This document shows positions 1 to 64,000 of a stretch of 64,000 bases of DNA, piece after piece. Both the position numbers and the translations under genes were made by a program. The stretch lies in the NCBI RefSeq assembly GCF_016735595.1, contig NZ_JAERRB010000008.1, positions 124,001 through 188,000 of the forward strand. The letters run 5' to 3'. The notes beneath the pieces were generated by a model, which did no database searches, was not told the origin of the DNA, and saw nothing but the letters and a program-made list of their open reading frames with translations. Position 1 is the first letter of the stretch, and every line of letters begins with the position of its first letter. This DNA is from Chryseolinea lacunae. GTDB taxonomy: Bacteria; Bacteroidota; Bacteroidia; Cytophagales; Cyclobacteriaceae.

Positions 1-735
1 GCGTTGGTGATGCACTGTGTGGCGCAGGGTTGGGGTGGAGTTGAGAACCTTTCGCTCATCCCCGGCACCTCCGGAGCGGCTCCGATGCAAAATATCGGGG
101 CGTATGGAGTAGAAATAAAAAAAAATATTTTTGGGGTCGAAACGCTCGAAATAGGGAGCGGCAATGTCGTCAACTTCAGCAACGAAGCCTGTCAGTTCGG
201 CTATCGCGAAAGCATCTTTAAGCATGACGCCAAAGACAAATTTTTAATTTCAAGTATTACTTTAACTCTCACCAAAAGAAATCATAAATACAACATCAGC
301 TACGGTGCCATCGAAGAAACATTGAAGCAAAATGGTGTCGGCACGTTGTCGGTGAAAGACATCAGCGATGCAGTTATCCACATTCGTCAAACCAAATTAC
401 CCGACCCTTCGCGCATTGGCAACGCTGGAAGTTTTTTCAAAAATCCTTCAATACACGCTGATTTACACGATTTTTTGCAGAAGCGTTATCCTTCCATACC
501 ATCGTATCCAGCGCCCGATGATCTCATTAAAATTCCCGCGGCATGGTTGATCGAGCAATGTGGATGGAAAGGAAAACGATTCGACAACATCGGCGTTCAC
601 GAACATCAACCGCTCGTGTTGGTGAACTATGGTGGTGGTGAAGGTGAAAAAATATGGGAGCTCGCCATGAACATTCAAGCCAGTGTGAAAGAAAAATTCG
701 ACATCGTTCTTCATCCTGAAGTGAATGTTTTATGA
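1..735 (+). CDS. murB: UDP-N-acetylenolpyruvoylglucosamine reductase, 5'-truncated
   Basis: MurB makes UDP-N-acetylmuramate in the cytoplasm, using NADPH and bound FAD, an early step of peptidoglycan precursor synthesis. The reading frame is open through base 1, so roughly the first hundred residues, with much of the FAD-binding domain, lie outside the window. Visible are the GTSGAAPMQNIGAYG FAD-contact loop, the FGYRES segment with the active-site Arg, the AGSFFKNP motif carrying the catalytic Ser that protonates the product, and LHPEV near the C-terminus with the catalytic Glu. The retained Tyr-loop/C-terminal layout fits the E. coli-like type I enzyme. Identification is secure; the start codon cannot be assigned. 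Confidence 0.95.
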   Translation, partial: ALVMHCVAQGWGGVENLSLIPGTSGAAPMQNIGAYGVEIKKNIFGVETLEIGSGNVVNFSNEACQFGYRESIFKHDAKDKFLISSITLTLTKRNHKYNISYGAIEETLKQNGVGTLSVKDISDAVIHIRQTKLPDPSRIGNAGSFFKNPSIHADLHDFLQKRYPSIPSYPAPDDLIKIPAAWLIEQCGWKGKRFDNIGVHEHQPLVLVNYGGGEGEKIWELAMNIQASVKEKFDIVLHPEVNVL

Positions 736-798
736 ACGATGAAACATCAAAAGTTGATCGACATACCACCGATGTTTGACATGAAAAAAAACTCGCTT

Positions 799-851
799 CA
801 AAAAATTTTTCTCGAAAAATTTTTGTGAATAAAAATTTTGTTATAACTTTT
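799..851 (+). promoter_or_regulatory. AT-rich palindrome and possible promoter before the 25-aa basic peptide
   Basis: Bases 799-825 form a near-perfect palindrome of A5/T5 tracts around a CTCG centre. Overlapping its right end is TTTG (822-825), an 18-nt gap, then TAACTTTT (844-851), seven of eight matches to the Bacteroidota -7 consensus TAnnTTTG. The spacing is one or two bases shorter than ideal. It would give a leader of roughly 25 nt before the ATG at 882. The promoter call is inference. Confidence 0.3.
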
Positions 852-881
852 CATATCGTTTAACAAAAAAATTAAAACGCT

Positions 882-959
882 ATGGCAAAAACAGCGAAGA
901 AAACAGCTAAAAAAGCAGCCAAGAAAACTGCTAAGAAAGCTGCGAAAAAGAAGAAGTAA
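882..959 (+). CDS. 25-residue Lys/Ala-rich histone-H1-like peptide
   Basis: A 25-codon frame starts at ATG 882 and stops at TAA 957. It encodes only Met, Ala, Lys and Thr (MAKTAKKTAKKAAKKTAKKA then Lys-rich to the end). The first codons and the leader (ATTAAAACGCT before the ATG) are almost identical to the SWIB-tail gene at 52193-52579 on the other strand, and resemble those of the genes at 1327 and 60491. This suggests it is either a bona fide minimal DNA- or RNA-binding peptide or a duplicated N-terminal fragment of the SWIB gene. A strong hairpin terminator 28 nt after the stop supports real expression. No domain can be assigned. Confidence 0.55.
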   Translation: MAKTAKKTAKKAAKKTAKKAAKKKK

Positions 960-986
960 TTAGGCAAGGCCTAAGGAAACTTTGCG

Positions 987-1024
987 AAGGGAAGTAAATT
1001 AGATTTACTTCCCTTTCGTCTTTT
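987..1024 (+). terminator. Rho-independent terminator after the 25-aa peptide
   Basis: A perfect 13-bp stem (987-999 with 1003-1015) closes a 3-nt loop, TAG, and is followed by a T-rich stretch interrupted by CG (TTCGTCTTTTAT). Confidence 0.7.
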
Positions 1025-1326
1025 ATAGGGATACACGAATCAAGCGAACCTCATCCTCCCTCCTTCCTTCATCGCATGATTCGACGTGTTCATCTCATCA
1101 ACACGTGATCTCCACGAACTTTCACCCCTCTCTATACAGTCAATAACATTCTTCCTCTTGCCGTGTTGATCCTTGAAGAGGCTCATGATGCGCATGATGT
1201 CTTAAACTTTTGCTTGAAGGCAGCGCGAACTCATACGGTTGCGGAAAATTTATAAATCAACTGCTTGTCTTCCAGTGAGAACGCGCGTAACTTACTCACA
1301 CCAAAACACAATTAAACCCATTGGCT
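1025..1326. other. Intergenic stretch without recognisable gene
   Basis: About 300 bp between the terminator and the next Lys-rich gene. No convincing frame, RNA gene or repeat is seen. It presumably holds the promoter of the 1327 gene; the last bases, ATTAAACCCATTGGCT, resemble the leader shared by the other basic proteins. Confidence 0.4.
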
Positions 1327-1665
1327 ATGGCAAAAACTCCTTCGAAAACTCCGGCAAAGACCCCTGCAAAGAAAACTTCTGCGGCTGCAAAACCAAAAGC
1401 AGCGCCAAAGGCGGCGGCTACCGTTGCCATCGACAAAGTTTGTGAAGATGCATTGAAGACGTTGAAAGCATTGGGCATCGAAAGCCAACTGCAGTCTGAC
1501 CTCGAGTGGTGTCTGGGCAGCTACAGTGCCGACAAGAACCCCACGGGATTGTATGAGATGGCCGACCGGGCACTGGTTGTGTTCAATGCCGAGAAGGCAA
1601 AGAAAACAAAGGGCGTAACCGCCAAACTCACGGGCGACCTGGAAAAAGCGTTGAAGAGCCGGTAG
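1327..1665 (+). CDS. Lys/Ala/Pro-tailed basic protein, function unknown
   Basis: A 112-residue protein. Residues 1-35 are a histone-H1-like tail of TPAK/TPSK and AAAKPKAAPKA units. Residues 40-112 form a predicted helical domain of mixed charge (IDKVCEDALKTLKALGIESQ, SYSADKNPTGLYEMADRALV). I recognise no named family for this domain. A frame opening at TTG 1321 exists, but ATG 1327 fits the leader-ATGGCAAAAA pattern seen at the three other basic genes (882, 52579, 60491), so 1327 is preferred. The basic tail suggests nucleic-acid binding, by inference only. It is monocistronic, with its own terminator overlapping the stop codon. Confidence 0.75.
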   Translation: MAKTPSKTPAKTPAKKTSAAAKPKAAPKAAATVAIDKVCEDALKTLKALGIESQLQSDLEWCLGSYSADKNPTGLYEMADRALVVFNAEKAKKTKGVTAKLTGDLEKALKSR

Positions 1666-1685
1666 AACTATCGGCTCTTTTTTTT
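1654..1685 (+). terminator. Terminator overlapping the stop codon
   Basis: Stem AAGAGCCG (1654-1661) pairs with CGGCTCTT (1672-1679). The stop codon TAG lies in the 10-nt loop, and a run of eight T residues follows. Confidence 0.8.
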
Positions 1686-1690
1686 GATAA

Positions 1691-2173
1691 TCAAATCATG
1701 TGGGTGACGTTGGCGAGCTCGCCCTGATAGCGGTCTACCTCCACGCCAAACTTTTTAAGGAAGTCCACCCCTTCATCCGACGCGATGCCTTTGTATTCAG
1801 CATACGACTTGAGGTAGATCACCCGTCGAATCCCCATCGAAAAGATGATGCGCGAGCACGCCAGGCAAGGCGACAGCGTTATATAAAGTGTTGCCCCCTC
1901 CACCGAAGTCTTATTTTTCACAGCATAGAGAATGGCGTTCTGCTCGGCATGAATCGCCAGCGAGCATCCCCCTTTCGAATCACGGGGACATCCGTTCTCG
2001 GCCCACTCTTCGTCGCAGTTGTGTGTGCCCGAGGGTGGACCATTGTAGCCGATGGAGATGATGCGTGTGTCTCTTGCCAGCACCGCGCCGACGTGCCGCT
2101 TGATGCAATGCGACCTGCGGGCCAGGTTCACGGCCAACTCCATATATATATCGTCGAATGCGGGGCGGTTCAT
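1691..2173 (-). CDS. dCMP deaminase (ComEB-like cytidine/deoxycytidylate deaminase)
   Basis: A zinc-dependent deaminase that converts dCMP to dUMP and so feeds thymidylate synthesis; it acts in the cytoplasm. The CDA fold is shown by the zinc and catalytic motif HAEQNAI (His ligand plus catalytic Glu) and by SPCLACS with the two Cys ligands. The Cys- and His-rich insert (GTHNCDEEWAENGCPRD) is typical of dCMP deaminases and ComEB proteins, where it binds a second zinc. The frame extends to an ATG at 2194, but the second Met (MNRPAFDDIYMELA, 2173) matches the family N-terminus. It is convergent with the 1327 gene across the terminator. Confidence 0.9.
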   Translation of the reverse strand: MNRPAFDDIYMELAVNLARRSHCIKRHVGAVLARDTRIISIGYNGPPSGTHNCDEEWAENGCPRDSKGGCSLAIHAEQNAILYAVKNKTSVEGATLYITLSPCLACSRIIFSMGIRRVIYLKSYAEYKGIASDEGVDFLKKFGVEVDRYQGELANVTHMI

Positions 2174-2264
2174 GGTCGTAAAAATAAGATTCACAGCGCA
2201 GAATCCAGCACGGTTTATGCAAAGTAACGTAGGATGTATTCTAAATTACTATCTTTAAAACGCT

Positions 2265-2807
2265 ATGTGGGGTAAAAGATTTTCATTTTTCGCCGCGCTT
2301 CTCATCCTCGTGGCCCTTGGTTCAGGTTGGGCGCAGGAAGCCGTGCAAGCCCGGCCCAGCCCGATGGCTGTGGCCGCTATCAAATACAAAGACGCTTACG
2401 TGAAGATCACCTATTCGCAGCCGCAGAAACGCGGGCGCGAAATTTTTGGAACGCTGGTGCCCTATGGCCAGGTGTGGCGCCTCGGTGCCAACGAAGCCAC
2501 CGAAATCACCGTCACCAAAAACATTTCGCTCAGCGGGTTTCTGTTGAAGGCTGGAACCTACTCTATGTTTGCCATTCCGCAGAAAGACAAGTGGACCATC
2601 ATCATCAACAGCGAGTTAGGGCTATGGGGCGCCTACAACTATAACTATCGCCTCGATGTGCTCCGCTTCGACGTGCCCGTGCAAAACACAACCGGCGCCA
2701 TCTACGAACCATTCACCCTCCAATTCGACCAGCGAAATGACGCGGCCGACCTTCTTATACTCTGGGATAGGATAAAGCTTTCCATTCCTGTTAAGTTTAT
2801 AAATTGA
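2265..2807 (+). CDS. Secreted DUF2911 protein
   Basis: A 180-residue exported protein with a Sec signal peptide (residues 1-23, ending SGWAQ|E). The rest is a single DUF2911 domain, recognised by RPSPMA near the start, REIFGTLVPYGQVWRLGANE in the middle and the TYSMFAIP / WTIIINSELGLWGAY segments. The family is common in Bacteroidota and has no established biochemical function. The TGATG junction with the next gene (the stop overlaps its start) indicates translational coupling. TATCTTTA at 2250-2257 resembles a -7 box but lacks a clear upstream element. Confidence 0.85.
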   Translation: MWGKRFSFFAALLILVALGSGWAQEAVQARPSPMAVAAIKYKDAYVKITYSQPQKRGREIFGTLVPYGQVWRLGANEATEITVTKNISLSGFLLKAGTYSMFAIPQKDKWTIIINSELGLWGAYNYNYRLDVLRFDVPVQNTTGAIYEPFTLQFDQRNDAADLLILWDRIKLSIPVKFIN

Positions 2808-3325
2808 TGAACATACGTTTTGTTTTCCTGCTGGTCTCCTTTTCGTTTGTCGCCGCCCTGTGCCGAAGCCAGGACACGACAGAACTTGACAAACGCAACG
2901 GCTTCAAAGACATTCAACTGGCCACGCCCATCGATTCGGTGACCGGCTATAAGCTCCTGAAAGAATTTAAAGAGAAAGATGAGTTCCCCGCCAAACTCTA
3001 TGAAGTGATCCATCCCACCTACGAAAAAATCGGCGAGGTGGCCGTTCACAAAGTGGAACTGAAGACCTACAAAGATCTGATCTATGAAATCCGCGTGGTA
3101 GCCGACAAGGATCCCCGCTTGATGAAAGCACTGGAGTCGCTCTATGGAAAAGCCGACTACGACATCAAGAACGAAACCTACTTCTGGAAATCGGACAAGC
3201 TCATTCTCAAATTCAAATCCGAAAGCAAACACAAACTGGAAATGCTCTATGTCTCCTATGGCGTCCACAAAATGATGAAGGAAGACAAGAGCAAGAAGGT
3301 GGAAAACATTGCCAATGATTTTTAA
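2807..3325 (+). CDS. Secreted protein of unknown function
   Basis: A 172-residue protein whose ATG overlaps the stop of the DUF2911 gene by one base. It has a hydrophobic signal peptide (about residues 1-22, ending RSQD) and a mature part rich in Lys, Glu and Asp with segments such as SVTGYKLLKEFKEKDEFPAK and LESLYGKADYDIKNETYFWK. The pattern suggests a small alpha/beta periplasmic protein, but I do not recognise the family. Coupling to DUF2911 and the following DUF1080 gene points to a shared envelope operon. Confidence 0.75.
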   Translation: MNIRFVFLLVSFSFVAALCRSQDTTELDKRNGFKDIQLATPIDSVTGYKLLKEFKEKDEFPAKLYEVIHPTYEKIGEVAVHKVELKTYKDLIYEIRVVADKDPRLMKALESLYGKADYDIKNETYFWKSDKLILKFKSESKHKLEMLYVSYGVHKMMKEDKSKKVENIANDF

Positions 3326-3340
3326 TACGCTATAAAAACT

Positions 3341-4102
3341 ATGACCAAGAACATCAAACCCATCGCATTGCTGGCTGCCCTCGCGCTCGTTGGCGGAGTG
3401 GCCACGGCCCAGACCAATCCTAAAGCCACACCCGAATCGTCGGAAGTGTGGGAGCCTCAGCCCCGCCTGGTCACACCCGGCGACAAACCAAACGAAGCCC
3501 CGTCTGATGCACTCGTGCTCTTCGACGGCAAAAATCTTGACAACTGGGTGAGCATAGACGGCGGTGGTCCGGCCAAGTGGCCTGTGAAAGACGGCGCATT
3601 CACCGTGCTGCCCGGCGGCAAAGACATCAAGACAAAAAAAGAGTTCGGCAGTTTCCAACTCCACGTGGAGTGGCACTCCCCTTCCGAAGTAAAAGCCGAA
3701 CAGACCTCACAAGGCCGTGGCAACAGCGGCATCTTTTTGCAAGACCGTTATGAAGTGCAGGTGCTCGACAACTACAACAACAAGACCTATGCAAACGGGC
3801 AGGCCAGCTCTATCTACAAACAACACATGCCCCTGGTGAATGCCAGCAAGAAACCCGGCGAGTGGCAATATTATGATATCTATTTCACGGCCCCCGTGTT
3901 CAACAAAGAAGGTCGTATCCTCACGCCTGCCTATGTCACCGTGGTGCATAATGGCGTGCTCAGCCTAAACCATGTGGCCATCTGGGGACCTACAGAATAT
4001 ATCGGCTGGCCCGTTTATAAATCATACGAAACAGGTCCCATCCGTCTGCAGGATCACGGCAACCCCGTGGCCTATCGGAACATCTGGATCCGCGATCTCT
4101 GA
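3341..4102 (+). CDS. Secreted DUF1080 (3-keto-disaccharide hydrolase family) protein
   Basis: A 253-residue exported protein: signal peptide to about residue 23 (VATAQ), then one DUF1080 domain from about residue 60 to the end. Diagnostic segments are LVLFDGKNLDNWVS, the SFQLHVEWHSP strand, GRGNSGIFLQDRYEVQVLD, and AYRNIWIRDL at the C-terminus. The fold is a concanavalin-like beta sandwich; some members cleave 3-keto-glycosides. Substrate here is unknown. It is the last gene of the three-gene envelope operon and is followed by a strong terminator. Confidence 0.9.
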   Translation: MTKNIKPIALLAALALVGGVATAQTNPKATPESSEVWEPQPRLVTPGDKPNEAPSDALVLFDGKNLDNWVSIDGGGPAKWPVKDGAFTVLPGGKDIKTKKEFGSFQLHVEWHSPSEVKAEQTSQGRGNSGIFLQDRYEVQVLDNYNNKTYANGQASSIYKQHMPLVNASKKPGEWQYYDIYFTAPVFNKEGRILTPAYVTVVHNGVLSLNHVAIWGPTEYIGWPVYKSYETGPIRLQDHGNPVAYRNIWIRDL

Positions 4103-4122
4103 GAAGATAGATCTTTCACACT

Positions 4123-4180
4123 AACGGGCCGGTTCGATGGCATGAAAAATGCAGGCAACATTCGAACCGGCCCGTTTGTT
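4123..4180 (+). terminator. Long hairpin after the DUF1080 gene
   Basis: A perfect 15-bp stem (4123-4137 with 4162-4176) encloses a 24-nt loop that itself contains GCAT/ATGC. TTTGTTATT follows. The symmetry would let it work in either direction, but the only gene ending here is on the plus strand. Confidence 0.7.
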
Positions 4181-4224
4181 ATTGCCGTAAAGTTTTATCT
4201 TTAATATAGATTGACCCCAATGCC

Positions 4225-4638
4225 ATGAAACGAATATTGATCCTCTCCCTGCTTGCGCTATCACTCTTCCATTGTAAGTCCTCAAAGAATACAGTTCGCC
4301 CCGTGGCGCTGGAAAAAACACGCTGGAAACTGTCAGAAATGAACGGCACGCCCGTGATCACTCCCGACAATGGAAAGGACGTCTATTTCCTTTTGGATGA
4401 TAAAAAAGTGCAGGGCTTTGCCGGCTGCAACACCATCACCGGAAGCTATAGCACGTCGGGTGAAAAAATCACCTTCACCACGGCCTCCACACGCATGATG
4501 TGCCCCGAAGACCAAATGGAAATTGAAAATTTCTTTACCTACGCCCTCACACACGCAGCCACCTATAAAATTGATGGCGATGTGCTGGAGCTCTTCGAAG
4601 GCGAAACATCGCTTGCCGAATTCCACGCCGTTAAATAA
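4225..4638 (+). CDS. META-domain (HslJ-like) lipoprotein
   Basis: A 137-residue lipoprotein: the signal peptide ends in a lipobox, LSLFHC, with the lipidated Cys at residue 17. The META/DUF306 domain follows, recognised by the TRWKLSEMNG opening, GFAGCNTITGSYS in the centre and the TRMMCPEDQMEIENFF segment. E. coli HslJ, a member, is a novobiocin-related envelope protein; the molecular function is not established. The gene ends 8 bases inside the convergent lgt gene. Confidence 0.85.
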   Translation: MKRILILSLLALSLFHCKSSKNTVRPVALEKTRWKLSEMNGTPVITPDNGKDVYFLLDDKKVQGFAGCNTITGSYSTSGEKITFTTASTRMMCPEDQMEIENFFTYALTHAATYKIDGDVLELFEGETSLAEFHAVK

Positions 4639-5419
4639 GAGGCTTGCCGGCCTCCACCCGGTTTCGGATGGACAGTCGCACATAGATCGCTGCCACCACC
4701 GCGAGAATGATGAGCGCAATCAGCTGAGAATGCGACAGGTATTTATCAATCACAAATCCGCGCGCCAGATCGCCGCGGAAATATTCCAACACAAATCGTC
4801 CTGCGGCATACAGCATCAGGTAGACGAGGAATAGCTGACCGTAGAACTTTTTCCTCCCCCGCAGCCACAACAGGATCAACATCACCGCAAAGATGTAGGC
4901 CGACTCATACAATTGTGTGGGATGCAGCGGTGTGCCCAACGGGCTGGCCTGGCATTTCGCATCGGTGTAGGTGACGCCGAAAATAGAATCGGTAGACTCA
5001 CCATAACAGCATCCTGCCAGAAAACAACCGATGCGTCCAAACATGTGCACAAGGCACGTAGTCACCGCCATGATGTCGAGCATGGCAAAGGTGGGCAAGT
5101 GTTGCCTTTTAAAAAACCAAAGCATGGTGGGCACAGCGAACAGGAACGATCCATAAAAAACAAAACCACGGCCCGTCAGCAGCTCGCGAGGGTGCTGTAT
5201 ATAAAAGCCGGCGTCTTCCAAAAACAGAAATGCTTTGCCACCAACAAAGGCCGCGATGAAGATGAGCAGGAAAAGTGTATTGGCCTGATCGAACGTCAAT
5301 CCCACTTCGCGTTTGCCGCGCACGGCCAGGTAGGCCACACCTGCCATCGCGCCAAGTGCAATCATGAACCCGTAGCTATACACCGCGGTGTCTCCGATTT
5401 CAAACAGGATGGGATACAT
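4631..5419 (-). CDS. lgt: Prolipoprotein diacylglyceryl transferase
   Basis: Lgt transfers diacylglycerol from phosphatidylglycerol to the lipobox Cys of prolipoproteins in the inner membrane, the first step of lipoprotein maturation. The product has 262 residues and about seven membrane segments. The signature loop HMFGRIGCFLAGCCYGE contains the essential Arg, LHPTQLYES is the second conserved motif, and FVLEYFRGDLARG near residue 220 carries the late conserved Arg. It overlaps the META lipoprotein gene tail to tail by 8 bp. The window itself encodes many lipoprotein substrates. Confidence 0.93.
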   Translation of the reverse strand: MYPILFEIGDTAVYSYGFMIALGAMAGVAYLAVRGKREVGLTFDQANTLFLLIFIAAFVGGKAFLFLEDAGFYIQHPRELLTGRGFVFYGSFLFAVPTMLWFFKRQHLPTFAMLDIMAVTTCLVHMFGRIGCFLAGCCYGESTDSIFGVTYTDAKCQASPLGTPLHPTQLYESAYIFAVMLILLWLRGRKKFYGQLFLVYLMLYAAGRFVLEYFRGDLARGFVIDKYLSHSQLIALIILAVVAAIYVRLSIRNRVEAGKPLI

Positions 5420-5435
5420 ACATCTTAATTACTGG

Positions 5436-5480
5436 TCCAAAAAAAGAAGGGCAAAAGAAAACATGTGTTTCCTTTTGCCC
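5436..5480 (-). terminator. Terminator for the sorbosone-dehydrogenase-like gene
   Basis: GGGCAAAAG (5449-5457) pairs with CTTTTGCCC (5472-5480), with extra inner pairing. Read on the minus strand the stem is followed by TTCTTTTTTT. Confidence 0.7.
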
Positions 5481-5503
5481 TGCAATATAACGGAGTGACG
5501 TTG

Positions 5504-6676
5504 TTACTTGTATGAAATGCGATAGATCACGTTGGCCTGATCGTCAGACACCAGCATCGATCCATCGGGTAGCAGCAGTACATCTACGGGACGGCCCCAC
5601 GCCTTTTGTGTGGCATCGTCGAGCCAGCCGCTGGCAAACAACTCGTGACCCGACACTTTGTTGTTATTCGTCACCTTCACAAGGCTCAGGTTGTAGCCGC
5701 TTTTTTTGCTGCGATTCCACGAACCATGCTCGGCCACGATCAACTGATTTTTGTAGGACGCGGGAAACATGCTGCCGGTATAGAACTTCAAACCCAGCGG
5801 TGCCACGTGTGGCCCAAGTTTGTCGGCGGGTGCCGTAAATTCAGAACAGGGTCTTTTCTCGCCAAACTCCGGATCCTTGATGCCGCCTTCGTGGCAATAG
5901 GGATAGCCGAAGTGCATGCCGGGTTTTGCGGCCAGGTTAAGCTCGCACGATGGAACATCGTCGCCCAGCATATCGCGGCCGTTGTCGGTGAACCACAGTT
6001 CTTTCGTTACGGGATGCCAGGTGAAGCCCACCGTGTTCCGAACACCTTTGGCAAAAATCTCACGGCCGGAACCATCCTTGTTCAACCGTGTGATGCTGGC
6101 GAAGATTTCGTCTTTCGATTCGCAGATGTTGCACGGGGCGCCTACCGGCACATAGAGTTTACCATCGGGACCAAACGCAATGTATTTCCAGCCGTGATGG
6201 GTCTCTGTGGGATAATCGTCTTTAATGACCACCGGCGCCGGAGGATTGTCAAGCTTGGACTCAATGGCGGGATACTTGGTGATGCGGCTCACTTCGGCCA
6301 CATACAGATCGCCGTCGCGAAACGCCACACCGTTCGGCATGTTCAGCCCTGAGGCGATAACCCATTTCTTATCGGCCTTGAAATCGCCGTTGGTGTCTTT
6401 GATGGCATAGACCTTATCCTTGTTCCGGTTGCCCACATAAATAACACCGGAGGGACTGATGGCCATGGAGCGGGCATCTTCCACTTCGGCAAACACGTCG
6501 ATCTTGAAGCCGGCCGGAAGTTTGATTTTCTCCAGGGGCAGCGTGGCGGCATAGTCAGACAGGGCCGGGCTACTGGCATCGCTATCGTTTTCTGGAACGA
6601 TTTCCGGTGTGCTTGTATTGCTACAGGCCAGCATCATGACCAGCACAGCCGCAGGTATTGTTTTCAGGGTTATCAT
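5504..6676 (-). CDS. PQQ-dependent sugar (sorbosone) dehydrogenase-like lipoprotein
   Basis: A 390-residue lipoprotein: signal peptide with lipobox VMMLAC, then an acidic linker and a six-bladed beta-propeller of the glucose/sorbosone dehydrogenase family. Evidence is the sequence LPAGFKIDVFAEVEDARSMA, the repeated blade motifs (YVGNRNKDKVYAIKDTNGDG-like strand, GLNMPNGVAFRDGDLYVAE, GVRNTVGFTWHP) and VAEHGSWNRSKKSGY near the C-terminus. It probably oxidises a sugar or aldose lactone in the periplasm with PQQ. Substrate and electron acceptor are unknown, and PQQ synthesis genes are absent from the window. It is monocistronic and divergent from the ABC-F gene. Confidence 0.85.
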   Translation of the reverse strand: MITLKTIPAAVLVMMLACSNTSTPEIVPENDSDASSPALSDYAATLPLEKIKLPAGFKIDVFAEVEDARSMAISPSGVIYVGNRNKDKVYAIKDTNGDFKADKKWVIASGLNMPNGVAFRDGDLYVAEVSRITKYPAIESKLDNPPAPVVIKDDYPTETHHGWKYIAFGPDGKLYVPVGAPCNICESKDEIFASITRLNKDGSGREIFAKGVRNTVGFTWHPVTKELWFTDNGRDMLGDDVPSCELNLAAKPGMHFGYPYCHEGGIKDPEFGEKRPCSEFTAPADKLGPHVAPLGLKFYTGSMFPASYKNQLIVAEHGSWNRSKKSGYNLSLVKVTNNNKVSGHELFASGWLDDATQKAWGRPVDVLLLPDGSMLVSDDQANVIYRISYK

Positions 6677-6805
6677 AGCTTTTTGTTAGGACTTGAAATT
6701 AGAGTTTTTCGTTCTCAAAAAACACCGGCCTTCTACGAATGGTTTAGGATGGAGTGGTTACGAAAGTTTAGAAATGAAACGCCCCCAAATACTGCAAAAC
6801 CTGAT

Positions 6806-6813
6806 TATTTTTG
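6806..6813 (+). promoter_or_regulatory. Possible -7 promoter box before the ABC-F gene
   Basis: TATTTTTG matches TAnnTTTG exactly, but it lies only 4 nt before the ATG at 6818 and no TTTG is found at the proper distance upstream. If real, the transcript would be nearly leaderless. Weak call. Confidence 0.25.
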
Positions 6814-6817
6814 CACC

Positions 6818-8737
6818 ATGATCTCCGTTTCCAATATTTCCTATTTTATCGGCGGCCGGGCACTTTACGAGAACGCCAGCATGTTTATCAAGCCCAAAGA
6901 CAAAATCGGGCTTATTGGCCTGAACGGACGGGGCAAATCCACATTGCTGAAAATCATCAACGGCGAGCTCACCCTCGACGCGGGCTCCATCAGCAAAAGC
7001 GGCGACTGCACCATCGGGTTCCTCAACCAGGACCTGCTCTCCTACCAAACTGAAGACTCCATCCTCACTGTGGCCATGGGCGCCTTCAAGGAAGTGGTGG
7101 GCATCGAACGCGAAATAGAACACGTCATCAAGACGCTGGAGACCGAATATTCAGACGCGCTGGTGGAAAAGCTCTCGAAGCTCCAGGAAAAATACGATCA
7201 CCTCGACGGCTACACCATTCAATCAAAAGCCGAAGAAGTATTGGAAGGTATCGGCTTTGTGACTGCCGACCTGCACCGCCCTCTGAAACAATTTTCGGGA
7301 GGCTGGCGCATGCGCGTGATGCTGGCCAAACTGCTCCTCGAAAAACCATCGCTGCTCATGCTCGATGAGCCTACCAACCACTTGGACCTTCCGTCTATTG
7401 AATGGGTAGAAAACTATCTGCGCACCTACGAAGGCGCGGTGATGGTGGTGTCGCACGATCGGACGTTCCTCGACAACGTGTCGACCAAGATCGTGGACGT
7501 GACCATGCAACAACTGGTGAGCTACGAAGGCAACTACAGTCACTACCTCGAAGAAAAAGAACTCCGCCAGGAAATCCAGCAGGGGGCCTACGAAAATCAG
7601 CAACAGAAAATAAAACAGACCGAACGTTTCATCGAACGTTTCCGTGCCAAGGCCACCAAGTCGAAGCAAGTGCAGTCGCGCGTGAAGGCGCTGGAGCGGA
7701 TGGACATGATTGAAGAAGTGGTGGACGACACCGCCGCGGTGAACTTCAAATTCAAATTCAGTCAGCAACCGGGTCGCTACATCGTTACCCTGAAAGACGT
7801 GTCGAAAGCCTATGGTCCGGTTGAAATTCTGAAGCACACGTCCATCTCGATCGAACGCGGCGACAAGATCGCCCTCATCGGTGCCAACGGAAAAGGAAAG
7901 TCAACCCTTCTCCGCATCATTTCCGACACCGAACCTGTGGATGGCGAACGCACCATTGGCTTCAACGTTATCCAGGCCTTCTATGCACAGCACCAGTTGG
8001 AATCGCTGCACCTCGAAAACGAAATCCTGGAGGAACTGAAGCAAGCGGGCTCCGGCAAAAGCGAACAAGAACTTCGCGGCGTGCTCGGCTGCTTCCTCTT
8101 CTCAGACGAAGACGTGTTCAAAAAGGTGAAAGTACTTTCAGGGGGAGAAAAGTCGCGTGTGGCGCTGGCCAAGACTCTAATTTCCGAAGCCAACTTCCTC
8201 CTCCTCGATGAGCCCACCAACCACTTGGACTTTATTTCAGAGAACATCCTCATCCAGGCGCTGCAACAATACCTGGGCAGTTTTGTGGTGGTGTCGCACA
8301 ACCGTCACTTTGTGACACAGATCGCCAACAAGATCTGGTATATCGAAGACAAACAAATCAAGGAATACCCCGGCACATACGATGAGTATGAATACTGGCG
8401 CAAAAAGAATGAAGCCGATGGTTTGAAAAAAGTGGAGCCGCCAAAAGCCGAGAAGAAGGTCGAGCAACCCAAGCCAAAGAAAACCAACACGCCCTCCACC
8501 GATGCCAAGCTGAAGATGCTGGAAAAGGATCTGAAAAAGGCCGAGGAGCAAATCACTCAACTCGAAGCAAAAAAGGCGTCGATTGAACAAGCCATGGCCA
8601 CGCCCGAAGTGTTTAACCATGTTGACAAACTGAAGACCACGCAAGCCGACTTTAAGAATGCACAGGAAGCCTTGGCCGTGGCCAACAAGAAATGGGAAAC
8701 GCTGGCCGAAGAAATCGATCAGCTCAATGCACAGTAG
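6818..8737 (+). CDS. ABC-F family ATPase with C-terminal coiled coil (Uup-like)
   Basis: A soluble 639-residue tandem ATPase of the ribosome-associated ABC-F class. Domain 1 has Walker A GLNGRGKST, signature FSGGWRMRV and Walker [13 protein letters not shown]. The linker helices follow (about residues 245-300). Domain 2 has GANGKGKST, LSGGEKSRV and [12 protein letters not shown]. Residues 560-639 form a Lys/Glu-rich region and a coiled coil typical of Uup C-terminal domains. Such proteins act at the ribosomal E site, or in Uup's case also in DNA or replication stability. Start: the frame opens at 6683, but ATG 6818 (MISVSNISYFIGG) is the family N-terminus. Confidence 0.92.
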   Translation: MISVSNISYFIGGRALYENASMFIKPKDKIGLIGLNGRGKSTLLKIINGELTLDAGSISKSGDCTIGFLNQDLLSYQTEDSILTVAMGAFKEVVGIEREIEHVIKTLETEYSDALVEKLSKLQEKYDHLDGYTIQSKAEEVLEGIGFVTADLHRPLKQFSGGWRMRVMLAKLLLEKPSLLMLDEPTNHLDLPSIEWVENYLRTYEGAVMVVSHDRTFLDNVSTKIVDVTMQQLVSYEGNYSHYLEEKELRQEIQQGAYENQQQKIKQTERFIERFRAKATKSKQVQSRVKALERMDMIEEVVDDTAAVNFKFKFSQQPGRYIVTLKDVSKAYGPVEILKHTSISIERGDKIALIGANGKGKSTLLRIISDTEPVDGERTIGFNVIQAFYAQHQLESLHLENEILEELKQAGSGKSEQELRGVLGCFLFSDEDVFKKVKVLSGGEKSRVALAKTLISEANFLLLDEPTNHLDFISENILIQALQQYLGSFVVVSHNRHFVTQIANKIWYIEDKQIKEYPGTYDEYEYWRKKNEADGLKKVEPPKAEKKVEQPKPKKTNTPSTDAKLKMLEKDLKKAEEQITQLEAKKASIEQAMATPEVFNHVDKLKTTQADFKNAQEALAVANKKWETLAEEIDQLNAQ

Positions 8738-8771
8738 TTTGGTATAACGTTAAGGGCAAGCCGGCAACCTT

Positions 8772-9380
8772 TTAATGCCAGCCAAAACCGAGCTGAATCA
8801 CAAACCGCTCCATCTTCTCCTTCACGGAGTAGTGTGGCGGCTCGTAGTAGAAGTCGGTGTAGGAGTAAAACTGGTCGGCATAGGTGAAGTCGTTCTGCTG
8901 ATAACGATAGCCTCCCGAAATATACATACTGAACTTTTCGGCCGAGAAACGATAGCCAGCTAATGCACTGGTCATCACGCCACCGCCGCCATCAACAAAG
9001 CTGTAGCCTCTGTTCTCCGATTGTGTGTAGTGCGCCGGACTGTAGCCTCCCACGCCTTGAACAAAGAACGCGCTGCTCTTCAGTCGCACAACATCCACCG
9101 AAGCAGTCGCAAACAACGGCACTACTTTCCACGGGCCGTAGGAATCATATTCAACACCCAGCCCAACCGATAGCCGCTTCACGCGAATGCCGTGTGTGGT
9201 CGCAAACGAAAAGGACGTCTTCTCCTGCCCGCTCCCGCCGATGAGCGCGCCCGACAAAAAATTGTTATAATACCGGATCTTTCTGCCCTCACGCTTCGTG
9301 CTGTCGCTTTGGGCGACGGCCGGCAAGTGCAGCATTAAAACAAACAGGACAACGAGGGATTTATTGGGCAGGCTCAACAT
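8772..9380 (-). CDS. Outer-membrane beta-barrel-like protein, unknown function
   Basis: A 202-residue exported protein: signal peptide (about residues 1-23, PAVAQ|S), then alternating amphipathic strands rich in Gly, Tyr and Ser (SVGLGVEYDSYGPW, FSMYISGGYRYQQNDF) ending in the aromatic-terminated strand FVIQLGFGWH, as expected for a small outer-membrane barrel. No named family recognised. Its ATG lies 20 nt inside the end of the LVIVD gene, so the two are translationally coupled and may work at the same surface site. Confidence 0.7.
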   Translation of the reverse strand: MLSLPNKSLVVLFVLMLHLPAVAQSDSTKREGRKIRYYNNFLSGALIGGSGQEKTSFSFATTHGIRVKRLSVGLGVEYDSYGPWKVVPLFATASVDVVRLKSSAFFVQGVGGYSPAHYTQSENRGYSFVDGGGGVMTSALAGYRFSAEKFSMYISGGYRYQQNDFTYADQFYSYTDFYYEPPHYSVKEKMERFVIQLGFGWH

Positions 9381-10707
9381 CGATGTGACTTAAAAGCTTG
9401 ATGTTCGCTTTGTCGGAATAGTCGTATTGAAAAATCCCGTCGGATCCAACCAGCATCAGAATCTTATCAAAAGGAATCACATCATAGCCATTGATGTCCT
9501 TGTAGTGGGCCAGCAGGTTTTTGTCGATCGCGGTCACGTCGGTAGCGTCAAAAGCCTTCAGGCCATCGTCGCCATCGCAGACAAATAGTGTATGATCGTC
9601 GATGCCCAACCCGTGGGGGTTGGTGAGCGGGTAAATCTTGATGAGCTGAGGTGCCTGGAGGTCGGCAATGTCAATCACTTCCAGCTGGTTGCTGAAACCC
9701 TGACAGCTGTTGCCCGAGCGAAGGGTCACGTAGGCATACTTGTCGTCAACCACCACGGGGTCGCAGCTTCTCACGTGTTCGTAGGTGCTCAGGAGTGCAG
9801 GTGCTTCGGGCGAGGATACGCTAAAGATATACATACCCGATGTGGAGCCGAGAAAGAGTTTGTCTTTATAAGGAAAGATGGTTTCGATTCCCCAATTCAC
9901 ATTGGTGCGTGTTTTGGCCACGGGGCTTTGTTCGGAGGTGATGTCGATCGATTGCAGGTCTGCACCGTCGAGCATAAACAGGTGGTTGGCGTTGATGGCC
10001 ATTCTAGCCAAAGAACCGCCCACTCCAGGGCCAGAGCCGGTCCCCGGAGTGATAGCGGCCTTTGTATTGAAAGCGGCGGCCGTTTGCATAGAAACGACTA
10101 CACCATTATCGTAGAGCATCCCTCCCCACGGCTGAATCACCGCGTCACAATCGGGTTGGGATATGTTAATAACTTTGGTCTGCTTCATGTCCGTCACAAC
10201 ACCGCGAGTGCCGTCAACATAAAAGCCCAGCGCGTTGGTGCTGGTGGTGATCACATTCTTGATGCGGCCCACTTCCTTTACGGCATTCAGGTTGTGAATG
10301 TCGAAGGCCACCAGGTCCAGATAGCTGTCGGCGTAGAGCGTGTTTCCCTTCACTGCCATATCGACGTTGCCGGGCACATGCAAAAACTTCAACGCTTTCG
10401 GATTGGCCGGGTCATGGTTGTCGATGATGTGGATGCCGTTGCCGGGCTCATTCACAAACAGGATATCGTCCTTAAAATAAATCTTCCCAAGACTTGTCAC
10501 GGGCTTCGGATCTTCGAGCTTCACGTCAGCGCGAATTTCTTCCATCGTGGTGTAGACCGGTTCATAGTATGCATACTCGCTGGTGACCTGACATTTGTCA
10601 GAACAACCTTCGAGCAAAACGCTGATGCCCAAAAGGACAGTCAGAAAAAGCAAAGCGTATAAGGAAACATGTATCCTCCTCTGCAATCTGTGCTCTAGTG
10701 TATCCAT
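9361..10707 (-). CDS. LVIVD-repeat lipoprotein
   Basis: A 448-residue surface or periplasmic lipoprotein with a long N-terminal hydrophobic segment and a lipobox at about residue 35 (VLLEGC). The mature part is an LVIVD-type beta-propeller: repeats of the kind GNTLYADSYLDLVAFDI, DDKYAYVTLRSGNSC, NQLEVIDIADLQAPQ and GLGIDDHTLFVCDGDDGLKA. Such propellers are presumed carbohydrate- or protein-binding, with no known enzymatic activity. It is the first gene of a coupled pair with the downstream barrel protein. Confidence 0.85.
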   Translation of the reverse strand: MDTLEHRLQRRIHVSLYALLFLTVLLGISVLLEGCSDKCQVTSEYAYYEPVYTTMEEIRADVKLEDPKPVTSLGKIYFKDDILFVNEPGNGIHIIDNHDPANPKALKFLHVPGNVDMAVKGNTLYADSYLDLVAFDIHNLNAVKEVGRIKNVITTSTNALGFYVDGTRGVVTDMKQTKVINISQPDCDAVIQPWGGMLYDNGVVVSMQTAAAFNTKAAITPGTGSGPGVGGSLARMAINANHLFMLDGADLQSIDITSEQSPVAKTRTNVNWGIETIFPYKDKLFLGSTSGMYIFSVSSPEAPALLSTYEHVRSCDPVVVDDKYAYVTLRSGNSCQGFSNQLEVIDIADLQAPQLIKIYPLTNPHGLGIDDHTLFVCDGDDGLKAFDATDVTAIDKNLLAHYKDINGYDVIPFDKILMLVGSDGIFQYDYSDKANIKLLSHIDVEPAQ

Positions 10708-10770
10708 ATAACGGTGCGGGTTTTGGGTTTAGGTGTTAGACACAACCGTCCGTGAAAAGGTTGGATAGCA

Positions 10771-12741
10771 TTAGTGAAAAATGTAGCGGAATCTCAGGCC
10801 CACATCAAAAGTGAGTGGTGTCGATTGTATGCCGAGATCAGACTTGTATACAGAGTTGAGCGGATAACGCAATCCCGGATTCAAAGCCAATCGATAGCGC
10901 TGACCAAATTTGTAGCTAAACTCCGTTCCCATCAATCCACTAAAATTCACTGAGCGATACGGCGAATCCTCTCCTCTTCCCTGGGTTGTCTGATCTAAAC
11001 TGCCACCCTCGGGAGTTATTGTATTCTGAAGAAACAAATCTGTCGACACACCGGCGTTCACCTGCAATCCAAACTTCCGGTTCACCACCAGATAGCCAGC
11101 CTGCAACGGCACGCTCATGAACCGCACACTGTTGTTCACAGCATACGGAAACGTTGGCGCGATTTTGTCGCCCGTGCGGCTCGAGGCATCGGCCGACTGC
11201 TGCGTCACATCACCCCACGAGTTGATCGACTCGGCCTTGAGCGATTGAAAGTTGTCGGAAGCGACCACCGTGTTCGCCGTGTAGTTGGACGATTGCGTGA
11301 GGTAGTTCACCCCACCCTGCAACACCCAACGGTTCGATAGCTTCGCCCCAAGGCTCACACCAAACGAGTACGACACACCCGAAGCCTTCGCCTGCTTGTC
11401 GGCCACGTTAGAGTTGTCGGCCGCGTTTGAAGACGCCGCCAGACTTGATGAGAATGTTTGAGGGGGCGTCACACTACTATTAATAGAGTTGAATCCACCG
11501 GCTGCAAATCCCACGGCAGTCCACAGGCGTTCCGATCGTTTTTTATCGTCCTTCTTATCTTCCTCCGCATAGGCCTTCTCTTCCGCTGCCAATCTAGCCA
11601 ACAGCAATTGTCCCGGGTCCGGAGTGTTGTCCGGAAACTTCAACACTGGTGTCTTTCCTTTGTAGAAAGGAGGAAGCGCCCGATCGGCAAATGCAACGGT
11701 CGTGTTTTCAGTCTTGGCGGATGCCGAGGGATTGATCACACTACCATGGTTAATTATCTGATTATCTGAATTTTTATCAACATTATTTAAAGCAATTGAT
11801 GACTCCGAATTCGATGCTTTGCTGACAGATGGGGTTGCCTTTACTAAGGTACCGGATGTAATTTTTCCGTCGGCCTCTTTTGCTCCACTCACTTTATTAC
11901 TTTCATTATGAGCAAGTTGAGTCGATTCAGCTCCGTCACCAGTGAGGGCCGTGGCATTCGACGTTGACTTTACAGGTGAAGCATTCCCTTGTTCGCTATT
12001 TCCATTATTGCCATTCAATGCAGCCCTATCTTTATCAGCATAAGCCAATTGGCTCGCTTTGTCACCACCTTCTCTTAAGGAATTGGAAGAAGCAGAATTT
12101 GATGTCCTATCCTTCAGCGAAACGAGGTTTGCGTCATCAGCTGTTCCATTCGACTTCTCAACGGATGGGGTATTGCCCCGCGCATAGGCCAACTGCGCCT
12201 CATTCGAGCCTTCAACAGATGTAGATCCATTTGATTCTTTTCCATTGATGGCCTGACGCTTATGATCAGCTTCCGGGGTATGGGCCTGCGCAATCAACAC
12301 ATCGATATCGCGCACATCCCCTGTCTTCAAGGCTTCAGAAGTTGCCTCGTCCGACTTAGGATAAGCACCCGTCACGGTCGCATCAGAATTCATTGATGCA
12401 GGATTCTCATTATCAGTAGTTTGATAACCTTCACGTAAAGTATTTTCATTAGTTACGCCGTCGTTCGTAGCGGGCGGCGTAGGTTGGTTAAAAGCAATAC
12501 CCGGTCCAACAGCAGAAGACTGCATGGCATAATAGCCCACGCCTGCCACGGCCATAGCAAAAGCAATGGACGCCGCGGCCAATAGCTTATAGAAGACAAT
12601 TCGCCGGCGCATCTTGTCTCCATCCGCCTTTTCCAGCTCAAGCTCAAGGTTGGTCCACACGCTTTCGCTGGGATTGGCCTCGGCTCCGGAAAATGCGTCT
12701 TTCACGGCATCTTCAAATTTTCGCCTCTCCATATCGTTCAT
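10771..12741 (-). CDS. Anti-sigma-like protein fused to a C-terminal outer-membrane barrel domain
   Basis: A 656-residue protein that starts 29 bp inside the upstream ECF sigma gene, the usual position for its anti-sigma factor. Residues 1-43 form a short cytoplasmic segment (FSGAEANPSESVWTNLELEL), 44-69 one membrane helix, and about 70-410 a low-complexity Ser/Asn/Thr/Ala-rich stretch with QLAYA-type recurrences. From about 412 (ERLWTAVGFAAGGFN) to the end runs a beta-barrel-like domain closing on DVGLRFRYIFH. Related ECF-linked proteins occur in Bacteroidota. The inferred role is to hold the sigma factor at the inner membrane while sensing the outer membrane. The final Phe/His-ending strand supports outer-membrane insertion. 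Confidence 0.75.
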   Translation of the reverse strand: MNDMERRKFEDAVKDAFSGAEANPSESVWTNLELELEKADGDKMRRRIVFYKLLAAASIAFAMAVAGVGYYAMQSSAVGPGIAFNQPTPPATNDGVTNENTLREGYQTTDNENPASMNSDATVTGAYPKSDEATSEALKTGDVRDIDVLIAQAHTPEADHKRQAINGKESNGSTSVEGSNEAQLAYARGNTPSVEKSNGTADDANLVSLKDRTSNSASSNSLREGGDKASQLAYADKDRAALNGNNGNSEQGNASPVKSTSNATALTGDGAESTQLAHNESNKVSGAKEADGKITSGTLVKATPSVSKASNSESSIALNNVDKNSDNQIINHGSVINPSASAKTENTTVAFADRALPPFYKGKTPVLKFPDNTPDPGQLLLARLAAEEKAYAEEDKKDDKKRSERLWTAVGFAAGGFNSINSSVTPPQTFSSSLAASSNAADNSNVADKQAKASGVSYSFGVSLGAKLSNRWVLQGGVNYLTQSSNYTANTVVASDNFQSLKAESINSWGDVTQQSADASSRTGDKIAPTFPYAVNNSVRFMSVPLQAGYLVVNRKFGLQVNAGVSTDLFLQNTITPEGGSLDQTTQGRGEDSPYRSVNFSGLMGTEFSYKFGQRYRLALNPGLRYPLNSVYKSDLGIQSTPLTFDVGLRFRYIFH

Positions 12742-13270
12742 AATACGTTGATTCTTTCAATAGCTTCGCCTGCAGCAAACTCTTGGCGCGGGCAAATTGT
12801 GATTTTGATGTTCCCTCCGATATCCCCAGAGACTCCGCAATTTCTTTATGGCTATAGCCTTCAATGGCAAACAGGTTGAACACAATCTGGCAACCCTGCG
12901 GCAAGGCCTGTATCATTTCGAGTAGCTGTGTAAAGTGGATTCCGGAGATGCTCATTTCTTCCTCGGGCAGGTTCACCTCCGTCACGTCTACCATCGGGTA
13001 GAGATAAAGTTTCTTGCGCTGAACGTTGAGGGCGGTGTTCACCATAATGCGCGTTATCCAGGTTTCCAGTTTTGCTTCCTGGCGGAAATCTTTGATGCCC
13101 TGAAACACTTTCACAAATCCCTCCTGGAGAATGTCTTCGGCTTCTGCCGTTGTCTTGGAGTAGCGCAGACACACCACCAGCATTTTTCGGCAATAGCGGT
13201 CATACAGAGCTTTTTGAATAGCCCTGTTGCCTTTGCGACATCCCTCAATGAGTTCCGGTTCGCTGAGCAT
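12713..13270 (-). CDS. ECF RNA polymerase sigma factor
   Basis: A 185-residue sigma-70 family factor of the ECF type. Region 2 (about residues 10-75) contains RYCRKMLVVCLRYSKTTAEA and the ILQEGFVKVF core-binding helix. Region 4 (about 125-175) has ALPQGCQIVFNLFAIEGYSH followed by the KEIAESLGISEGTSKSQFAR helix-turn-helix that reads the -35 element. Frames also open at GTG 13306 and ATG 13297, but MLSEPELIEGC at 13270 matches the normal ECF start. The gene overlaps its anti-sigma partner by 29 bp and is divergent from the DUF5103 lipoprotein gene, a plausible target. Confidence 0.92.
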   Translation of the reverse strand: MLSEPELIEGCRKGNRAIQKALYDRYCRKMLVVCLRYSKTTAEAEDILQEGFVKVFQGIKDFRQEAKLETWITRIMVNTALNVQRKKLYLYPMVDVTEVNLPEEEMSISGIHFTQLLEMIQALPQGCQIVFNLFAIEGYSHKEIAESLGISEGTSKSQFARAKSLLQAKLLKESTYYERYGEAKI

Positions 13271-13349
13271 GTACCCTATCGTTCCGCCATTTTGCATCTT
13301 AGACACTGGGTCTAACGGAAAAGTTGGAAATGGTTTATCTTTAGCACCA

Positions 13350-14624
13350 ATGAAATACGGTTATTTATTCCTGATGTGCCTGGGTCTGGCGTCGTGCACC
13401 CCCATCGCCCAAAGTTCGGTCAATTCCGATAGCAATCCTAAAGTGCTGAGGATGATGGATTTTGCCTACGAACCTCAAATCAAAACAATCATCCTCACCC
13501 CGGATGGGGCACCCGACCAACCCGCCGCAACCGCCCTCGGTCAATGGAATCTCATGCTCCAATTCGACGACCTGCGTGCCGAACGCGACACCTACTATGC
13601 ACGCCTCATTCATTGCAACCACGACTGGACCAAGTCCGATCTGCAAGACCTGGATTTCATGACCCAGTATAACGAGTTCCCCCTCAACAACAGCGAGTTC
13701 TCGGTCGACACACACCTTCCCTATGTTCACTACTGGCTCAACCTGCCCGGCGTGAAGCTGCCCGGCAACTATGTGCTGATGGTTTACCGCGGAAGCGATA
13801 AAGAAGATATTGTGCTCACCAAACGCTTCCTCGTGTATGACTCGCAGGTGAGTTTCACCAGCAACGGCAACCTCATCGGGGCAGGCTCCATTGCCAACAT
13901 GAACCAGCAATTGAACTTCACGGTCAACTACCAGAACATCAACATCCTTAACCCGCTGGTAGACGTGCATGTGGCCATCCGACAAAACCAGCGGTGGGAC
14001 AACATGGCCACCGACGTCAAGCCCAGCTTTGTGCGCGATATCGAGAAGGAGTTGGAGTATCGCTTCTTCGACGAAGCCAAGATGTTCAGGGGTGGAAACG
14101 AGTTTCGCTTTTTCGACCTGCGCTCGCTCAACTATCCGGGACGCAACGTGGCCCTGGTCGACAAAAAGCAAAAGCCCTTCGAAGCCTACATCGCCCGCGA
14201 CAAAACACGAGCAGACGAAGCCTACTCGCAATACAACGATCTGAACGGTGCCTTCGCCATCAGCAACCAGGATTATAAAGAACTGGCGTTCACCAACTAT
14301 GTGAACGTGAACTTCACGTTATCCAGCCCTCCCGTGAAAGGTGATGTGTATGTGGCCGGCGGCTTCAACTACTGGAATCTGAATTCGGAAAACAAAATGC
14401 AATACGACTCGGCCAAGTCGATCTATACGGCCCGGGTGCTGCTGAAGCAAGGCTGGTATGACTACCAATACCTTGTGAAATCGGCGACGTTGCCCCCCTA
14501 CTACTTTGAGGGCACGCACTTTGAAACCGAAAATTATTATGAAATCCTGGTCTACTACAAGCCGTTTCAACCGCGTGCCGACTTGTTGATCGGCTATCTG
14601 CGATTGGATAAAAATGCGCGCTAG
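13350..14624 (+). CDS. DUF5103-type lipoprotein
   Basis: A 424-residue lipoprotein: signal peptide MKYGYLFLMCLGLASC with the lipobox Cys at 16. The mature protein shows the DUF5103 features RLIHCNHDWTKSDLQDLDFM, LPYVHYWLNLPGVKLPGNY and a C-terminal Ig/CBM48-like part (GDVYVAGGFNYWNLN ... GWYDYQYLV). The family is nearly confined to Bacteroidota and its function is unknown. An ATG-less extension of the frame to 13227 exists but would place the signal peptide internally. TATCTTTA at 13336-13343 resembles a -7 box. The gene ends 4 bp inside the convergent Cas6-like gene. Confidence 0.85.
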   Translation: MKYGYLFLMCLGLASCTPIAQSSVNSDSNPKVLRMMDFAYEPQIKTIILTPDGAPDQPAATALGQWNLMLQFDDLRAERDTYYARLIHCNHDWTKSDLQDLDFMTQYNEFPLNNSEFSVDTHLPYVHYWLNLPGVKLPGNYVLMVYRGSDKEDIVLTKRFLVYDSQVSFTSNGNLIGAGSIANMNQQLNFTVNYQNINILNPLVDVHVAIRQNQRWDNMATDVKPSFVRDIEKELEYRFFDEAKMFRGGNEFRFFDLRSLNYPGRNVALVDKKQKPFEAYIARDKTRADEAYSQYNDLNGAFAISNQDYKELAFTNYVNVNFTLSSPPVKGDVYVAGGFNYWNLNSENKMQYDSAKSIYTARVLLKQGWYDYQYLVKSATLPPYYFEGTHFETENYYEILVYYKPFQPRADLLIGYLRLDKNAR

Positions 14625-15421
14625 GCGTAGTTCAAATCGTGTTGGGGTGTGCGCTGGATGGAGTCGTTGTTGGCGACATCCTGCATGCCGAATCCCTTGT
14701 GGGTGAAGTATCCCAAGCCATTTTCGTAAATGAATTGTTGAACTTCTTTCGCGGCGTATAGCGTGAACGGGAACGTGTAGCCACGCACTTCAAACTTCAC
14801 GTCGTTGTCGTAGAGCGGATAGATGCGGGCGAATTTTTTATGCGACGCCTGGATGCGTTGGATATAGTCGTGGTCGGCCACGATCTGGAATTTATAGAAC
14901 GATGCCAGTTGCTCGGCCGTATACTTGCCCGTGCTCTCCATTCGCGACAGCGTGGAATCGTAGAGCAAGTCGGAAAACTCGTCGCTTTCGGGCGACACGA
15001 ATTTCTTGCCGCTCTCGTCGTTGAACGTTGCCGGAATTACCACGATGGGCGAGATGCAGAGAAAGCGCGACTCGTCGGTGATCTTCACCGGCTCCTCCTC
15101 TTCTGTTGACTCGGGCACCAGGTGCATGTTGCCCACAATCACTTCCTTCTGCTCGAACAAACGGGCCAGAAAGTAGTCCATGAACGCCTTATCGGGACAG
15201 GCAAACACCAGCGTGACTTTGGCAGAAAAATAGTGAAGGCCTTTACGGCTCACTTTCGTCTGACCTTTGAGGCCGGAGAAGTTGTACTGATTGAATTCGA
15301 TGTAACTCTTTTCGGGGCCGAAAATGAGTAAGCCTTTAATGACCTGCGCGAGCAAGTATTGATGGTGAAATGGAACGTAAGCACCCCTGTTTTTCAGCGA
15401 AAAAATAATCCTGGTTCTCAA
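14621..15421 (-). CDS. Stand-alone Cas6-like endoribonuclease
   Basis: Cas6 enzymes cut CRISPR precursor RNA within each repeat. This 266-residue protein begins with RTRIIFSLKNRGAYVPFHHQ, the Cas6 N-terminal strand and helix with candidate catalytic His residues, and ends with the Gly-rich loop GLGYFTHKGFGM, the C-terminal hallmark of the RAMP fold (GhGxxxxxGFG). There is no ATG: the frame starts at TTG 15427 or, better by homology, TTG 15421. No CRISPR array or other cas gene lies in the window, so it is an orphan here. It could serve a distant locus in trans or act on other hairpin RNAs. Family assignment is from motif recognition only. Confidence 0.75.
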   Translation of the reverse strand: MRTRIIFSLKNRGAYVPFHHQYLLAQVIKGLLIFGPEKSYIEFNQYNFSGLKGQTKVSRKGLHYFSAKVTLVFACPDKAFMDYFLARLFEQKEVIVGNMHLVPESTEEEEPVKITDESRFLCISPIVVIPATFNDESGKKFVSPESDEFSDLLYDSTLSRMESTGKYTAEQLASFYKFQIVADHDYIQRIQASHKKFARIYPLYDNDVKFEVRGYTFPFTLYAAKEVQQFIYENGLGYFTHKGFGMQDVANNDSIQRTPQHDLNYA

Positions 15422-15543
15422 ACCCAAAAAATTTAAATGGGGTTAAAAAATTACCACAGCAAAAAGCCTGCTTAATACTGAATATGAGCAGTTTATAAAA
15501 CTAATAAAAAAACAGGAAGGTTCTAATGATTTGTAAGGAATCT

Positions 15544-16644
15544 TTAAACGTTGAATCGAAAATGCATGATATCGCCATCTTCCACCACGTATTCCTTGCC
15601 TTCGACCGACATTTTGCCGGCTTCCTTACAGCCTTGCTCGGTCTTATACTTCTGATAATCAGCTAACTTAATGACCTCGGCACGAATAAATCCTTTCTCA
15701 AAATCGGTATGGATCACGCCGGCAGCCGCAGGTGCTTTCCAACCGCGTTTTATCGTCCAGGCGCGCACTTCCTTCTCGCCTGCCGTGAAGTAGGTGATCA
15801 GGTCGAGCAGCGTATAGGATGCGCGAAGCAGTTTGTTCAATCCGGATTCGGTGAGGCCATATTCCTGCAGAAAAACGGCGCGGTCTTCCATAGATTCCAA
15901 TTCGGCGATCTGCGACTCGATGGCCGCACTGATCATTACCACCTCTGCATTTTCCAGCTTCACGTGTGCCCTCAAGGCATCCACATGCTTGTTGCCCGTG
16001 TGAATGTTGTCCTCTTCCACGTTGGCTACATACACCACAGGCTTGGACGTGAGCAGTTGAAGGTCGGCCACGGCGGTCTTGTCTTCTTCGCTCAATTCGC
16101 CCAGCACACGGGCATTTTTACCCGCTAGCAAGGTCTCCCTAAATAACTGAAGAACAGCAAGTTCTTTCTTCATCTTTACATCACCGCTTTTAGCAGCCCG
16201 CTCCACCCGCGACATCTTCTTCTCTACCGATTCCAGGTCTTTCAACTGCAATTCTGTGTCGATGATTTCTTTATCAGCCACCGGGTCCACGCGGCCGTCC
16301 ACGTGCACGATGTTGTCGTTTTCGAAGCAGCGCACCACGTGCACAATGGCGTTCACCTCGCGGATGTTGGCCAGGAACTGGTTGCCCAGGCCCTCGCCTT
16401 TGCTGGCGCCTTTCACCAGGCCGGCAATGTCCACAAATTCGATGGTCGTGGGAAGCACGCGTTGGGGGTTTACCAACTCTTCCAGGATCTTAAGCCGTTC
16501 GTCGGGAACGGTGATCACGCCTACGTTAGGTTCGATGGTACAAAACGGAAAATTGGCGGCCTCGGCCTTGTTGTTGGAAATGGCATTGAACAAGGTCGAT
16601 TTTCCAACATTTGGCAATCCCACAATACCGCACTGAAGTCCCAT
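15544..16644 (-). CDS. ychF: YchF/OLA1-type P-loop NTPase
   Basis: A 366-residue ribosome- and redox-linked NTPase of the Obg-related class that prefers ATP over GTP. Visible: Walker [10 protein letters not shown] (residues 8-16), switch region [20 protein letters not shown], and YVANVEE in place of the GTPase NKxD motif, which explains the altered nucleotide preference. A coiled-coil insertion (about 130-200) and a C-terminal TGS domain ([18 protein letters not shown] ... [16 protein letters not shown]) complete the family layout. Full length. Confidence 0.96.
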
Positions 16645-16740
16645 AGTAAGTGTAAGTCAATATTTCAGGCCGCAAATATAGGGCAGATTCTGTACCGAGA
16701 ATACCCGCGGCGCGATTAAATCCACGGGATTAGCAGAATG

Positions 16741-16776
16741 GCCTAAAACAAAGAAGCCTCCGATTACTCGGAGGCT
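16741..16776 (-). terminator. Terminator for the DUF3276 gene
   Basis: AGCCTCCGA (16755-16763) pairs with TCGGAGGCT (16768-16776) around a TTAC loop. On the minus strand the stem is followed by TCTTTGTTTT. Confidence 0.75.
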
Positions 16777-16820
16777 CCTTCAGATTTAGATTAGGTAGGT
16801 TAGTATCATTCAGTAATGGT

Positions 16821-17195
16821 TTAGTCCCACTTCAGTTCTGTGTCCACGCCGGGCGTTTTCACGGCCGACACTTCAGTTTCTGCTGTTTCTGCCTCTTCAC
16901 GTTCGTGAACGTGATCGAACTGGCTGAAATCGACGTTTGGCATCAGTTCATGCTTCACGTGATTAACGGTGCTGTTCAAGGCTTCCATGAACTTATTGAA
17001 GTCTTCTTTATATAAGAAAATTTTGTGCTTCTCATACGTAAATCCATCTTCCTTGAAACGCTTCTTACTCTCTGTGATGGTCAGGTAATAGTCGTTGGAA
17101 CGGGTCGCCTTCACATCAAAAAAGTAGGTCCTCTTGCCGGCTTTTACTTTCGCGGAGTAAATTTCATCCCTGCCGCTTGTCTTATTTTCTTCCAC
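16821..17195 (-). CDS. DUF3276 (PUR-alpha-like) nucleic-acid-binding protein
   Basis: A 124-residue protein of the DUF3276 family, which adopts the PUR fold of Borrelia and eukaryotic Pur-alpha proteins and binds single-stranded RNA or DNA. Characteristic segments are IYSAKVKAGKRTYFFDVKAT, YYLTITESKKRF and HKIFLYKEDFNKFMEALN. The acidic C-terminal tail (EREEAETAETE) is variable. The start codon is GTG at 17195. It is monocistronic with its own terminator, and adds to the several nucleic-acid-binding proteins of this window. Confidence 0.85.
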   Translation of the reverse strand: MEENKTSGRDEIYSAKVKAGKRTYFFDVKATRSNDYYLTITESKKRFKEDGFTYEKHKIFLYKEDFNKFMEALNSTVNHVKHELMPNVDFSQFDHVHEREEAETAETEVSAVKTPGVDTELKWD

Positions 17196-17370
17196 AATCC
17201 TTCAAATTTTAAGGTTAGATTTAAGTTTGGTTTAGTCTAAGGTAGTATTTTGAGAAATCATTGCAAACAACCCTTTGCATATTTTAAACAGCCATTGCGC
17301 GTTTAACCATGTATTTGACCGTTAACGTACAATAGGGTAAGGAAAACGAATTTCATTTTTTAAATCGATT

Positions 17371-18279
17371 GTGAAGCTGAATTACCACGATACCACTCCC
17401 CATACAAGCCTGGAATTGCTTGCCCGTCAGCTAGTTGAGGGGTTTATTACAGGATTGCACAAGTCGCCCTACCACGGTTTTTCCGTGGAGTTTGCCGAAC
17501 ACCGCCTCTACAACGAAGGCGAAAGCACCCGGCACCTCGACTGGAAAGTTTATGCCCGCACCGACAAACTTTTCACCAAACGCTATGAAGAAGAGACCAA
17601 TCTGAGGTGTCTTATCGCCATAGACACGTCTGCATCCATGTATTATCCGGTGGCCAACAAGGCCAAAATCAGGTTTGCCAAATATGCGGCGGCAGCCCTG
17701 GGCTATTTGCTTCACCGGCAGCGTGATGCGGTGGGGCTTTGTTTGTTTTCGGATGCCGTGCAAACGCTCACCCAGGTGAAGTCGTCGGGCACACACCTCA
17801 GCAAACTGCTCACCCTGTTGAACGACGTCGACACCGTACCCTCCACCACGCAACAGAAAACCAACGTGGCCAAAGTGCTGCACGAACTGGCCGAGAAAAT
17901 TCATAAACGCTCATTGGTGGTGATCTTTAGCGACATGTTCGACAGCAGCGAAGAAGCCGACGACCTGTTCAAGGCCCTTCAGCATTTGAAACACAACAAA
18001 CATGAAGTGATCGTGTTCCATGTGATGGACAACCAAACGGAACTGCTCTTCAATTTCGAAGACCGGCCCATGGAGTTTATCGATCTGGAGAGCGGCGAAA
18101 AACTGAAGCTGAATCCCGGCGACGTGAAGCTGAACTACAAGACCGAAGCCGACCGGTTTCACAAGGCGCTGAAAATGCGCTGCAACCAATACAAGATCGA
18201 CTTCATTGAAGCCGATGTGCAAAGCGATTTCAACACTATTCTACAGACCTATCTGATCAAGCGCGAAAAAATGCGCTAG
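17371..18279 (+). CDS. DUF58 domain protein (MoxR-associated)
   Basis: A 302-residue protein of the DUF58 family, usually encoded with MoxR AAA+ ATPases and VWA proteins in chaperone-like envelope systems. It has the DUF58 signature EHRLYNEGESTRHLDWKVYA (about residues 46-65) and a VWA-like metal-site motif, IDTSASMYY, about 85-93. No MoxR gene lies next to it here. Start is GTG 17371; no ATG is better placed. Ends at a bidirectional hairpin shared with the ferredoxin gene. Confidence 0.88.
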   Translation: MKLNYHDTTPHTSLELLARQLVEGFITGLHKSPYHGFSVEFAEHRLYNEGESTRHLDWKVYARTDKLFTKRYEEETNLRCLIAIDTSASMYYPVANKAKIRFAKYAAAALGYLLHRQRDAVGLCLFSDAVQTLTQVKSSGTHLSKLLTLLNDVDTVPSTTQQKTNVAKVLHELAEKIHKRSLVVIFSDMFDSSEEADDLFKALQHLKHNKHEVIVFHVMDNQTELLFNFEDRPMEFIDLESGEKLKLNPGDVKLNYKTEADRFHKALKMRCNQYKIDFIEADVQSDFNTILQTYLIKREKMR

Positions 18280-18303
18280 CGCGAGAGCATTTTTTGATGG
18301 CAC

Positions 18304-18340
18304 AAAAAAAACGCATGGTCCGAAAACCATGCGTTTATCA
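18304..18340. terminator. Bidirectional terminator between DUF58 and ferredoxin genes
   Basis: ACGCATGGT (18311-18319) pairs with ACCATGCGT (18326-18334), loop CCGAAA. An A-run precedes and TTTATC follows, so it can serve both convergent genes. Confidence 0.7.
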
Positions 18341-18405
18341 TGTCATCAATCGCGATCTTGTTTGTGAATCAAGATATAAACAACAATGCCGGCAGCACCT
18401 CGCTC

Positions 18406-18765
18406 CTACTCTTGTTCTACTTCCTGGTGCAACCAGGCCTTCTTGGCGAGAAGTTCTTCTTTCACTTCCACCATGTCAGGATCGGGCACGCAGCAGTCCA
18501 CTGGACACACGGCGGCGCACTGAGGTTCTTCATGAAAGCCGGAACACTCCGTACACTTTCCTGAAACGATATAATAAAATTCGTCGGAGACTGGCGACTG
18601 TGCTGTTTTAGCATCCACTGCCGTACCATCTTCGAGTTCTACTGTTTCTAATTTTGTGCCCCCGGCCCAGTTCCATTCCCGGCCGCCTTCATAGATAGCT
18701 GTGTTGGGGCATTCCGGCTCACATGCACCGCAGTTGATGCATTCGTCCGTAATCATTATTGCCAT
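18406..18765 (-). CDS. 2[4Fe-4S] ferredoxin (YfhL-like)
   Basis: A 119-residue electron-transfer protein. Cluster motif 1 is [12 protein letters not shown] near the N-terminus. Motif 2 is [18 protein letters not shown], with the C-x2-C-x8-C-x3-C spacing of YfhL-type ferredoxins. A roughly 40-residue insertion rich in Gly, Glu and Asp separates the two motifs, and a charged helical tail follows. The redox partner is unknown. The divergent neighbour, an acyl-CoA reductase, is a candidate by position only. Confidence 0.9.
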
Positions 18766-18795
18766 GCTTTTTCTATTTTTGACCCGTTTATCTTA

Positions 18796-18803
18796 CAAAA
18801 ATA
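18796..18803 (-). promoter_or_regulatory. -7 promoter box of the ferredoxin gene
   Basis: On the minus strand this reads TATTTTTG, an exact TAnnTTTG match 30 nt before the ATG. No clear TTTG is seen at the expected distance upstream. Confidence 0.4.
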
Positions 18804-18852
18804 CACCAAACATTTCTTAAAACGGACTTGCCGTCGCAAAAGTTTACTACAT

Positions 18853-19860
18853 ATGAAAGTTGAAGAAAGAATAGTGGCCTTTGGCGAACTCGGTCGGTTT
18901 CTGGGAAATCTGGACGAAGAAACGCTTCAATCGTTGGCATTGAGTGCACGAAATGAAAACCCGTGGTTCACGGAAGAGTCTATACGAATGGCCGTTAGCG
19001 GAATAACCAAATTTCTTACACCCGAAAGCCTGCGCCAATGGACGTCGGCCTACACACTGGACCACCAACCGTCGCGGCAAATTGCCGTGGTGATGGCCGG
19101 CAACATTCCACTCGTGGGCTTTCACGATTTCCTTTGCGTGCTCATCACAGGACATTCCATCCTCATCAAGAAAAGCTCGAAAGACGGTGTGCTCATCTCC
19201 TTCCTGGTGAAGCAACTTATTGAAATTGAACCGCGCTTCGAATCACTCATTTCCTATGGCGATATGCTGAAAGGCTTCGATGCCATCATCGCCACGGGCA
19301 GCGACAATGCTTCGCGCTACTTCGAATATTACTTCGCGAAATATCCCCACATCATTCGCAAGAACAGAACTTCAGTGGCCGTATTGAGAGGAAATGAATC
19401 TGAAGCCGACCTCGCCACGTTAGGCATCGACGTGTTCACCTACTTTGGTTTGGGTTGCCGCAACGTGTCGAAGCTCTTCGTGCCCGAAGGCTATGACCTG
19501 GGTCGTATCTATCGTGGATGGGATTCGTTTCGCGAAGTGGTGAATCACCACAAATACGCCAACAACTACGACTATCAAAAATCCATACTCCTGGTTTCAC
19601 AGACCGCGTTTCTCGACAATGGCTTTGTGATTCTCCAGGAAAATCAAAAGCTGGTCTCTCCTATTTCGGTTATGTACTACGAGTACTATTCATCTCCCGA
19701 AGCGTTGGAACAGAAACTGGAAGCATCGAAAGATAAGATCCAATGCACAGTTGATAACATTGAAGGCTCGCCAGTGAAATTTGGAGAAGCGCAGTTTCCG
19801 GATGTTCGTGATTATGCTGACCAGGTAGATACGCTGAAATTTCTCACGTCGTTGTCGTGA
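18853..19860 (+). CDS. LuxC-family acyl-CoA reductase
   Basis: A 335-residue member of the LuxC branch of the aldehyde-dehydrogenase fold, expected to reduce fatty acyl-CoA or acyl-enzyme to the aldehyde with NAD(P)H. The nucleotide-binding part contains VVMAGNIPLVGFHDFLCVLI. The likely catalytic Cys is in TYFGLGCRNVSKLFVPEG (about residue 200). HHKYANNYDYQKS and the C-terminal domain match the family. LuxC in luminous bacteria works with LuxE and LuxD, neither of which is here. The physiological substrate in Bacteroidota is not established. Confidence 0.88.
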   Translation: MKVEERIVAFGELGRFLGNLDEETLQSLALSARNENPWFTEESIRMAVSGITKFLTPESLRQWTSAYTLDHQPSRQIAVVMAGNIPLVGFHDFLCVLITGHSILIKKSSKDGVLISFLVKQLIEIEPRFESLISYGDMLKGFDAIIATGSDNASRYFEYYFAKYPHIIRKNRTSVAVLRGNESEADLATLGIDVFTYFGLGCRNVSKLFVPEGYDLGRIYRGWDSFREVVNHHKYANNYDYQKSILLVSQTAFLDNGFVILQENQKLVSPISVMYYEYYSSPEALEQKLEASKDKIQCTVDNIEGSPVKFGEAQFPDVRDYADQVDTLKFLTSLS

Positions 19861-19946
19861 TGTCTTAAATCGCGCACATTCCCGATTTTGAAAGCCACTT
19901 AATTTCTTTGAGGCTCCTTTGTTGTTTTTTCTTGAATACTACTAAA

Positions 19947-20000
19947 ACTAAAATTGGTCAGCCCGCTTCCGGATTTGGAAGCTGACTGACCAATTTTAGT
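19947..20000. terminator. Two-part hairpin between convergent genes
   Basis: Outer stem ACTAAAATTGGTCA (19947-19960) with TGACCAATTTTAGT (19987-20000); inner stem GCTTCC (19965-19970) with GGAAGC (19977-19982). It sits between the acyl-CoA reductase gene and the end of the giant gene and can terminate both. Confidence 0.75.
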
Positions 20001-20024
20001 TAGTCGGCAGGAGTGATGAATCTC

Positions 20025-23000
20025 CTAAGGTTTCGCGCCTCTCAGCACTTCAACCCAGCCGGTATAGGTTTCGCCACCTTCAACTTTGAGGCGGTAGAAG
20101 TAGATACCATCCGACACGTTTTTAGCGTCCCAGAAATTATCCTTGCTATACGCCGATGACTTATACACTTCATTGCCCCAACGGTTGCTGATGATGAGGT
20201 TGTGGCTACCGATGAGCGGCAAGTTCAATACTTCAAACGAATCGTTCAGTCCATCGTCGTTCGGCGTGAAGATGTTCGGCACAAACACACTTGGATCGAG
20301 CGAGATCTCAACATCCTGTGTCTTCTCGCAACCGGACGCATCTCTCACCTTGATGCGATAAATGCCCGGCGACAGGAATTCATAGAGCTTGCTGAACTTC
20401 TTCTGCGGATTGAGTTTCACTGGCGCGTATTCTGACACCACCACGTTTTCGGCGGGCAAGATCAACGACACTTCATAATACAACTCGTTTGTGCCGGACA
20501 CAAAGCGTGTTCCGCCAATGATGTTTTCAATCTCGATGCTGCCCGTGCGTTTCGGATCCGGGAAGGAAGGCTTCACGGTGCCCAGCACAATGTCAACCCC
20601 CTGACGCACGTCATACACCACGGTGTCGGACACCAGCACGCAGCTTCCGCTAGGTGTGCTTTGTGTCTGCTCCATCACAAACCGGTAGGTGCCTGGCACA
20701 GTGAGGAATTGGTGGGTGAGCGGCGCGGTATATATAAACGATACTGAATTCGAAATCGGTATTGACGCTTGTGTGAGCTCGTCGATCTGGAAGAACTTGT
20801 CGCTGTTGCTGAACACGCGGATCACAAACGGTTTGTCTTGTTGACCCGTGATGTTGTTCAGCGTGAGGTTCACATTGTCGCAGCTCGAAAGCACTTCGAA
20901 GCTATTCAGGGCGGTGACACCATTAATAGTTACGGCATCGGTGCGCGTAGGGCAAACCGTGTTGTTCGATTTCAGGTACACAAAGTAGACGCCACTGCTC
21001 AGGTTAGGGAACACCACACTCGGCAAGCTCGGCGAATTGTAGTCCACAAAGTCGGCATCGTCGGGCACGTTCACCTGATCCTGACTCACCGCCACCTTAT
21101 AGATGCCGGGGTCAGAGATGGTTACTCTGATCGAGCCGCTTGCGCCGTTGTTGCTACAGTTTGCGTCGGTCGCGAACAGGTTCACAGAACCCAGCGGAAC
21201 CTGACCCGGTGCCTGCACCGCGATCGGCTTGCTTTGCACACAGTCGCCTTCGTCTTTCACGTCGACTCTATAGTTGCCCTGAATGAGATCGCTATACGTT
21301 TTCGCACCGGCCACGACGTTCTCGTAGTCTGCCACCACAAGATATCCGGAAGGATCGGTTGTGAACGGCACGGCACGTCTCAGGCGAACCTGGAGCGGAG
21401 CGGTAGCCGTGTTACCACCCAAAATGCCACTCACGCTAATGCCACCGTCGGTGCCGTTACAGGTTGTTACACTGGTAGACGCTACAGCAAAGTCGATCTT
21501 GGTGAACAAGTTCCTGATGCGAACCATGGCCGTGTCGGGACATGTGAAAGCTGGATTGTCATCCACTTTCAATATGATGAAGTCGGTATCGTCGGCAGGC
21601 AAACCTTGGGGAAGCTGAGCACCCGGTGTGAAAGTTTGCGCGACAGACTCAACGCCTTTATACACATACGTGTACCAATATTGCCCGGTCAGTGAGCCGT
21701 CTACTGCGAGTACCACATTGCCATCCACACCTCCAAAGCAAGACACATTGTTAACAACCTGCTTGTCCTGGATCTGCACCTGAGTCTTCAGGTCGAGGAA
21801 GAAATCAACCGGACCGCAAGCCTTGCCATTGCCTTCGTCGATAATGGTATACTTGTAAAGTCCTGATTTCAGTTGGTTAAAGTTCGTGGTGTTTGATGTG
21901 AACTTGGTTTGCGTGTTGCTTCCATACGTCCAGATCACACGGAATGTTGACGGTGTTCCGTCGGCACGCGCGATGTTAAACTGCACGTCGCCGGCATCGC
22001 GATCGTTGCACGAAGGAGGTGTGATGATGGTCGGCTGAATCGAGCTGAAGTTCGCGCAATCAGATCCTCCACCGCCGCACGCAGCATCGTTGTTTGCACG
22101 AACAATGACTTGCAACGTTTTGCTCACCGGGCTGCAACCTGCAGGAGTGTAAGTAACGTTCACCGTCACTGTTGTTCCGGCAAAGGCCGCAGGGTTAAAG
22201 ATATTTCCGGTTACGCCTGTGCCACTGAATGTGAACGTTCCGCCAGTAGGTGTTCCGGAAACCAGCAACGCCAGGTTAACCGTTCCACCGCCGGGGCAAA
22301 CCGTGGTGTTTGTGGTTGTGATGGTTGCTGCAGGAACCACGTCGATGGTGAACTGTTGTTGCGCAGCAGCACATCCTCCGCCAATGGTGTAGTTCACCAG
22401 AATGGTTTGTGTACCGGTCACAGCCGAAGGATCAAAGTTGTCGCCGGTGATGCCCGTTGAGCCCGTGAACACGAAGTCACCTCCGCCCGGAACAGCACTC
22501 ACCAATGTATTGAGATCGATCACGCCGCCGCTCTGACACACGGTGATCGGCGTTGTGGGTACTGTTATTGTCGAATTATTGATGACGTTCAGTGTCAGCG
22601 TTCCTGAAGTGGCGGCACAGCTTCCCACAGTATAGCCAATGGAGATGCTGATGGCACCGGTCACGCCCGAAGGATCAAAATTGTTGCCCGTGATGGCCGA
22701 ATGTCCGGAGAACGTGAATGTTCCACCGGCAGGCGATGCCGTGACAAATGTTCTCAGGTCTACGATACCGCCCGATTCACACACCGAACTGTTGGTGATG
22801 GTCAGGGTTGCACCGTTCACAACGCTCACCACCACGGTGGTGGACAAACCTTCGCCGCAAGGATATATCGGCGTGACGAAGTAAGACGTGTTGCCTACTA
22901 CGGTAACATCCAATTGACCTGCGCCATTTCCTAACACAGGCGTGAAGGTTGCTCCGGTGCCCACGTTGTTGGTAAGGGCTGCGTCGCTATACCAGTTGAA

Positions 23001-26000
23001 TCCAGTTACGTTGGTATCTGTAGACGACGCTGTCAATGTAGGTGCCGTCGCACTGTTCAAACATACCGCTGCAGGAGGCGCGATAGGTGTCGGTGCAGGT
23101 GTGAAGTCAAACGATACGCGTGAGTTTGCACCTCTTTCAAAATACTCAATAATCAAATCGTGCGTGCCTGCCGTGAGACAGGTAGTGCCTGTGTATTGTG
23201 TATAAGTATGTGCTGCAAACACTCCGGCAATGGGGTTGCCGTCGATCAACAAGCGCACACCATCGTCGCCACCCACGGTGAATGTATACACACCCGCCGC
23301 AAATGTTTTTCTCATCTTAAAGCGAACGCTATAATCGTTCAGGAACGATCCGCAGACGTTGGGACCGGCCAGCGGCACATTGTTAGACAAGTTGAGGTTG
23401 AAGGCATCGGTAGTGGTGTTATAGGTCGATGCACCCAACAGCGGCACATCGGTTTCGTCGATAAAGCCTTTATACTTCGCCGAAGCAAAATCGATGTTTG
23501 AAACGGGGGGCGACGGTGCAGCCGCGTCGGAATACACATATCCGATCCACATTTCATTGCCAAAGGTCACCTGGTCACCCGGAATCGGGGTGAAGTTGAT
23601 CACCACAACATCCGATACTGCAGGACAAGGACCGGCAGGGTTGTTTGTGGTCAGGGTAAGGGTTACGGTTCCTGATGTGATCTCCGCCGCGCTGGGCGTG
23701 TAGGTTGCGTTGAGTGTGGTTGCATTAGGGCTAAACGTTCCCGTTCCACCCGACCAGGTCGCCGATGTGGCCGAGCCACCGATAACACCCGCGAGTGTCA
23801 CAGAGCTTCCACCGCAGCCGGTTTGTGTAGGTCCTGCATCAACAAGGGCTACAGGATTGATAGTGATAGTCACGTTGTCTGTAACACCCGAGCAAGTGCC
23901 CGTAGCCGTTGCTGTGAGTATCACAGAACCTGCCGCGATGTCAGCAGTGCCAGGCGTGTAGATCGCGTTCTCGTCGGTCGCGTCGCTGAACGTGCCGTCG
24001 CCGGCTGTCGTCCAGAGCAGACCTGTTGCCGATCCGGTGAAGCTGCCCGCGAGGGTTGCTGTGCCGCCGGAGCAAAGAATCTGATCGGGGCCAGCTGCCA
24101 CGGTAGCCGCAGGGTTGATGGTGATCACTACAATGTCTGCCACGGAAGCGCAAGGCCCGCCGGTGGTCATGGTGAGTGTTACCGTTCCTGCCGCAAGATC
24201 GTTCACACCCGGTGTGTACTCTGCGTTTGTCAAGGTAGCGTCGCTAAAGGTTCCGTCGCCGGCGGTTGTCCAGGTAATTCCTGCCGCGCCGGTGAAGGCT
24301 CCTGCCAGCGTGGCTTTGTTGCCCGCGCAGATCGTTTGGTCAGGACCGGCGTTAGCGGTAGCGCCGGAACTGATGGTGATCACGATGGTATCCGTTCCTC
24401 CGTTACAAGGACCTGCAGCGTCGGGGTCGTTAGTAGTGAGTGTAAGCGTCACGCTGCCGGCTGTTGCTTCGGCTGCAGATGGCGTGTATACGGCGGTTAA
24501 TGTATTGGCGTCCGGTGCAAAGGTGCCGGCACCGCCGCTCCAGGTCGCACTGGTGGCCGAACCGCTAAATGAGCCCGCGAGGGTCACTGTGCCGCCGGCG
24601 CAAATGATCTGGTCTGCTCCCGCATTGGCAATGGCGGGGGCATTGATCGTGATAATAACATTGTCAGTCACCACCGCACAAGGTCCGGCCGAACTCAACA
24701 TGAGGGTTACCGTACCCGCCGCCACTTCGCCAACGCTCGGTGTGTAGACCGCGTTGAGCGTGTTCGCATCGGGTGCAAATGTGCCTGCCCCTCCGCTCCA
24801 TGCTGCTCCCGTAGCAGAACCTCCAAAGGCTCCGGCCAGGGTAACGCTTCCGTCACCGCAGATGGTTTGATCAGGACCGGCATTGACTGTGGCACCGGGG
24901 CTGATAGTGATGGTCACGTTGTCGGTCAACACCGTGCACGATCCAATGGTAGTCAGCGTCAGGGTCACAGAACCCGCTCCGATTTCGGCGACACTTGGTG
25001 TATAGACTGCACTAAGGTTTAGCGAGTTGGGGTTAAAGGTACCCGTTCCCCCACTCCACACACCGCCCGTTGCCGAACCTCCAACGGTGCCGGCCAGCGT
25101 GGCCGATGAACCGGAGCAGATCGTCTGGTCGGGACCAGCATTAACCGTAGGTGCAGAATTAATATTGATGATTACGTCATCTGTCGCTACCGTGCAGCCT
25201 CCTGCAGTTGTCAGCGTCAGCGTCACTGTGCCCGCAAGAAGATCGGCGGCGCTTGGTGTATAGGTTGCGTTGAGGGTGTTGGCGTTCGGTGCAAAAGTGC
25301 CCGTGCCTCCACTCCATGTACCACTTGTAGCGGAACCTCCAATAGCCCCTGCCAACGTCACGGTGCTGCCGGTACAGATCGTTTGATCAGGACCTGCATT
25401 CGCAGTGGCCGGTGGTGTGATGGTGATCACCACGTTGTCCGTCACTACGGCGCAACCGCCGGTTGAGGTCAACGTCAGGGTCACGGTGCCTGCTGTTACT
25501 TCGGCCACGCTCGGAGTGTAGATGGCTGATAAGGTAGTGGCGTTAGGATTGAATGTTCCCGTTCCTCCACTCCACACCGCGCCGGTCGAAGAACCTCCAA
25601 TGGTTCCGGCAAGCGTAACGGTCGAACCGCCGCAGATCGTCTGGTCAGTGCCCGCATTTACTGTGGCCGGTGTGGTGATGGTGATCACCACGTTGTCGGT
25701 AAGTGTTGCGCAAGGACCCGTTGTGGTCAAGGTCAGTGTCACCGTGCCTGCTGTTACTTCGGCAGTGCTCGGTGTGTAGACGGCTCCTAGCGTGTTCGCA
25801 TTGGGTGCGAATGTTCCGGTGCCGCCGCTCCAGGTGCCCCCGGTGGCAGAACCACTCACAGAACCTGCGAGCGTCACCGTGCTTCCGGCACAAATGGTTT
25901 GGTCAGGACCGGCATTGACGGTTGCCGCAGGATTGATGGTGATCGTCACGTTGTCGGTGGCGACGGCGCAAGGACCCGACGTGGTCAAAGTCAGTGTCAC

Positions 26001-29000
26001 GGTTCCGGCAGTCACTTCTGCAACGCTCGGTGTATACGTGGCTCCTAAAGTAGTATTGTTTGGTGCAAAGGTGCCGGTGCCGCCGCTCCAGGTCGCCCCG
26101 GTTGCTGCTCCACCGATGGTGCCCGCAAGGGTCACGGTGCTGCCGCCACAAATGGTTTGGTCGGGACCAGCATTCACGGTTGCCGCAGGGCTGATAGTAA
26201 TCACTACGTTATCCGTTTGCACGGCGCAGGGACCTGCGGTAGTAAGCGTCAATGTCACTGTGCCTGCCGTTACTTCGGCTGCACTTGGTGCATACGTTGC
26301 TGCCAGTGTGGTATTGCTCGGTGCAAAAGTGCCCGTGCCGCCGCTCCAGGTGCCGGTAGCAGCCGAACCACCAATGGCTCCGGCCAGCGTAACTGTGCTG
26401 CCTGCGCAAATGGTTTGATCGGGACCAGCGTTTACTGTAGCTGCCGGGGTAATAGTAAAAGTCACATTGTCTGTCACAGCAGCGCAAGAGCCTGTCGTGG
26501 TCAACGTCAGTGTAACTGTGCCCGCGGTAACTTCCGCGGCACTGGGTGTATAGGTTGCTCCTAAGGTTGTGGCATTCGGTGCGAATGTGCCCGTGCCGCC
26601 GCTCCAGGTTCCGCCAGTGGCCGAACCGCCAACTGTGCCCGCGAGGGTCGCGTTGGTGCCTGCGCAGATCGATTGATCCGGGCCGGCGTTCACCGTGGCC
26701 ACAGGGCTGATGGTGATAACTACGTTATCGGTCACTACGGCACAAGGGCCTGTTGTTGTCAACGTCAGCGTAACCGTGCCCGCCGTTACTTCGGCTGCGC
26801 TCGGGGTGTAGACCGCTGATAAGGTTGTTGCATTAGGATTGAACGTGCCTGTGCCGCCGCTCCAAACCGCGCCGGTCGAAGAACCTCCAATGGTTCCGGC
26901 AAGCGTAACGGTGTTACCCGAACAGATGGTTTGATCGGGACCTGCATTGACAGTGGCCGGTGCGTTGATGGTGATGGTTACATTATCGGTGAGTGCTGCG
27001 CAAGGACCTGTGGTGCTCAGCGTCAGCGTCACGGTACCGGCTGTTAATTCTGCCGGGCTTGGTGTATACGTTCCGTTCAAGGCATTGGCATTCGGTGTGA
27101 ATGTGCCGGAGCCTCCGCTCCACACACCGCCGGTTGCCGAACCGCCCACAGTACCTGCCAGTGTCACGGTGCTGCCCGCGCAAATAGTCTGGTCGGGTCC
27201 AGCGTTGACAGTGGCAGCAGGGTTGATGGTGATGGTTACGTTATCAGTTTGCACAGCACAAGGGCCGGTCGTTGTTAACGTGAGGGTTACTGTACCCGCT
27301 GTTACTTCGGCCGCGCTTGGCGTGTAGACTGCACTTAAGGTTGTAGCGTTCGGGGCAAAGCTTCCGGTTCCACCACTCCAGGTTCCCCCGGTGGCAGAGC
27401 CTCCCACTGTACCCGCAAGGGTCACCGTGTTGCCGCCGCATATGGTCTGATCGGGACCGGCGTTCACCGTGGCCACAGGGCTGATGGTGATGGTCACGTT
27501 ATCCGTCCGCACTGCGCAAGGACCCGTGGTGGTCAAGGTCAGCGTAACGGTTCCGGCCGTAACTTCGGCTGCACTTGGCGTATAGACAGCCCCTAAAGTA
27601 GTAGCATTCGGGTTGAACGTACCCGCTCCCCCACTCCATACTCCACCCGTAGCCGACCCGCCAATAACACCGGCAAGGGTAACTGTGCTTCCCGAGCAGA
27701 TGGTTTGATCAGGACCTGCATTGACAGTGGCTGCCGGCGTGATGGTGATTGTTACATTATCCGTTTGCACGGCACAAGGGCCAACCGTTGTCAACGTGAG
27801 GGTTACTGTACCCGCCGTTACTTCGGCCGCACTGGGTGTGTAGACTGCATTTAAGGTTGTGGCATTCGGGGCAAAGCTTCCGGTTCCGCCACTCCAGGTT
27901 CCACTGGTGGCAGAGCCTCCCACAGCACCCGCAAGGGTCGCGGTGTTGCCCGCACATATCGTCTGATCCGGACCGGCATTGACTGTAGCCACGGGTCTGA
28001 TGGTGATGACAACATTGTCCGTAGCAACCGCACAAGGACCGGTGGTGGTCAGCGTCAGCGTAACGGTTCCAGCCGTAACTTCTGCAGCACTTGGTGTGTA
28101 GATAGCATTTAAAGTAGTCGCGTTCGGATTGAACGTGCCCGCTCCTCCACTCCATACTCCACCCGTAGCCGACCCGCCAATAACGCCGGCCAATGTAACC
28201 GTGCTGCCCGAACAGATATTCTGATCCGCTCCGGCATTGACAGTAGCTGCTGGTGTGATGGTGATGACGACGTTGTCCGTCAGCGCGGCGCAAGGGCCTG
28301 TGGTTGTTAATGTAAGGGTTACGGTGCCCGCTGTTCTTTCAGCTGCACTTGGAGTGTACACCGCATTTAATGTTGTGGCGTTCGGCGCAAATGTTCCGGT
28401 GCCGCCGCTCCAGGTGCCGCCGGTGGCAGAACCACCCACTGCGCCTGCAAGGGTCGCGGTGTTGCCGGCACAAATGGTTTGATCAGGACCGGCATTAACG
28501 GTAGCCGCAGGGTTGATGGTGATCGTTACGTTGTCGGTCTGCACGGCGCAGGGGCCAACCGTTGTCAAGGTCAGCGTCACCGTGCCAGCGGTTCTTTCCG
28601 CCGCACTCGGTGTGTACACAGCGTTTAAGGTATTGGCGTTCGGTGCAAATGTTCCGGTGCCGCCGCTCCAGGTGCCGCCCGTGGCGGAACCACCTACTGC
28701 TCCCGCAAGTGTCGCAGTGTTGCCTGCGCAAATGGTTTGATCAGGACCTGCATTGACAGTCGCCACAGGTCTGATAGTGATTCTAACATTATCGTTCACG
28801 GTGGCACAAGGCCCCGTGGTGGTCAGTGTCAGCACAACAAAGCCGGCCGTTACTTCGGCTCCGCTCGGTGTGTAGATCGCTGTTAAGGTTGTTGCGTTGG
28901 GGTTGAACGTTCCTGTGCCGCCACTCCAGACACCGCCTGTGGCCGAGCCACCAACGGTGCCCGCAAGGGTCACGGTGCTTCCCGAACAAATGCTCTGGTC

Positions 29001-31262
29001 AGGTCCGGCATTCACCGTGGCTGCCGGCGTGATGGTGATCACCACGTTATCGGTCTGCACCGCGCAAGGGCCAGCCGTGGTCAATGTCAACGTCACGGTG
29101 CCTGCTGTAATTTCGGCTGCGCTGGGAATATACGTTGCTGTTAGTGTGTTTGCATTCGGACTGAACGTGCCTGTGCCGCCACTCCAGGTGCCTCCGGTGG
29201 CCGAGCCGCCAACAGTGCCGGCAAGGGTCGCCGAGTTGCCCGCGCAGATCGTTTGATCCGGCCCTGCATTGACCGTGGCTACCGGTGTGATGGTGATGGT
29301 CATGGCATCGGTCACAAACGAACAAAGCCCCGGAGGGTCGTTGGTTGTTAAGGTGAGCGTTACCGTGCCTGCTGTGATTTCTGCTGCACTGGGTGTGTAG
29401 ACTGCATTGAGTGTTGTGGCGTTGGGACTAAATGTGCCCGTGCCGCCGCTCCAGGTTGCCGAGGTGGCCGCGCCGCCAATCACGCCCGCAAGCGTCACGG
29501 TGGTGCCGGCACACACGGTCCGGTTCACACCGGCGTCTACAGTCGCGAACGGATCCAGGGTAATCACCACGTTGTCCGTTGCCGAAGGGCAAGGGCCGTT
29601 CGGATCGTTGGTCGTCAACGTAAGGGTTACTGTTCCGGCTGTTCTTTCTGCTGCGCTTGGTGTGTATACTGCATTTAAGGTCGTGGCATTGGGGGCAAAG
29701 GTTCCGGTGCCGCCACTCCAGGTGGCGCTGGTGGCAGAGCCCCCGATCAAGCCGGCCAAAGTAGCCGTGCTGGTACCGCAGATGGTTTGGGCCGGGCCGG
29801 CGTCAACTGTAGCCGCCTGGTTAAAGGTGAGGGTCACGACGTCGGTGGCGGGCAAACAAGGACCTGCCGGGTCGTCGGTAGAGATGGTGAGTATAACTGA
29901 ACCGTTGATCAGGTCATTGGGTCCGGGGGTGAACACCGCCGAAGGATTGGTGATGTTGCTAAAGGTTCCGTCGGATGTGCCGGGTTTGCTCCAGGAAATG
30001 CCGGTGGCCGAGCCACCGAATGTGCCCGCGAGGGTAACAGTGCTTCCGGCACAAATGGTCTGATTAGGACCGGCGTCTACCGTTGCCGTGGCGTTGATCG
30101 TGATGGTCACGTTGTCGCTCACTGCAGGGCAAGGGCCAAGAGGATCGTTTGTGGTTAGAACTAATACTACCGTTCCGGCTGCGATATCGTTGGGGCCGGG
30201 GGTGTAGGTTGCGTTTACAGAGGTGGCGTTCACAAAGGCTCCGTCGCCGGTAGGTGCTGTCCAGGTAACGCTGGTGGCTGCGCCTCCAAATGTGCCGGCA
30301 AGCGTGGCGGTTCCTCCATTACATATCGTCTGCGGCGGTCCGGCATCTACTGATGCGGGCGTGCTGCGGGTAATGGTTACGTTAGACGATGTTCCCGTGC
30401 AAGTAATAGGCGGAGCATCGGTGATGCGCCACTCAAATACGTTAGCCCCCATGCTGAGGCCTCCCACGGTGGTGTTTTGGGCATTGGCGTTCGCGAAAAC
30501 ACCGGTACCGGAAATAACGGTCCAGGTTCCGATTTCTCCCGTGCCCGGCGCATTACCGGCCAGTGTGGTGTTGTCGGCACAAACCGTTTGGTCTGCTCCG
30601 GCATTGGCTTGGGTCACAACGGGAACGGTAGCGTTCAGCACGAACGTACAAAGTTTGCTGTCGGTGACAGTTACGCTATAGGGCCCCGCGTCGATGCCGG
30701 AGCGGTCTTGCGACACGGCACCGTCTGACCATAAATACGTATAGGGGGCAGTGCCCCCGGCAGGTTGAATGTCGATAGTACCGTTACCGGATCCCACAGA
30801 AGGATCGCAGTCGGGGTCTATATTATTAATGGTGGCCGAAAGGGCGTTGGTCGGTTCGGTGACGGTGAGAAAGGCTGTTTTTCGTTCGCAGACGAAAGAC
30901 CCCCCGCCACTGGCGATAACGCTCACTCTATATTGACTCAGACCATTGTTGGCCGGGATACCGAACACTTCGGCGCCGGGCTCGGTCAACGTTCCATTGC
31001 CTACTCTGAAGACTACATTTTTGGAAGCCGTGTTGGCAATACGTCCCAGGAGGGTTAACCCGCCATCATCATAGTAAAGCTCGTAGGTGTAGTTCGCAAC
31101 GCCGGTGTTGACGGTGACGGAAATCTGACCATCGTTTCCTCCAAAGCAATTCACACTTTGTGAGGAAGTGCTGATTGTCAAACACTGGCCGTATACCTCC
31201 GCCGAAAGGAACGTGAGACAGACAGCGAACGCCAAAAAGAATTTGTGGTAAACTTTCAGCAT
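20025..31262 (-). CDS. Giant repetitive cell-surface protein with T9SS type B sorting domain
   Basis: A single uninterrupted 3,745-residue frame. Order: signal peptide (1-26, VYGQ); SprB-like repeats to about residue 215; about 27 Ig-like repeats (about 219-2560); a PA14-like lectin or adhesion domain (about 2560-2720, GGDDGVRLLIDGNPIAGV); three related repeats with TxTNTTVCPGGGTVNL-type openings; several further beta domains; and a gliding-motility CHU_C domain at the end (FVPNIFTPNDDGLNDSFEVL ... GWVEVLRGAKP). The last is the type B signal for export by the type IX system. Inferred role: long adhesin or gliding-related surface filament. It follows a small secreted-protein gene by 6 nt, so the two form an operon. 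Confidence 0.93.
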   Translation of the reverse strand: MLKVYHKFFLAFAVCLTFLSAEVYGQCLTISTSSQSVNCFGGNDGQISVTVNTGVANYTYELYYDDGGLTLLGRIANTASKNVVFRVGNGTLTEPGAEVFGIPANNGLSQYRVSVIASGGGSFVCERKTAFLTVTEPTNALSATINNIDPDCDPSVGSGNGTIDIQPAGGTAPYTYLWSDGAVSQDRSGIDAGPYSVTVTDSKLCTFVLNATVPVVTQANAGADQTVCADNTTLAGNAPGTGEIGTWTVISGTGVFANANAQNTTVGGLSMGANVFEWRITDAPPITCTGTSSNVTITRSTPASVDAGPPQTICNGGTATLAGTFGGAATSVTWTAPTGDGAFVNATSVNATYTPGPNDIAAGTVVLVLTTNDPLGPCPAVSDNVTITINATATVDAGPNQTICAGSTVTLAGTFGGSATGISWSKPGTSDGTFSNITNPSAVFTPGPNDLINGSVILTISTDDPAGPCLPATDVVTLTFNQAATVDAGPAQTICGTSTATLAGLIGGSATSATWSGGTGTFAPNATTLNAVYTPSAAERTAGTVTLTLTTNDPNGPCPSATDNVVITLDPFATVDAGVNRTVCAGTTVTLAGVIGGAATSATWSGGTGTFSPNATTLNAVYTPSAAEITAGTVTLTLTTNDPPGLCSFVTDAMTITITPVATVNAGPDQTICAGNSATLAGTVGGSATGGTWSGGTGTFSPNANTLTATYIPSAAEITAGTVTLTLTTAGPCAVQTDNVVITITPAATVNAGPDQSICSGSTVTLAGTVGGSATGGVWSGGTGTFNPNATTLTAIYTPSGAEVTAGFVVLTLTTTGPCATVNDNVRITIRPVATVNAGPDQTICAGNTATLAGAVGGSATGGTWSGGTGTFAPNANTLNAVYTPSAAERTAGTVTLTLTTVGPCAVQTDNVTITINPAATVNAGPDQTICAGNTATLAGAVGGSATGGTWSGGTGTFAPNATTLNAVYTPSAAERTAGTVTLTLTTTGPCAALTDNVVITITPAATVNAGADQNICSGSTVTLAGVIGGSATGGVWSGGAGTFNPNATTLNAIYTPSAAEVTAGTVTLTLTTTGPCAVATDNVVITIRPVATVNAGPDQTICAGNTATLAGAVGGSATSGTWSGGTGSFAPNATTLNAVYTPSAAEVTAGTVTLTLTTVGPCAVQTDNVTITITPAATVNAGPDQTICSGSTVTLAGVIGGSATGGVWSGGAGTFNPNATTLGAVYTPSAAEVTAGTVTLTLTTTGPCAVRTDNVTITISPVATVNAGPDQTICGGNTVTLAGTVGGSATGGTWSGGTGSFAPNATTLSAVYTPSAAEVTAGTVTLTLTTTGPCAVQTDNVTITINPAATVNAGPDQTICAGSTVTLAGTVGGSATGGVWSGGSGTFTPNANALNGTYTPSPAELTAGTVTLTLSTTGPCAALTDNVTITINAPATVNAGPDQTICSGNTVTLAGTIGGSSTGAVWSGGTGTFNPNATTLSAVYTPSAAEVTAGTVTLTLTTTGPCAVVTDNVVITISPVATVNAGPDQSICAGTNATLAGTVGGSATGGTWSGGTGTFAPNATTLGATYTPSAAEVTAGTVTLTLTTTGSCAAVTDNVTFTITPAATVNAGPDQTICAGSTVTLAGAIGGSAATGTWSGGTGTFAPSNTTLAATYAPSAAEVTAGTVTLTLTTAGPCAVQTDNVVITISPAATVNAGPDQTICGGSTVTLAGTIGGAATGATWSGGTGTFAPNNTTLGATYTPSVAEVTAGTVTLTLTTSGPCAVATDNVTITINPAATVNAGPDQTICAGSTVTLAGSVSGSATGGTWSGGTGTFAPNANTLGAVYTPSTAEVTAGTVTLTLTTTGPCATLTDNVVITITTPATVNAGTDQTICGGSTVTLAGTIGGSSTGAVWSGGTGTFNPNATTLSAIYTPSVAEVTAGTVTLTLTSTGGCAVVTDNVVITITPPATANAGPDQTICTGSTVTLAGAIGGSATSGTWSGGTGTFAPNANTLNATYTPSAADLLAGTVTLTLTTAGGCTVATDDVIININSAPTVNAGPDQTICSGSSATLAGTVGGSATGGVWSGGTGTFNPNSLNLSAVYTPSVAEIGAGSVTLTLTTIGSCTVLTDNVTITISPGATVNAGPDQTICGDGSVTLAGAFGGSATGAAWSGGAGTFAPDANTLNAVYTPSVGEVAAGTVTLMLSSAGPCAVVTDNVIITINAPAIANAGADQIICAGGTVTLAGSFSGSATSATWSGGAGTFAPDANTLTAVYTPSAAEATAGSVTLTLTTNDPDAAGPCNGGTDTIVITISSGATANAGPDQTICAGNKATLAGAFTGAAGITWTTAGDGTFSDATLTNAEYTPGVNDLAAGTVTLTMTTGGPCASVADIVVITINPAATVAAGPDQILCSGGTATLAGSFTGSATGLLWTTAGDGTFSDATDENAIYTPGTADIAAGSVILTATATGTCSGVTDNVTITINPVALVDAGPTQTGCGGSSVTLAGVIGGSATSATWSGGTGTFSPNATTLNATYTPSAAEITSGTVTLTLTTNNPAGPCPAVSDVVVINFTPIPGDQVTFGNEMWIGYVYSDAAAPSPPVSNIDFASAKYKGFIDETDVPLLGASTYNTTTDAFNLNLSNNVPLAGPNVCGSFLNDYSVRFKMRKTFAAGVYTFTVGGDDGVRLLIDGNPIAGVFAAHTYTQYTGTTCLTAGTHDLIIEYFERGANSRVSFDFTPAPTPIAPPAAVCLNSATAPTLTASSTDTNVTGFNWYSDAALTNNVGTGATFTPVLGNGAGQLDVTVVGNTSYFVTPIYPCGEGLSTTVVVSVVNGATLTITNSSVCESGGIVDLRTFVTASPAGGTFTFSGHSAITGNNFDPSGVTGAISISIGYTVGSCAATSGTLTLNVINNSTITVPTTPITVCQSGGVIDLNTLVSAVPGGGDFVFTGSTGITGDNFDPSAVTGTQTILVNYTIGGGCAAAQQQFTIDVVPAATITTTNTTVCPGGGTVNLALLVSGTPTGGTFTFSGTGVTGNIFNPAAFAGTTVTVNVTYTPAGCSPVSKTLQVIVRANNDAACGGGGSDCANFSSIQPTIITPPSCNDRDAGDVQFNIARADGTPSTFRVIWTYGSNTQTKFTSNTTNFNQLKSGLYKYTIIDEGNGKACGPVDFFLDLKTQVQIQDKQVVNNVSCFGGVDGNVVLAVDGSLTGQYWYTYVYKGVESVAQTFTPGAQLPQGLPADDTDFIILKVDDNPAFTCPDTAMVRIRNLFTKIDFAVASTSVTTCNGTDGGISVSGILGGNTATAPLQVRLRRAVPFTTDPSGYLVVADYENVVAGAKTYSDLIQGNYRVDVKDEGDCVQSKPIAVQAPGQVPLGSVNLFATDANCSNNGASGSIRVTISDPGIYKVAVSQDQVNVPDDADFVDYNSPSLPSVVFPNLSSGVYFVYLKSNNTVCPTRTDAVTINGVTALNSFEVLSSCDNVNLTLNNITGQQDKPFVIRVFSNSDKFFQIDELTQASIPISNSVSFIYTAPLTHQFLTVPGTYRFVMEQTQSTPSGSCVLVSDTVVYDVRQGVDIVLGTVKPSFPDPKRTGSIEIENIIGGTRFVSGTNELYYEVSLILPAENVVVSEYAPVKLNPQKKFSKLYEFLSPGIYRIKVRDASGCEKTQDVEISLDPSVFVPNIFTPNDDGLNDSFEVLNLPLIGSHNLIISNRWGNEVYKSSAYSKDNFWDAKNVSDGIYFYRLKVEGGETYTGWVEVLRGAKP
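23580..30608 (-). repeat. About 27 tandem 258-bp coding repeats
   Basis: In-frame repeats of about 86 residues (84-91), beginning VNAGPDQTIC and containing TVTLAG, WSGGTGTF, YTPSAAEVTAGTVTLTLTT and GPC, ending ITPAAT. Two Cys per repeat, about 60 residues apart, could form one disulfide per Ig-like domain. The middle 18 or so copies are the most uniform. An identical stretch of over 40 bases recurs exactly 1,290 bp (five units) apart, near 25581 and 26871. In units 7 to 13 two subtypes alternate, suggesting a two-repeat higher-order unit. Confidence 0.95.
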
Positions 31263-31268
31263 GTTATC

Positions 31269-31622
31269 TTATTTACTGTCGGTTAATACAATATCGGCCG
31301 TGTGTTTCTTACGGCACAAAAACTCGGTCTCTCGATCGAAGGCTACCTCGACGCGATAAACAACATCGCTCTTCAGGTTTTCGAAAAGGAAGGTTTTGCC
31401 TCCCGAGCCCGAAAAATCTTTAACAGTAAATTCCTGGATGCCTTTGAATGCCACAAGCTTGCCGGTGAACGAGCCATGGCTCTCCACCCGTATTTCAATC
31501 ACACCTAACCCCGAACCGGGAGTGGTTTTGGCCTCGGCGACTTTGACGTTTGACTGGCACTGTGCATAGCTGAGTCTCCCCATGCTCAGGAGAAATAGCA
31601 GAAAGAGTAGAGTTCTATTCAT
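31269..31622 (-). CDS. Small secreted protein upstream of the giant adhesin
   Basis: A 117-residue exported protein: signal peptide to about residue 20 (LSYAQ|C), then a single compact beta-rich domain (GLGVIEIRVESHGSFTGKLV ... KSDVVYRVEVAFDRETEFLC) with two Cys. I do not recognise the family. It shares an operon with the giant gene (6-nt gap) and may be its partner at the surface, such as a chaperone or anchor, but this is inference from position only. Confidence 0.75.
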   Translation of the reverse strand: MNRTLLFLLFLLSMGRLSYAQCQSNVKVAEAKTTPGSGLGVIEIRVESHGSFTGKLVAFKGIQEFTVKDFSGSGGKTFLFENLKSDVVYRVEVAFDRETEFLCRKKHTADIVLTDSK

Positions 31623-31637
31623 TCTAAAGCCAAGATT

Positions 31638-31669
31638 AAAAAGTAAAGCACTTATAAATAGTTTTCAAA
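31638..31669 (-). promoter_or_regulatory. Promoter of the giant-adhesin operon
   Basis: On the minus strand: TTTG (31669-31666), a 20-nt spacer, then TACTTTTT (31645-31638). This is a full -33 box and a seven-of-eight -7 box of the Bacteroidota sigma factor at the preferred spacing, 16 nt before the ATG. Confidence 0.55.
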
Positions 31670-31766
31670 AAAATATTGTAACCAGCATATATAAAGTAAG
31701 ATAGGCGTGTTACAAAAAGTCAGTTTAAAAAATCAAATCCCTGGAAGTACCTTTTAGGTTGAAAAG

Positions 31767-32303
31767 CTAAAATTTCCGTTGGAGTATTTCACTCATCACT
31801 ACAGCCTTCTTGAACCCCTCCGGATCCTGAAAGTCTTTCAGATACTCGGCCATCAGATCACGTTCCTTGGCCAGCTCGAACTCTTTGAACTTGCCGTACT
31901 TCACAACTGTATCTTCAACTTTCATGGTTTCTTCCAGCGATGGTCTGAAGAAGGCCTGCTTTTTCGCTTCTTCATACACGTCATACACATTGTCGTGCTT
32001 GCGATAGTCGTAGTCAGCATCTTCTAACACGGCGGGTTTCTCCCGCTCTCTCTGGGGCATCGGTTTGGCTACGGGGCGGGGCTGCGGGGCAGTTTCCTTC
32101 TGTGAAGTTATTTCGCGAAGCAGTTCTTCAAACGTGAGTGCTTTTTCGGCAGAATTTGGCGTCGGTTGCGGAGCCCGCTGAGGGGTCTGCGACGGCCTGT
32201 TTTGGGGAACGGGGTTGGACTGGTCAGGGCGTTTCTTCAGTAACCTGCTGAGCAGGTACACGATCCCTATGATCACATAAAGCCATAACTTAAAATTGTC
32301 CAT
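31767..32303 (-). CDS. Membrane-anchored protein with Pro/Gln-rich linker, unknown function
   Basis: A 178-residue protein from ATG 32303 (a TTG nine bases upstream is less likely). One N-terminal membrane helix (DNFKLWLYVIIGIVYLLSRL) is followed by a Pro/Gln-rich linker (about 25-50) and a charged, helical C-terminal half with TFEELLREITSQ and LMAEYLKDFQDPEGFKKAVV. Topology suggests the body is cytoplasmic. I recognise similar uncharacterised proteins of Bacteroidota by layout only. It is divergent from smc. Confidence 0.7.
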   Translation of the reverse strand: MDNFKLWLYVIIGIVYLLSRLLKKRPDQSNPVPQNRPSQTPQRAPQPTPNSAEKALTFEELLREITSQKETAPQPRPVAKPMPQREREKPAVLEDADYDYRKHDNVYDVYEEAKKQAFFRPSLEETMKVEDTVVKYGKFKEFELAKERDLMAEYLKDFQDPEGFKKAVVMSEILQRKF

Positions 32304-32675
32304 TAGAAACAAATTTAGGAAAAAAAACGAAAAACCTATTTAGGGGTGCTTTTTTGGTGTTTTATGCCCGGTAAGGTTCGTTCGTCGACGGCTTTCCAAC
32401 AGACTGAAAAAAGCATCGGAAAAGCCACCGGTTTTGGTCCCCAAAAACCGCGAGAAAGTTCGGATTTTGGGCATAAAAGTGCGTTTTCAAGGCCTTTTCG
32501 GCCTATAAATTTTTATTTTGAATTGCCCGTGTGAGTGGTTTATCTTTGCCCTCCCCTTTGCACAGAAGGCAGCAGGCACGGCGCATTTTGGATCGCTCAA
32601 CCCGCTCCGCATCACCGCCTCGTGAACCTGTAGCCTGTCAAACGGCGGAACGTACCAAAAACAACCACTTACAGC
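32304..32675. other. Divergent intergenic region before smc
   Basis: About 370 bp with no gene. It holds the smc promoter described separately and a small AGGCC/GGCCT hairpin near 32490-32505. The long stretch between the promoter and the smc ATG would be a 5' leader of roughly 120 nt. Confidence 0.5.
32517..32548 (+). promoter_or_regulatory. Promoter of smc
   Basis: TTTG (32517-32520), a 20-nt spacer and TATCTTTG (32541-32548): an exact match to the Bacteroidota consensus TTTG-N(19-20)-TAnnTTTG. The clearest promoter in the window. Confidence 0.65.
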
Positions 32676-35600
32676 ATGCAATTAGCGAAACTGGAGATCA
32701 AAGGCTTCAAGAGTTTTGCCGACAAAATCGTTATCAATTTTGATGAAGGGATTACGGGGATTGTTGGACCAAACGGATGTGGCAAGTCGAACGTAGTGGA
32801 TTCCATCCGCTGGGTGTTAGGGGAACAGAAAACCAGTGCCCTACGCTCGGAGAAGATGGAAAATGTGATCTTCAACGGCACCAGTGGACGCAGCGCCCAG
32901 CAAATGGCCGAGGTGTCGCTCACCATCAACAACACCAAAAACATTCTGCCCACCGAATATGCGCAGATCACCATCACCCGGCGCCTCTATCGCTCCGGCG
33001 AAAGTGAATATCTGCTCAACGGCGTGGTGTGCCGTCTCAAAGACATCACCAACCTTTTCCTCGACACCGGGGTAGCCTCCAACAGCTACGCCATCATCGA
33101 GCTGGGCATGGTAGACGATCTTCTGAACGACCGCGACAACAGCCGCCGCACCCTGTTTGAAGAAGCCGCCGGCATCTCGAAATTCAAAAAACGCAAGAAA
33201 GAAACCCTCAAGAAACTTGAGGACACCGACACCGACCTCGAACGCGTGGAAGACTTGCTTTTCGAAATCGAGAAGAACATGAAGAGCCTTGAAAAACAGG
33301 CCAAGCAAACCGAGAACTACTACAAGATCAAGGAGGAATACAAGGAAAAAAGCATCTTCCTGGCCAAGGTGGTGGTGAACAAACAAAAGGACAAGTTCAG
33401 CCACCTCACCAAGCAAGTGGAACTGGAAAACGACCGTAAGCTGGGCCTCACCACCGACATCGCCGAACGCGAAGCGTCTATCGAGAAAGCAAAGGCAGAG
33501 CTGATCCTGAAAGAGAAAACACTTTCGTCGCGTCAGAAAGCTATCAACGAGTTTGTTTCGAAGATCCGCCAATACGAAAGCGAGAAGCAGATCAAAAACG
33601 AACGTCTCAAATATCTGAACGACCGCGCCACCGGCCTTCGCGACCAGATTGATCAGGATCGCAAAAGCAACGAACGCGCCCGCTTCAGCATTCAAAGCCT
33701 GGAAGCCGAAAAGAAAACCGCCGAAGACATCTTCGAAGAGATCAGCCACAAGCTGGAAACCTTGAAGGCCGACTACGAAGCCCAGAAAAATATCACGACC
33801 GAATTGCAACAGCAATCCGATTCGATCCGCCGCGTGCAACGCGAGCGGCAGGAAGAAAGCTTCCAGATCAACAAGGGCGTAGAGATCCGCGAAATCCAGG
33901 TTTCGTCGCTCAAACAAGAGTTGGAGAAAACGGCATCAGACACCAGCCAGCAAAGCGCCAGCCTTGTTGAGTTCGAAAACAAACTCAAGATTCTGCAGGA
34001 AGACCTGAACGTGAAAAACGCCGAGCAGGAACGCTTGAAGAAGGATGAGGAAACCATGCAAGAGCGTATGGTGCACGTCGAGAAAACAATCGACATGATT
34101 CGCGAAGAGATGAACGTGACCGGCCGCAAGCTGGACGCGCGCCAGAACGAATACAACCTCACCAAATCGCTGGTCGAAAACCTGGAAGGGTTTCCCGAAG
34201 CCATCAAATTTTTAAAGAAGAAGGTGGGCAAGAATGCTCCCCTCCTGTCGGACATCCTCACCACATCAGAAGAATATCGCGTGGCCATCGAGAACTATCT
34301 CGAGCCATACCTGAACTACTACATCGTTGAACACGAGTCGGAAGCCTACGAAGCCATCAACATCCTGAGCGACGCGGCCAAAGGCAAAGCACACTTCTTT
34401 ATCCTGGACGCGTTCGATAAGTTTGAATCGACCACGGGCCGCATATACGACAACGCCTTTCCCGCTACCGAGATCATTGAATACGATCAGAAGTACCGGA
34501 AGCTGATGACGTACATCCTCGACAAAGTATACATCTACGAAGGCGACACCAAGACCATCCCGTCGTCTGACGAGAACACGTTCATCACCAAAAACGGCAA
34601 GCTCACCAAACGCAAGTTCAGCATCTCCGGCGGATCGGTAGGCCTCTTCGAAGGCAAAAAGATCGGGCGTGCAAAGAACATGGAGAAACTCGAGAAGGAG
34701 ATCAAAGAACTGACCGCCAAACTCGACGATATCCGCGCCAGCCTGTTGGAAAAACAAGCCGACCTCGAAAAGCTGAAGAACAACAAGATCCGTCACCAGA
34801 TCGACGAAGTGCAAAATGCCATTCGCCAGGTGAACGACGAGTTTGTTTCCATCCGCACCAAGCGCGAACAGTTTGCACAAATGCTGAGCAGCGCCGATCT
34901 GCGTCGCGAAGACATTCTCGAAAAAATAGACACCCTGCTCCGCGAGCTCGACGACCTGAAGCCCAAAGCGCAACGTGCCCTGCACGACCTCGAAGAACAG
35001 GAAGAAAAACTCGTAGGCATCACCAACAACCTGGCTTCGAACAGCGAAGTGCTGAGCCAGAAGTCGGCCGCCTACAACGAGCAGAACATCTTCTTCCACC
35101 AGCAGGAAAACCGCGTGAAGAGCATCGAACAAGAGACGCGCTTCAAGCAGGAATCGATGGATCAAAGCAGCCAGCGCATCGAAGTGAACGCCGAAGAGCT
35201 GAAGAAGAATGAAGATGAAGTGAAACGCATCATCGAAACCACACAATCCAACGACGACGAACTCCTGGGCATGTACGAGGAGAAAGAAGGCATGGAGAAA
35301 GGGTTGAGCGAAGCGGAAAAAGAATACTACGAATCACGTGGCCACATTGACCAGGTGGACAAACAACTGCGCGAGATTCAACATCAGCGCCAGAACATCG
35401 ACACCACGTTGATGGACCTGCAAACACAGCTGAACGAAAGCAAGATGCAACTGAACTCCGTGAAGGAACGCCTCTCGGTGGAGTTCAACATCGACCTCGA
35501 TGCCGTGATCGGCCAATCGCCCGACCAACAACCGGACGACTTCTCGAAAGCCGACGAAGACAAGATCCGTCACGATGTGCAAAAGATCCGCGACCGCCTC

Positions 35601-36212
35601 GACAACATGGGCCCCATCAACCCGATGGCCATGGAAGCTTACACGGAGATCAAACAACGCAACGACTTTATCATCACGCAGAAGGAAGACTTGCTGAAAG
35701 CCAAAGAATCGCTCTTTAACACCATCGCCGAAATTGAAGGCGTGGCCAGCCAGACGTTTATGGATGCGTTCAACAAAATTAAAGAACACTTCATCCGCGT
35801 GTTCCGCTCGCTCTTCACCGAAGGCGACGAGTGCGACCTGCGCCTGGTAGACCCCAACAATCCGCTGGATTCGGAGATCGACATCATTGCCAAACCCAAA
35901 GGCAAACGTCCCCTCACCATCAACCAGCTTTCGGGTGGAGAAAAGACATTGACGGCCACGGCCCTTCTCTTTTCGATGTATCTGTTGAAGCCTGCACCGT
36001 TCTGTATCTTCGACGAAGTGGATGCGCCGCTTGACGATGCCAACATCGACAAGTTCAACAACATCATCCGCAACTTCAGCAAAGACTCGCAGTTTGTGAT
36101 CGTGACACACAACAAGCGCACCATGAGCTCTACCGACGTGATCTATGGCATCACCATGGTAGAGAAAGGTATCTCGCGTGTTGTGCCCGTTGACCTTCGC
36201 GAACTGGCTTAA
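32676..36212 (+). CDS. smc: Chromosome segregation protein SMC
   Basis: SMC dimers, with ScpA and ScpB, form the bacterial condensin that organises and separates the chromosome. The 1,178-residue product has the Walker A head (GPNGCGKSNVVDSIRWVLGE, about residues 31-50), a long Lys/Glu-rich coiled coil, a hinge (about 510-660, with SGGSVGLFEGKKIGRAKNME just after), the returning coiled coil, and the C-terminal head with signature LSGGEKTLTATALLFS and Walker B FCIFDEVDAPLDD. Length is standard. No scpA or scpB gene is present nearby. A strong terminator follows. Confidence 0.97.
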   Translation: MQLAKLEIKGFKSFADKIVINFDEGITGIVGPNGCGKSNVVDSIRWVLGEQKTSALRSEKMENVIFNGTSGRSAQQMAEVSLTINNTKNILPTEYAQITITRRLYRSGESEYLLNGVVCRLKDITNLFLDTGVASNSYAIIELGMVDDLLNDRDNSRRTLFEEAAGISKFKKRKKETLKKLEDTDTDLERVEDLLFEIEKNMKSLEKQAKQTENYYKIKEEYKEKSIFLAKVVVNKQKDKFSHLTKQVELENDRKLGLTTDIAEREASIEKAKAELILKEKTLSSRQKAINEFVSKIRQYESEKQIKNERLKYLNDRATGLRDQIDQDRKSNERARFSIQSLEAEKKTAEDIFEEISHKLETLKADYEAQKNITTELQQQSDSIRRVQRERQEESFQINKGVEIREIQVSSLKQELEKTASDTSQQSASLVEFENKLKILQEDLNVKNAEQERLKKDEETMQERMVHVEKTIDMIREEMNVTGRKLDARQNEYNLTKSLVENLEGFPEAIKFLKKKVGKNAPLLSDILTTSEEYRVAIENYLEPYLNYYIVEHESEAYEAINILSDAAKGKAHFFILDAFDKFESTTGRIYDNAFPATEIIEYDQKYRKLMTYILDKVYIYEGDTKTIPSSDENTFITKNGKLTKRKFSISGGSVGLFEGKKIGRAKNMEKLEKEIKELTAKLDDIRASLLEKQADLEKLKNNKIRHQIDEVQNAIRQVNDEFVSIRTKREQFAQMLSSADLRREDILEKIDTLLRELDDLKPKAQRALHDLEEQEEKLVGITNNLASNSEVLSQKSAAYNEQNIFFHQQENRVKSIEQETRFKQESMDQSSQRIEVNAEELKKNEDEVKRIIETTQSNDDELLGMYEEKEGMEKGLSEAEKEYYESRGHIDQVDKQLREIQHQRQNIDTTLMDLQTQLNESKMQLNSVKERLSVEFNIDLDAVIGQSPDQQPDDFSKADEDKIRHDVQKIRDRLDNMGPINPMAMEAYTEIKQRNDFIITQKEDLLKAKESLFNTIAEIEGVASQTFMDAFNKIKEHFIRVFRSLFTEGDECDLRLVDPNNPLDSEIDIIAKPKGKRPLTINQLSGGEKTLTATALLFSMYLLKPAPFCIFDEVDAPLDDANIDKFNNIIRNFSKDSQFVIVTHNKRTMSSTDVIYGITMVEKGISRVVPVDLRELA

Positions 36213-36230
36213 TTCATTGCCATACACTGT

Positions 36231-36264
36231 AAAGACCCGTGATACTGTCACGGGTCTTTTGTTT
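36231..36264 (+). terminator. Terminator of smc
   Basis: AAAGACCCGTGA (36231-36242) pairs with TCACGGGTCTTT (36248-36259), loop TACTG, followed by TGTTTTC. Confidence 0.85.
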
Positions 36265-36351
36265 TCAGGCTCCGCCGCCAAAAGGTGAACACTACTTTTT
36301 GAGCGCGGCTACCATACGATCGGTTCTGTTCCAAACGTTATCCTTCCCGAC

Positions 36352-37962
36352 ATGAAAACCAAAACGCAATTCATCGCCACCCTCCTGCTGTTCCTCCTTT
36401 CCACGGCCCTGCTGCACGCCCAGGAATTGAAACCCCGCGTGACGTGGGGAAAAGAATTTGAAGCTCCCCGCCGCTCCTCCCTCAACGACATTGTGGGCTT
36501 CGACAAGTCGGGCATCTACGCCATTAAAGAACGCTACGGCTTCACATCATCTACCCGACGCTTCACCCTGGAACACTACGATCCAACGTTTAAACCCACA
36601 CGCTCCTTCGACCTCGATCTGAAACACGACGGCAAAGACGCGTTGCTGGAAATGGTGCTGCAACTTCACAACAAGCTCTACCTCTTCTCGTCGGTGCGCG
36701 ACACGCGTGTTGACAAGAACATGCTCTTTGTGCAGGAGATCAACAAAAGCACGCTGGAGCCCATGCCCAACGCACGCCAGATTGCCGAAATAGATTTCAC
36801 AGGAAAGTCAAGCAGCAACAGCGGCGGCTTCGCCATAAAAGTTTCGCGCGACAGCTCGAAGGTGATGGTATTCTATTCGTTGCCCTACGCAAAGAACGAA
36901 CCCGAATCGTTTGGCTTCCAGGTGCTGGACGACACCATGACTCCCCTATGGAACAAAGAAGTGAAACTCCCCTATGCCGACGGCCTCTTCACCATTGAAA
37001 GCACGCGTGTTGACAACGAAGGCGACGTGTATCTGCTCGCCGTGATCTACAAAGACAAACGCAAGAGCAAACGCCACGGCCTTCCCAACTACACCTACAA
37101 CGTGTTTGCCTTCCTCAACAAAGGCACCGAAGCCAAAGAATATCCCATCAGCCTTGAAGACCGTTTTCTCACCGACATGCAGATCGAAATCCTGAACAAC
37201 AAAAACCTGATCTGCGCCGGCTTCTATTCCGAAAAAGGAACCAACAGCATCCGCGGCTCCTACTTCCTCACGGTAGACGCCGCCACCAAAGAAATCAAAA
37301 CCAAAAGCTTCAAAGAATTCGGCATCGACTTCATCACCCAAAACATGAAAGAAGGCGAAGCCGACCGTGCCCGCCGCAAAGAAAAAAACGGCGACGAAAA
37401 CGAGATGCTGGAATACGACCTCGACAAATTGTTGGTAGGCAAAGACGGCAGCGCCATGCTGATCGGCGAACAATACTACATGACCACCTCCACCAGCAAC
37501 ATGATGATGAACGGCATGATGCAAAACTACACCACCTACCACTACAACTACAACGACATCATCGTGGTGAAGATCGACCCCGCCGGCCAGATTTCATGGG
37601 CCGAGAAGATTGCCAAGCGCCAGCACACCATCGACGACGGTGGCTTTTATTCGTCCTACACTATGTCGATTGTGAAAGGAAGGCTGTGTTTTATTTTTAA
37701 TGACAACCGGAAGAATGCCACTTACACGGGCACTGGGAAAGTTTATAACTACAGCCCAGCTAGCCGGAATGAGAATTCGATGATTATGCTGGTGAGCATT
37801 GACCAGCAGGGCAAGCAGGTGCGTGAGCCGCTGTTTGGAGCATTGGATATGGAGGTGACAACGCGGCCGAAAGTGTGTGAACAGATTTCTTCGACGCAGG
37901 TGATTTTGTTTGGGCAAAGGAAGAAGACGCAGCAGTTTGCAAGGGTGGAGTTTGGGGAGTAG
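36352..37962 (+). CDS. Large secreted protein of unknown function
   Basis: A 536-residue exported protein: signal peptide (1-23, LLHAQ|E), then a repetitive beta-rich body with recurring patterns of the kind GDVYLLAVIYKDKRKSKRHG, NKNLICAGFYSEKGTNSIRG and GSAMLIGEQYYMTTSTSNMM. The strand pattern suggests a beta-propeller-like fold, but this is inference. The family is not named. A Met/Asn/Tyr-rich patch (MMMNGMMQNYTTYHYNYN) stands out. No lipobox, no T9SS tail. Confidence 0.75.
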   Translation: MKTKTQFIATLLLFLLSTALLHAQELKPRVTWGKEFEAPRRSSLNDIVGFDKSGIYAIKERYGFTSSTRRFTLEHYDPTFKPTRSFDLDLKHDGKDALLEMVLQLHNKLYLFSSVRDTRVDKNMLFVQEINKSTLEPMPNARQIAEIDFTGKSSSNSGGFAIKVSRDSSKVMVFYSLPYAKNEPESFGFQVLDDTMTPLWNKEVKLPYADGLFTIESTRVDNEGDVYLLAVIYKDKRKSKRHGLPNYTYNVFAFLNKGTEAKEYPISLEDRFLTDMQIEILNNKNLICAGFYSEKGTNSIRGSYFLTVDAATKEIKTKSFKEFGIDFITQNMKEGEADRARRKEKNGDENEMLEYDLDKLLVGKDGSAMLIGEQYYMTTSTSNMMMNGMMQNYTTYHYNYNDIIVVKIDPAGQISWAEKIAKRQHTIDDGGFYSSYTMSIVKGRLCFIFNDNRKNATYTGTGKVYNYSPASRNENSMIMLVSIDQQGKQVREPLFGALDMEVTTRPKVCEQISSTQVILFGQRKKTQQFARVEFGE

Positions 37963-38355
37963 GGAAAGCTTCCCTTAGTCCGACTGCCTGGGGCAATGCT
38001 TTGCATCCGGTCTGTTAATGGCTGTTGCCAATTGTATGCTGCTATGTATTTCACATAGCTTCGGAAAGTCCAAGTGTCAATATAGAATTTCTGACCAAAA
38101 CCATCTAGTCGTTCCATGAATGGGGTCGATGAGAATATTATTGCCATATCTCAAGTGAAACAACGGCAAATCCGCTGTCCCATTCTACCCTTAAGCCAAC
38201 GATATTTCGTCGCCCCAACGAAATATCGTCGGCTAACACCCACCCAAAACCAAACAAAACCCTTCCCCCACCCTCCATTCCCACTTTCTTGCATTGGCCC
38301 GCCCTTTGCCAAACCGGGCATGTTACGCGTGTAACGGAAAGGAGGTGTATGCAAT
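37963..38355. other. Intergenic region with an inverted repeat
   Basis: About 390 bp without a credible gene. A 12-bp stem (38199-38210 with 38218-38229) closes a 7-nt C-rich loop. It is not followed by T residues, so it is not a classical terminator. The last bases hold an unusually good Shine-Dalgarno site for the next gene. Confidence 0.45.
38338..38347 (+). promoter_or_regulatory. Strong Shine-Dalgarno site
   Basis: AAAGGAGGTG ends 8 nt before the ATG at 38356. This is close to the textbook anti-16S sequence, uncommon in a genome where nearly every other start lacks one. Confidence 0.7.
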
Positions 38356-38838
38356 ATGGAAAATCAGATTTCTCTTGTGATGACGGAGCAGCAGTGGAAA
38401 GACGCTGAGGCGGCGGTGTTGACGTTGAAGAACTTGTTTGATGGCAAACTTATTACGCTCACAACCAAGCAGCGACAACAGTTGGCCAAGATGGGCGACG
38501 GCTCACTGCCCTTCACCGAAAAAGCGGCTGACTATGCAAAGCGCAATCCTGAATTTCTTCCCAGCTACATTAAACTGGAAGAGTTCGAGACCGACTTGCT
38601 GGCGGCACGTCAATTGAATCACATCTATCAGTTGCTGTCGCAGTTGGTAACGCAGATCGACGACAGCATGCTGGCGTCTGGAAGCGAAGCCTACCTGGCA
38701 GCGCGCACCTACTATGCGTCTGTGAAGGCGGCGGCTAAAGCCCATGTGGCGGCAGCTAAAGTGGTAGAGGCGGATCTTGCTGAGCGCTTCGCGCGCCTAG
38801 GCAAAACCGATAGTGCTAAAGCCGAACCCAAGGATTAA
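38356..38838 (+). CDS. Cytoplasmic helical protein of unknown function
   Basis: A 160-residue soluble protein, mostly helical: MTEQQWKDAEAAVLTLKNLF, an invariant-looking TTKQRQQLAKMGDGSLPFTE loop, and Ala-rich helices to the end (VKAAAKAHVAAAKVVEADLA). I have a recollection of similar uncharacterised Bacteroidota proteins with the KMGDxS loop but can attach no function. Preceded by a strong ribosome-binding site and followed by a strong terminator, so it is probably well expressed. Confidence 0.75.
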   Translation: MENQISLVMTEQQWKDAEAAVLTLKNLFDGKLITLTTKQRQQLAKMGDGSLPFTEKAADYAKRNPEFLPSYIKLEEFETDLLAARQLNHIYQLLSQLVTQIDDSMLASGSEAYLAARTYYASVKAAAKAHVAAAKVVEADLAERFARLGKTDSAKAEPKD

Positions 38839-38875
38839 TTCCTTTGTGTGCCGGTCTCCGAAAGGAGTTGCTGAG

Positions 38876-38919
38876 CGGGCAGAACTGTAGTGAGAACTAT
38901 GGGCTGCCCGTTTTTTTTT
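38876..38919 (+). terminator. Terminator after the 160-aa protein
   Basis: CGGGCAG (38876-38882) pairs with CTGCCCG (38904-38910), and nine T residues follow. Confidence 0.85.
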
Positions 38920-38966
38920 GAGGAACGGTACACCCCGCACCACTGGTTAGTCATTGTTCAGGTCGG

Positions 38967-39449
38967 CTAGCCCAGGCCGTTAACAAACGAACCATCAATT
39001 TCCTTTCTAGTTAGATTGATGTCGATCTGAAAATAACACGCCCCTCCATCAAACACAACAACAGGACGAGTCTTCCAATAGTCACCACTAACTTTGCAGA
39101 AAACATTGACCCAGGCTTCCTTTTCACCTTCTGAATTAAAAAATGCTACAATTTGTATCCTGTAGTTCCCTTCACCCATGTTAATGCGATAAAGGTCACC
39201 GCGATCGTTAGTCAGACTAGCATTATAATCCGCTACATAAGCTTTCATCAGGCTGTCAACAACGGCTAGTTCCGCCTGAGTAATCGTAGCCGAAGCGATT
39301 GCCCGGTCGCCAATAACATGTTTCGAACTATCCAGTGCGAGGATCGCCATTGCTGACGTATCGAATTCTAACTTTGTATTAACATACCCTACATTATCTT
39401 CCTCAGGCAATGGAATTTTATCAGGCTTTGACCTGCAGGCTGTTAGCAC
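38967..39449 (-). CDS. Probable lipoprotein with a frameshifted signal peptide
   Basis: The readable frame gives a 160-residue protein starting GTG 39449 as MLTACRSK, a lipobox without the hydrophobic region before it. The missing part is present in another frame: ATG 39486 starts MVTFLRIVSF, and removing one T from the TTTTT run joins the two as a normal lipoprotein signal peptide of about 18 residues ending LTAC. The upstream frame of MLTAC is closed by TGA. So the gene is either frameshifted or carries a sequencing error in a T-run. The mature part (DLYRINMGEGNYRIQIVAFF) is of unknown family. Confidence 0.6.
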   Translation of the reverse strand: MLTACRSKPDKIPLPEEDNVGYVNTKLEFDTSAMAILALDSSKHVIGDRAIASATITQAELAVVDSLMKAYVADYNASLTNDRGDLYRINMGEGNYRIQIVAFFNSEGEKEAWVNVFCKVSGDYWKTRPVVVFDGGACYFQIDINLTRKEIDGSFVNGLG

Positions 39450-39539
39450 AAAAACAAAAACTGACGATTCTCAAAAAAGTCACCATGGATAAAAGACATT
39501 ACTAGTGTTCAAAATGGCACATGCCAACTAAAGAAGATT

Positions 39540-40136
39540 TTATTTATTGGGCCATAAGTTGGTCTTCGTTACGCTTACTGTCCTTGCCCCCAATCGATAA
39601 TGGCCATGAGTTCCCCCTGCATATTCTGTGAGTAATATTTTAGTACGAGGCAATAAACTCAACATCCGCAGTTTCTGTTCCTCAGTAAGTCTGCGGAAAT
39701 CGTCCGGAAACTGACTGAAAATCAACTCTTTCAATTTTGTCAAATGTTTCATTTCAGGGGGAAGCTCTGTCAGTTTGTTGTTACCGAGCATTAGTTTCTT
39801 CAGGTGGGATAACTTTGAAATGTTAGCTGGTAAAGATTCAATGTGGCAATCCGATAAATTCAAGAACTCTAGTTTCGGAAGCATGGCCAGTTTATCGAAT
39901 AGGTCAGCTAAATTGATTCTTTGATTGTGACTTAAAGAAATGCTTCTAACATTAATAAGCTTGACCAGGCTTGGGTTTATCTCTACAATGTCATCAGAGT
40001 CTAGCCTTAGGCTCTGAACACTAGCAGGGTCTCTCAACGCCGAAACAAGGCTATTAAAAACTCCCTTTTCAAAGTCTTGGGCTACTCCAAAAAAAGGAGT
40101 AATTACAAAAATAAAAACGATCATTTTTTTCATCAT
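39540..40136 (-). CDS. Secreted leucine-rich-repeat protein
   Basis: A 198-residue exported protein from ATG 40136 (the Met run MMKKMIVFIF begins the signal peptide, ending FGVAQ). Leucine-rich repeats occupy about residues 70-150: LPKLEFLNLSDCHIESLPAN and LSHLKKLMLGNNKLTELPPE. Probable binding scaffold; ligand unknown. The frame opens 18 bases earlier, but this would put charged residues before the signal. Base use is AT-richer than the housekeeping neighbours, suggesting an acquired or fast-evolving gene. Confidence 0.75.
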   Translation of the reverse strand: MMKKMIVFIFVITPFFGVAQDFEKGVFNSLVSALRDPASVQSLRLDSDDIVEINPSLVKLINVRSISLSHNQRINLADLFDKLAMLPKLEFLNLSDCHIESLPANISKLSHLKKLMLGNNKLTELPPEMKHLTKLKELIFSQFPDDFRRLTEEQKLRMLSLLPRTKILLTEYAGGTHGHYRLGARTVSVTKTNLWPNK

Positions 40137-40288
40137 TCCTTCATCAACAGGCAAATAGTTTATTACTCTTGAGTCGGTTTGTAATTAGCCAACACAGATT
40201 CAAAGCTATCAGAATCCCAAAATCTCAAATCATAAGATCATCTGTGTGTTCCTGTCCTTGAAACCTAATTCGATTTACAAATGATTTC

Positions 40289-40564
40289 TCACGCTTGTAC
40301 GAGTTGAAGGTCAGCCCGAATGGATAATAGTTTCCCATCTGCAGCTTTAGTAACTCCCCATTTATCTGAGGATTTCGGGCTTTCTTCGGGGCATTTTATA
40401 GATTTTATCGAATGAATCGTAATCGGCAGGACATTATAAGACCACCTAAGCCGATAGTTCTTATTCCAGGGAATGGAGTCTTGCTTGGTGCAAGACTCCT
40501 GAGAGAAAAGATTAAATGACGTTACAAATACTAAAGCAAATAAAATATACCTTCTCTTCATCAT
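40289..40564 (-). CDS. Small secreted protein, unknown
   Basis: A 91-residue protein with a signal peptide (MKRRYILFALVFVTSFNLFS) and a short mature part (DSIPWNKNYRLRWSYNVLPI) containing two Cys. No family recognised; the shortness suggests it could be a truncated remnant. AT-rich like its neighbours. It lies 6 nt downstream of the 40571-40921 gene on the same strand, probably an operon. Confidence 0.55.
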   Translation of the reverse strand: MMKRRYILFALVFVTSFNLFSQESCTKQDSIPWNKNYRLRWSYNVLPITIHSIKSIKCPEESPKSSDKWGVTKAADGKLLSIRADLQLVQA

Positions 40565-40570
40565 TCTCTC

Positions 40571-40921
40571 CTATTTGTTTCTTATCTCGAAGCCAACTGA
40601 GAGTCCGCCTTTACCTGACATCACATTCCCTGTGCCATAAATAAGTTGCTTAGGGTTTACTCTCTGACTAACCAAAAAGTTATACATCACAGGCAAACTT
40701 AACACGACTATCCTCGTCATTCTCCGTGAATTATCTTTACTCAAAATTTGCAGATAAATGCCCGCAAAAAAACGGAAGAATAAAGCTGCAGTTGCTAAAA
40801 AGCAAAGCACAAAGAGAGCAGTTCGAAGACTAATAAAAATAGCTATTGATACAAATCCCAATCCCGCAAACATTACGTATACAGGATCAATTTTGATTTT
40901 AATTGACTGCCCGTTCTTCAT
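40571..40921 (-). CDS. Small membrane protein, unknown
   Basis: A 116-residue protein with two adjacent membrane helices (VYVMFAGLGFVSIAIFISL and ALFVLCFLATAALFFRFFAG, about residues 14-53) and a short Gly/Lys-rich C-terminal tail. Unknown family. First gene of a probable pair with the 91-residue secreted protein. Confidence 0.55.
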   Translation of the reverse strand: MKNGQSIKIKIDPVYVMFAGLGFVSIAIFISLRTALFVLCFLATAALFFRFFAGIYLQILSKDNSRRMTRIVVLSLPVMYNFLVSQRVNPKQLIYGTGNVMSGKGGLSVGFEIRNK

Positions 40922-41175
40922 TTTATCCTTTCCTTGTCAGCGGTATCACTTTTTTTCACTTGCAGAAAGATATTTCCCTGGCGCCTATTCTCTTTTGACT
41001 ACATGCTAACACAACAAGCTGCACAAACAGGATCGGAGATATCTTCATAACACAAACTTAGCCCAATACAATTTGCAAAATATACAGAAAGCCCGAAATG
41101 GCCAGCCGAATTCTTCACAACATCGCTTTCCTTACCATCACCCCGAACGGATTTGACAAAGCGCCTAATCAAAAA

Positions 41176-41752
41176 GATCCGACGTCGGTGTTCCGAACTC
41201 CGTGTGTCAGGTTCTGAACAGCAATTTTGTCAGTAGTCGTAGTTAAAAGATGCAATGGCGGATATAAAAGATGCGTCGTTGCATCTTTAACATGCGACGT
41301 CGGATCTTTTAGATGCGATGACGCATCTTTTGACTTCGGATTTTGCCCTATTTTTTGGTGCGCTTCCGGAAAAAGATGTAGGGATTGACGTAAACCATGG
41401 AACAACGAATCTTTTAACCGCAACGGTGCATAAAAAACTCTCATTTTCCCCGAAAAACCTGACAACGTTGGATATAAAAGATGCAACGATGCATCTTTTA
41501 TATCCAACGTCGGATCTTTTAGATGCGACGACGCATCTTTTATATCCGATCACGCATCTTTGAACTCCGACGTCGATACTTAGAAATGCAGTGTCGCATC
41601 TTTTTACTTCACCGTTCCCATTCTGAATGGCAACCGCGGATTGTAAAGATCGACCGTCCGATAAAAAAGATGCTCGCGCGGGTTTTCGAGATGCACAGTT
41701 GCCTTTCGGAGATCTGGCGTTATCCCCTTTCGCCATTGCCAACGCCCTGGCT
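41176..41752. repeat. Tandem array of 21-bp palindromic units
   Basis: Most of the gene-free interval 40922-41962 is a tandem array with a strict 21-bp register. From 41249 to about 41752 the register holds for 24 units without a slip; two more units (41176 and 41197) lie before a 10-nt phase shift. A unit is a 16-bp imperfect palindrome, best form GATGCGACGACGCATC, plus a 5-bp A/T linker, TTTTA or TAAAA. The best copies start at 41270, 41291, 41312, 41480, 41501, 41522 and 41543; those at 41333-41438 and after 41606 are decayed. Because 21 is a multiple of three, several frames stay open on both strands, with seven-residue periodicity. The flanks 40922-41175 and 41753-41962 show nothing further. 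Confidence 0.85.
41465..41510. repeat. Perfect 21-bp inverted repeat inside the array
   Basis: Bases 41465-41485 pair without mismatch with 41490-41510 around the loop ACGA. It is formed by one palindromic unit plus half of each neighbour. Either strand's RNA would fold into a long hairpin. Confidence 0.85.
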
Positions 41753-41962
41753 TTTTATTATTCCTAGCAACGTTGTCTCGCACAGCGCGAATAACGCCAA
41801 AACCACGCCGTGTAGCGGCGGGGATGTGCGCGAATGTCTGGGGTTGGTGTGATGGTGATTGTGGGTGGGTGGTGAAGGCAAATCAAAAAAGCGGTCATTA
41901 ATTATTAAAAATCCCTGCATAAAACTATTATTGCTTGCATAAATAAGCTTTACTGTAGGCCA

Positions 41963-42646
41963 ATGACCATAAAACTAAGCGACGAAGAGCGCATTCGCAT
42001 CCTAAACTCCGACGACCTGTTTGAGATTATGCGGAAAGTTTTGTTGCGCGAAGAAAAGATAGACCAGGACCGCGAACATTTCTGGGTCATCGGGCTGTCG
42101 AACAGCAACAACATTTTGTTTGTGGAACTGATCAGCATGGGCACCGTGAATTCAACGCTGGTGGAACCCATGGAGGTTTATAGTGTGGCGTTGCAGAAGC
42201 GGGCGGTCAAGGTCATGCTGGTGCACAACCATCCCAGCGGCAACCTGGAGCCCAGCGAAAACGACAAGATTCTTACCGACCGGCTCATCCAGGTGGGCCT
42301 CATCATCCACGTGCCCGTGCTGGACCACCTCATCATCTCGCCCATCGACTACGTCAGTTTTAGCGACATTGGACTACTGGCCGAACTTCAAAAAAGTCTC
42401 CGCTTTGTGCCGCGCTATAAGCAAATTGAACAGCTGAAAAAACTTGCCGAAGAGGCGGGAAGATTAGAAGGAAAAATAGAGGGGTTGAAGCAAGGGCTGG
42501 TGAAAGGAAAAGAAGAGGGAATAAAAGAAGGCAGTGTTGCCAGAAGCATCCAAATCGCCAGATTGTTGAAGGAGAAAAATATGTCTGACGAAGAGATTGC
42601 TGAGATTACGGGATTGCCGTTGGAGGAAGTGAAAAAATTAGGCTAG
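41963..42646 (+). CDS. JAB/RadC-domain protein with Rpn-like charged tail
   Basis: A 227-residue protein. Residues 20-135 are a RadC-type JAB domain with the metal site in VHNHPSGNLEPSEND (HxH, Ser, Asp) and the conserved LDHLIISPIDYVSFSD segment. The N-terminal helix-hairpin-helix of normal RadC is missing. Residues 155-227 (GRLEGKIEGLKQGLVKGKEE and MSDEEIAEITGLPLEEVKKL) match the coiled tail that ends Rpn/PD-(D/E)XK recombination-promoting nucleases and related transposase-like proteins. This fusion is unusual. Metal site intact, so peptidase or nuclease-like activity is possible; role unknown. It lies beside the 21-bp array. Confidence 0.8.
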   Translation: MTIKLSDEERIRILNSDDLFEIMRKVLLREEKIDQDREHFWVIGLSNSNNILFVELISMGTVNSTLVEPMEVYSVALQKRAVKVMLVHNHPSGNLEPSENDKILTDRLIQVGLIIHVPVLDHLIISPIDYVSFSDIGLLAELQKSLRFVPRYKQIEQLKKLAEEAGRLEGKIEGLKQGLVKGKEEGIKEGSVARSIQIARLLKEKNMSDEEIAEITGLPLEEVKKLG

Positions 42647-42649
42647 TAA

Positions 42650-42766
42650 CTATTTAATCTTTCCTTCATTTACCACGCTTTTGTTGATGAAGGGCTGCAA
42701 TACCCAGACGCCGATCGGAAAGACTAGAAACAAGAAAAGGTATCCCAGCCATTGCACACAGATTCA
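42650..42766 (-). pseudogene. Possible remnant of a membrane-protein C-terminus
   Basis: Between the JAB gene and the DUF695 gene the minus strand reads as a 37-residue open stretch (between TGA and TAG), WLGYLFLFLVFPIGVWVLQP then FINKSVVNEGKIK. It looks like the last membrane helix and tail of a protein, with no good start codon. Probably gene debris; chance is not excluded. Confidence 0.3.
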
Positions 42767-42854
42767 CAACAAGACAGCCAGGTGACACCACCACGTTCTA
42801 TCACGAATTCGACTGGTCTGACCTTAACACCAACACAAAAACCAATTAGTCTGT

Positions 42855-43943
42855 ATGAGCTTTCTTAAAAACCTGTTCCAAAAGAAAGAAGAACCTGTTG
42901 CCAACTATGCCGACTTCTGGGCCTGGTTTGCAAAGCACGAAAAAGATTTTCTGAATGCTGTTCGAAAAGGCTCGTCCATTGAAGAAGATTTTTTCGAGAA
43001 GCTTTCTCCCAAACTTGATGAACTGAAAGACGGATTCTTTTACGTGACCGGCATGCTGAACGACGACACCGCAAAGTTGGTGTTCACCGCCGATGGCGCC
43101 ATTGCCAACATTGTGTTTGTGGAAGAGCTTGTGAACGCCGCTCCCACCCTTGCCGGATGGAAGTTTGTGGCCCTGAAACCCCCGATCGACATCCAGAACG
43201 TGGGCATCGCCATGGACGACTACACGTTCGACAAAGACAGCTTGTCGTTCTACTCAAACGACGACCCCGACTATCCGGACGAGATTGACATCACCATTGT
43301 TCACCGCGACTATAAGGAAGAAGACAAGGAGTCGATCACTGGAGGCACCTACTTGTTCATCGACAACTTCGTTGGCGAGTTAAATTCGGTAACCACCATA
43401 GACAACCTTGTGGTGATCGGGAAAGCCGACGCCAAAAAAGAACTTATACCTATCGAGAAGCTGAAAGACTTTTTGATCTGGCGCGAAAAAGAGTTTATCG
43501 AAAAGTATGAAGGTGTGCTGCAAAACACAGACGACGCCGAATTTTCGGTTTTGCAAGCCGACCTTGAGAGCGGAAACATGTTGATTGCCACCATCAACAC
43601 CAGCATTCTGAGCTGGGAAAACAAGGCGTCGCACCCCTGGCTGGTGTGTCTTGAAATTACGTTCGACGGCCACGAAACCAACGGCATGCCCGACCCCGAA
43701 ACCGACGAGATCCTCAACCAACTAGAAGACAAACTTCTGGACGACCTGAAGGACCACGAAGGCTACCTATACATCGGCCACCAAACCGCCGACGGCGTGC
43801 GCGAGATCTATCTGGCCTGCCGCGATTTCAGAAAACCTTCAAAGGTTCTGCATCAGCTAACACTGGACTATCCGGATCTGGATATTAAATACCAGATTTA
43901 TAAAGACAAGTATTGGAAGTCGTATGACCGGTTTTTGCCTTAG
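42855..43943 (+). CDS. DUF695 domain protein
   Basis: A 362-residue cytoplasmic, acidic protein. Residues 1-205 are an uncharacterised N-terminal part (ANYADFWAWFAKHEKDFLNA). Residues 230-362 match DUF695, recognised by ASHPWLVCLEITFDGHETNG, MPDPETDEILNQLEDKLLDD and REIYLACRDFRKPSKVLHQL. DUF695 proteins are widespread, without known function. Codon use is like the housekeeping genes, unlike the AT-rich orphans nearby. Confidence 0.75.
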   Translation: MSFLKNLFQKKEEPVANYADFWAWFAKHEKDFLNAVRKGSSIEEDFFEKLSPKLDELKDGFFYVTGMLNDDTAKLVFTADGAIANIVFVEELVNAAPTLAGWKFVALKPPIDIQNVGIAMDDYTFDKDSLSFYSNDDPDYPDEIDITIVHRDYKEEDKESITGGTYLFIDNFVGELNSVTTIDNLVVIGKADAKKELIPIEKLKDFLIWREKEFIEKYEGVLQNTDDAEFSVLQADLESGNMLIATINTSILSWENKASHPWLVCLEITFDGHETNGMPDPETDEILNQLEDKLLDDLKDHEGYLYIGHQTADGVREIYLACRDFRKPSKVLHQLTLDYPDLDIKYQIYKDKYWKSYDRFLP

Positions 43944-43988
43944 TCCTTTTGGAGATAGGCCGGACTTCTGTGGCAAAAAAACAAGCAT

Positions 43989-44723
43989 ATGAAAATGTTA
44001 GCGGCTACTATTTCACTCATGCTCTTTAGCATTTTCGTACAGGGGCAGAACAAAAACTGCGCTCAGAAATCAATGTTATTGGAGAAAGCCTTTCAGCGCA
44101 AATCCATCAAACTTCTAACCGTGTTTCTAGACGACTGGCACAACAAATCAATAGCGAGTAAGATGAATGCCAAAAATAGGGACTCTATTTCCAGCATCAT
44201 CTATTCCATTCATGCTGCGCTATTCGACCCATTCAGTTATAAGAACTTCGGATGGCCTGAATCTGACCGAACCCGGTTTACAGGAGCGAAATACATTGTT
44301 ATTCAGGATAACATACCCTTCACCTTAAGCAAAGATGTTGACACATTAGACATGGAAGACCACGTTTATACAGACACCTTGTTTCATTTTCGCCCCGACA
44401 TTAAATTCAAAGGAGTAAAAACACTTTTCATGCTTGACGAGTATAGGTGTGTTGCACAGAATTTTATTCAGGCAAATACTATTGAAAAAGAGATGGAGTT
44501 CTATGACAAACTGAATTTTATGAGTCCAGCACTAAAAACATCGATGCGCAAAGATTGGACCGCCATTTTCACCCAACCGGCAATCATTGGCATAACCATT
44601 TGCCATGACCGGCTCGCCATCGTAGATTACTACCTGGCCAGTAACGGCATGCGTTCAATGCTCAGATTAGAGAATGGCCGCTGGGAAATTAAGAATACCA
44701 TTGAGCTTTGGATAGAAGACTAA
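43989..44723 (+). CDS. Secreted protein, unknown function
   Basis: A 244-residue exported protein: signal peptide (1-20, FVQGQ|N), mature part with conserved-looking YIVIQDNIPFTLSKDVDTLD and WTAIFTQPAIIGITICHDRL. No family recognised. Lower G+C than the DUF695 gene upstream. It lies 45 nt before the next small membrane-protein gene on the same strand and may form a pair with it. Confidence 0.65.
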   Translation: MKMLAATISLMLFSIFVQGQNKNCAQKSMLLEKAFQRKSIKLLTVFLDDWHNKSIASKMNAKNRDSISSIIYSIHAALFDPFSYKNFGWPESDRTRFTGAKYIVIQDNIPFTLSKDVDTLDMEDHVYTDTLFHFRPDIKFKGVKTLFMLDEYRCVAQNFIQANTIEKEMEFYDKLNFMSPALKTSMRKDWTAIFTQPAIIGITICHDRLAIVDYYLASNGMRSMLRLENGRWEIKNTIELWIED

Positions 44724-44767
44724 TCGGCGACGCTGCCAATGCCTGAACAACATCAATTTCGCAACGC

Positions 44768-45085
44768 ATGACTAACCTCATCTCAAAATTCAAACTCAAT
44801 TCAACACAAGGAAGCGCGCGAAACATTTGGCTGCTTACGCTCGCTCTGTTTTTACTTATGGGATTGAATTTCCATGCGATGGTTATGCCCCAATGGATAC
44901 TAACGTCTCTGGCCGCATGCATCTCTGCATTGCAAATTATTTCGCTGATAGCCTTCGCCTATTGGACATGGAAGCACTGGCGAGCATGGACCGACGATCG
45001 GCGATTGACCGGCATGCTGTACTTCGGACTATTGTCGTTAGTTACGATTGTAACGGTTGACCTTTCAATACGATTTATGCGTTAA
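44768..45085 (+). CDS. Small three-helix membrane protein
   Basis: A 105-residue protein with three predicted membrane segments (ITLLLALFLLMGLNF-like at about 22-40, LTSLAACISALQIISLIAFA at 46-65, MLYFGLLSLVTIVTVDLSI at 82-100). No family recognised. It is convergent with the MFS gene, 9 nt between stop codons. Confidence 0.6.
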   Translation: MTNLISKFKLNSTQGSARNIWLLTLALFLLMGLNFHAMVMPQWILTSLAACISALQIISLIAFAYWTWKHWRAWTDDRRLTGMLYFGLLSLVTIVTVDLSIRFMR

Positions 45086-45094
45086 CACAATCGA

Positions 45095-46336
45095 TCACTC
45101 CACCTCCACCGCCCTTGTCGGGTCGATCTTCAACCACAACCCCGCACTCACTATCAAACATCCTGCGATGAGAAACAGCGGATAGCTGAAGTTGCCCGTC
45201 TGCTGCACGAGGATGCCGAAGATGAGGGTGATAAAAAATCCTCCCAACTGGCCTGCAAAATTCATCGCCCCTACTACCACGCCCGAGTTCTGTCTGCCTA
45301 TGTCAACACACACGGCAAATGCCACGGGCAGGGCGAGATCTTTTGTCAACACCGACAGGGCCAGCAGATAGCCGGACGACTCTTTGTTGTTCAACACCCC
45401 AGCGCCTAAAAACAACAGGGCCGACAATCCCAAGCCTGCAAGAGCCACGGTTCTTCGTCCTGTTTTCAGGCCGAACCTTTTGGTGAGCCAATCGCTTAGA
45501 AAACCTCCGGTGAGGCAGCCGATGGCGCCGAGGAAATAGGAAAGGGATACGAAGTTTTTCGATTCGTCTTCTGTCATGCCAAGGCCTTCCTGAAAATAGG
45601 TCGACGACCAGTTGGTGAAGAAATAGGAGCCATAGAAAAACAAATGACACATGAGCATGAGCGCCCACAGGTTGCTGTTTTGTGCGATGGCTTTCCAGGG
45701 AATGCCATGATGGCCAACACGGAGTTTGCGACCGGCTTCAATTTCTTCAAGCTCCTGTGGAGTGACGGTTTCTTTCTGTCGGGGCTCGTCGCGAAACCAG
45801 ACATACCATCCAATGGCCCACGCAATGCCCAGCAGTCCCAGCACCCCGAAGGCCATGCGCCATCCGAATGCATGCACCAGGGGCACCACGATGAGGGGCG
45901 TTAACGCTCCCCCTATTCTTCCGGCTGCCCAGATGGCCGACTGGGCCCGTGCTGTTTCTGTTTTGGGGAACCAGTGTGCTATGGCAATCGATGCATTGGG
46001 ATAGGCCCCGGCTTCGCCTGCACCAAAGAGAAAACGAATGATGATGAGAAAGATGAACCCAAACGCCGAACCGGTGAGCATGGTGAACAATGACCACCAC
46101 ACCACCACGCGCGTCAACACACGCCGTGCGCCGATGCGATCGCCCAGTGCTCCCGTGGGGATTTCGAACAGCGCATAGGCCAGCGAGAACGCAGCGAGCA
46201 CATAGCCAAATTGTTGGTTGTCGAGGCCGAGGTCGGCCTTCACATATTTGGCCACCACGTTCATGCACACCCGGTCGAGGTAGGTGATGACGGAAAGGAG
46301 CACGAGTAGCAGCAATACCTGGTAGCGAACTTTCAC
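45095..46336 (-). CDS. MFS transporter, anion:cation symporter (ACS) family
   Basis: A 413-residue 12-helix permease. The family is shown by DRVCMNVVAKYVKADLGLD in helix 1, the loop-2/3 motif GALGDRIGARRVLT, and the GAGEAGAYPNASIAIAHWFP segment typical of the ACS group, which includes hexuronate and organic-anion importers. The substrate is likely an acidic sugar or dicarboxylate, by family only. The start codon is GTG 46336. Confidence 0.85.
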   Translation of the reverse strand: MKVRYQVLLLLVLLSVITYLDRVCMNVVAKYVKADLGLDNQQFGYVLAAFSLAYALFEIPTGALGDRIGARRVLTRVVVWWSLFTMLTGSAFGFIFLIIIRFLFGAGEAGAYPNASIAIAHWFPKTETARAQSAIWAAGRIGGALTPLIVVPLVHAFGWRMAFGVLGLLGIAWAIGWYVWFRDEPRQKETVTPQELEEIEAGRKLRVGHHGIPWKAIAQNSNLWALMLMCHLFFYGSYFFTNWSSTYFQEGLGMTEDESKNFVSLSYFLGAIGCLTGGFLSDWLTKRFGLKTGRRTVALAGLGLSALLFLGAGVLNNKESSGYLLALSVLTKDLALPVAFAVCVDIGRQNSGVVVGAMNFAGQLGGFFITLIFGILVQQTGNFSYPLFLIAGCLIVSAGLWLKIDPTRAVEVE

Positions 46337-46451
46337 GGGGTCGTTTTTTCTTTCCCTTCAAGATAGAAAGGATTGTGCAAAACGCCATGGCACGCAAACG
46401 TGCTTCCTGGGTTTGCGCTTTCAACGCGTCAACACCTGTGCTGCGTTGGCG

Positions 46452-46889
46452 CTAAACCCGCATCGTGTCGGGCAGCCACTGTTTGATGGACTGCTTGATC
46501 TGGTCGGGTGAAAGTTTTTCGCGGAGGGCGCGTTGGGTGAGGTCTACGAATTCAGCGTCGGAGGCAAAGCGCAGGGCGGCGATTTGATTGAAGGTGAGTT
46601 GTTGCTCTACTGCTTCGAAACGTTGTTGAGTGAGAATATAATAGCGCAGGCGCAGTTCGAGGCGCACGGTGCGGTTTTGGTTGATGAGGCCGTAGTGTTG
46701 GCGCATCATGAACGAAAGCCAGGAGAGCAGCATAAACTGCCCTCCCAAGGCCAGCCACACCACCACTTCGGAAGGCGGATGAAACATGAAGTAGGTGCAC
46801 ATGCCCGCGCACGTGAGCACAACGGGATAGAAAACAAAATGATGCGGCGCGTAGTAGCGCACATGGTTGGCGTAGTCTTGTTGTTTCAT
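46452..46889 (-). CDS. DUF6526 membrane protein
   Basis: A 145-residue protein from ATG 46889 (a TTG nine bases upstream is less likely). Two membrane helices (about 20-40 and 48-65) and a helical cytoplasmic tail ending DQIKQSIKQWLPDTMRV. The MKQQDYANHVRYYAPHHFVF opening and the LRLRYYILTQQRFEAVEQQL tail identify the DUF6526 family, sometimes mislabelled as an ABC permease. Function unknown. Confidence 0.7.
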   Translation of the reverse strand: MKQQDYANHVRYYAPHHFVFYPVVLTCAGMCTYFMFHPPSEVVVWLALGGQFMLLSWLSFMMRQHYGLINQNRTVRLELRLRYYILTQQRFEAVEQQLTFNQIAALRFASDAEFVDLTQRALREKLSPDQIKQSIKQWLPDTMRV

Positions 46890-46955
46890 GGGAAGCAATA
46901 TACTTTCAAACCCCTGTGCGCTCCCAATTGTTTAGACACGCGGCGCATTCATTTT

Positions 46956-47909
46956 TCAAAAGGTGGAGATGTGCACTTTCTTGCCGCCTTCTTTCAGCAT
47001 CGTTCCTTTCTTCTTCACTTCGTTATCCTGTTTATATTCGTCGGCAATGATGGTGTCGAGATATTGTTTTGTTTTTTCGTAGGGCACCGTCACGGGTTTG
47101 CCGGTGGTGATGGCCTGGGTGGCATAGGCGTTCACCAGGTCGGGATAGTGTTGGGCAAACAGCGCGTGAGTGGCAAACATGTCGCATCCCAGAATGGCGT
47201 CGCCTGCCACCACCACCACACCAATCACGTCGGGCTCGTTCACCAGCAGCGGCGTGAAGTGGTCGGTGTATTTTTTCAGCTCTTTGCTGAAGGTGCCCGA
47301 TTTGGCCAGCGCGGTGAGGGCGCCTGTGCTGGAGTTGGCGTTGTTTTTCGCGGTGGTCTCGGCCACTTTGTCCCACACCTTGCCCTGATCTTTATCAACC
47401 GCAGCCGCCTTGCGCACTTCGTTAGACGAGAAGGAATAATATTGTTTGAAGTTCATGGCATCTGCACCCGACTCGCCTTCCTTTGGTTGCCAACGCCCAT
47501 GCTCCACGCAAAACACAGCAATGTCTTTTTTGCCACTCTTCGGATATAATATAAAGTCCTGGGCAATCACACGATCCTGCTTGCCTCCCTGCACCACTTC
47601 ACCAGACAACACCATGATGGTGTCTTTCGACACGTTCTCGATGTAGAGCGTGTTCACCTCTCCCCTGTTATATTCCGTGATCACCGCTTTGTTTGTTTTC
47701 AATCCTTCCCTCAGCGTCACATATTTCCCGATGTTTTTATGCGACGCCTGAAAGACTGCATTGGCCCGCACCGGATACAGTTGCAGGTATTGATATTTGT
47801 AGGGACTGGCCGCAACGGGCTGCTCCAGCTTCAGGTTTATTTTGTTGTATTGCGCGGTGGCCGGAGCCACAACGGTGAGGAGCGCACTAACGAGCAGAAT
47901 GTTTTTCAT
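46956..47909 (-). CDS. Secreted ARPP-1/DUF6569-type protein
   Basis: A 317-residue exported protein (signal peptide to ATAQ, residue 20). The core shows YLQLYPVRAN, the VLSGEVVQGGKQDRVIAQDF segment and IAVFCVEHGRW, which match the ARPP-1 family, associated elsewhere with phosphatase and ADP-ribosylglycohydrolase genes. No enzymatic role is established. It lies just downstream of the VWA lipoprotein gene on the same strand (48 nt), probably an operon. Confidence 0.6.
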   Translation of the reverse strand: MKNILLVSALLTVVAPATAQYNKINLKLEQPVAASPYKYQYLQLYPVRANAVFQASHKNIGKYVTLREGLKTNKAVITEYNRGEVNTLYIENVSKDTIMVLSGEVVQGGKQDRVIAQDFILYPKSGKKDIAVFCVEHGRWQPKEGESGADAMNFKQYYSFSSNEVRKAAAVDKDQGKVWDKVAETTAKNNANSSTGALTALAKSGTFSKELKKYTDHFTPLLVNEPDVIGVVVVAGDAILGCDMFATHALFAQHYPDLVNAYATQAITTGKPVTVPYEKTKQYLDTIIADEYKQDNEVKKKGTMLKEGGKKVHISTF

Positions 47910-47957
47910 GGTAGTTTGTTTTTTTTGTGACGATGTACAACTTTCATTTTGTGCTAC

Positions 47958-49130
47958 TTACTTCCACGTCAGGTTCTTGGTCTTGCCGCGTTCCTTCAGC
48001 GCGTTGATCATGGCCACGTCGAGCGATGCGGCTTTGTCTTTTTCGCTGGTGTGGGTGTCGATATATTTCTGGCGTGATGCATTAAGGGTTTGAATTTCCT
48101 TCTGAATTTTTGTGCGCTCGTCAGCTTTTTGTTTTACGTAGGCCTGGCGTTGTTCCAAGGTCATGGACTTCATTTCGTCGGGCAGGTCTTCTGTTTTCAG
48201 TTCGGTCACCACCTTGGCGTTGCTCTTGGCCGCATCCACCATGTCCCACGACGAGTTTGAATAGGCGTGTGAGCTTTTGGAGATGGTGCGCTCCACCATG
48301 TTCTCTTTCCCATAGTGCACGGCGTTTTTATCTTCCTGCACCTGTGCGTCTTTCTTTGACTTTCCGGAGTGGCCGTAGTAGACGTAGGTTTTATTCAGCT
48401 CTTCATTCTTGTAGCTGATCTGGTCGTCGTAGGGTGTGGCGATGTAGACCGTGCGGCGGTCTTGCTCAATGCTCATGTAGGTTCCGTTGGCCAGGTCGGC
48501 GCCGCGTTTCCAGTCGGTTTGCACACCTTCGATGAAGCTGCCGCAGAAGATGGTGTTCACCACCACGTCTTTTTCTTTGGCCAGCGCGCAGGCTGTGTTG
48601 TAGGGAACATTGCCCTGGTTGAAGGGCTCGTTGCCCGCAATGAAGATCATGCGCAGGTCGTTGTTGGCGGCCGACCAGTCGAGTTGTTCCAGCGAGGTGC
48701 GAATCACGTAGCCACAAAACTCGGCACCACCGCGTGTGCTGAGGGCGAACAATTTTGCGGAGAGGGCGTCGAGGTCGTTGGTGAGGGGGCTCACCTGGCG
48801 GATGTAGCCTTCGTATGACGAGAGGTTGTCGTTGCCGTATTCATAGAGGGCAATGGAAATTTCGGGTGGTGTGCCGTCGGTGCATTTGGCGGCGGCCAGT
48901 TCGTTCACAATTTTCCAGAGCTGCGACTTGGCTTGTTCAATGAGGCCGTCCATGCTGTTGCTGGTGTCGAGCAACAGGGCGAGCATGATCTTCTGTCGTT
49001 TGGCGGGCGAGGGATCCTGGTGTGCAGGGTTGGGTTGGGAGCTGGCGGGCTTGCAATCGGCACAGAGCAAAAGAATCAGGGCAAAGGCCGTTCCTTTCAG
49101 CAGGCGGGTGATGGCGGACAAGTGGTGCAT
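47958..49130 (-). CDS. VWA-domain lipoprotein
   Basis: A 390-residue lipoprotein from ATG 49130: signal peptide and lipobox LLLCADC, then a von Willebrand A domain (about residues 48-240) with the metal-site motif DTSNSMDG, a conserved IFIAGNEPFNQG strand and IFCGSFIEG. A helical, Lys/Glu/Gln-rich region follows (270-390). The frame opens at 49262, but that start would bury the signal peptide. Such proteins are thought to mediate metal-dependent adhesion at the envelope. It is divergent from the sensor kinase gene. Confidence 0.8.
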   Translation of the reverse strand: MHHLSAITRLLKGTAFALILLLCADCKPASSQPNPAHQDPSPAKRQKIMLALLLDTSNSMDGLIEQAKSQLWKIVNELAAAKCTDGTPPEISIALYEYGNDNLSSYEGYIRQVSPLTNDLDALSAKLFALSTRGGAEFCGYVIRTSLEQLDWSAANNDLRMIFIAGNEPFNQGNVPYNTACALAKEKDVVVNTIFCGSFIEGVQTDWKRGADLANGTYMSIEQDRRTVYIATPYDDQISYKNEELNKTYVYYGHSGKSKKDAQVQEDKNAVHYGKENMVERTISKSSHAYSNSSWDMVDAAKSNAKVVTELKTEDLPDEMKSMTLEQRQAYVKQKADERTKIQKEIQTLNASRQKYIDTHTSEKDKAASLDVAMINALKERGKTKNLTWK

Positions 49131-49312
49131 GACGTTATTGTTTTTGATAAAGCTCACGCGAAAAAAAAGAAATCGGTACCTCAACTTAGGGAAGGCCCCG
49201 TTTGGCCGGGTGAAACGGCCGGGGCACTTCGTGAAGGCTTTCATCCTGCTGTTTTTGCTCAAATGGGCATTTGGAATATTGTATTAACTTTCCCGCACAA
49301 ACATTTTTTTGC

Positions 49313-51301
49313 ATGCGCGCTCACCGTTTTTTTATGCTCTGTCTCCTTGGCATTTTGCTTTGGGAAACCGGCCATGCCCAGAAGAATGAGAAGCCCAAGG
49401 CCGCAGAGAAGACCGACGAGATCAAAGAAACCGACAGCAAAAAATCATACAAGAGTTTCAAGATCAGTTCGTCGCGACAATCCATTGCCGCCCTTCTGAA
49501 GGAGGCCAACGCCCTGAAGGAAAAAAGCCCGACCGATGCGCTCACCAAAGTGCAGGAAGCCCTGGGGCTGAGCCTGGCGCAAGGCGACGGGTTGAACGAA
49601 GGCCGCTGTTACATTCTGCTGGGCGAAATCAACGAAGGCATTCAGGAATGGAAACTGGCGCTCGAAAACTATGGCCGCGCCTACGAGAAATTCTCCTATC
49701 AGAAAGCGGTCCCCGCAGAATATCCACGTGTGCTCCAGGGCATGGGCAACGCCAACCTGAAGCTGGGGCTCTATCCCGATGCCTTGAAATATTTCCAGGA
49801 AGCCCTCGCCCAAACAACCAACACCTACCAACGCACAGCCCTTCAGCTCAACATCTCAGAGGTGTATTACCAGATGGGGCAATACGACAAAGCGCTGACG
49901 CCTTTAAAAGACATCAACACTCCCAAAAAGATTGCCGACGCCTCCACGTCCAACCAGATTCAAAACCAGGAAGCCAAGATCTATGCGCAGCTGAATCAGT
50001 TCGACAAGAGCAAAGAACTCTACGACAATTCCGTGAACACCCTGCGCCAAAGCAAAAGTGTGACGCCAAAGGAAAATGAGTCGTTAACGGAAACCAAAGA
50101 TGAAATTGCCGGTGTGCTGCGCTCACAGAACCGCTACGACGAAGAGATCGACCTGCGCAACAAATCGATTGTCTACAACCTGGAATCGAAAAACCTCGAC
50201 GAGGTAACAAAAGACAAAGTGGAGATCGGCAAAACCCTGGATGCCAAAGGTCAGCCCAGGGCCGCGTTGCGCGAAATTCAGGAAGCCGCCAACATGGCCG
50301 ACACACTCAACAACCCGAGGCAGCAGGTGTATGCCTACCAGACGCTGGCCACGCTCTACGAGAAAAACGGCATGAACATGGAGGCCCTCGATGCCTATCA
50401 CAAATTCAGTTTCTATGTGAACAAGGCCGACACCCTTTCCAATTTGCAGTTGGCCAAACGGGCCGACCTTATCCGAATCCAGAAAGACATTGAAGAGCTT
50501 ACCAAGAACGTGTCTATCGGCAAACAACAGGAGTCGCTGGAGCAGGCCACGGTGTTCCGGCAGCAGCTCATCATCTATGGCCTGTCGTTTTTGTTGCTGG
50601 TGATTGGTGCCGCGTCTGTTTTCTCCTATAAGAAGGCGCAGGCCAGCAAAGTGGCCAATCAGTTGCTCGCGCTCAAATCGCTGCGCAGCCAGATGAACCC
50701 CCATTTTATATTCAACGCGCTCAACTCGGTGAATCATTTCATAGCCCAGCAAGACGAGCGGGCCGCCAACAAGTTTCTCTCGGAGTTTTCACAGTTGATG
50801 CGCCTGGTGCTGGAAAATTCGCAGGAGGATTTTATTCCCCTGCAACAGGAGCTGGACATCCTGTCGCTCTATGTGAAACTGGAACACTACCGCTTTCGCG
50901 ACAAGTTCGACTACACCATCACCGTAGACGAAAACCTGAACACAGACGCCATCCAGGTTCCACCCATGCTCATTCAGCCCTATATCGAAAACGCCGTATG
51001 GCATGGGTTGCGCTATAAGCACGAGAAAGGTCACCTGCTGCTCACGTTCCGGAAGGAAGAAAACATGCTGGTGGTTGAGATCACCGACGACGGCATCGGA
51101 CGCAAGCAGTCGGCCGAGTTGAAGACCACACATCAGAAGAAACATCAATCCATGGGCTTGAAGAACATTCGCGAACGGCTCGATATTTTGAACAACGTGT
51201 ATCGCACCCACTACCGCATCACCCTGAACGATCCGGCAGAAGGCACGGGCACGGAAGTGCGTATCTATGTACCCCTCACCCCAGCAACCCAAGGCGTATG
51301 A
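49313..51301 (+). CDS. LytS-type sensor histidine kinase with TPR sensor region
   Basis: A 662-residue membrane kinase. From ATG 49313: signal peptide (MRAHRFFMLCLLGILLWETG), periplasmic TPR repeats (about 40-395), one membrane helix (about 408-430, IYGLSFLLLVIGAASVFSY), then the HisKA_7TM/LytS kinase part with phospho-acceptor His in LRSQMNPHFIFNALNSVNHF and the HATPase box (VPPMLIQPYIENAVWHGLRY, ITDDGIGRKQS, SMGLKNIRERL). It pairs with the LytTR regulator encoded 4 bp overlapping downstream. The frame opens at 49271 (Met 14 residues earlier). Confidence 0.92.
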   Translation: MRAHRFFMLCLLGILLWETGHAQKNEKPKAAEKTDEIKETDSKKSYKSFKISSSRQSIAALLKEANALKEKSPTDALTKVQEALGLSLAQGDGLNEGRCYILLGEINEGIQEWKLALENYGRAYEKFSYQKAVPAEYPRVLQGMGNANLKLGLYPDALKYFQEALAQTTNTYQRTALQLNISEVYYQMGQYDKALTPLKDINTPKKIADASTSNQIQNQEAKIYAQLNQFDKSKELYDNSVNTLRQSKSVTPKENESLTETKDEIAGVLRSQNRYDEEIDLRNKSIVYNLESKNLDEVTKDKVEIGKTLDAKGQPRAALREIQEAANMADTLNNPRQQVYAYQTLATLYEKNGMNMEALDAYHKFSFYVNKADTLSNLQLAKRADLIRIQKDIEELTKNVSIGKQQESLEQATVFRQQLIIYGLSFLLLVIGAASVFSYKKAQASKVANQLLALKSLRSQMNPHFIFNALNSVNHFIAQQDERAANKFLSEFSQLMRLVLENSQEDFIPLQQELDILSLYVKLEHYRFRDKFDYTITVDENLNTDAIQVPPMLIQPYIENAVWHGLRYKHEKGHLLLTFRKEENMLVVEITDDGIGRKQSAELKTTHQKKHQSMGLKNIRERLDILNNVYRTHYRITLNDPAEGTGTEVRIYVPLTPATQGV

Positions 51302-52035
51302 AAGCGGTGATCGTTGACGATGAAAAAGACAGTCGCCAGATTCTGGCCAACTACCTTGGCAAATACTGCCCCGACGTAGACGTGTGTGGCTTTGGCGAAT
51401 CGGTGGCCACCGGCCTCGCCGCCATTCGCGAGCACCAGCCCGACATTGTGTTTCTCGACATTGAAATGCCCTATGGCAACGGCTTCGATTTGCTGGACAA
51501 GGTTGGACACCCCGAGTTTGAGACCGTGTTTGTTACCGCCTTCGACCACTATGCCATTCAGGCCCTGAACCTGAGCGCTGCCTATTATCTGCTGAAGCCC
51601 ATCGACATCGACGAGCTGATCAAGGCTGTGGCCAAGATAAAACACGAGCGCACCACAGAAAACTATCGCCAGCACACCCAGGTGCTGCTCGACAACCTGA
51701 AGACTACGGCCCCTCAAAAGATTATGTTGCCCACGCTGGAAGGGTTTGAGATTGTGCCCATCAGCACCATTCTCTATTGTGAGGCTGTGGATAATTTTAC
51801 ACGCTTTCACCTCGAAGGAAACGCGCCGCTGCTCATTTGCCGGACGCTGAAATACTTCGAAGATGTGCTGAAGGAGCACGGCTTCCTGCGCATCCACCGC
51901 TCGCACCTCATCCACCCGCACCACGTGATCCGCTACTCGAAAGGCAAGGGTGGCTATGTGACCATGAAAGACAATCGCGAACTGGAGGTGTCGCCCAACA
52001 AGAAGCAGGAGCTGCTGGATGTGTTTCAGCGCTAA
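51298..52035 (+). CDS. LytTR-family response regulator
   Basis: A 245-residue regulator. Receiver domain 1-120: acidic pocket IVDDEKDSRQ, phosphorylated Asp in DIVFLDIEMP, Thr in FVTAFD, Lys in LLKPID. LytTR DNA-binding domain 145-245 (MLPTLEGFEIVPISTILYCE, FLRIHRSHLIHPHHVIRYSK). It overlaps the sensor kinase by ATGA, so the pair is translationally coupled. Targets are unknown; the divergent VWA gene is a candidate by position. Confidence 0.92.
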   Translation: MKAVIVDDEKDSRQILANYLGKYCPDVDVCGFGESVATGLAAIREHQPDIVFLDIEMPYGNGFDLLDKVGHPEFETVFVTAFDHYAIQALNLSAAYYLLKPIDIDELIKAVAKIKHERTTENYRQHTQVLLDNLKTTAPQKIMLPTLEGFEIVPISTILYCEAVDNFTRFHLEGNAPLLICRTLKYFEDVLKEHGFLRIHRSHLIHPHHVIRYSKGKGGYVTMKDNRELEVSPNKKQELLDVFQR

Positions 52036-52096
52036 CGCGGCGAAGTCATGTTTTCATAGGGAAAAACGAAAAAATTCCGGACGCTGTCCATAACTA

Positions 52097-52133
52097 AAAA
52101 AGCACCACAAGCGAAGCTCGTGGTGCTTTTTTT
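52097..52133. terminator. Bidirectional terminator
   Basis: A 12-bp stem around AGCACCAC/GTGGTGCT (52097-52108 with 52120-52131), with A- and T-runs on both sides. Serves the regulator gene (plus strand) and possibly the SWIB gene (minus). Confidence 0.75.
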
Positions 52134-52192
52134 AGGACTTGGGTGGTTGTGCCCGGCTTGCGCCAGACCTCGTGTCCGTCCCAGGTTGAATG

Positions 52193-52579
52193 TTACTTCA
52201 CGTGTTTGTTCACGATTTTAGCAAGCTCGAACATCGAGATTTGCTCTTTGCCGCCGAACACAACTTTCAGCTTTGCATCGCCATTGATCATTCTTCTGTT
52301 CTTCTTATCCTGAAGATTGTTCTTCTTGATATAGTCCCAGATTTTCTTGATGATCTCTGTTCTGGGGATGGGCTTGCTGCCAATTACCTCTGCCAATGAT
52401 GCGCTGGGAGTGAGCGGTGCCATGAAGGCAGCATTAGGTTTTCTTTTGGCTTTCTTGGGAGCTGCTTTCTTAGGAGCGGCTTTCTTTGCTGCTTTTTTAG
52501 GAGCTGCTTTCTTTGCGGCCTTCTTAGGGGCTGCTTTCTTGGCGGCTTTCTTAGCCGTTTTCTTCGCTGTTTTTGCCAT
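52193..52579 (-). CDS. SWIB-domain protein with histone-H1-like tail
   Basis: A 128-residue protein. Residues 1-48 are a highly basic Lys/Ala/Pro tail (MAKTAKKTAKKAAKKAAPKK and repeats). Residues 52-128 are a SWIB/MDM2 domain (LAEVIGSKPIPRTEIIKKIW and the NLQDKKNRRMINGDAKLKVV stretch), a fold found in chromatin remodellers and in chlamydial and other bacterial proteins. The combination suggests DNA compaction or binding, inference only. The N-terminal codons and leader match the 25-residue peptide at 882. Four copies of a TTTTCATAGG motif flank this gene. Confidence 0.88.
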   Translation of the reverse strand: MAKTAKKTAKKAAKKAAPKKAAKKAAPKKAAKKAAPKKAAPKKAKRKPNAAFMAPLTPSASLAEVIGSKPIPRTEIIKKIWDYIKKNNLQDKKNRRMINGDAKLKVVFGGKEQISMFELAKIVNKHVK

Positions 52580-53079
52580 AGCGTTTTTAATTTTTAGAGT
52601 GAATAATGTTTACGGTAAAAGTCTGGTTTTACACTTGGCTGTGAATATACTATAATTTAAATCACACTTACAATTCTGATATCTTTTACGCTCTAAAATT
52701 CACCTCTCGAAAACTCCAAATCCCCTATGAAAACAGGTAGTTTTCAACACCTCATCGCCCTTCATTACAACACCTTTCACAAGACAAAACAACGTGATGC
52801 ATCCACGCATAAACGCACGATGAAGACCATGAAAACATGAACCCCGTCATTGCTTTTCATAGGCGTTTTATAGTACAACACCCTTCACCCCTTACTATAG
52901 CTATCCAATCATATACACAAGAAAGAGAACACGATACGTTTTCAAATATTCAGTGCCGGGCGCTGGATTCCATAGGGCAGGGCAGGCAATTCGCCTATGA
53001 AAAATTCATTTTTTATCTGCGTGTGGCATTGGAGTTTGTTGCCGGGAGAGATACTTTTGGATGACCAAAACCGACGTGA
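52580..53079. other. Gene-free 500-bp region with TTTTCATAGG motifs
   Basis: No credible gene. It carries three copies of the 10-mer TTTTCATAGG or its complement (52724, 52854, 52994); a fourth lies at 52051 on the other side of the SWIB gene. The region is otherwise unremarkable and contains the divergent start of the receiver gene at 53080. Confidence 0.5.
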
Positions 53080-53427
53080 ATGAAGGTGCTTATTCTGGAC
53101 GATGAAAAGTTCGATTTATTTGTAGCAAAAAAATTAGTGAGTCTGGAGTTTGAAGCCGAGGGATTCACGGTTCCGCAAGAGGCCCTGGCCTGGGCGCGCA
53201 CCAACACCTTCGACGTGGTGCTCATCGACTACTACCTCACCACCACCCTGCTGGCGCACCATGTGCTGGAACAACTGCGCTCCTTTGTGACCCACCCGTT
53301 CAAAGCCTTTGTGCTCACCAACTATGTGGATGGGGAGCAAATTGCCCAACTCAAAGCCGCTGGCTTCGACGCCGTGCTGCACAAGCCTTTCACCCTGGAG
53401 AACTTCAAACTTCAGCTGAGCCGGTAG
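53080..53427 (+). CDS. Single-domain response regulator (CheY-like)
   Basis: A 115-residue receiver domain without an output domain. Pocket residues: LILDDEKFDLF, phospho-acceptor Asp in VVLIDYYL (residue 51), Thr in VLTNY and Lys in LHKPF. No kinase gene adjoins it. Such stand-alone receivers usually act through protein contacts. Confidence 0.85.
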   Translation: MKVLILDDEKFDLFVAKKLVSLEFEAEGFTVPQEALAWARTNTFDVVLIDYYLTTTLLAHHVLEQLRSFVTHPFKAFVLTNYVDGEQIAQLKAAGFDAVLHKPFTLENFKLQLSR

Positions 53428-53448
53428 GCATTTCCCGCCAAACATTAA

Positions 53449-54096
53449 TCAGTATTGTAACAACGCGGCAATGTTGTCGTGTCCTTTTTCCAGCGCCATG
53501 TCATAGGGCGTTTTGCCGTCGTCGCTTTTGGCTTTGGCGTCGGCTCCGTACTTCAGCAACAGTGTTGTCATTTCCAGTTCGCCGTGATGTGCCGCTTCGT
53601 GAAGGGGTGTTACGCCGCCTTGCTGACGCACGTTGGGGTTGGCCTGATGTTCCAGCAACAAGGTCACGATCGCGTTGCTATGGGCCGCAGCCGCCGAATG
53701 CAAGGGCGCAACATGGAAGGCGTTGTTGGAGGCGATGTTGGGATCGGCCCCGGCGGTCAGCAGCAAACTTGCCACGGCGGGCTGGTTAAAGAAACAGGCA
53801 AAGCCCAACGCTGTGAAGCCGTCGGCGGAGTAGGCATTCAGCAAGGTTGGGTTGGCTTGTAAGTGTTTCTTCACGGCATCGGCATTGCCGGAGGCGCTGG
53901 CTTCGTAGAGGTTGATTTCAGTTTTGTGTTGAAGCATGTAGTGGCTCAGCTCCGGCAAACGATAATAGAAACTCAGCATCAGCAGCGACACGCCCTGGGC
54001 GTCTTTGCTGTCCAGCTGTGTGGGGTCGCGCTTCAATTCGTCTATGAGCGCGGCCGTGTTTCTTTCCTTTAGAAGTGTTCCGATTCTCTCGGTCAT
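53449..54096 (-). CDS. Ankyrin-repeat protein
   Basis: A 215-residue cytoplasmic protein of about six ankyrin repeats: DGFTALGFACFFNQPAVASL, NAFHVAPLHSAAAAHSNAIV, GGVTPLHEAAHHGELEMTTL and DDGKTPYDMALEKGHDNIAA. No catalytic domain. Encoded 5 nt downstream of another ankyrin-type gene, so the two form an operon; binding partner unknown. Confidence 0.9.
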   Translation of the reverse strand: MTERIGTLLKERNTAALIDELKRDPTQLDSKDAQGVSLLMLSFYYRLPELSHYMLQHKTEINLYEASASGNADAVKKHLQANPTLLNAYSADGFTALGFACFFNQPAVASLLLTAGADPNIASNNAFHVAPLHSAAAAHSNAIVTLLLEHQANPNVRQQGGVTPLHEAAHHGELEMTTLLLKYGADAKAKSDDGKTPYDMALEKGHDNIAALLQY

Positions 54097-54101
54097 AGAC
54101 T

Positions 54102-54587
54102 TTATTTTATGTTTTGGGATTTCAGAAAAGCCAGCACCTCGGCGGCTTCTCCCTTCTGAGCATGCATCAGCAACGTGATGCCATGGGGACCTTTGCAGTT
54201 TACGATGGCTGGAAAAGCGGTGAACATGGCTTTCACAATGTCGAGGTTGTTCATCATGGCGGCGGTGAAGATGTCCATGCGCGAACCTTTGCCGATGAGA
54301 AATTCGGCGATGTCTTTTCGTCCCATGTGCGATGCGCCACCCAGTGCGGTTTCAAAATCGCCGTTGCCCCAGTCGTAGGTGGCCTGCAGAATGGAAGGCA
54401 TTTCTTCCAGCATTTGCCTGGTGCCTGGCAGGTCGCTGTGGCCGAGGCTTACAAACTGTTTCACTTTGTCGACGGCAATGGGATCGGGACGTTTGTCCTG
54501 TGCGGGCGTGTTTGCCAGGATCGGCATTGAAATCGTGGTGAGCGAAAGTGCCGAAAGGTGGGTGATGAAATTTCGTCTTGAGGTCAT
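54102..54587 (-). CDS. Tat-exported ankyrin-like protein
   Basis: A 161-residue protein from ATG 54587. The N-terminus MTSRRNFITHLSALSLTTIS carries SRRNFI followed by a hydrophobic stretch, a twin-arginine (Tat) export signal, ending near ANTPAQ. Ankyrin-like repeats follow (GGASHMGRKDIAEFLIGKGS, LDIVKAMFTAFPAIVNCKGP). The frame opens 48 bases earlier. Operon with the cytoplasmic ankyrin gene downstream. Confidence 0.75.
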   Translation of the reverse strand: MTSRRNFITHLSALSLTTISMPILANTPAQDKRPDPIAVDKVKQFVSLGHSDLPGTRQMLEEMPSILQATYDWGNGDFETALGGASHMGRKDIAEFLIGKGSRMDIFTAAMMNNLDIVKAMFTAFPAIVNCKGPHGITLLMHAQKGEAAEVLAFLKSQNIK

Positions 54588-54762
54588 GGGGTGGAGTTTT
54601 TTAGAGTATACGAAAGATACAGTGCGCACGATCAAAAACGGAGTCGTCAGTTTAAACGCGAAGCATTAGGTGAAACAGCTTCGCCCCTCGCCTGCCTTCC
54701 GAAGTATTTAACCCACCAGTATTTAAACGACCAGCATCTAAAACCTTTCACAAAATCACAAC

Positions 54763-55662
54763 TCACCCCTTCTTCAAAACAATCGTCCACTCGGGGCCGG
54801 AGCTGACTTTATGCTGCGTGGCGAAATCGCCCATGTTGATGCCGAGTGAAAAATTGAGGAGGCTGTTCATGTAGGCCAGCGGTTCGCCTTCCTTCACGCC
54901 CGAAAAGGTGTTGACAAGGGGAGCCGTGCCTTCATAGGCCAGGGTCTGGTTGTGATAGATTTTCACGGCTACTTTATCTCCCTTTTGGATGTTGAGGCGG
55001 GCCAGGGTTGGGCCGTCGATGTTGGTCCACACGTTGCCGTATTGAATGTCGAGCACGGGGATGTTGCCGCGGATTTCGTTGTTTTCGACAACGGGTTTTT
55101 GGTAGGCAATGCGCACCACTTCGTTTTTGAGTTTGGGGCCAACTTCTTCAAACGTGATGATGCCGGCAGCGAGGCGAGCACCGGTATAGGCATAGACATC
55201 GCGGCCGTGGAAGGTGTAGGATTGGTTGCTGTTTTTGAGACGGTTTTTGGCTTCGTCGATTTCGCGCATTTCCTGAATGCCGAGAGCTTCGGCCACCAGG
55301 GTGAGCGTGCCGTTGTCGGGGGTGACAACGTAGTGGCCGGATTGTGTTTTGAGCACGACCGATTTACGGTCCGACCCAACCCCGGGATCGACAATGGAAA
55401 CGAACACCGTGCCCTTGGGCCAATAGGGCGCGGCCTGGTTGAGGCGATAGGCAGCTTCCCAAATGTTGTAGGCCGGAATTTCGTGGGTGAGGTCGAAGAT
55501 GCGCAGGTCGTCCGACACGGCGAAGGCCACACCTTTCATGGCGCCCACGGCGCCGTCTTTCACGCCGAAGTCGGATTGAAAAACCAGGGCGCGACGCTGG
55601 GCGAACGTCAGTGAGGCCATGCACAGGAGACCGGCAACGAGCAGAAAGTTAAGGAGGCGCAT
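54763..55662 (-). CDS. Exported SAM hydrolase/adenosyltransferase-family (DUF62) protein
   Basis: A 299-residue protein of the SAM hydroxide-adenosyltransferase family (fluorinase and chlorinase relatives), which splits S-adenosylmethionine with water. Family motifs: FQSDFGVKDGAVGAMKGV, SIVDPGVGSDRK, VTPDNGTLT and FHGRDVYAYTGARLA (the Asp/Arg/His site). Odd: from ATG 55662 it has a clear signal peptide (MRLLNFLLVAGLLCMASLTF, AQ|R), so it is predicted to leave the cytoplasm, where SAM is not expected. Start at ATG 55692 is also possible but would place charged residues first. Confidence 0.85.
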   Translation of the reverse strand: MRLLNFLLVAGLLCMASLTFAQRRALVFQSDFGVKDGAVGAMKGVAFAVSDDLRIFDLTHEIPAYNIWEAAYRLNQAAPYWPKGTVFVSIVDPGVGSDRKSVVLKTQSGHYVVTPDNGTLTLVAEALGIQEMREIDEAKNRLKNSNQSYTFHGRDVYAYTGARLAAGIITFEEVGPKLKNEVVRIAYQKPVVENNEIRGNIPVLDIQYGNVWTNIDGPTLARLNIQKGDKVAVKIYHNQTLAYEGTAPLVNTFSGVKEGEPLAYMNSLLNFSLGINMGDFATQHKVSSGPEWTIVLKKG

Positions 55663-55753
55663 AGTGTCGTGAAATTTAAAAGGGAAGATCATAAATTTCG
55701 CAGAATTAATAAAGGATGCTTCTGTTTCCGCGCGGCTGCATCGGGCTTTTCTG

Positions 55754-55761
55754 TATCTTTG
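55754..55761 (+). promoter_or_regulatory. -7 promoter box of the second ABC-F gene
   Basis: TATCTTTG, an exact TAnnTTTG match 23 nt before the ATG at 55785. No clear TTTG at 19-21 nt upstream. Confidence 0.4.
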
Positions 55762-55769
55762 CAGCTTGA

Positions 55770-57404
<1,635 letters not shown>

Positions 57405-57426
57405 ATCTTCGGGATTTGGGAGACGC

Positions 57427-57465
57427 AAAAAAAGCAAAGTCGTTGTGACTTTGCTTTTTTCTTTT
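57427..57465. terminator. Terminator after the ABC-F gene
   Basis: A 14-bp A/T-flanked stem (57428-57441 with 57447-57460), loop GTTGT, followed by CTTTTTG. Symmetrical enough to work both ways. Confidence 0.8.
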
Positions 57466-57501
57466 TGTGATGTCGGCATTTTCGCCGGGGCATGAAGACA
57501 T

Positions 57502-57530
57502 AAAAAAACCACCGCCTAAAAAGCGGTAGT
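57502..57530 (-). terminator. Terminator for the lipocalin-like gene
   Basis: On the minus strand CTACCGC pairs with GCGGTGG (one G-T pair), loop TTTTTAG, followed by TTTTTTT. Confidence 0.65.
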
Positions 57531-57567
57531 CTTTAATCCTATCCTGTATCCGATCCAAATATGGTTG

Positions 57568-58035
57568 CTATTTCACCGACGAGCTCTCTTCGCCGACACG
57601 CTGATAGTAATATTTCATTTTGTCGACATGCTGTCCGCCCTTGGCCGACTTTTCTTTTTTGCGTTGGAGGATCATCGTTTCATCCTTGAAAACAATGGTG
57701 TATTCGGTGATCAGCTTGGGCGAGTCTTTTGCAACCCCTGGCTTCACATGGCTTTCGAGGTAGAGCAACGCCTGGTTTTCGTTGAGACGATACGACCCGC
57801 TGTCGAGAGATGTGGCGTGGTTCACATAGGTTCCGTCGGAACGGAATTCGATCCACTGACCCGACGTCGGATTTTTTGCAACATCCTCTTTTCCCGAAAC
57901 GATCTTGGAGACCTTCCACGAGCCAACAATAGAAGCAATGATTTTATCAGGAACGTTTTTCGCGTTTTGTGCCATCAGCAGGGTGGTGAACACGGTGGAC
58001 AAAATCAAGACGGCAATACTTTTTCTGAGTAGCAT
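57568..58035 (-). CDS. Secreted lipocalin-like protein
   Basis: A 155-residue exported protein: signal peptide (1-22, LLMAQ|N) then a lipocalin-like beta-barrel domain with the opening IIASIVGSWKVSKIVSG, FRSDGTYVNHATSLDSGSYR and YTIVFKDETMILQRKK. Similar small lipocalin-like domains are common and uncharacterised in Bacteroidota. Ligand unknown. Confidence 0.7.
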   Translation of the reverse strand: MLLRKSIAVLILSTVFTTLLMAQNAKNVPDKIIASIVGSWKVSKIVSGKEDVAKNPTSGQWIEFRSDGTYVNHATSLDSGSYRLNENQALLYLESHVKPGVAKDSPKLITEYTIVFKDETMILQRKKEKSAKGGQHVDKMKYYYQRVGEESSSVK

Positions 58036-58398
58036 AAATGTTAAAAGTTAAGTGAGTGAAGAAAGACCCTGCCTGTGCGGCAGGGCCTTTCCTTTCCAAA
58101 GCTCTCCCCGACATGTCGGGGCCGAGGCAAAAAGAGTCCCGGGTTGTATAGGAACCTTCTCTATGGAAAGTTGATTAACCTTGTCACAAAATCATGCCGT
58201 GTCCGCTGTGCCCCAAAAAGGCGTGTTGGGCTCCTTGCTGAGGAGAAATAATCACACTTTATCGCGTAACTTTTCCACACCGTCCTATGTTGAGCACTGA
58301 TCGCAGGGCCATCACAAGTCAACGCTGGCTTTCTCCGATCACCTTAAAATAAAAATCATCTCTATTCCGACTTTATAGTGTCATCCCGTTCAACTTCT
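58036..58398. other. Intergenic region with two hairpins
   Basis: About 360 bp without a gene. A long stem (58062-58073 with 58079-58090, one mismatch, loop TGTGC) and a perfect 16-bp palindrome CCCCGACATGTCGGGG (58106-58121) stand close together. Their purpose is unknown; the first could terminate readthrough toward the exporter gene. Confidence 0.5.
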
Positions 58399-60147
58399 AT
58401 GTCTACACCCAAAGCCAAACCGCGCGTTACCATAGCCCACGTTTTCAAGACCATCATCTGGCCCCGTAAAAACCTGTTGCTGCTTGGGCTGTTGCTCATC
58501 ATCGTCAGTCAACTGGCCAGCCTGGTCCTGCCCTACTCCAGCAAGTATCTTATTGACGAAGTCATTACCAACCACGACCTGCACATGCTGCGCTACCTGG
58601 TGGCCGGTGTGATCGGCTCCATTGTGCTGCAGTCGGTCACGTCGTTCATGCTCACCAAGCTCCTGAGCGTTGAGGCCCAGCGCCACATCTCGGTGTTGCG
58701 TTCGCAGGTACAGAAGCAGCTGTTGCGACTGCCCATCCGCTTCTTTGACAACAACAAATCGGGCGCCCTGGTGTCGCGGGTCATGAATGATGTGGAGGGT
58801 GTTCGCAACCTCATCGGCACCGGGTTGGTGCAGTTGGTGGGCGGTGTGCTCAGGGCCATTGTGGCGCTTTATTTCCTTATTAAAATCAGCCCGATGATGA
58901 CCCTCTATGTGCTGGTGCCGGTGGTCATCTTTGGCTTTATTTCCCTGAAGGCATTTGCCAAAATACGGCCCATCTTCCGCGAGCGCGGCAAGCTGAACGC
59001 CGAGGTGACGGGCCGCCTCACCGAGACGCTTAATGGTGTACGTGTCATCAAAGGATTCAATGCCGAAGCGCAGGAAATCAAGACATTCGAAGAAGGCGTG
59101 GAGAAGCTCTTCCTCAACGTAAAGAAAAGTCTTACTTCCACCAGCCTGGTGACCAGCGCCGCCACCCTGCTGCTGGGCCTGGCCAGCACGGGCATCATGG
59201 GCATTGGCGGATGGATGATCATACAAGGGCAAATGAGCCTGGGCGACTTCCTGTCGTTCACCCTTTTTCTCGGTTTCATGATCGCGCCCATCGTGCAGAT
59301 GAGCAACATCGGCAGCCAGCTTACCGAAGCCTTTGCCGGCCTGGACCGCACCGAAGAACTGATGAACATGGATCCCGAAGACGACGGCACCGTGCGCACC
59401 ATCAACGCCGGCGAGTTCAAGGGCAACATCGAATTTAACGACGTGTCGTTCTCGTATGAAGAAGGCAAGCCCGTGCTGAAGAACATCACCTTCTCGGCAC
59501 CGGCCGGCACTGTGACGGCCCTGGTGGGCACCTCGGGATCGGGCAAGACCACCATTGCCGGCCTTGCCGCGAGCTTCATCACACCCGACAGCGGCCTCAT
59601 TACCGTGGACGGATTGGACCTCTCGAAAGTGTCGCTGAATAGCTATCGCAGCAAGCTCGGCGTGGTGCTTCAGGACGACTTTCTTTTTGAAGGCACCATT
59701 CGCCAGAACATCCTCTTCCCGCGCCCTGATGCCACAGAAGAAGCGCTGATGAGCGCCGTGCGGGCCGCCTATGTGGAGGAGTTTACCCAACGCTTCGACG
59801 ACGGTCTCGACACCGTGATCGGCGAGCGGGGCGTGAAGTTGTCGGGAGGTCAGCGCCAGCGCGTAGCCATTGCCCGCGCCATCCTGGCCAACCCCAAAGT
59901 GCTCATCCTCGACGAGGCCACATCGAACCTCGACACCGAGAGTGAAACGTTTATTCAGGAAAGTCTGCGGAGTCTGATGAAGGGTCGCACCACCTTTGTG
60001 ATTGCCCACCGCCTCAGCACCATCCGACAGGCCGACCAGATTCTGGTGGTAGAGCACGGCGAAATTGCCGAACGTGGCCGACACGAATCGCTCATCGAAA
60101 AGAAGGGTCGCTACTTTGATCTCTACACCTATCAGGCGCGTATCTGA
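58399..60147 (+). CDS. ABC exporter, MsbA-like half-transporter
   Basis: A 582-residue half-transporter. Six membrane helices (about 20-310), with the intracellular-loop segment RFFDNNKSGALVSRVMNDVE, and a C-terminal ATPase (about 335-580): Walker A GTSGSGKTT, Q-loop VVLQDDFLFEG, signature LSGGQRQRVAIARAIL, Walker B ILDEATSNLD and the H-loop IAHRLS. Type and length match MsbA, BmrA and similar lipid, lipopolysaccharide or drug exporters; substrate unresolved. A GTG start 21 bases upstream is possible; ATG 58399 is preferred. Confidence 0.9.
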   Translation: MSTPKAKPRVTIAHVFKTIIWPRKNLLLLGLLLIIVSQLASLVLPYSSKYLIDEVITNHDLHMLRYLVAGVIGSIVLQSVTSFMLTKLLSVEAQRHISVLRSQVQKQLLRLPIRFFDNNKSGALVSRVMNDVEGVRNLIGTGLVQLVGGVLRAIVALYFLIKISPMMTLYVLVPVVIFGFISLKAFAKIRPIFRERGKLNAEVTGRLTETLNGVRVIKGFNAEAQEIKTFEEGVEKLFLNVKKSLTSTSLVTSAATLLLGLASTGIMGIGGWMIIQGQMSLGDFLSFTLFLGFMIAPIVQMSNIGSQLTEAFAGLDRTEELMNMDPEDDGTVRTINAGEFKGNIEFNDVSFSYEEGKPVLKNITFSAPAGTVTALVGTSGSGKTTIAGLAASFITPDSGLITVDGLDLSKVSLNSYRSKLGVVLQDDFLFEGTIRQNILFPRPDATEEALMSAVRAAYVEEFTQRFDDGLDTVIGERGVKLSGGQRQRVAIARAILANPKVLILDEATSNLDTESETFIQESLRSLMKGRTTFVIAHRLSTIRQADQILVVEHGEIAERGRHESLIEKKGRYFDLYTYQARI

Positions 60148-60175
60148 GAAGAGAAGAATGCGTTTCTCCACTTGA

Positions 60176-60201
60176 AAAGTGCCTCGCTGCCGAGGCATTT
60201 T
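60176..60201 (+). terminator. Terminator of the ABC exporter gene
   Basis: TGCCTCG (60180-60186) pairs with CGAGGCA (60191-60197), loop CTGC, extended by A/T pairs to 60176 and 60201. Confidence 0.75.
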
Positions 60202-60490
60202 CGTTTGTGTGGCGCGCGGAAAAATGCGGGGCTGACGGCAGTTTCTCCTCTGAAAATGAACGAAGGAAAAGGAATTGAAGAGGCCGTGTTTGCATCGGTC
60301 AGGCTACCTCTTTCGGCGCAAAAAATCGTGCGTTTCATAGGGGAATTTGCCGCTGAAAAGTCGACAAAAAGACAACGCTATGCGCAGCACTACACGCGAA
60401 GTTCGCGTAGTGTTTTAAAAATATTCGGGACGATTGTGTTATGGTGCCACATAATTTATTTATCTTTTGGGTACTAAAACATTAATAGCT
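60202..60490. other. Upstream region of the histone-like gene
   Basis: About 290 bp with no gene. TTTCATAGGGGAATTTGCC lies at 60333, a near repeat of the motif beside the SWIB gene (complement at 52985-53003). TATCTTTT at 60461-60468 is a partial -7 box before the ATG at 60491. Confidence 0.45.
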
Positions 60491-60937
60491 ATGGCAAAAA
60501 AAGCTAAGAAATCATCAAAGAAGGTTGCAAAGAAAGCAGCGAAGAAGGCTGCCAAAAAGGTAGCCAAGAAGGCCGCTAAGAAATCACCGTCAAAGAAAAC
60601 TGCAAAGAAGGCAGTGAAGAAAGCCGTTAAGGCAGCAAAGAAAGCTCCGAAAAAGGCCGCTAAAAAAGCAGCGAAGTCGGCCAAGAAAGCCGCGAAGCCC
60701 GCCGCAAAATCCATCGTAAAAACGGTCGCCAAAAAAGCTAAAGCCATCAAAAAGAAGGTGGTTAAAAAAGCTCAGGACTTCACCAAAGCAGCAGCCGAAA
60801 AAGCTGTTGAAGTGAAAGACGCCGTAGTAGACACAGCAGCTTCCGTAGCCGAAACCGTCAGCGAAAAAGTGGCGGACGCTAAAGAAGCGATCGAGAACAA
60901 AGCAAGCGACGTTCAGAAGAACCTCTTCGGAGCGTAG
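60491..60937 (+). CDS. Histone-H1-like Lys/Ala-rich protein
   Basis: A 148-residue basic protein. Residues 1-100 are almost pure Lys/Ala/Ser/Val (MAKKAKKSSKKVAKKAAKKA and repeats), like the C-terminal domain of histone H1 and bacterial Hc1-type proteins. Residues 100-148 form an amphipathic helical segment (DAVVDTAASVAETVSEKVAD) ending KNLFGA. It likely binds DNA and condenses the nucleoid, by analogy. The frame continues 24 bases upstream to 60467, but ATG 60491 matches the other basic genes (leader AATAGCT, then ATGGCAAAAA). Confidence 0.85.
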   Translation: MAKKAKKSSKKVAKKAAKKAAKKVAKKAAKKSPSKKTAKKAVKKAVKAAKKAPKKAAKKAAKSAKKAAKPAAKSIVKTVAKKAKAIKKKVVKKAQDFTKAAAEKAVEVKDAVVDTAASVAETVSEKVADAKEAIENKASDVQKNLFGA

Positions 60938-60983
60938 TCGAGCATCGGTCAACGCATAAACCTAAACCTAACCTTACAAGGGA

Positions 60984-61010
60984 AGCGGTGATATTTTCAT
61001 CGCTTTTTTT
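60984..61010 (+). terminator. Terminator of the histone-like gene
   Basis: AGCGGTGA (60984-60991) pairs with TCATCGCT (60997-61004), one G-T pair, followed by TTTTTT. Confidence 0.75.
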
Positions 61011-61448
61011 GTGCCTTGTTGTGAGATATTTATAGTTTGATGACGGGGTTCGTTGAGGTTCATACATGAGGTGGATGGGGATATCTCGTTGGTTAAATGA
61101 GAATCTTAGTTGGATTGAAATCGAAGGTTCTACTCGTTCTATGAGTGCCCAAAGTGCCATTCGAAGCTAACGCCATCGATGTTTTTTCAAGGACAGGACT
61201 TAGGATTTCTATTGAATGTATTGCTCTCCTTTGTTCGTGTGCTTCAGGAGGCACCTACGGAGCCGATCCGGTGATATTGCTTTGGGCTATAGACAGGGAC
61301 TCCCGTGGAGCGGGAGTGCAGCGAGAGGACTGCTAGTGACTCTAGCTTGTTCCTAGATGATTCTTAGGACTACTTCTAATTGCAAGTTTGATTTCGGTTA
61401 TTCTGGAGGCTTCTTACTTCCGCTATTCCAAGGGAGTCGTTTGGAGGC
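61011..61448. other. Gene-free 440-bp region
   Basis: No credible gene. A hairpin (61299-61305 ACTCCCG with 61311-61317 CGGGAGT, loop TGGAG) and repetitive-looking CTAG-rich bases near 61330-61375 are the only structure seen. It may be the remains of older sequence. Confidence 0.4.
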
Positions 61449-63347
61449 CTAGGGCATATCCAGCACCTCGAAGCGCGAATAGTTGCTCTTGAATTCGGGC
61501 ACCATTTCTTTCATGAGGGCCACCATCTTCAATTCGTTCTTATCGCCCATGAGGTCTTCGAGGAGATCGAAGTTCTGGCACACCTCGTCGTACATGTATT
61601 CCGACACCTGGGCTTTCAGGATCTTTTCGTGGTGGGTGGGGATTGTGTTCTCGCGGTCGTTCAACAGTTCCTCGTATAGCTTCTCGCCGTCTCTGAGGCC
61701 CGTAAACACGATCTCGATGTCTTTGCCAAGTTCTTTGCCCGACAGCAGGATGGTCTTCTTGGCGAGGTCATAGATCTTCACAGGCTTGCCCATGTCGAAG
61801 ATGAATATCTCTCCCCCCTGCCCCATGGAGCCGGCTTCAATCACCAGTTCGCAGGCTTCGGGAATGGTCATGAAGAAACGCGTGATTTCGGGGTGCGTCA
61901 CGGTAACGGGGCCACCCTTGACGATCTGGTCTTTGAAGATCGGAATCACCGATCCATTCGAGCCCAGCACGTTGCCAAAGCGGGTGGTGACAAACGACGT
62001 CTTGCCCAGCCCAAGGCGATTATAGTGACGATCCAGCGACTGCACATAAATCTCCGCGATGCGCTTCGAGCAGCCCATGATGTTGGTGGGGTTCACGGCC
62101 TTGTCGGTCGAGATCATCACAAACTTTTTCACCTTGTGCTGCATGGCCAGATCGGCCAGCGTGCGTGTTCCGAAAATATTGACGGTGACAGCCTCCGATG
62201 GATTGCTCTCCATCAACGGCACATGCTTGTAGGCTGCCGCGTGAAAGAGGATCTCCGGGCGGAAGTCGCGGAAGATGCTGTTGATGCGTTGCTTGTTGCA
62301 GACGTTGGCCACAAACACCAGCAATCGCGTGTGTTGGGCGCGGCTCCGCAGCTCGCGTTCAATTTCATAGAGGGGAGACTCGGCCTGGTCGATGAGGATC
62401 AACGTCTGGGGCCGGTAGTTCAATATCTGTCGCGCCAGCTCCGAACCAATGGAGCCCGCTGCACCCGTGATGCAGATAACACGGTTAAAAATCTCTTTCT
62501 CAATTTCGGGGTTATCCAGCTTGATCACCTCGCGCCCCAACAGGTCGTCGATGTTGATGTCGCGAATCTGTTTCATATCCCACTCGTTGCGCAGCCACTT
62601 TTCGAACGAAGGCACATAGCTCACCTTGAGGTGATGTTGGAGGGCCTGGTCCACAATTTCATTTTTGCGTTCGATGGAAAGGTTCTTGGTGGCTATCACC
62701 AACTTCTTCACTTTATAGCGCGTCACAAGCTCCGCCAGGCGATCCTGATAATAGATGCGTGTGCCGCTGATCTCTTTATTATTCTTTTTGATATCGTCGT
62801 CCAGAAACCCCACAAGCTTGTAGAGACTGGACACGTCGGCTTCAATGGCCTGCTTCGTGAGGAACCCGGCGGCACCCGCCCCGAAGATGACCACGGGAAT
62901 GAGCTGAGATGTATCGGACTTATAGTAGGCAAACACATTCTTCACCAACAGGCGATATTGATACAGCAGCAGCGAAGAGATAAAGAACGAAATGAAGACA
63001 ACCGAATAGGGAATAACGTTTTTACCAAAGTTGTAGTAGTACCACAGGTTGAACACCACCACAATGGTGAGGCTCAGCAACTCTGTGCCCACAATGCGCA
63101 AACCATCCTGGATGCCCGTGTAGCGCACGATGCCGGCATAGCTCTTGGTGATGAGCGTGGACGTCATGGCCGCCGCAAGGCAAAGCAAGGCGCCCAACGC
63201 GGGGTTGAAGTGACGGATCTCTTCGACGTTGAAATTGAATCGCAGCAGAAACGCCAGGCTCACAGAAAGAACAACCAACACCTGATCGATGAGAATGACC
63301 ACACCGCGAGGAAGGACTGTGAGTCGGCTAAATACTTTCTGTATCAA
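61449..63347 (-). CDS. CapD/FlaA1-type nucleotide-sugar 4,6-dehydratase, membrane-bound
   Basis: A 632-residue inner-membrane enzyme of surface polysaccharide synthesis. Four membrane helices (about 15-140), a CoA-binding-like Rossmann domain (145-290, VVIFGAGAAGFLTKQAIEAD) and the SDR catalytic domain (about 290-600): ITGAAGSIGSELARQIL for NAD(P) binding, the SMK-type site ISTDKAVNPTNIMGCSKRIA, and EIFIFDMGKPVKIYDLAKK. It is expected to make a UDP-4-keto-6-deoxy-N-acetylhexosamine for capsule, O-antigen or EPS. Start is TTG 63347, overlapping the upstream gene's stop (TTGA). Confidence 0.9.
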   Translation of the reverse strand: MIQKVFSRLTVLPRGVVILIDQVLVVLSVSLAFLLRFNFNVEEIRHFNPALGALLCLAAAMTSTLITKSYAGIVRYTGIQDGLRIVGTELLSLTIVVVFNLWYYYNFGKNVIPYSVVFISFFISSLLLYQYRLLVKNVFAYYKSDTSQLIPVVIFGAGAAGFLTKQAIEADVSSLYKLVGFLDDDIKKNNKEISGTRIYYQDRLAELVTRYKVKKLVIATKNLSIERKNEIVDQALQHHLKVSYVPSFEKWLRNEWDMKQIRDINIDDLLGREVIKLDNPEIEKEIFNRVICITGAAGSIGSELARQILNYRPQTLILIDQAESPLYEIERELRSRAQHTRLLVFVANVCNKQRINSIFRDFRPEILFHAAAYKHVPLMESNPSEAVTVNIFGTRTLADLAMQHKVKKFVMISTDKAVNPTNIMGCSKRIAEIYVQSLDRHYNRLGLGKTSFVTTRFGNVLGSNGSVIPIFKDQIVKGGPVTVTHPEITRFFMTIPEACELVIEAGSMGQGGEIFIFDMGKPVKIYDLAKKTILLSGKELGKDIEIVFTGLRDGEKLYEELLNDRENTIPTHHEKILKAQVSEYMYDEVCQNFDLLEDLMGDKNELKMVALMKEMVPEFKSNYSRFEVLDMP

Positions 63348-63529
63348 TCTTTATCAGCTTTGTTACGATTCTTCAAAAGTCTGGAAACGCCGTAGGCGCC
63401 GCCACCGATGAGCAAGTATTCCAATCCAGTGATGGGAACGGGGGGAGTGCTGGCCGGATTACCAGGTTGCGCTGCAACCCACAAAACATTCCCAAGAATT
63501 AAGCAAACACAAACGAGAAGGGCTTTCAT
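63344..63529 (-). CDS. Tiny PID-CTERM-like sorting protein
   Basis: A 61-residue protein: signal peptide (1-20, ending WVAAQ), a Pro-rich stretch (PGNPASTPPVPITG), then one hydrophobic helix (LEYLLIGGGAYGVSRLL) and a basic tail (KNRNKADKD). This is the layout of PID-CTERM sorting domains of Bacteroidota (PIDGG-hydrophobic-basic), here with PITG in place of PIDG. There is almost no mature protein besides the sorting signal. Overlaps capD by 4 bp and abuts the T9SS gene upstream, so all three form one operon. Confidence 0.7.
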   Translation of the reverse strand: MKALLVCVCLILGNVLWVAAQPGNPASTPPVPITGLEYLLIGGGAYGVSRLLKNRNKADKD

Positions 63530-64000
63530 CTATTTTATCTTAACGATTTTTTCTGTAAATCTTTTTTGTCCGTCCACGATCAGGAGATAGTATACCCCGA
63601 TAGCACGGTTTCCTAAATCAAATTCCGCCTCCTTCACACCCGACTCACCTTTTAGCGAGTGAGCATCAACCTCCACGCCTGCTGCATCAATCAAAGTAGC
63701 TTTCACGTCCTTATTTGTAGAGCTCACTCGAACCAACACCTTTCGCACTGTGGGGTTGGGGTAAATGCTTACCGCGTCATTTCCATTCACTCCGGTTTCG
63801 TTGGCTGTGATGGTCACTTCACGCGCGGTCGACGTCGTCTTGCAATCGCCTACAGTCACCTCAACCGTGTATACACCGGTCTCGGTTACCTCAAATTTGT
63901 TTGTAGTAGCTCCCGTGATTACTGCACCGTTGCGCAGCCACTGGTTGCCTGTGGCATAGCTGGAAGTCAAGGTAGTGCCTGCTCCCGTTACAGTCACAGG
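63530..64000 (-). CDS. T9SS type A sorting domain protein, 5'-truncated
   Basis: Only the C-terminal part is in the window; the frame is open through base 64000. A PKD/Ig-like stretch (NQWLRNGAVITGATTNKFEV, GVYTVEVTVGDCKTTSTARE) precedes the type A sorting domain: NDAVSIYPNPTVRKVLVRVS (with the YPNP signature), ending FTEKIVKIK. It is exported by the type IX system and anchored at the surface. The stop TAG directly abuts the ATG of the PID-CTERM-like gene. Confidence 0.9.
   Translation of the reverse strand, partial: PVTVTGAGTTLTSSYATGNQWLRNGAVITGATTNKFEVTETGVYTVEVTVGDCKTTSTAREVTITANETGVNGNDAVSIYPNPTVRKVLVRVSSTNKDVKATLIDAAGVEVDAHSLKGESGVKEAEFDLGNRAIGVYYLLIVDGQKRFTEKIVKIK

What the first reader, a model, noticed from the sequence alone, without database searches (positions are those of the whole stretch)
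41176..41752. Tandem 21-bp palindromic array in a gene-free interval
Read in steps of 21, bases 41249-41752 fall into 24 consecutive units that never lose register. Each is a 16-bp core near GATGCGACGACGCATC followed by a 5-bp linker of almost only A and T (TTTTA, TAAAA). Three facts are odd together: the unit is exactly two turns of B-DNA, so linkers all face one side and A/T tracts are in phase; the core is itself palindromic; and 21 = 7 codons, so several frames are open on both strands with seven-residue periodicity. The pattern is graded: perfect copies in two clusters (41249-41332, 41459-41605), degenerate between and beyond. It has no spacers, so it is not CRISPR. Possible roles: phased protein-binding array, curved DNA, a hairpin-rich RNA, or a birthplace of heptad-repeat proteins. 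I know of no described element with these properties, but a database search is needed.
Basis: seen in the sequence. Interest (0 to 1): 0.8.

Follow-up and report, generated by a model that had tools for sequence, protein, structure and literature searches.

The report
Small gene paired with two-turn repeats
The odd 21-base repeat array belongs to what looks like an undescribed pairing found in several bacterial phyla: a small gene of unknown function that is often followed by a short array of DNA repeats spaced two turns of the helix apart, whose spacing is kept while the letters change.

Summary
The 21-bp periodicity is real (lag-21 identity 0.495; maximum of 1000 shuffles 0.315). It is not alone: the genome has four arrays of this unit. 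One lies 104 bp past a gene whose paralogue is window ORF 38356-38838. This family, here called X, has no significant Pfam, NCBIfam or PADLOC match.

Collecting X genes by protein similarity gave the decisive result. A tandem array lies within 1 kb downstream in 39 of 60 Bacteroidota X loci, upstream in 2 of 60, and downstream of 12 of 225 control genes. Downstream periods are only 21, 42-44 and 62-64 bp. X loci from array-bearing genomes, mostly Nostoc, give 27 of 29 (five were seeds) and 14 of 18.

Array letters are unrelated even beside X proteins 60-80% identical, yet the step persists. A terminator-like hairpin fills the gap before the array in 24 of 31. Coding heptads, CRISPR and, less firmly, RNA are disfavoured.

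Best reading: a helically phased DNA site that works with X; binding is inferred. Against: 21 of 60 X loci lack it, Thiodictyon X lacks it, and the window array is 2.3 kb from its X.

The parts
38356..38838 (+). gene X, 160 aa, family without significant match in Pfam, NCBIfam, PADLOC or PHROGs
   Evidence: three copies in this genome
38876..38919 (+). terminator-like hairpin (CGGGCAG...CTGCCCG) and T run after gene X
   Evidence: read by eye from the sequence printed
41176..41248 (+). leader (GGTGTTCCGAACTCCGTGTGTCAGGTTC...) shared in kind with the arrays on C1, C3 and C5
   Evidence: compared by eye
41249..41332 (+). first cluster of four 21-bp units, three of them strongly palindromic
41333..41458 (+). 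degenerate stretch exactly six units long, register kept
41459..41605 (+). second cluster of seven 21-bp units
   Evidence: (Tandem Repeats Finder, 0% indels)
41606..41752 (+). decayed tail of seven units in register

Best explanation
The array is one part of a two-part chromosomal locus. Part one is gene X (window 38356-38838), a small protein predicted to be all helical. Part two is a non-coding DNA array of units two helical turns long, often imperfect palindromes with an A/T-rich joint, roughly a dozen units, usually placed just past the X terminator. SHOWN (statistically, in the sample examined): the linkage to X, the downstream side, the two-, four- or six-turn period, the loss of sequence similarity while the step stays, and solo arrays that share units with an X-linked array of the same genome. 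INFERRED: the array acts as double-stranded DNA. Dyads at two-turn steps face one side of the helix, so a dimeric or oligomeric protein, most simply X itself, can assemble there by reading dyad spacing and DNA shape rather than a fixed word; solo arrays would be further sites, seeded by copying. My odds: linkage real 0.95; DNA-level 0.75; X or a complex containing X assembles on the array 0.4.
For: X genes gathered by protein profile have a tandem array within 1 kb downstream in 39 of 60 loci, upstream in 2 of 60, against 10 of 288 control kilobases, 12 of 225 control genes and 3 of 166 other genes in the same loci. Downstream best lags are 21 (12 loci), 42 (12), 43 (5), 44 (3), 62 (1), 63 (5), 64 (1); control lags are mixed. 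X loci of array-bearing genomes: 27 of 29 (22 of 24 without the five seed loci) and 14 of 18 downstream; 4 of 29 and 0 of 20 upstream. The sequence turns over: 13 X pairs of 60-80% identity share 3% of array 8-mers. Consensus units are significantly palindromic in 19 of 44 arrays. Where at least 40 bp part stop and array, a terminator-like hairpin lies in the gap in 24 of 31, 3.6 expected on shuffles. In nine Nostoc-type loci all spacings are multiples of 21, with 9-12 recognised units. No overall strand preference of RNA folding over 64 arrays, p=0.87. 16 of 21 array-bearing genomes not chosen for X have X, against 31 of 395 Bacteroidota.
Against: 21 of 60 X loci show no array at my threshold, among them most of the distant members. 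X on a Thiodictyon plasmid has none, nor X of the same-genus genome G001. Five of 26 array-bearing genomes have no X found, several being small metagenome genomes. In this genome only the C5 copy meets the 1-kb downstream criterion; the window copy is 2.3 kb away with four ORFs between and the third copy has its array upstream. X pairs of 82% identity have unrelated arrays, which speaks against ordinary sequence-specific binding. Dyad arms show no covariation within arrays (386 units, 31 arrays). In Nostoc-type arrays the antisense strand folds better, and in the 28 most palindromic arrays A-C mismatches outnumber G-T 215 to 82, so an RNA role there is not excluded. X has a slightly acidic mean charge, -2.3 over 42 members, and no fold match. 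Binding was not tested. The loci are related, so the Fisher p-values (4.6e-27, 1.3e-13) overstate independence.
Confidence: 0.45

Rival explanations
1. A mobile or satellite-like element: arrays grow and homogenise by slippage and by template switching in hairpins, which perfects palindromes, and are copied to new places; X is a mobility or homing partner, or a passenger, as RAYT is to REP sequences or an autonomous element to a MITE.
For: Solo arrays share units with an X-linked array of the same genome: own C3 with C5 (108 shared 10-mers), own C1-482k with the window array (62), Aquiflexum b with L356 (97). Shared leaders and borders. X is patchy: 13 of 59 relatives, 31 of 395 Bacteroidota, and its tree suggests transfer between phyla. 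A described Bacteroidota minisatellite, BrickBuilt, is MITE-borne.
Against: The step stays at 2, 4 or 6 turns while letters vanish, and array length is narrow (64 arrays, median 276 bp with padding, IQR 214-313). X has no significant match to a transposase or any other Pfam family. Aquiflexum a and c share few words with the X-linked arrays examined, so not every solo array has a visible parent.
Confidence: 0.25
2. A transcribed, hairpin-rich RNA made from the array, bound or processed with help of X.
For: Units are often palindromic (19 of 44). In ten Nostoc-type arrays (L343, L345-L348, L350, L351, L353-L355) the antisense strand folds better, with A-C exceeding G-T mismatches on the sense strand, as expected if the antisense strand were the RNA. 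One search gave a weak overall sense preference (p=0.036, 44 arrays).
Against: No overall strand preference over 64 arrays, p=0.87, and the Nostoc-type arrays are close relatives that count nearly as one. Terminator-like hairpins precede the array in 24 of 31. No Rfam match in the window.
Confidence: 0.13
3. A general chromosomal element (supercoil buffer, insulator or end-of-gene element bound by gyrase or a nucleoid protein, like BIMEs) that merely tends to sit after X.
For: Solo arrays exist away from X. The position past a terminator is typical for such elements (recalled).
Against: The array follows X specifically: 39 of 60 against 12 of 225 control genes and 3 of 166 other genes in the same loci. 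No other gene family recurs beside X beyond a leucine-rich-repeat cluster in 8 of 60 loci.
Confidence: 0.12
4. Decayed or live genes for seven-residue repeat proteins.
For: 21 bp is seven codons, and long open frames exist in several arrays.
Against: Different frames and strands are open in different arrays. X-linked arrays with periods of 22, 43 and 44 bp break the reading frame. Truly coding 21-bp repeats with the same core occur in GC-rich bacteria, for example CGACGTCGCCGCGCTCAAGAC, which I read as TDVAALK.
Confidence: 0.02

Closest known systems
BrickBuilt minisatellite/MITE of Porphyromonas gingivalis (Klein et al. 2015, PMC4596501; abstract, outline and passages seen)
   Same: Bacteroidota; intergenic tandem repeats without spacers; leader and tail; several copies per genome; unit number varies.
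   Different: Fixed 23-nt unit of one sequence, small terminal inverted repeats, described as limited in host range; the passages seen mention no linked gene. Here the period is 21 or a multiple of about two turns, the sequence differs from locus to locus, and a gene family is linked.
REP/BIME palindromes with RAYT transposases (recalled; GTAG/CGTC-tagged REP paper PMC3733652 seen only as a search listing)
   Same: Palindromic intergenic repeats; a gene-linked copy plus dispersed copies.
   Different: Not single palindromes or pairs but phased arrays of about a dozen; X has no significant match to a transposase family; no common REP word.
Iteron and partition-site arrays with their binding protein, such as Rep-iterons or ParB-parS (recalled)
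   Same: A binding protein encoded beside helically spaced, often dyad-symmetric repeats: the closest analogy for how it may work.
   Different: Those depend on a conserved recognition word; here the word is not conserved even between X proteins 82% identical. X is not matched to any Rep or Par family.
TAACTGA heptamer repeats of Beggiatoaceae, Cyanobacteria and Bacteroidetes (PMC4679880; passages seen)
   Same: Intergenic tandem repeats shared by Cyanobacteria and Bacteroidetes, with transfer suggested by its authors.
   Different: A fixed 7-bp word, in the main species mostly just upstream of start codons; not two-turn palindromes.

Membership tests
CRISPR array | conserved repeats parted by unique spacers | tested here: not met
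   21-bp units abut with no spacers
CRISPR array | cas genes nearby | tested here: inconclusive
   cas models were not run on the neighbours; no second gene family recurs beside X except a leucine-rich-repeat cluster in 8 of 60 loci
BrickBuilt-type MITE | 23-nt unit of one sequence | tested here: not met
   periods 21, 42-44, 62-64; sequences unrelated between loci
BrickBuilt-type MITE | terminal inverted repeats and target-site change | not tested
   no empty site was found to compare; G001 shares only X and a short stretch before it with the window there
REP/RAYT | Y1-type transposase gene linked to the repeats | tested here: not met
   X family has no significant Pfam or NCBIfam match
Iteron/partition system | conserved recognition word shared by related proteins | tested here: not met
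   X pairs of 60-80% identity share 3% of array 8-mers; no common word over 60 loci
Iteron/partition system | protein binds the repeats | not testable with these tools
   needs an experiment
Coding heptad-repeat gene | one open frame kept across homologous arrays | tested here: not met
   frames and strands differ; 43- and 44-bp periods
Known structured RNA (Rfam) | match to an Rfam model at the gathering score | tested here: not met
   0 matches in 64,000 bases

The most novel reading that the evidence does not exclude
A new kind of protein/DNA-site pair, present in Bacteroidota, Cyanobacteriota and Planctomycetota, in which a small protein works with DNA recognised by its geometry (dyads every two helical turns, about a dozen of them) and not by its sequence, so that the letters drift freely while the ruler is kept; further arrays elsewhere in the chromosome extend the same system.
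Probability: 0.33. Interest if true: 0.92.

Novelty: categorically new. Interest (0 to 1): 0.8.

Why it matters
If right, this names a bacterial locus, present in at least three phyla, that annotation shows as a hypothetical protein followed by empty DNA. It would be a natural case in which selection acts on the helical spacing of DNA rather than on its letters, testable directly with spacing mutants. It also gives a way of finding such arrays, through gene X, that ordinary repeat searches miss because the letters differ from locus to locus.

Tried and rejected
Simple 16-mer search: the literal unit with 3 mismatches gave scattered single hits in relatives, and outside this genome only L019 had a raised lag-21 score, with shorter lags higher still. 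The phased three-core pattern worked better but in GC-rich genomes it also finds many 21-bp repeats that look like coding coiled-coil heptads.

Within-array compensation: dyad positions showed no covariation beyond shuffles over 386 units from 31 arrays, so palindromes are not shown to be kept by paired changes. On the T-rich strand one position showed G-T far above A-C (128 to 31), but shuffles within arrays give the same, and the T-rich strand is not on a fixed side of X. A common word in X-linked arrays: none found. The border palindrome GGTACTTC[CG]GAAGTACC recurs in several Bacteroidota arrays but GGGTACTTC in only 3 of 60 X loci. A second conserved neighbour gene: none beyond a leucine-rich-repeat cluster in 8 of 60 loci. 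Fold searches gave nothing (best E 3.2 in PDB, 1.5 in BFVD); sequence profiles against PDB nothing convincing (best E 0.14 and 0.008); viral contigs no relative. Indels against substitutions to consensus (78 against 4164 in 64 arrays) is only suggestive: the alignment also scored 4 indels in the window array although its register is exact, planted one-base deletions were recovered imprecisely, and I had no neutral yardstick. The weak sense-strand folding preference (44 arrays, p=0.036) vanished with more arrays. The C1-type array unit was sought elsewhere in the own genome and found only at its own place.

Literature: eight searches showed no description of the pair in the rows listed; three lists were cut (20 of 42, 40 of 60, 15 of 48), and subscription papers are not covered.

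Rows dropped: of 64 distinct places listed were fetched; the four left out are fragments (one of G048, two of G592, one of G293). L305 (microsatellite) and L265, L300 were left out; L321 and L305 and arrays on the upstream side out of the terminator count. Of the 79 matches, 50 were examined (30, 20); sides under 200 bp were not counted (one upstream and one downstream row, two downstream rows). The first terminator count (28 of 40, 5.0 expected) could include hairpins inside the array and is replaced.

Full report
OBSERVATION. The 21-bp periodicity at 41249-41752 is real and far above shuffles: 0.495 against a mean of 0.252 and a maximum of 0.315 in 1000 dinucleotide shuffles, with further peaks at 42, 63 and 84; it is the strongest lag-21 signal in the window. 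The claim of perfect copies is too strong: 6 of 24 units have 6 or more of 8 paired core positions.

OTHER ARRAYS IN THE GENOME. The window lies in an unnamed 7.9-Mb genome. A phased core pattern finds four arrays: C28 (the window), C1 near 482.3-482.8 kb, C3 near 1.4-2.0 kb and C5 near 222.1-222.6 kb. All four carry the same kind of leader (GTGTCAG... and AAATTTGTCA or close to it), and parts of each are degenerate (compared by eye). Distances across degenerate gaps are 106 and 85 (C5), 169, 126 and 157 (C3) and 378 bp (C1), that is 10.1, 8.1, 16.1, 12.0, 14.95 and 36.0 turns at 10.5 bp (my arithmetic on positions). In the five other genomes of the genus the pattern search found no such array: hits there number 0 to 2 a strand, at or below the reversed-pattern control except in G002 (2 against 1), whose matched letters look like coding sequence.

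SAME STEP, OTHER PHYLA. Many other hits look like coding heptads in GC-rich bacteria. Some unit words are nearly the same in Nostoc mirabile (L087) and an unnamed same-family genome (L067), namely AACGTTGCACCTTTTTACTC. One Aquiflexum array has a different core but the same step and border (L069).

THE LINKED GENE. Next to arrays in Bacteroidota, Nostoc and Planctomycetaceae lies a homologue of window ORF 38356-38838. It has no significant match in Pfam, NCBIfam, PADLOC or PHROGs, no relative in viral contigs, and the window protein matches no phage or plasmid record. Two Nostoc-type members match one hypothetical protein on a Thiodictyon plasmid. The AlphaFold2 model (pLDDT 83.8, pTM 0.66, 6 sequences; two of five models much poorer) is all helical with one 55-residue helix and has no fold match. 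The own genome holds three copies. The third, 31% identical, has an array of a wholly different 21-mer, on its upstream side.

THE DECISIVE TEST. X genes were collected by protein profile and 60 of the 64 distinct places listed were fetched with flanks. A tandem array (identity >=0.55 over 84 bp, lag 12-64, microsatellites excluded) lies within 1 kb downstream in 39 of 60, upstream in 2 of 60, and in 10 of 288 control kilobases from 18 stretches of X-bearing genomes. Better matched controls: 1 kb downstream of genes in those stretches 12 of 225, and of other genes in the X loci 3 of 166. Downstream best lags: 21 (12 loci), 42 (12), 43 (5), 44 (3), 62 (1), 63 (5), 64 (1). Control lags: 12, 15, 21, 23, 27, 37, 42, 63. 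Fisher p is 4.6e-27 against control kilobases and 1.3e-13 against upstream, both without correction for relatedness. By the family codes the 39 positives fall in 12 Bacteroidota families (my count). All 8 seeds of the profile came from array-bearing loci, seven with the array directly beside, so the profile leans to that part of the family; the 21 negatives include most of the distant members, and in this genome only one of three copies meets the criterion.

CONFIRMATION ELSEWHERE. Of 26 genomes reached through array-bearing loci, 21 carry X; five of the 26 were already known to carry it, which leaves 16 of 21. Fifteen of 16 cyanobacterial genomes have 2-7 matches; Moorena has none. Downstream arrays occur in 27 of 29 measurable loci (22 of 24 without the five seeds) and in 14 of 18 of a second batch; upstream in 4 of 29 and 0 of 20. 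An X on a gammaproteobacterial plasmid has no array at my threshold. In the own genus X is in 2 of 6 genomes, and the second (G001) has no array beside it.

WHAT IS KEPT AND WHAT IS NOT. Arrays differ in sequence, GC 0.24-0.67. The 13 X pairs of 60-80% identity share 3% of array 8-mers, against 1-2.5% for more distant pairs; of 4 pairs above 80%, two share more than 20%. Kept: the step; the length (64 arrays, median 276 bp including padding, IQR 214-313); 9-12 recognised units in nine Nostoc-type loci with every spacing a multiple of 21; the position (median 80 bp after the stop, 40 arrays); and, in the 31 arrays that start at least 40 bp after the stop, a terminator-like hairpin in the gap in 24, against 3.6 on shuffles. 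Consensus units are significantly palindromic in 19 of 44, but arms do not covary within arrays.

LEVEL OF ACTION. Sense and antisense folding do not differ over 64 arrays (p=0.87), and overall G-T mismatches do not exceed A-C (342 against 464). Against this, ten related Nostoc-type arrays fold better on the antisense strand, and in the 28 most palindromic arrays A-C outnumber G-T 215 to 82, which would suit an antisense RNA there. Periods of 43 and 44 bp exclude a translated repeat as the general account. DNA geometry (two, four or six turns) is what the positives have in common.

SOLO ARRAYS. Arrays without X nearby can share units with an X-linked array of the same genome: own C3 with C5 (108 shared 10-mers), own C1-482k with the window array (62), Aquiflexum b with L356 (97); the own solo arrays share 0-1 with the third own type. 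Aquiflexum a and c share only 0-23 with each of the X-linked arrays compared. In six Nostoc genomes solo arrays sit beside the same 651-652-aa gene (87-98% identical), and in a seventh beside a shorter form of it.

MECHANISM. Shown: linkage, side, step, turnover. Inferred: X, or a complex with X, assembles on phased dyads and reads shape and spacing; solo arrays are further sites. The main rival is a mobile or satellite process in which X takes part. Because of the Nostoc strand result I hold DNA-level at 0.75 rather than higher.

HISTORY. In a 45-row tree the Planctomycetaceae X groups with termite-gut-type Bacteroidota (100/97), and the cyanobacterial rows cluster (2 changes; one origin in 66% of bootstrap trees), nested among Bacteroidota rows under midpoint rooting. 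This fits transfer between phyla, but many forks are weak and five rows have very long branches. That those Bacteroidota records are from termite guts is my recollection of the record series, not a call.

THE WINDOW'S OWN CASE. Its array is 2.3 kb from X, with four short ORFs on the other strand between. It is tied to the system by the unit and leader shared with the C5 array, which does follow X directly, not by its own distance.

LITERATURE. Eight full-text searches showed no description of the pair in the rows listed. The nearest described thing is BrickBuilt (PMC4596501; abstract, outline and passages). For PMC4907049 and PMC4679880 I saw passages only. REP/RAYT, iterons and ParB-parS are compared from memory.

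Noticed in passing
window 24857-29507: About 16-18 copies of a 258-bp repeat at 70-72% identity, probably repeated domains of a large protein; not examined.
   Followed up: no
window 52449-52573 and 60506-60690: Short 12-, 15-, 24-, 27- and 45-bp repeats that by eye would encode lysine/alanine-rich tails.
   Followed up: no
window 41963-42646: RadC-like JAB-domain gene (Pfam RadC, E 2.1e-34) directly beyond the array, with a Glu/Lys/Gly-rich C-terminal part.
   Followed up: partly
L067-L071, L103; also L304, L263: A border palindrome around GGTACTTC[CG]GAAGTACC, sometimes as a 40-bp near-perfect inverted repeat, flanks arrays in several Bacteroidota.
   Followed up: partly
L087, L128, L148, L155, L164, L183, L177: Solo arrays in seven Nostoc records sit beside the same gene (651-652 aa, 402 aa in L177; 87-98% identical to the L087 copy): an array kept at one locus across species without X in the stretch held.
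   Followed up: partly
L074, L075, L076, L077: Near-perfect 21-bp tandem arrays of other sequences in family relatives; their link to X was not tested.
   Followed up: no
L393 2992-3459: X homologue (WP_100922920.1, hypothetical protein) on a Thiodictyon plasmid between arginine decarboxylase and pyruvate kinase genes, without an array at my threshold.
   Followed up: yes
L078-L191, many GC-rich records: The same phased core recurs in what look like coding heptad repeats of Actinobacteria, haloarchaea and others, a caution for pattern searches.
   Followed up: partly
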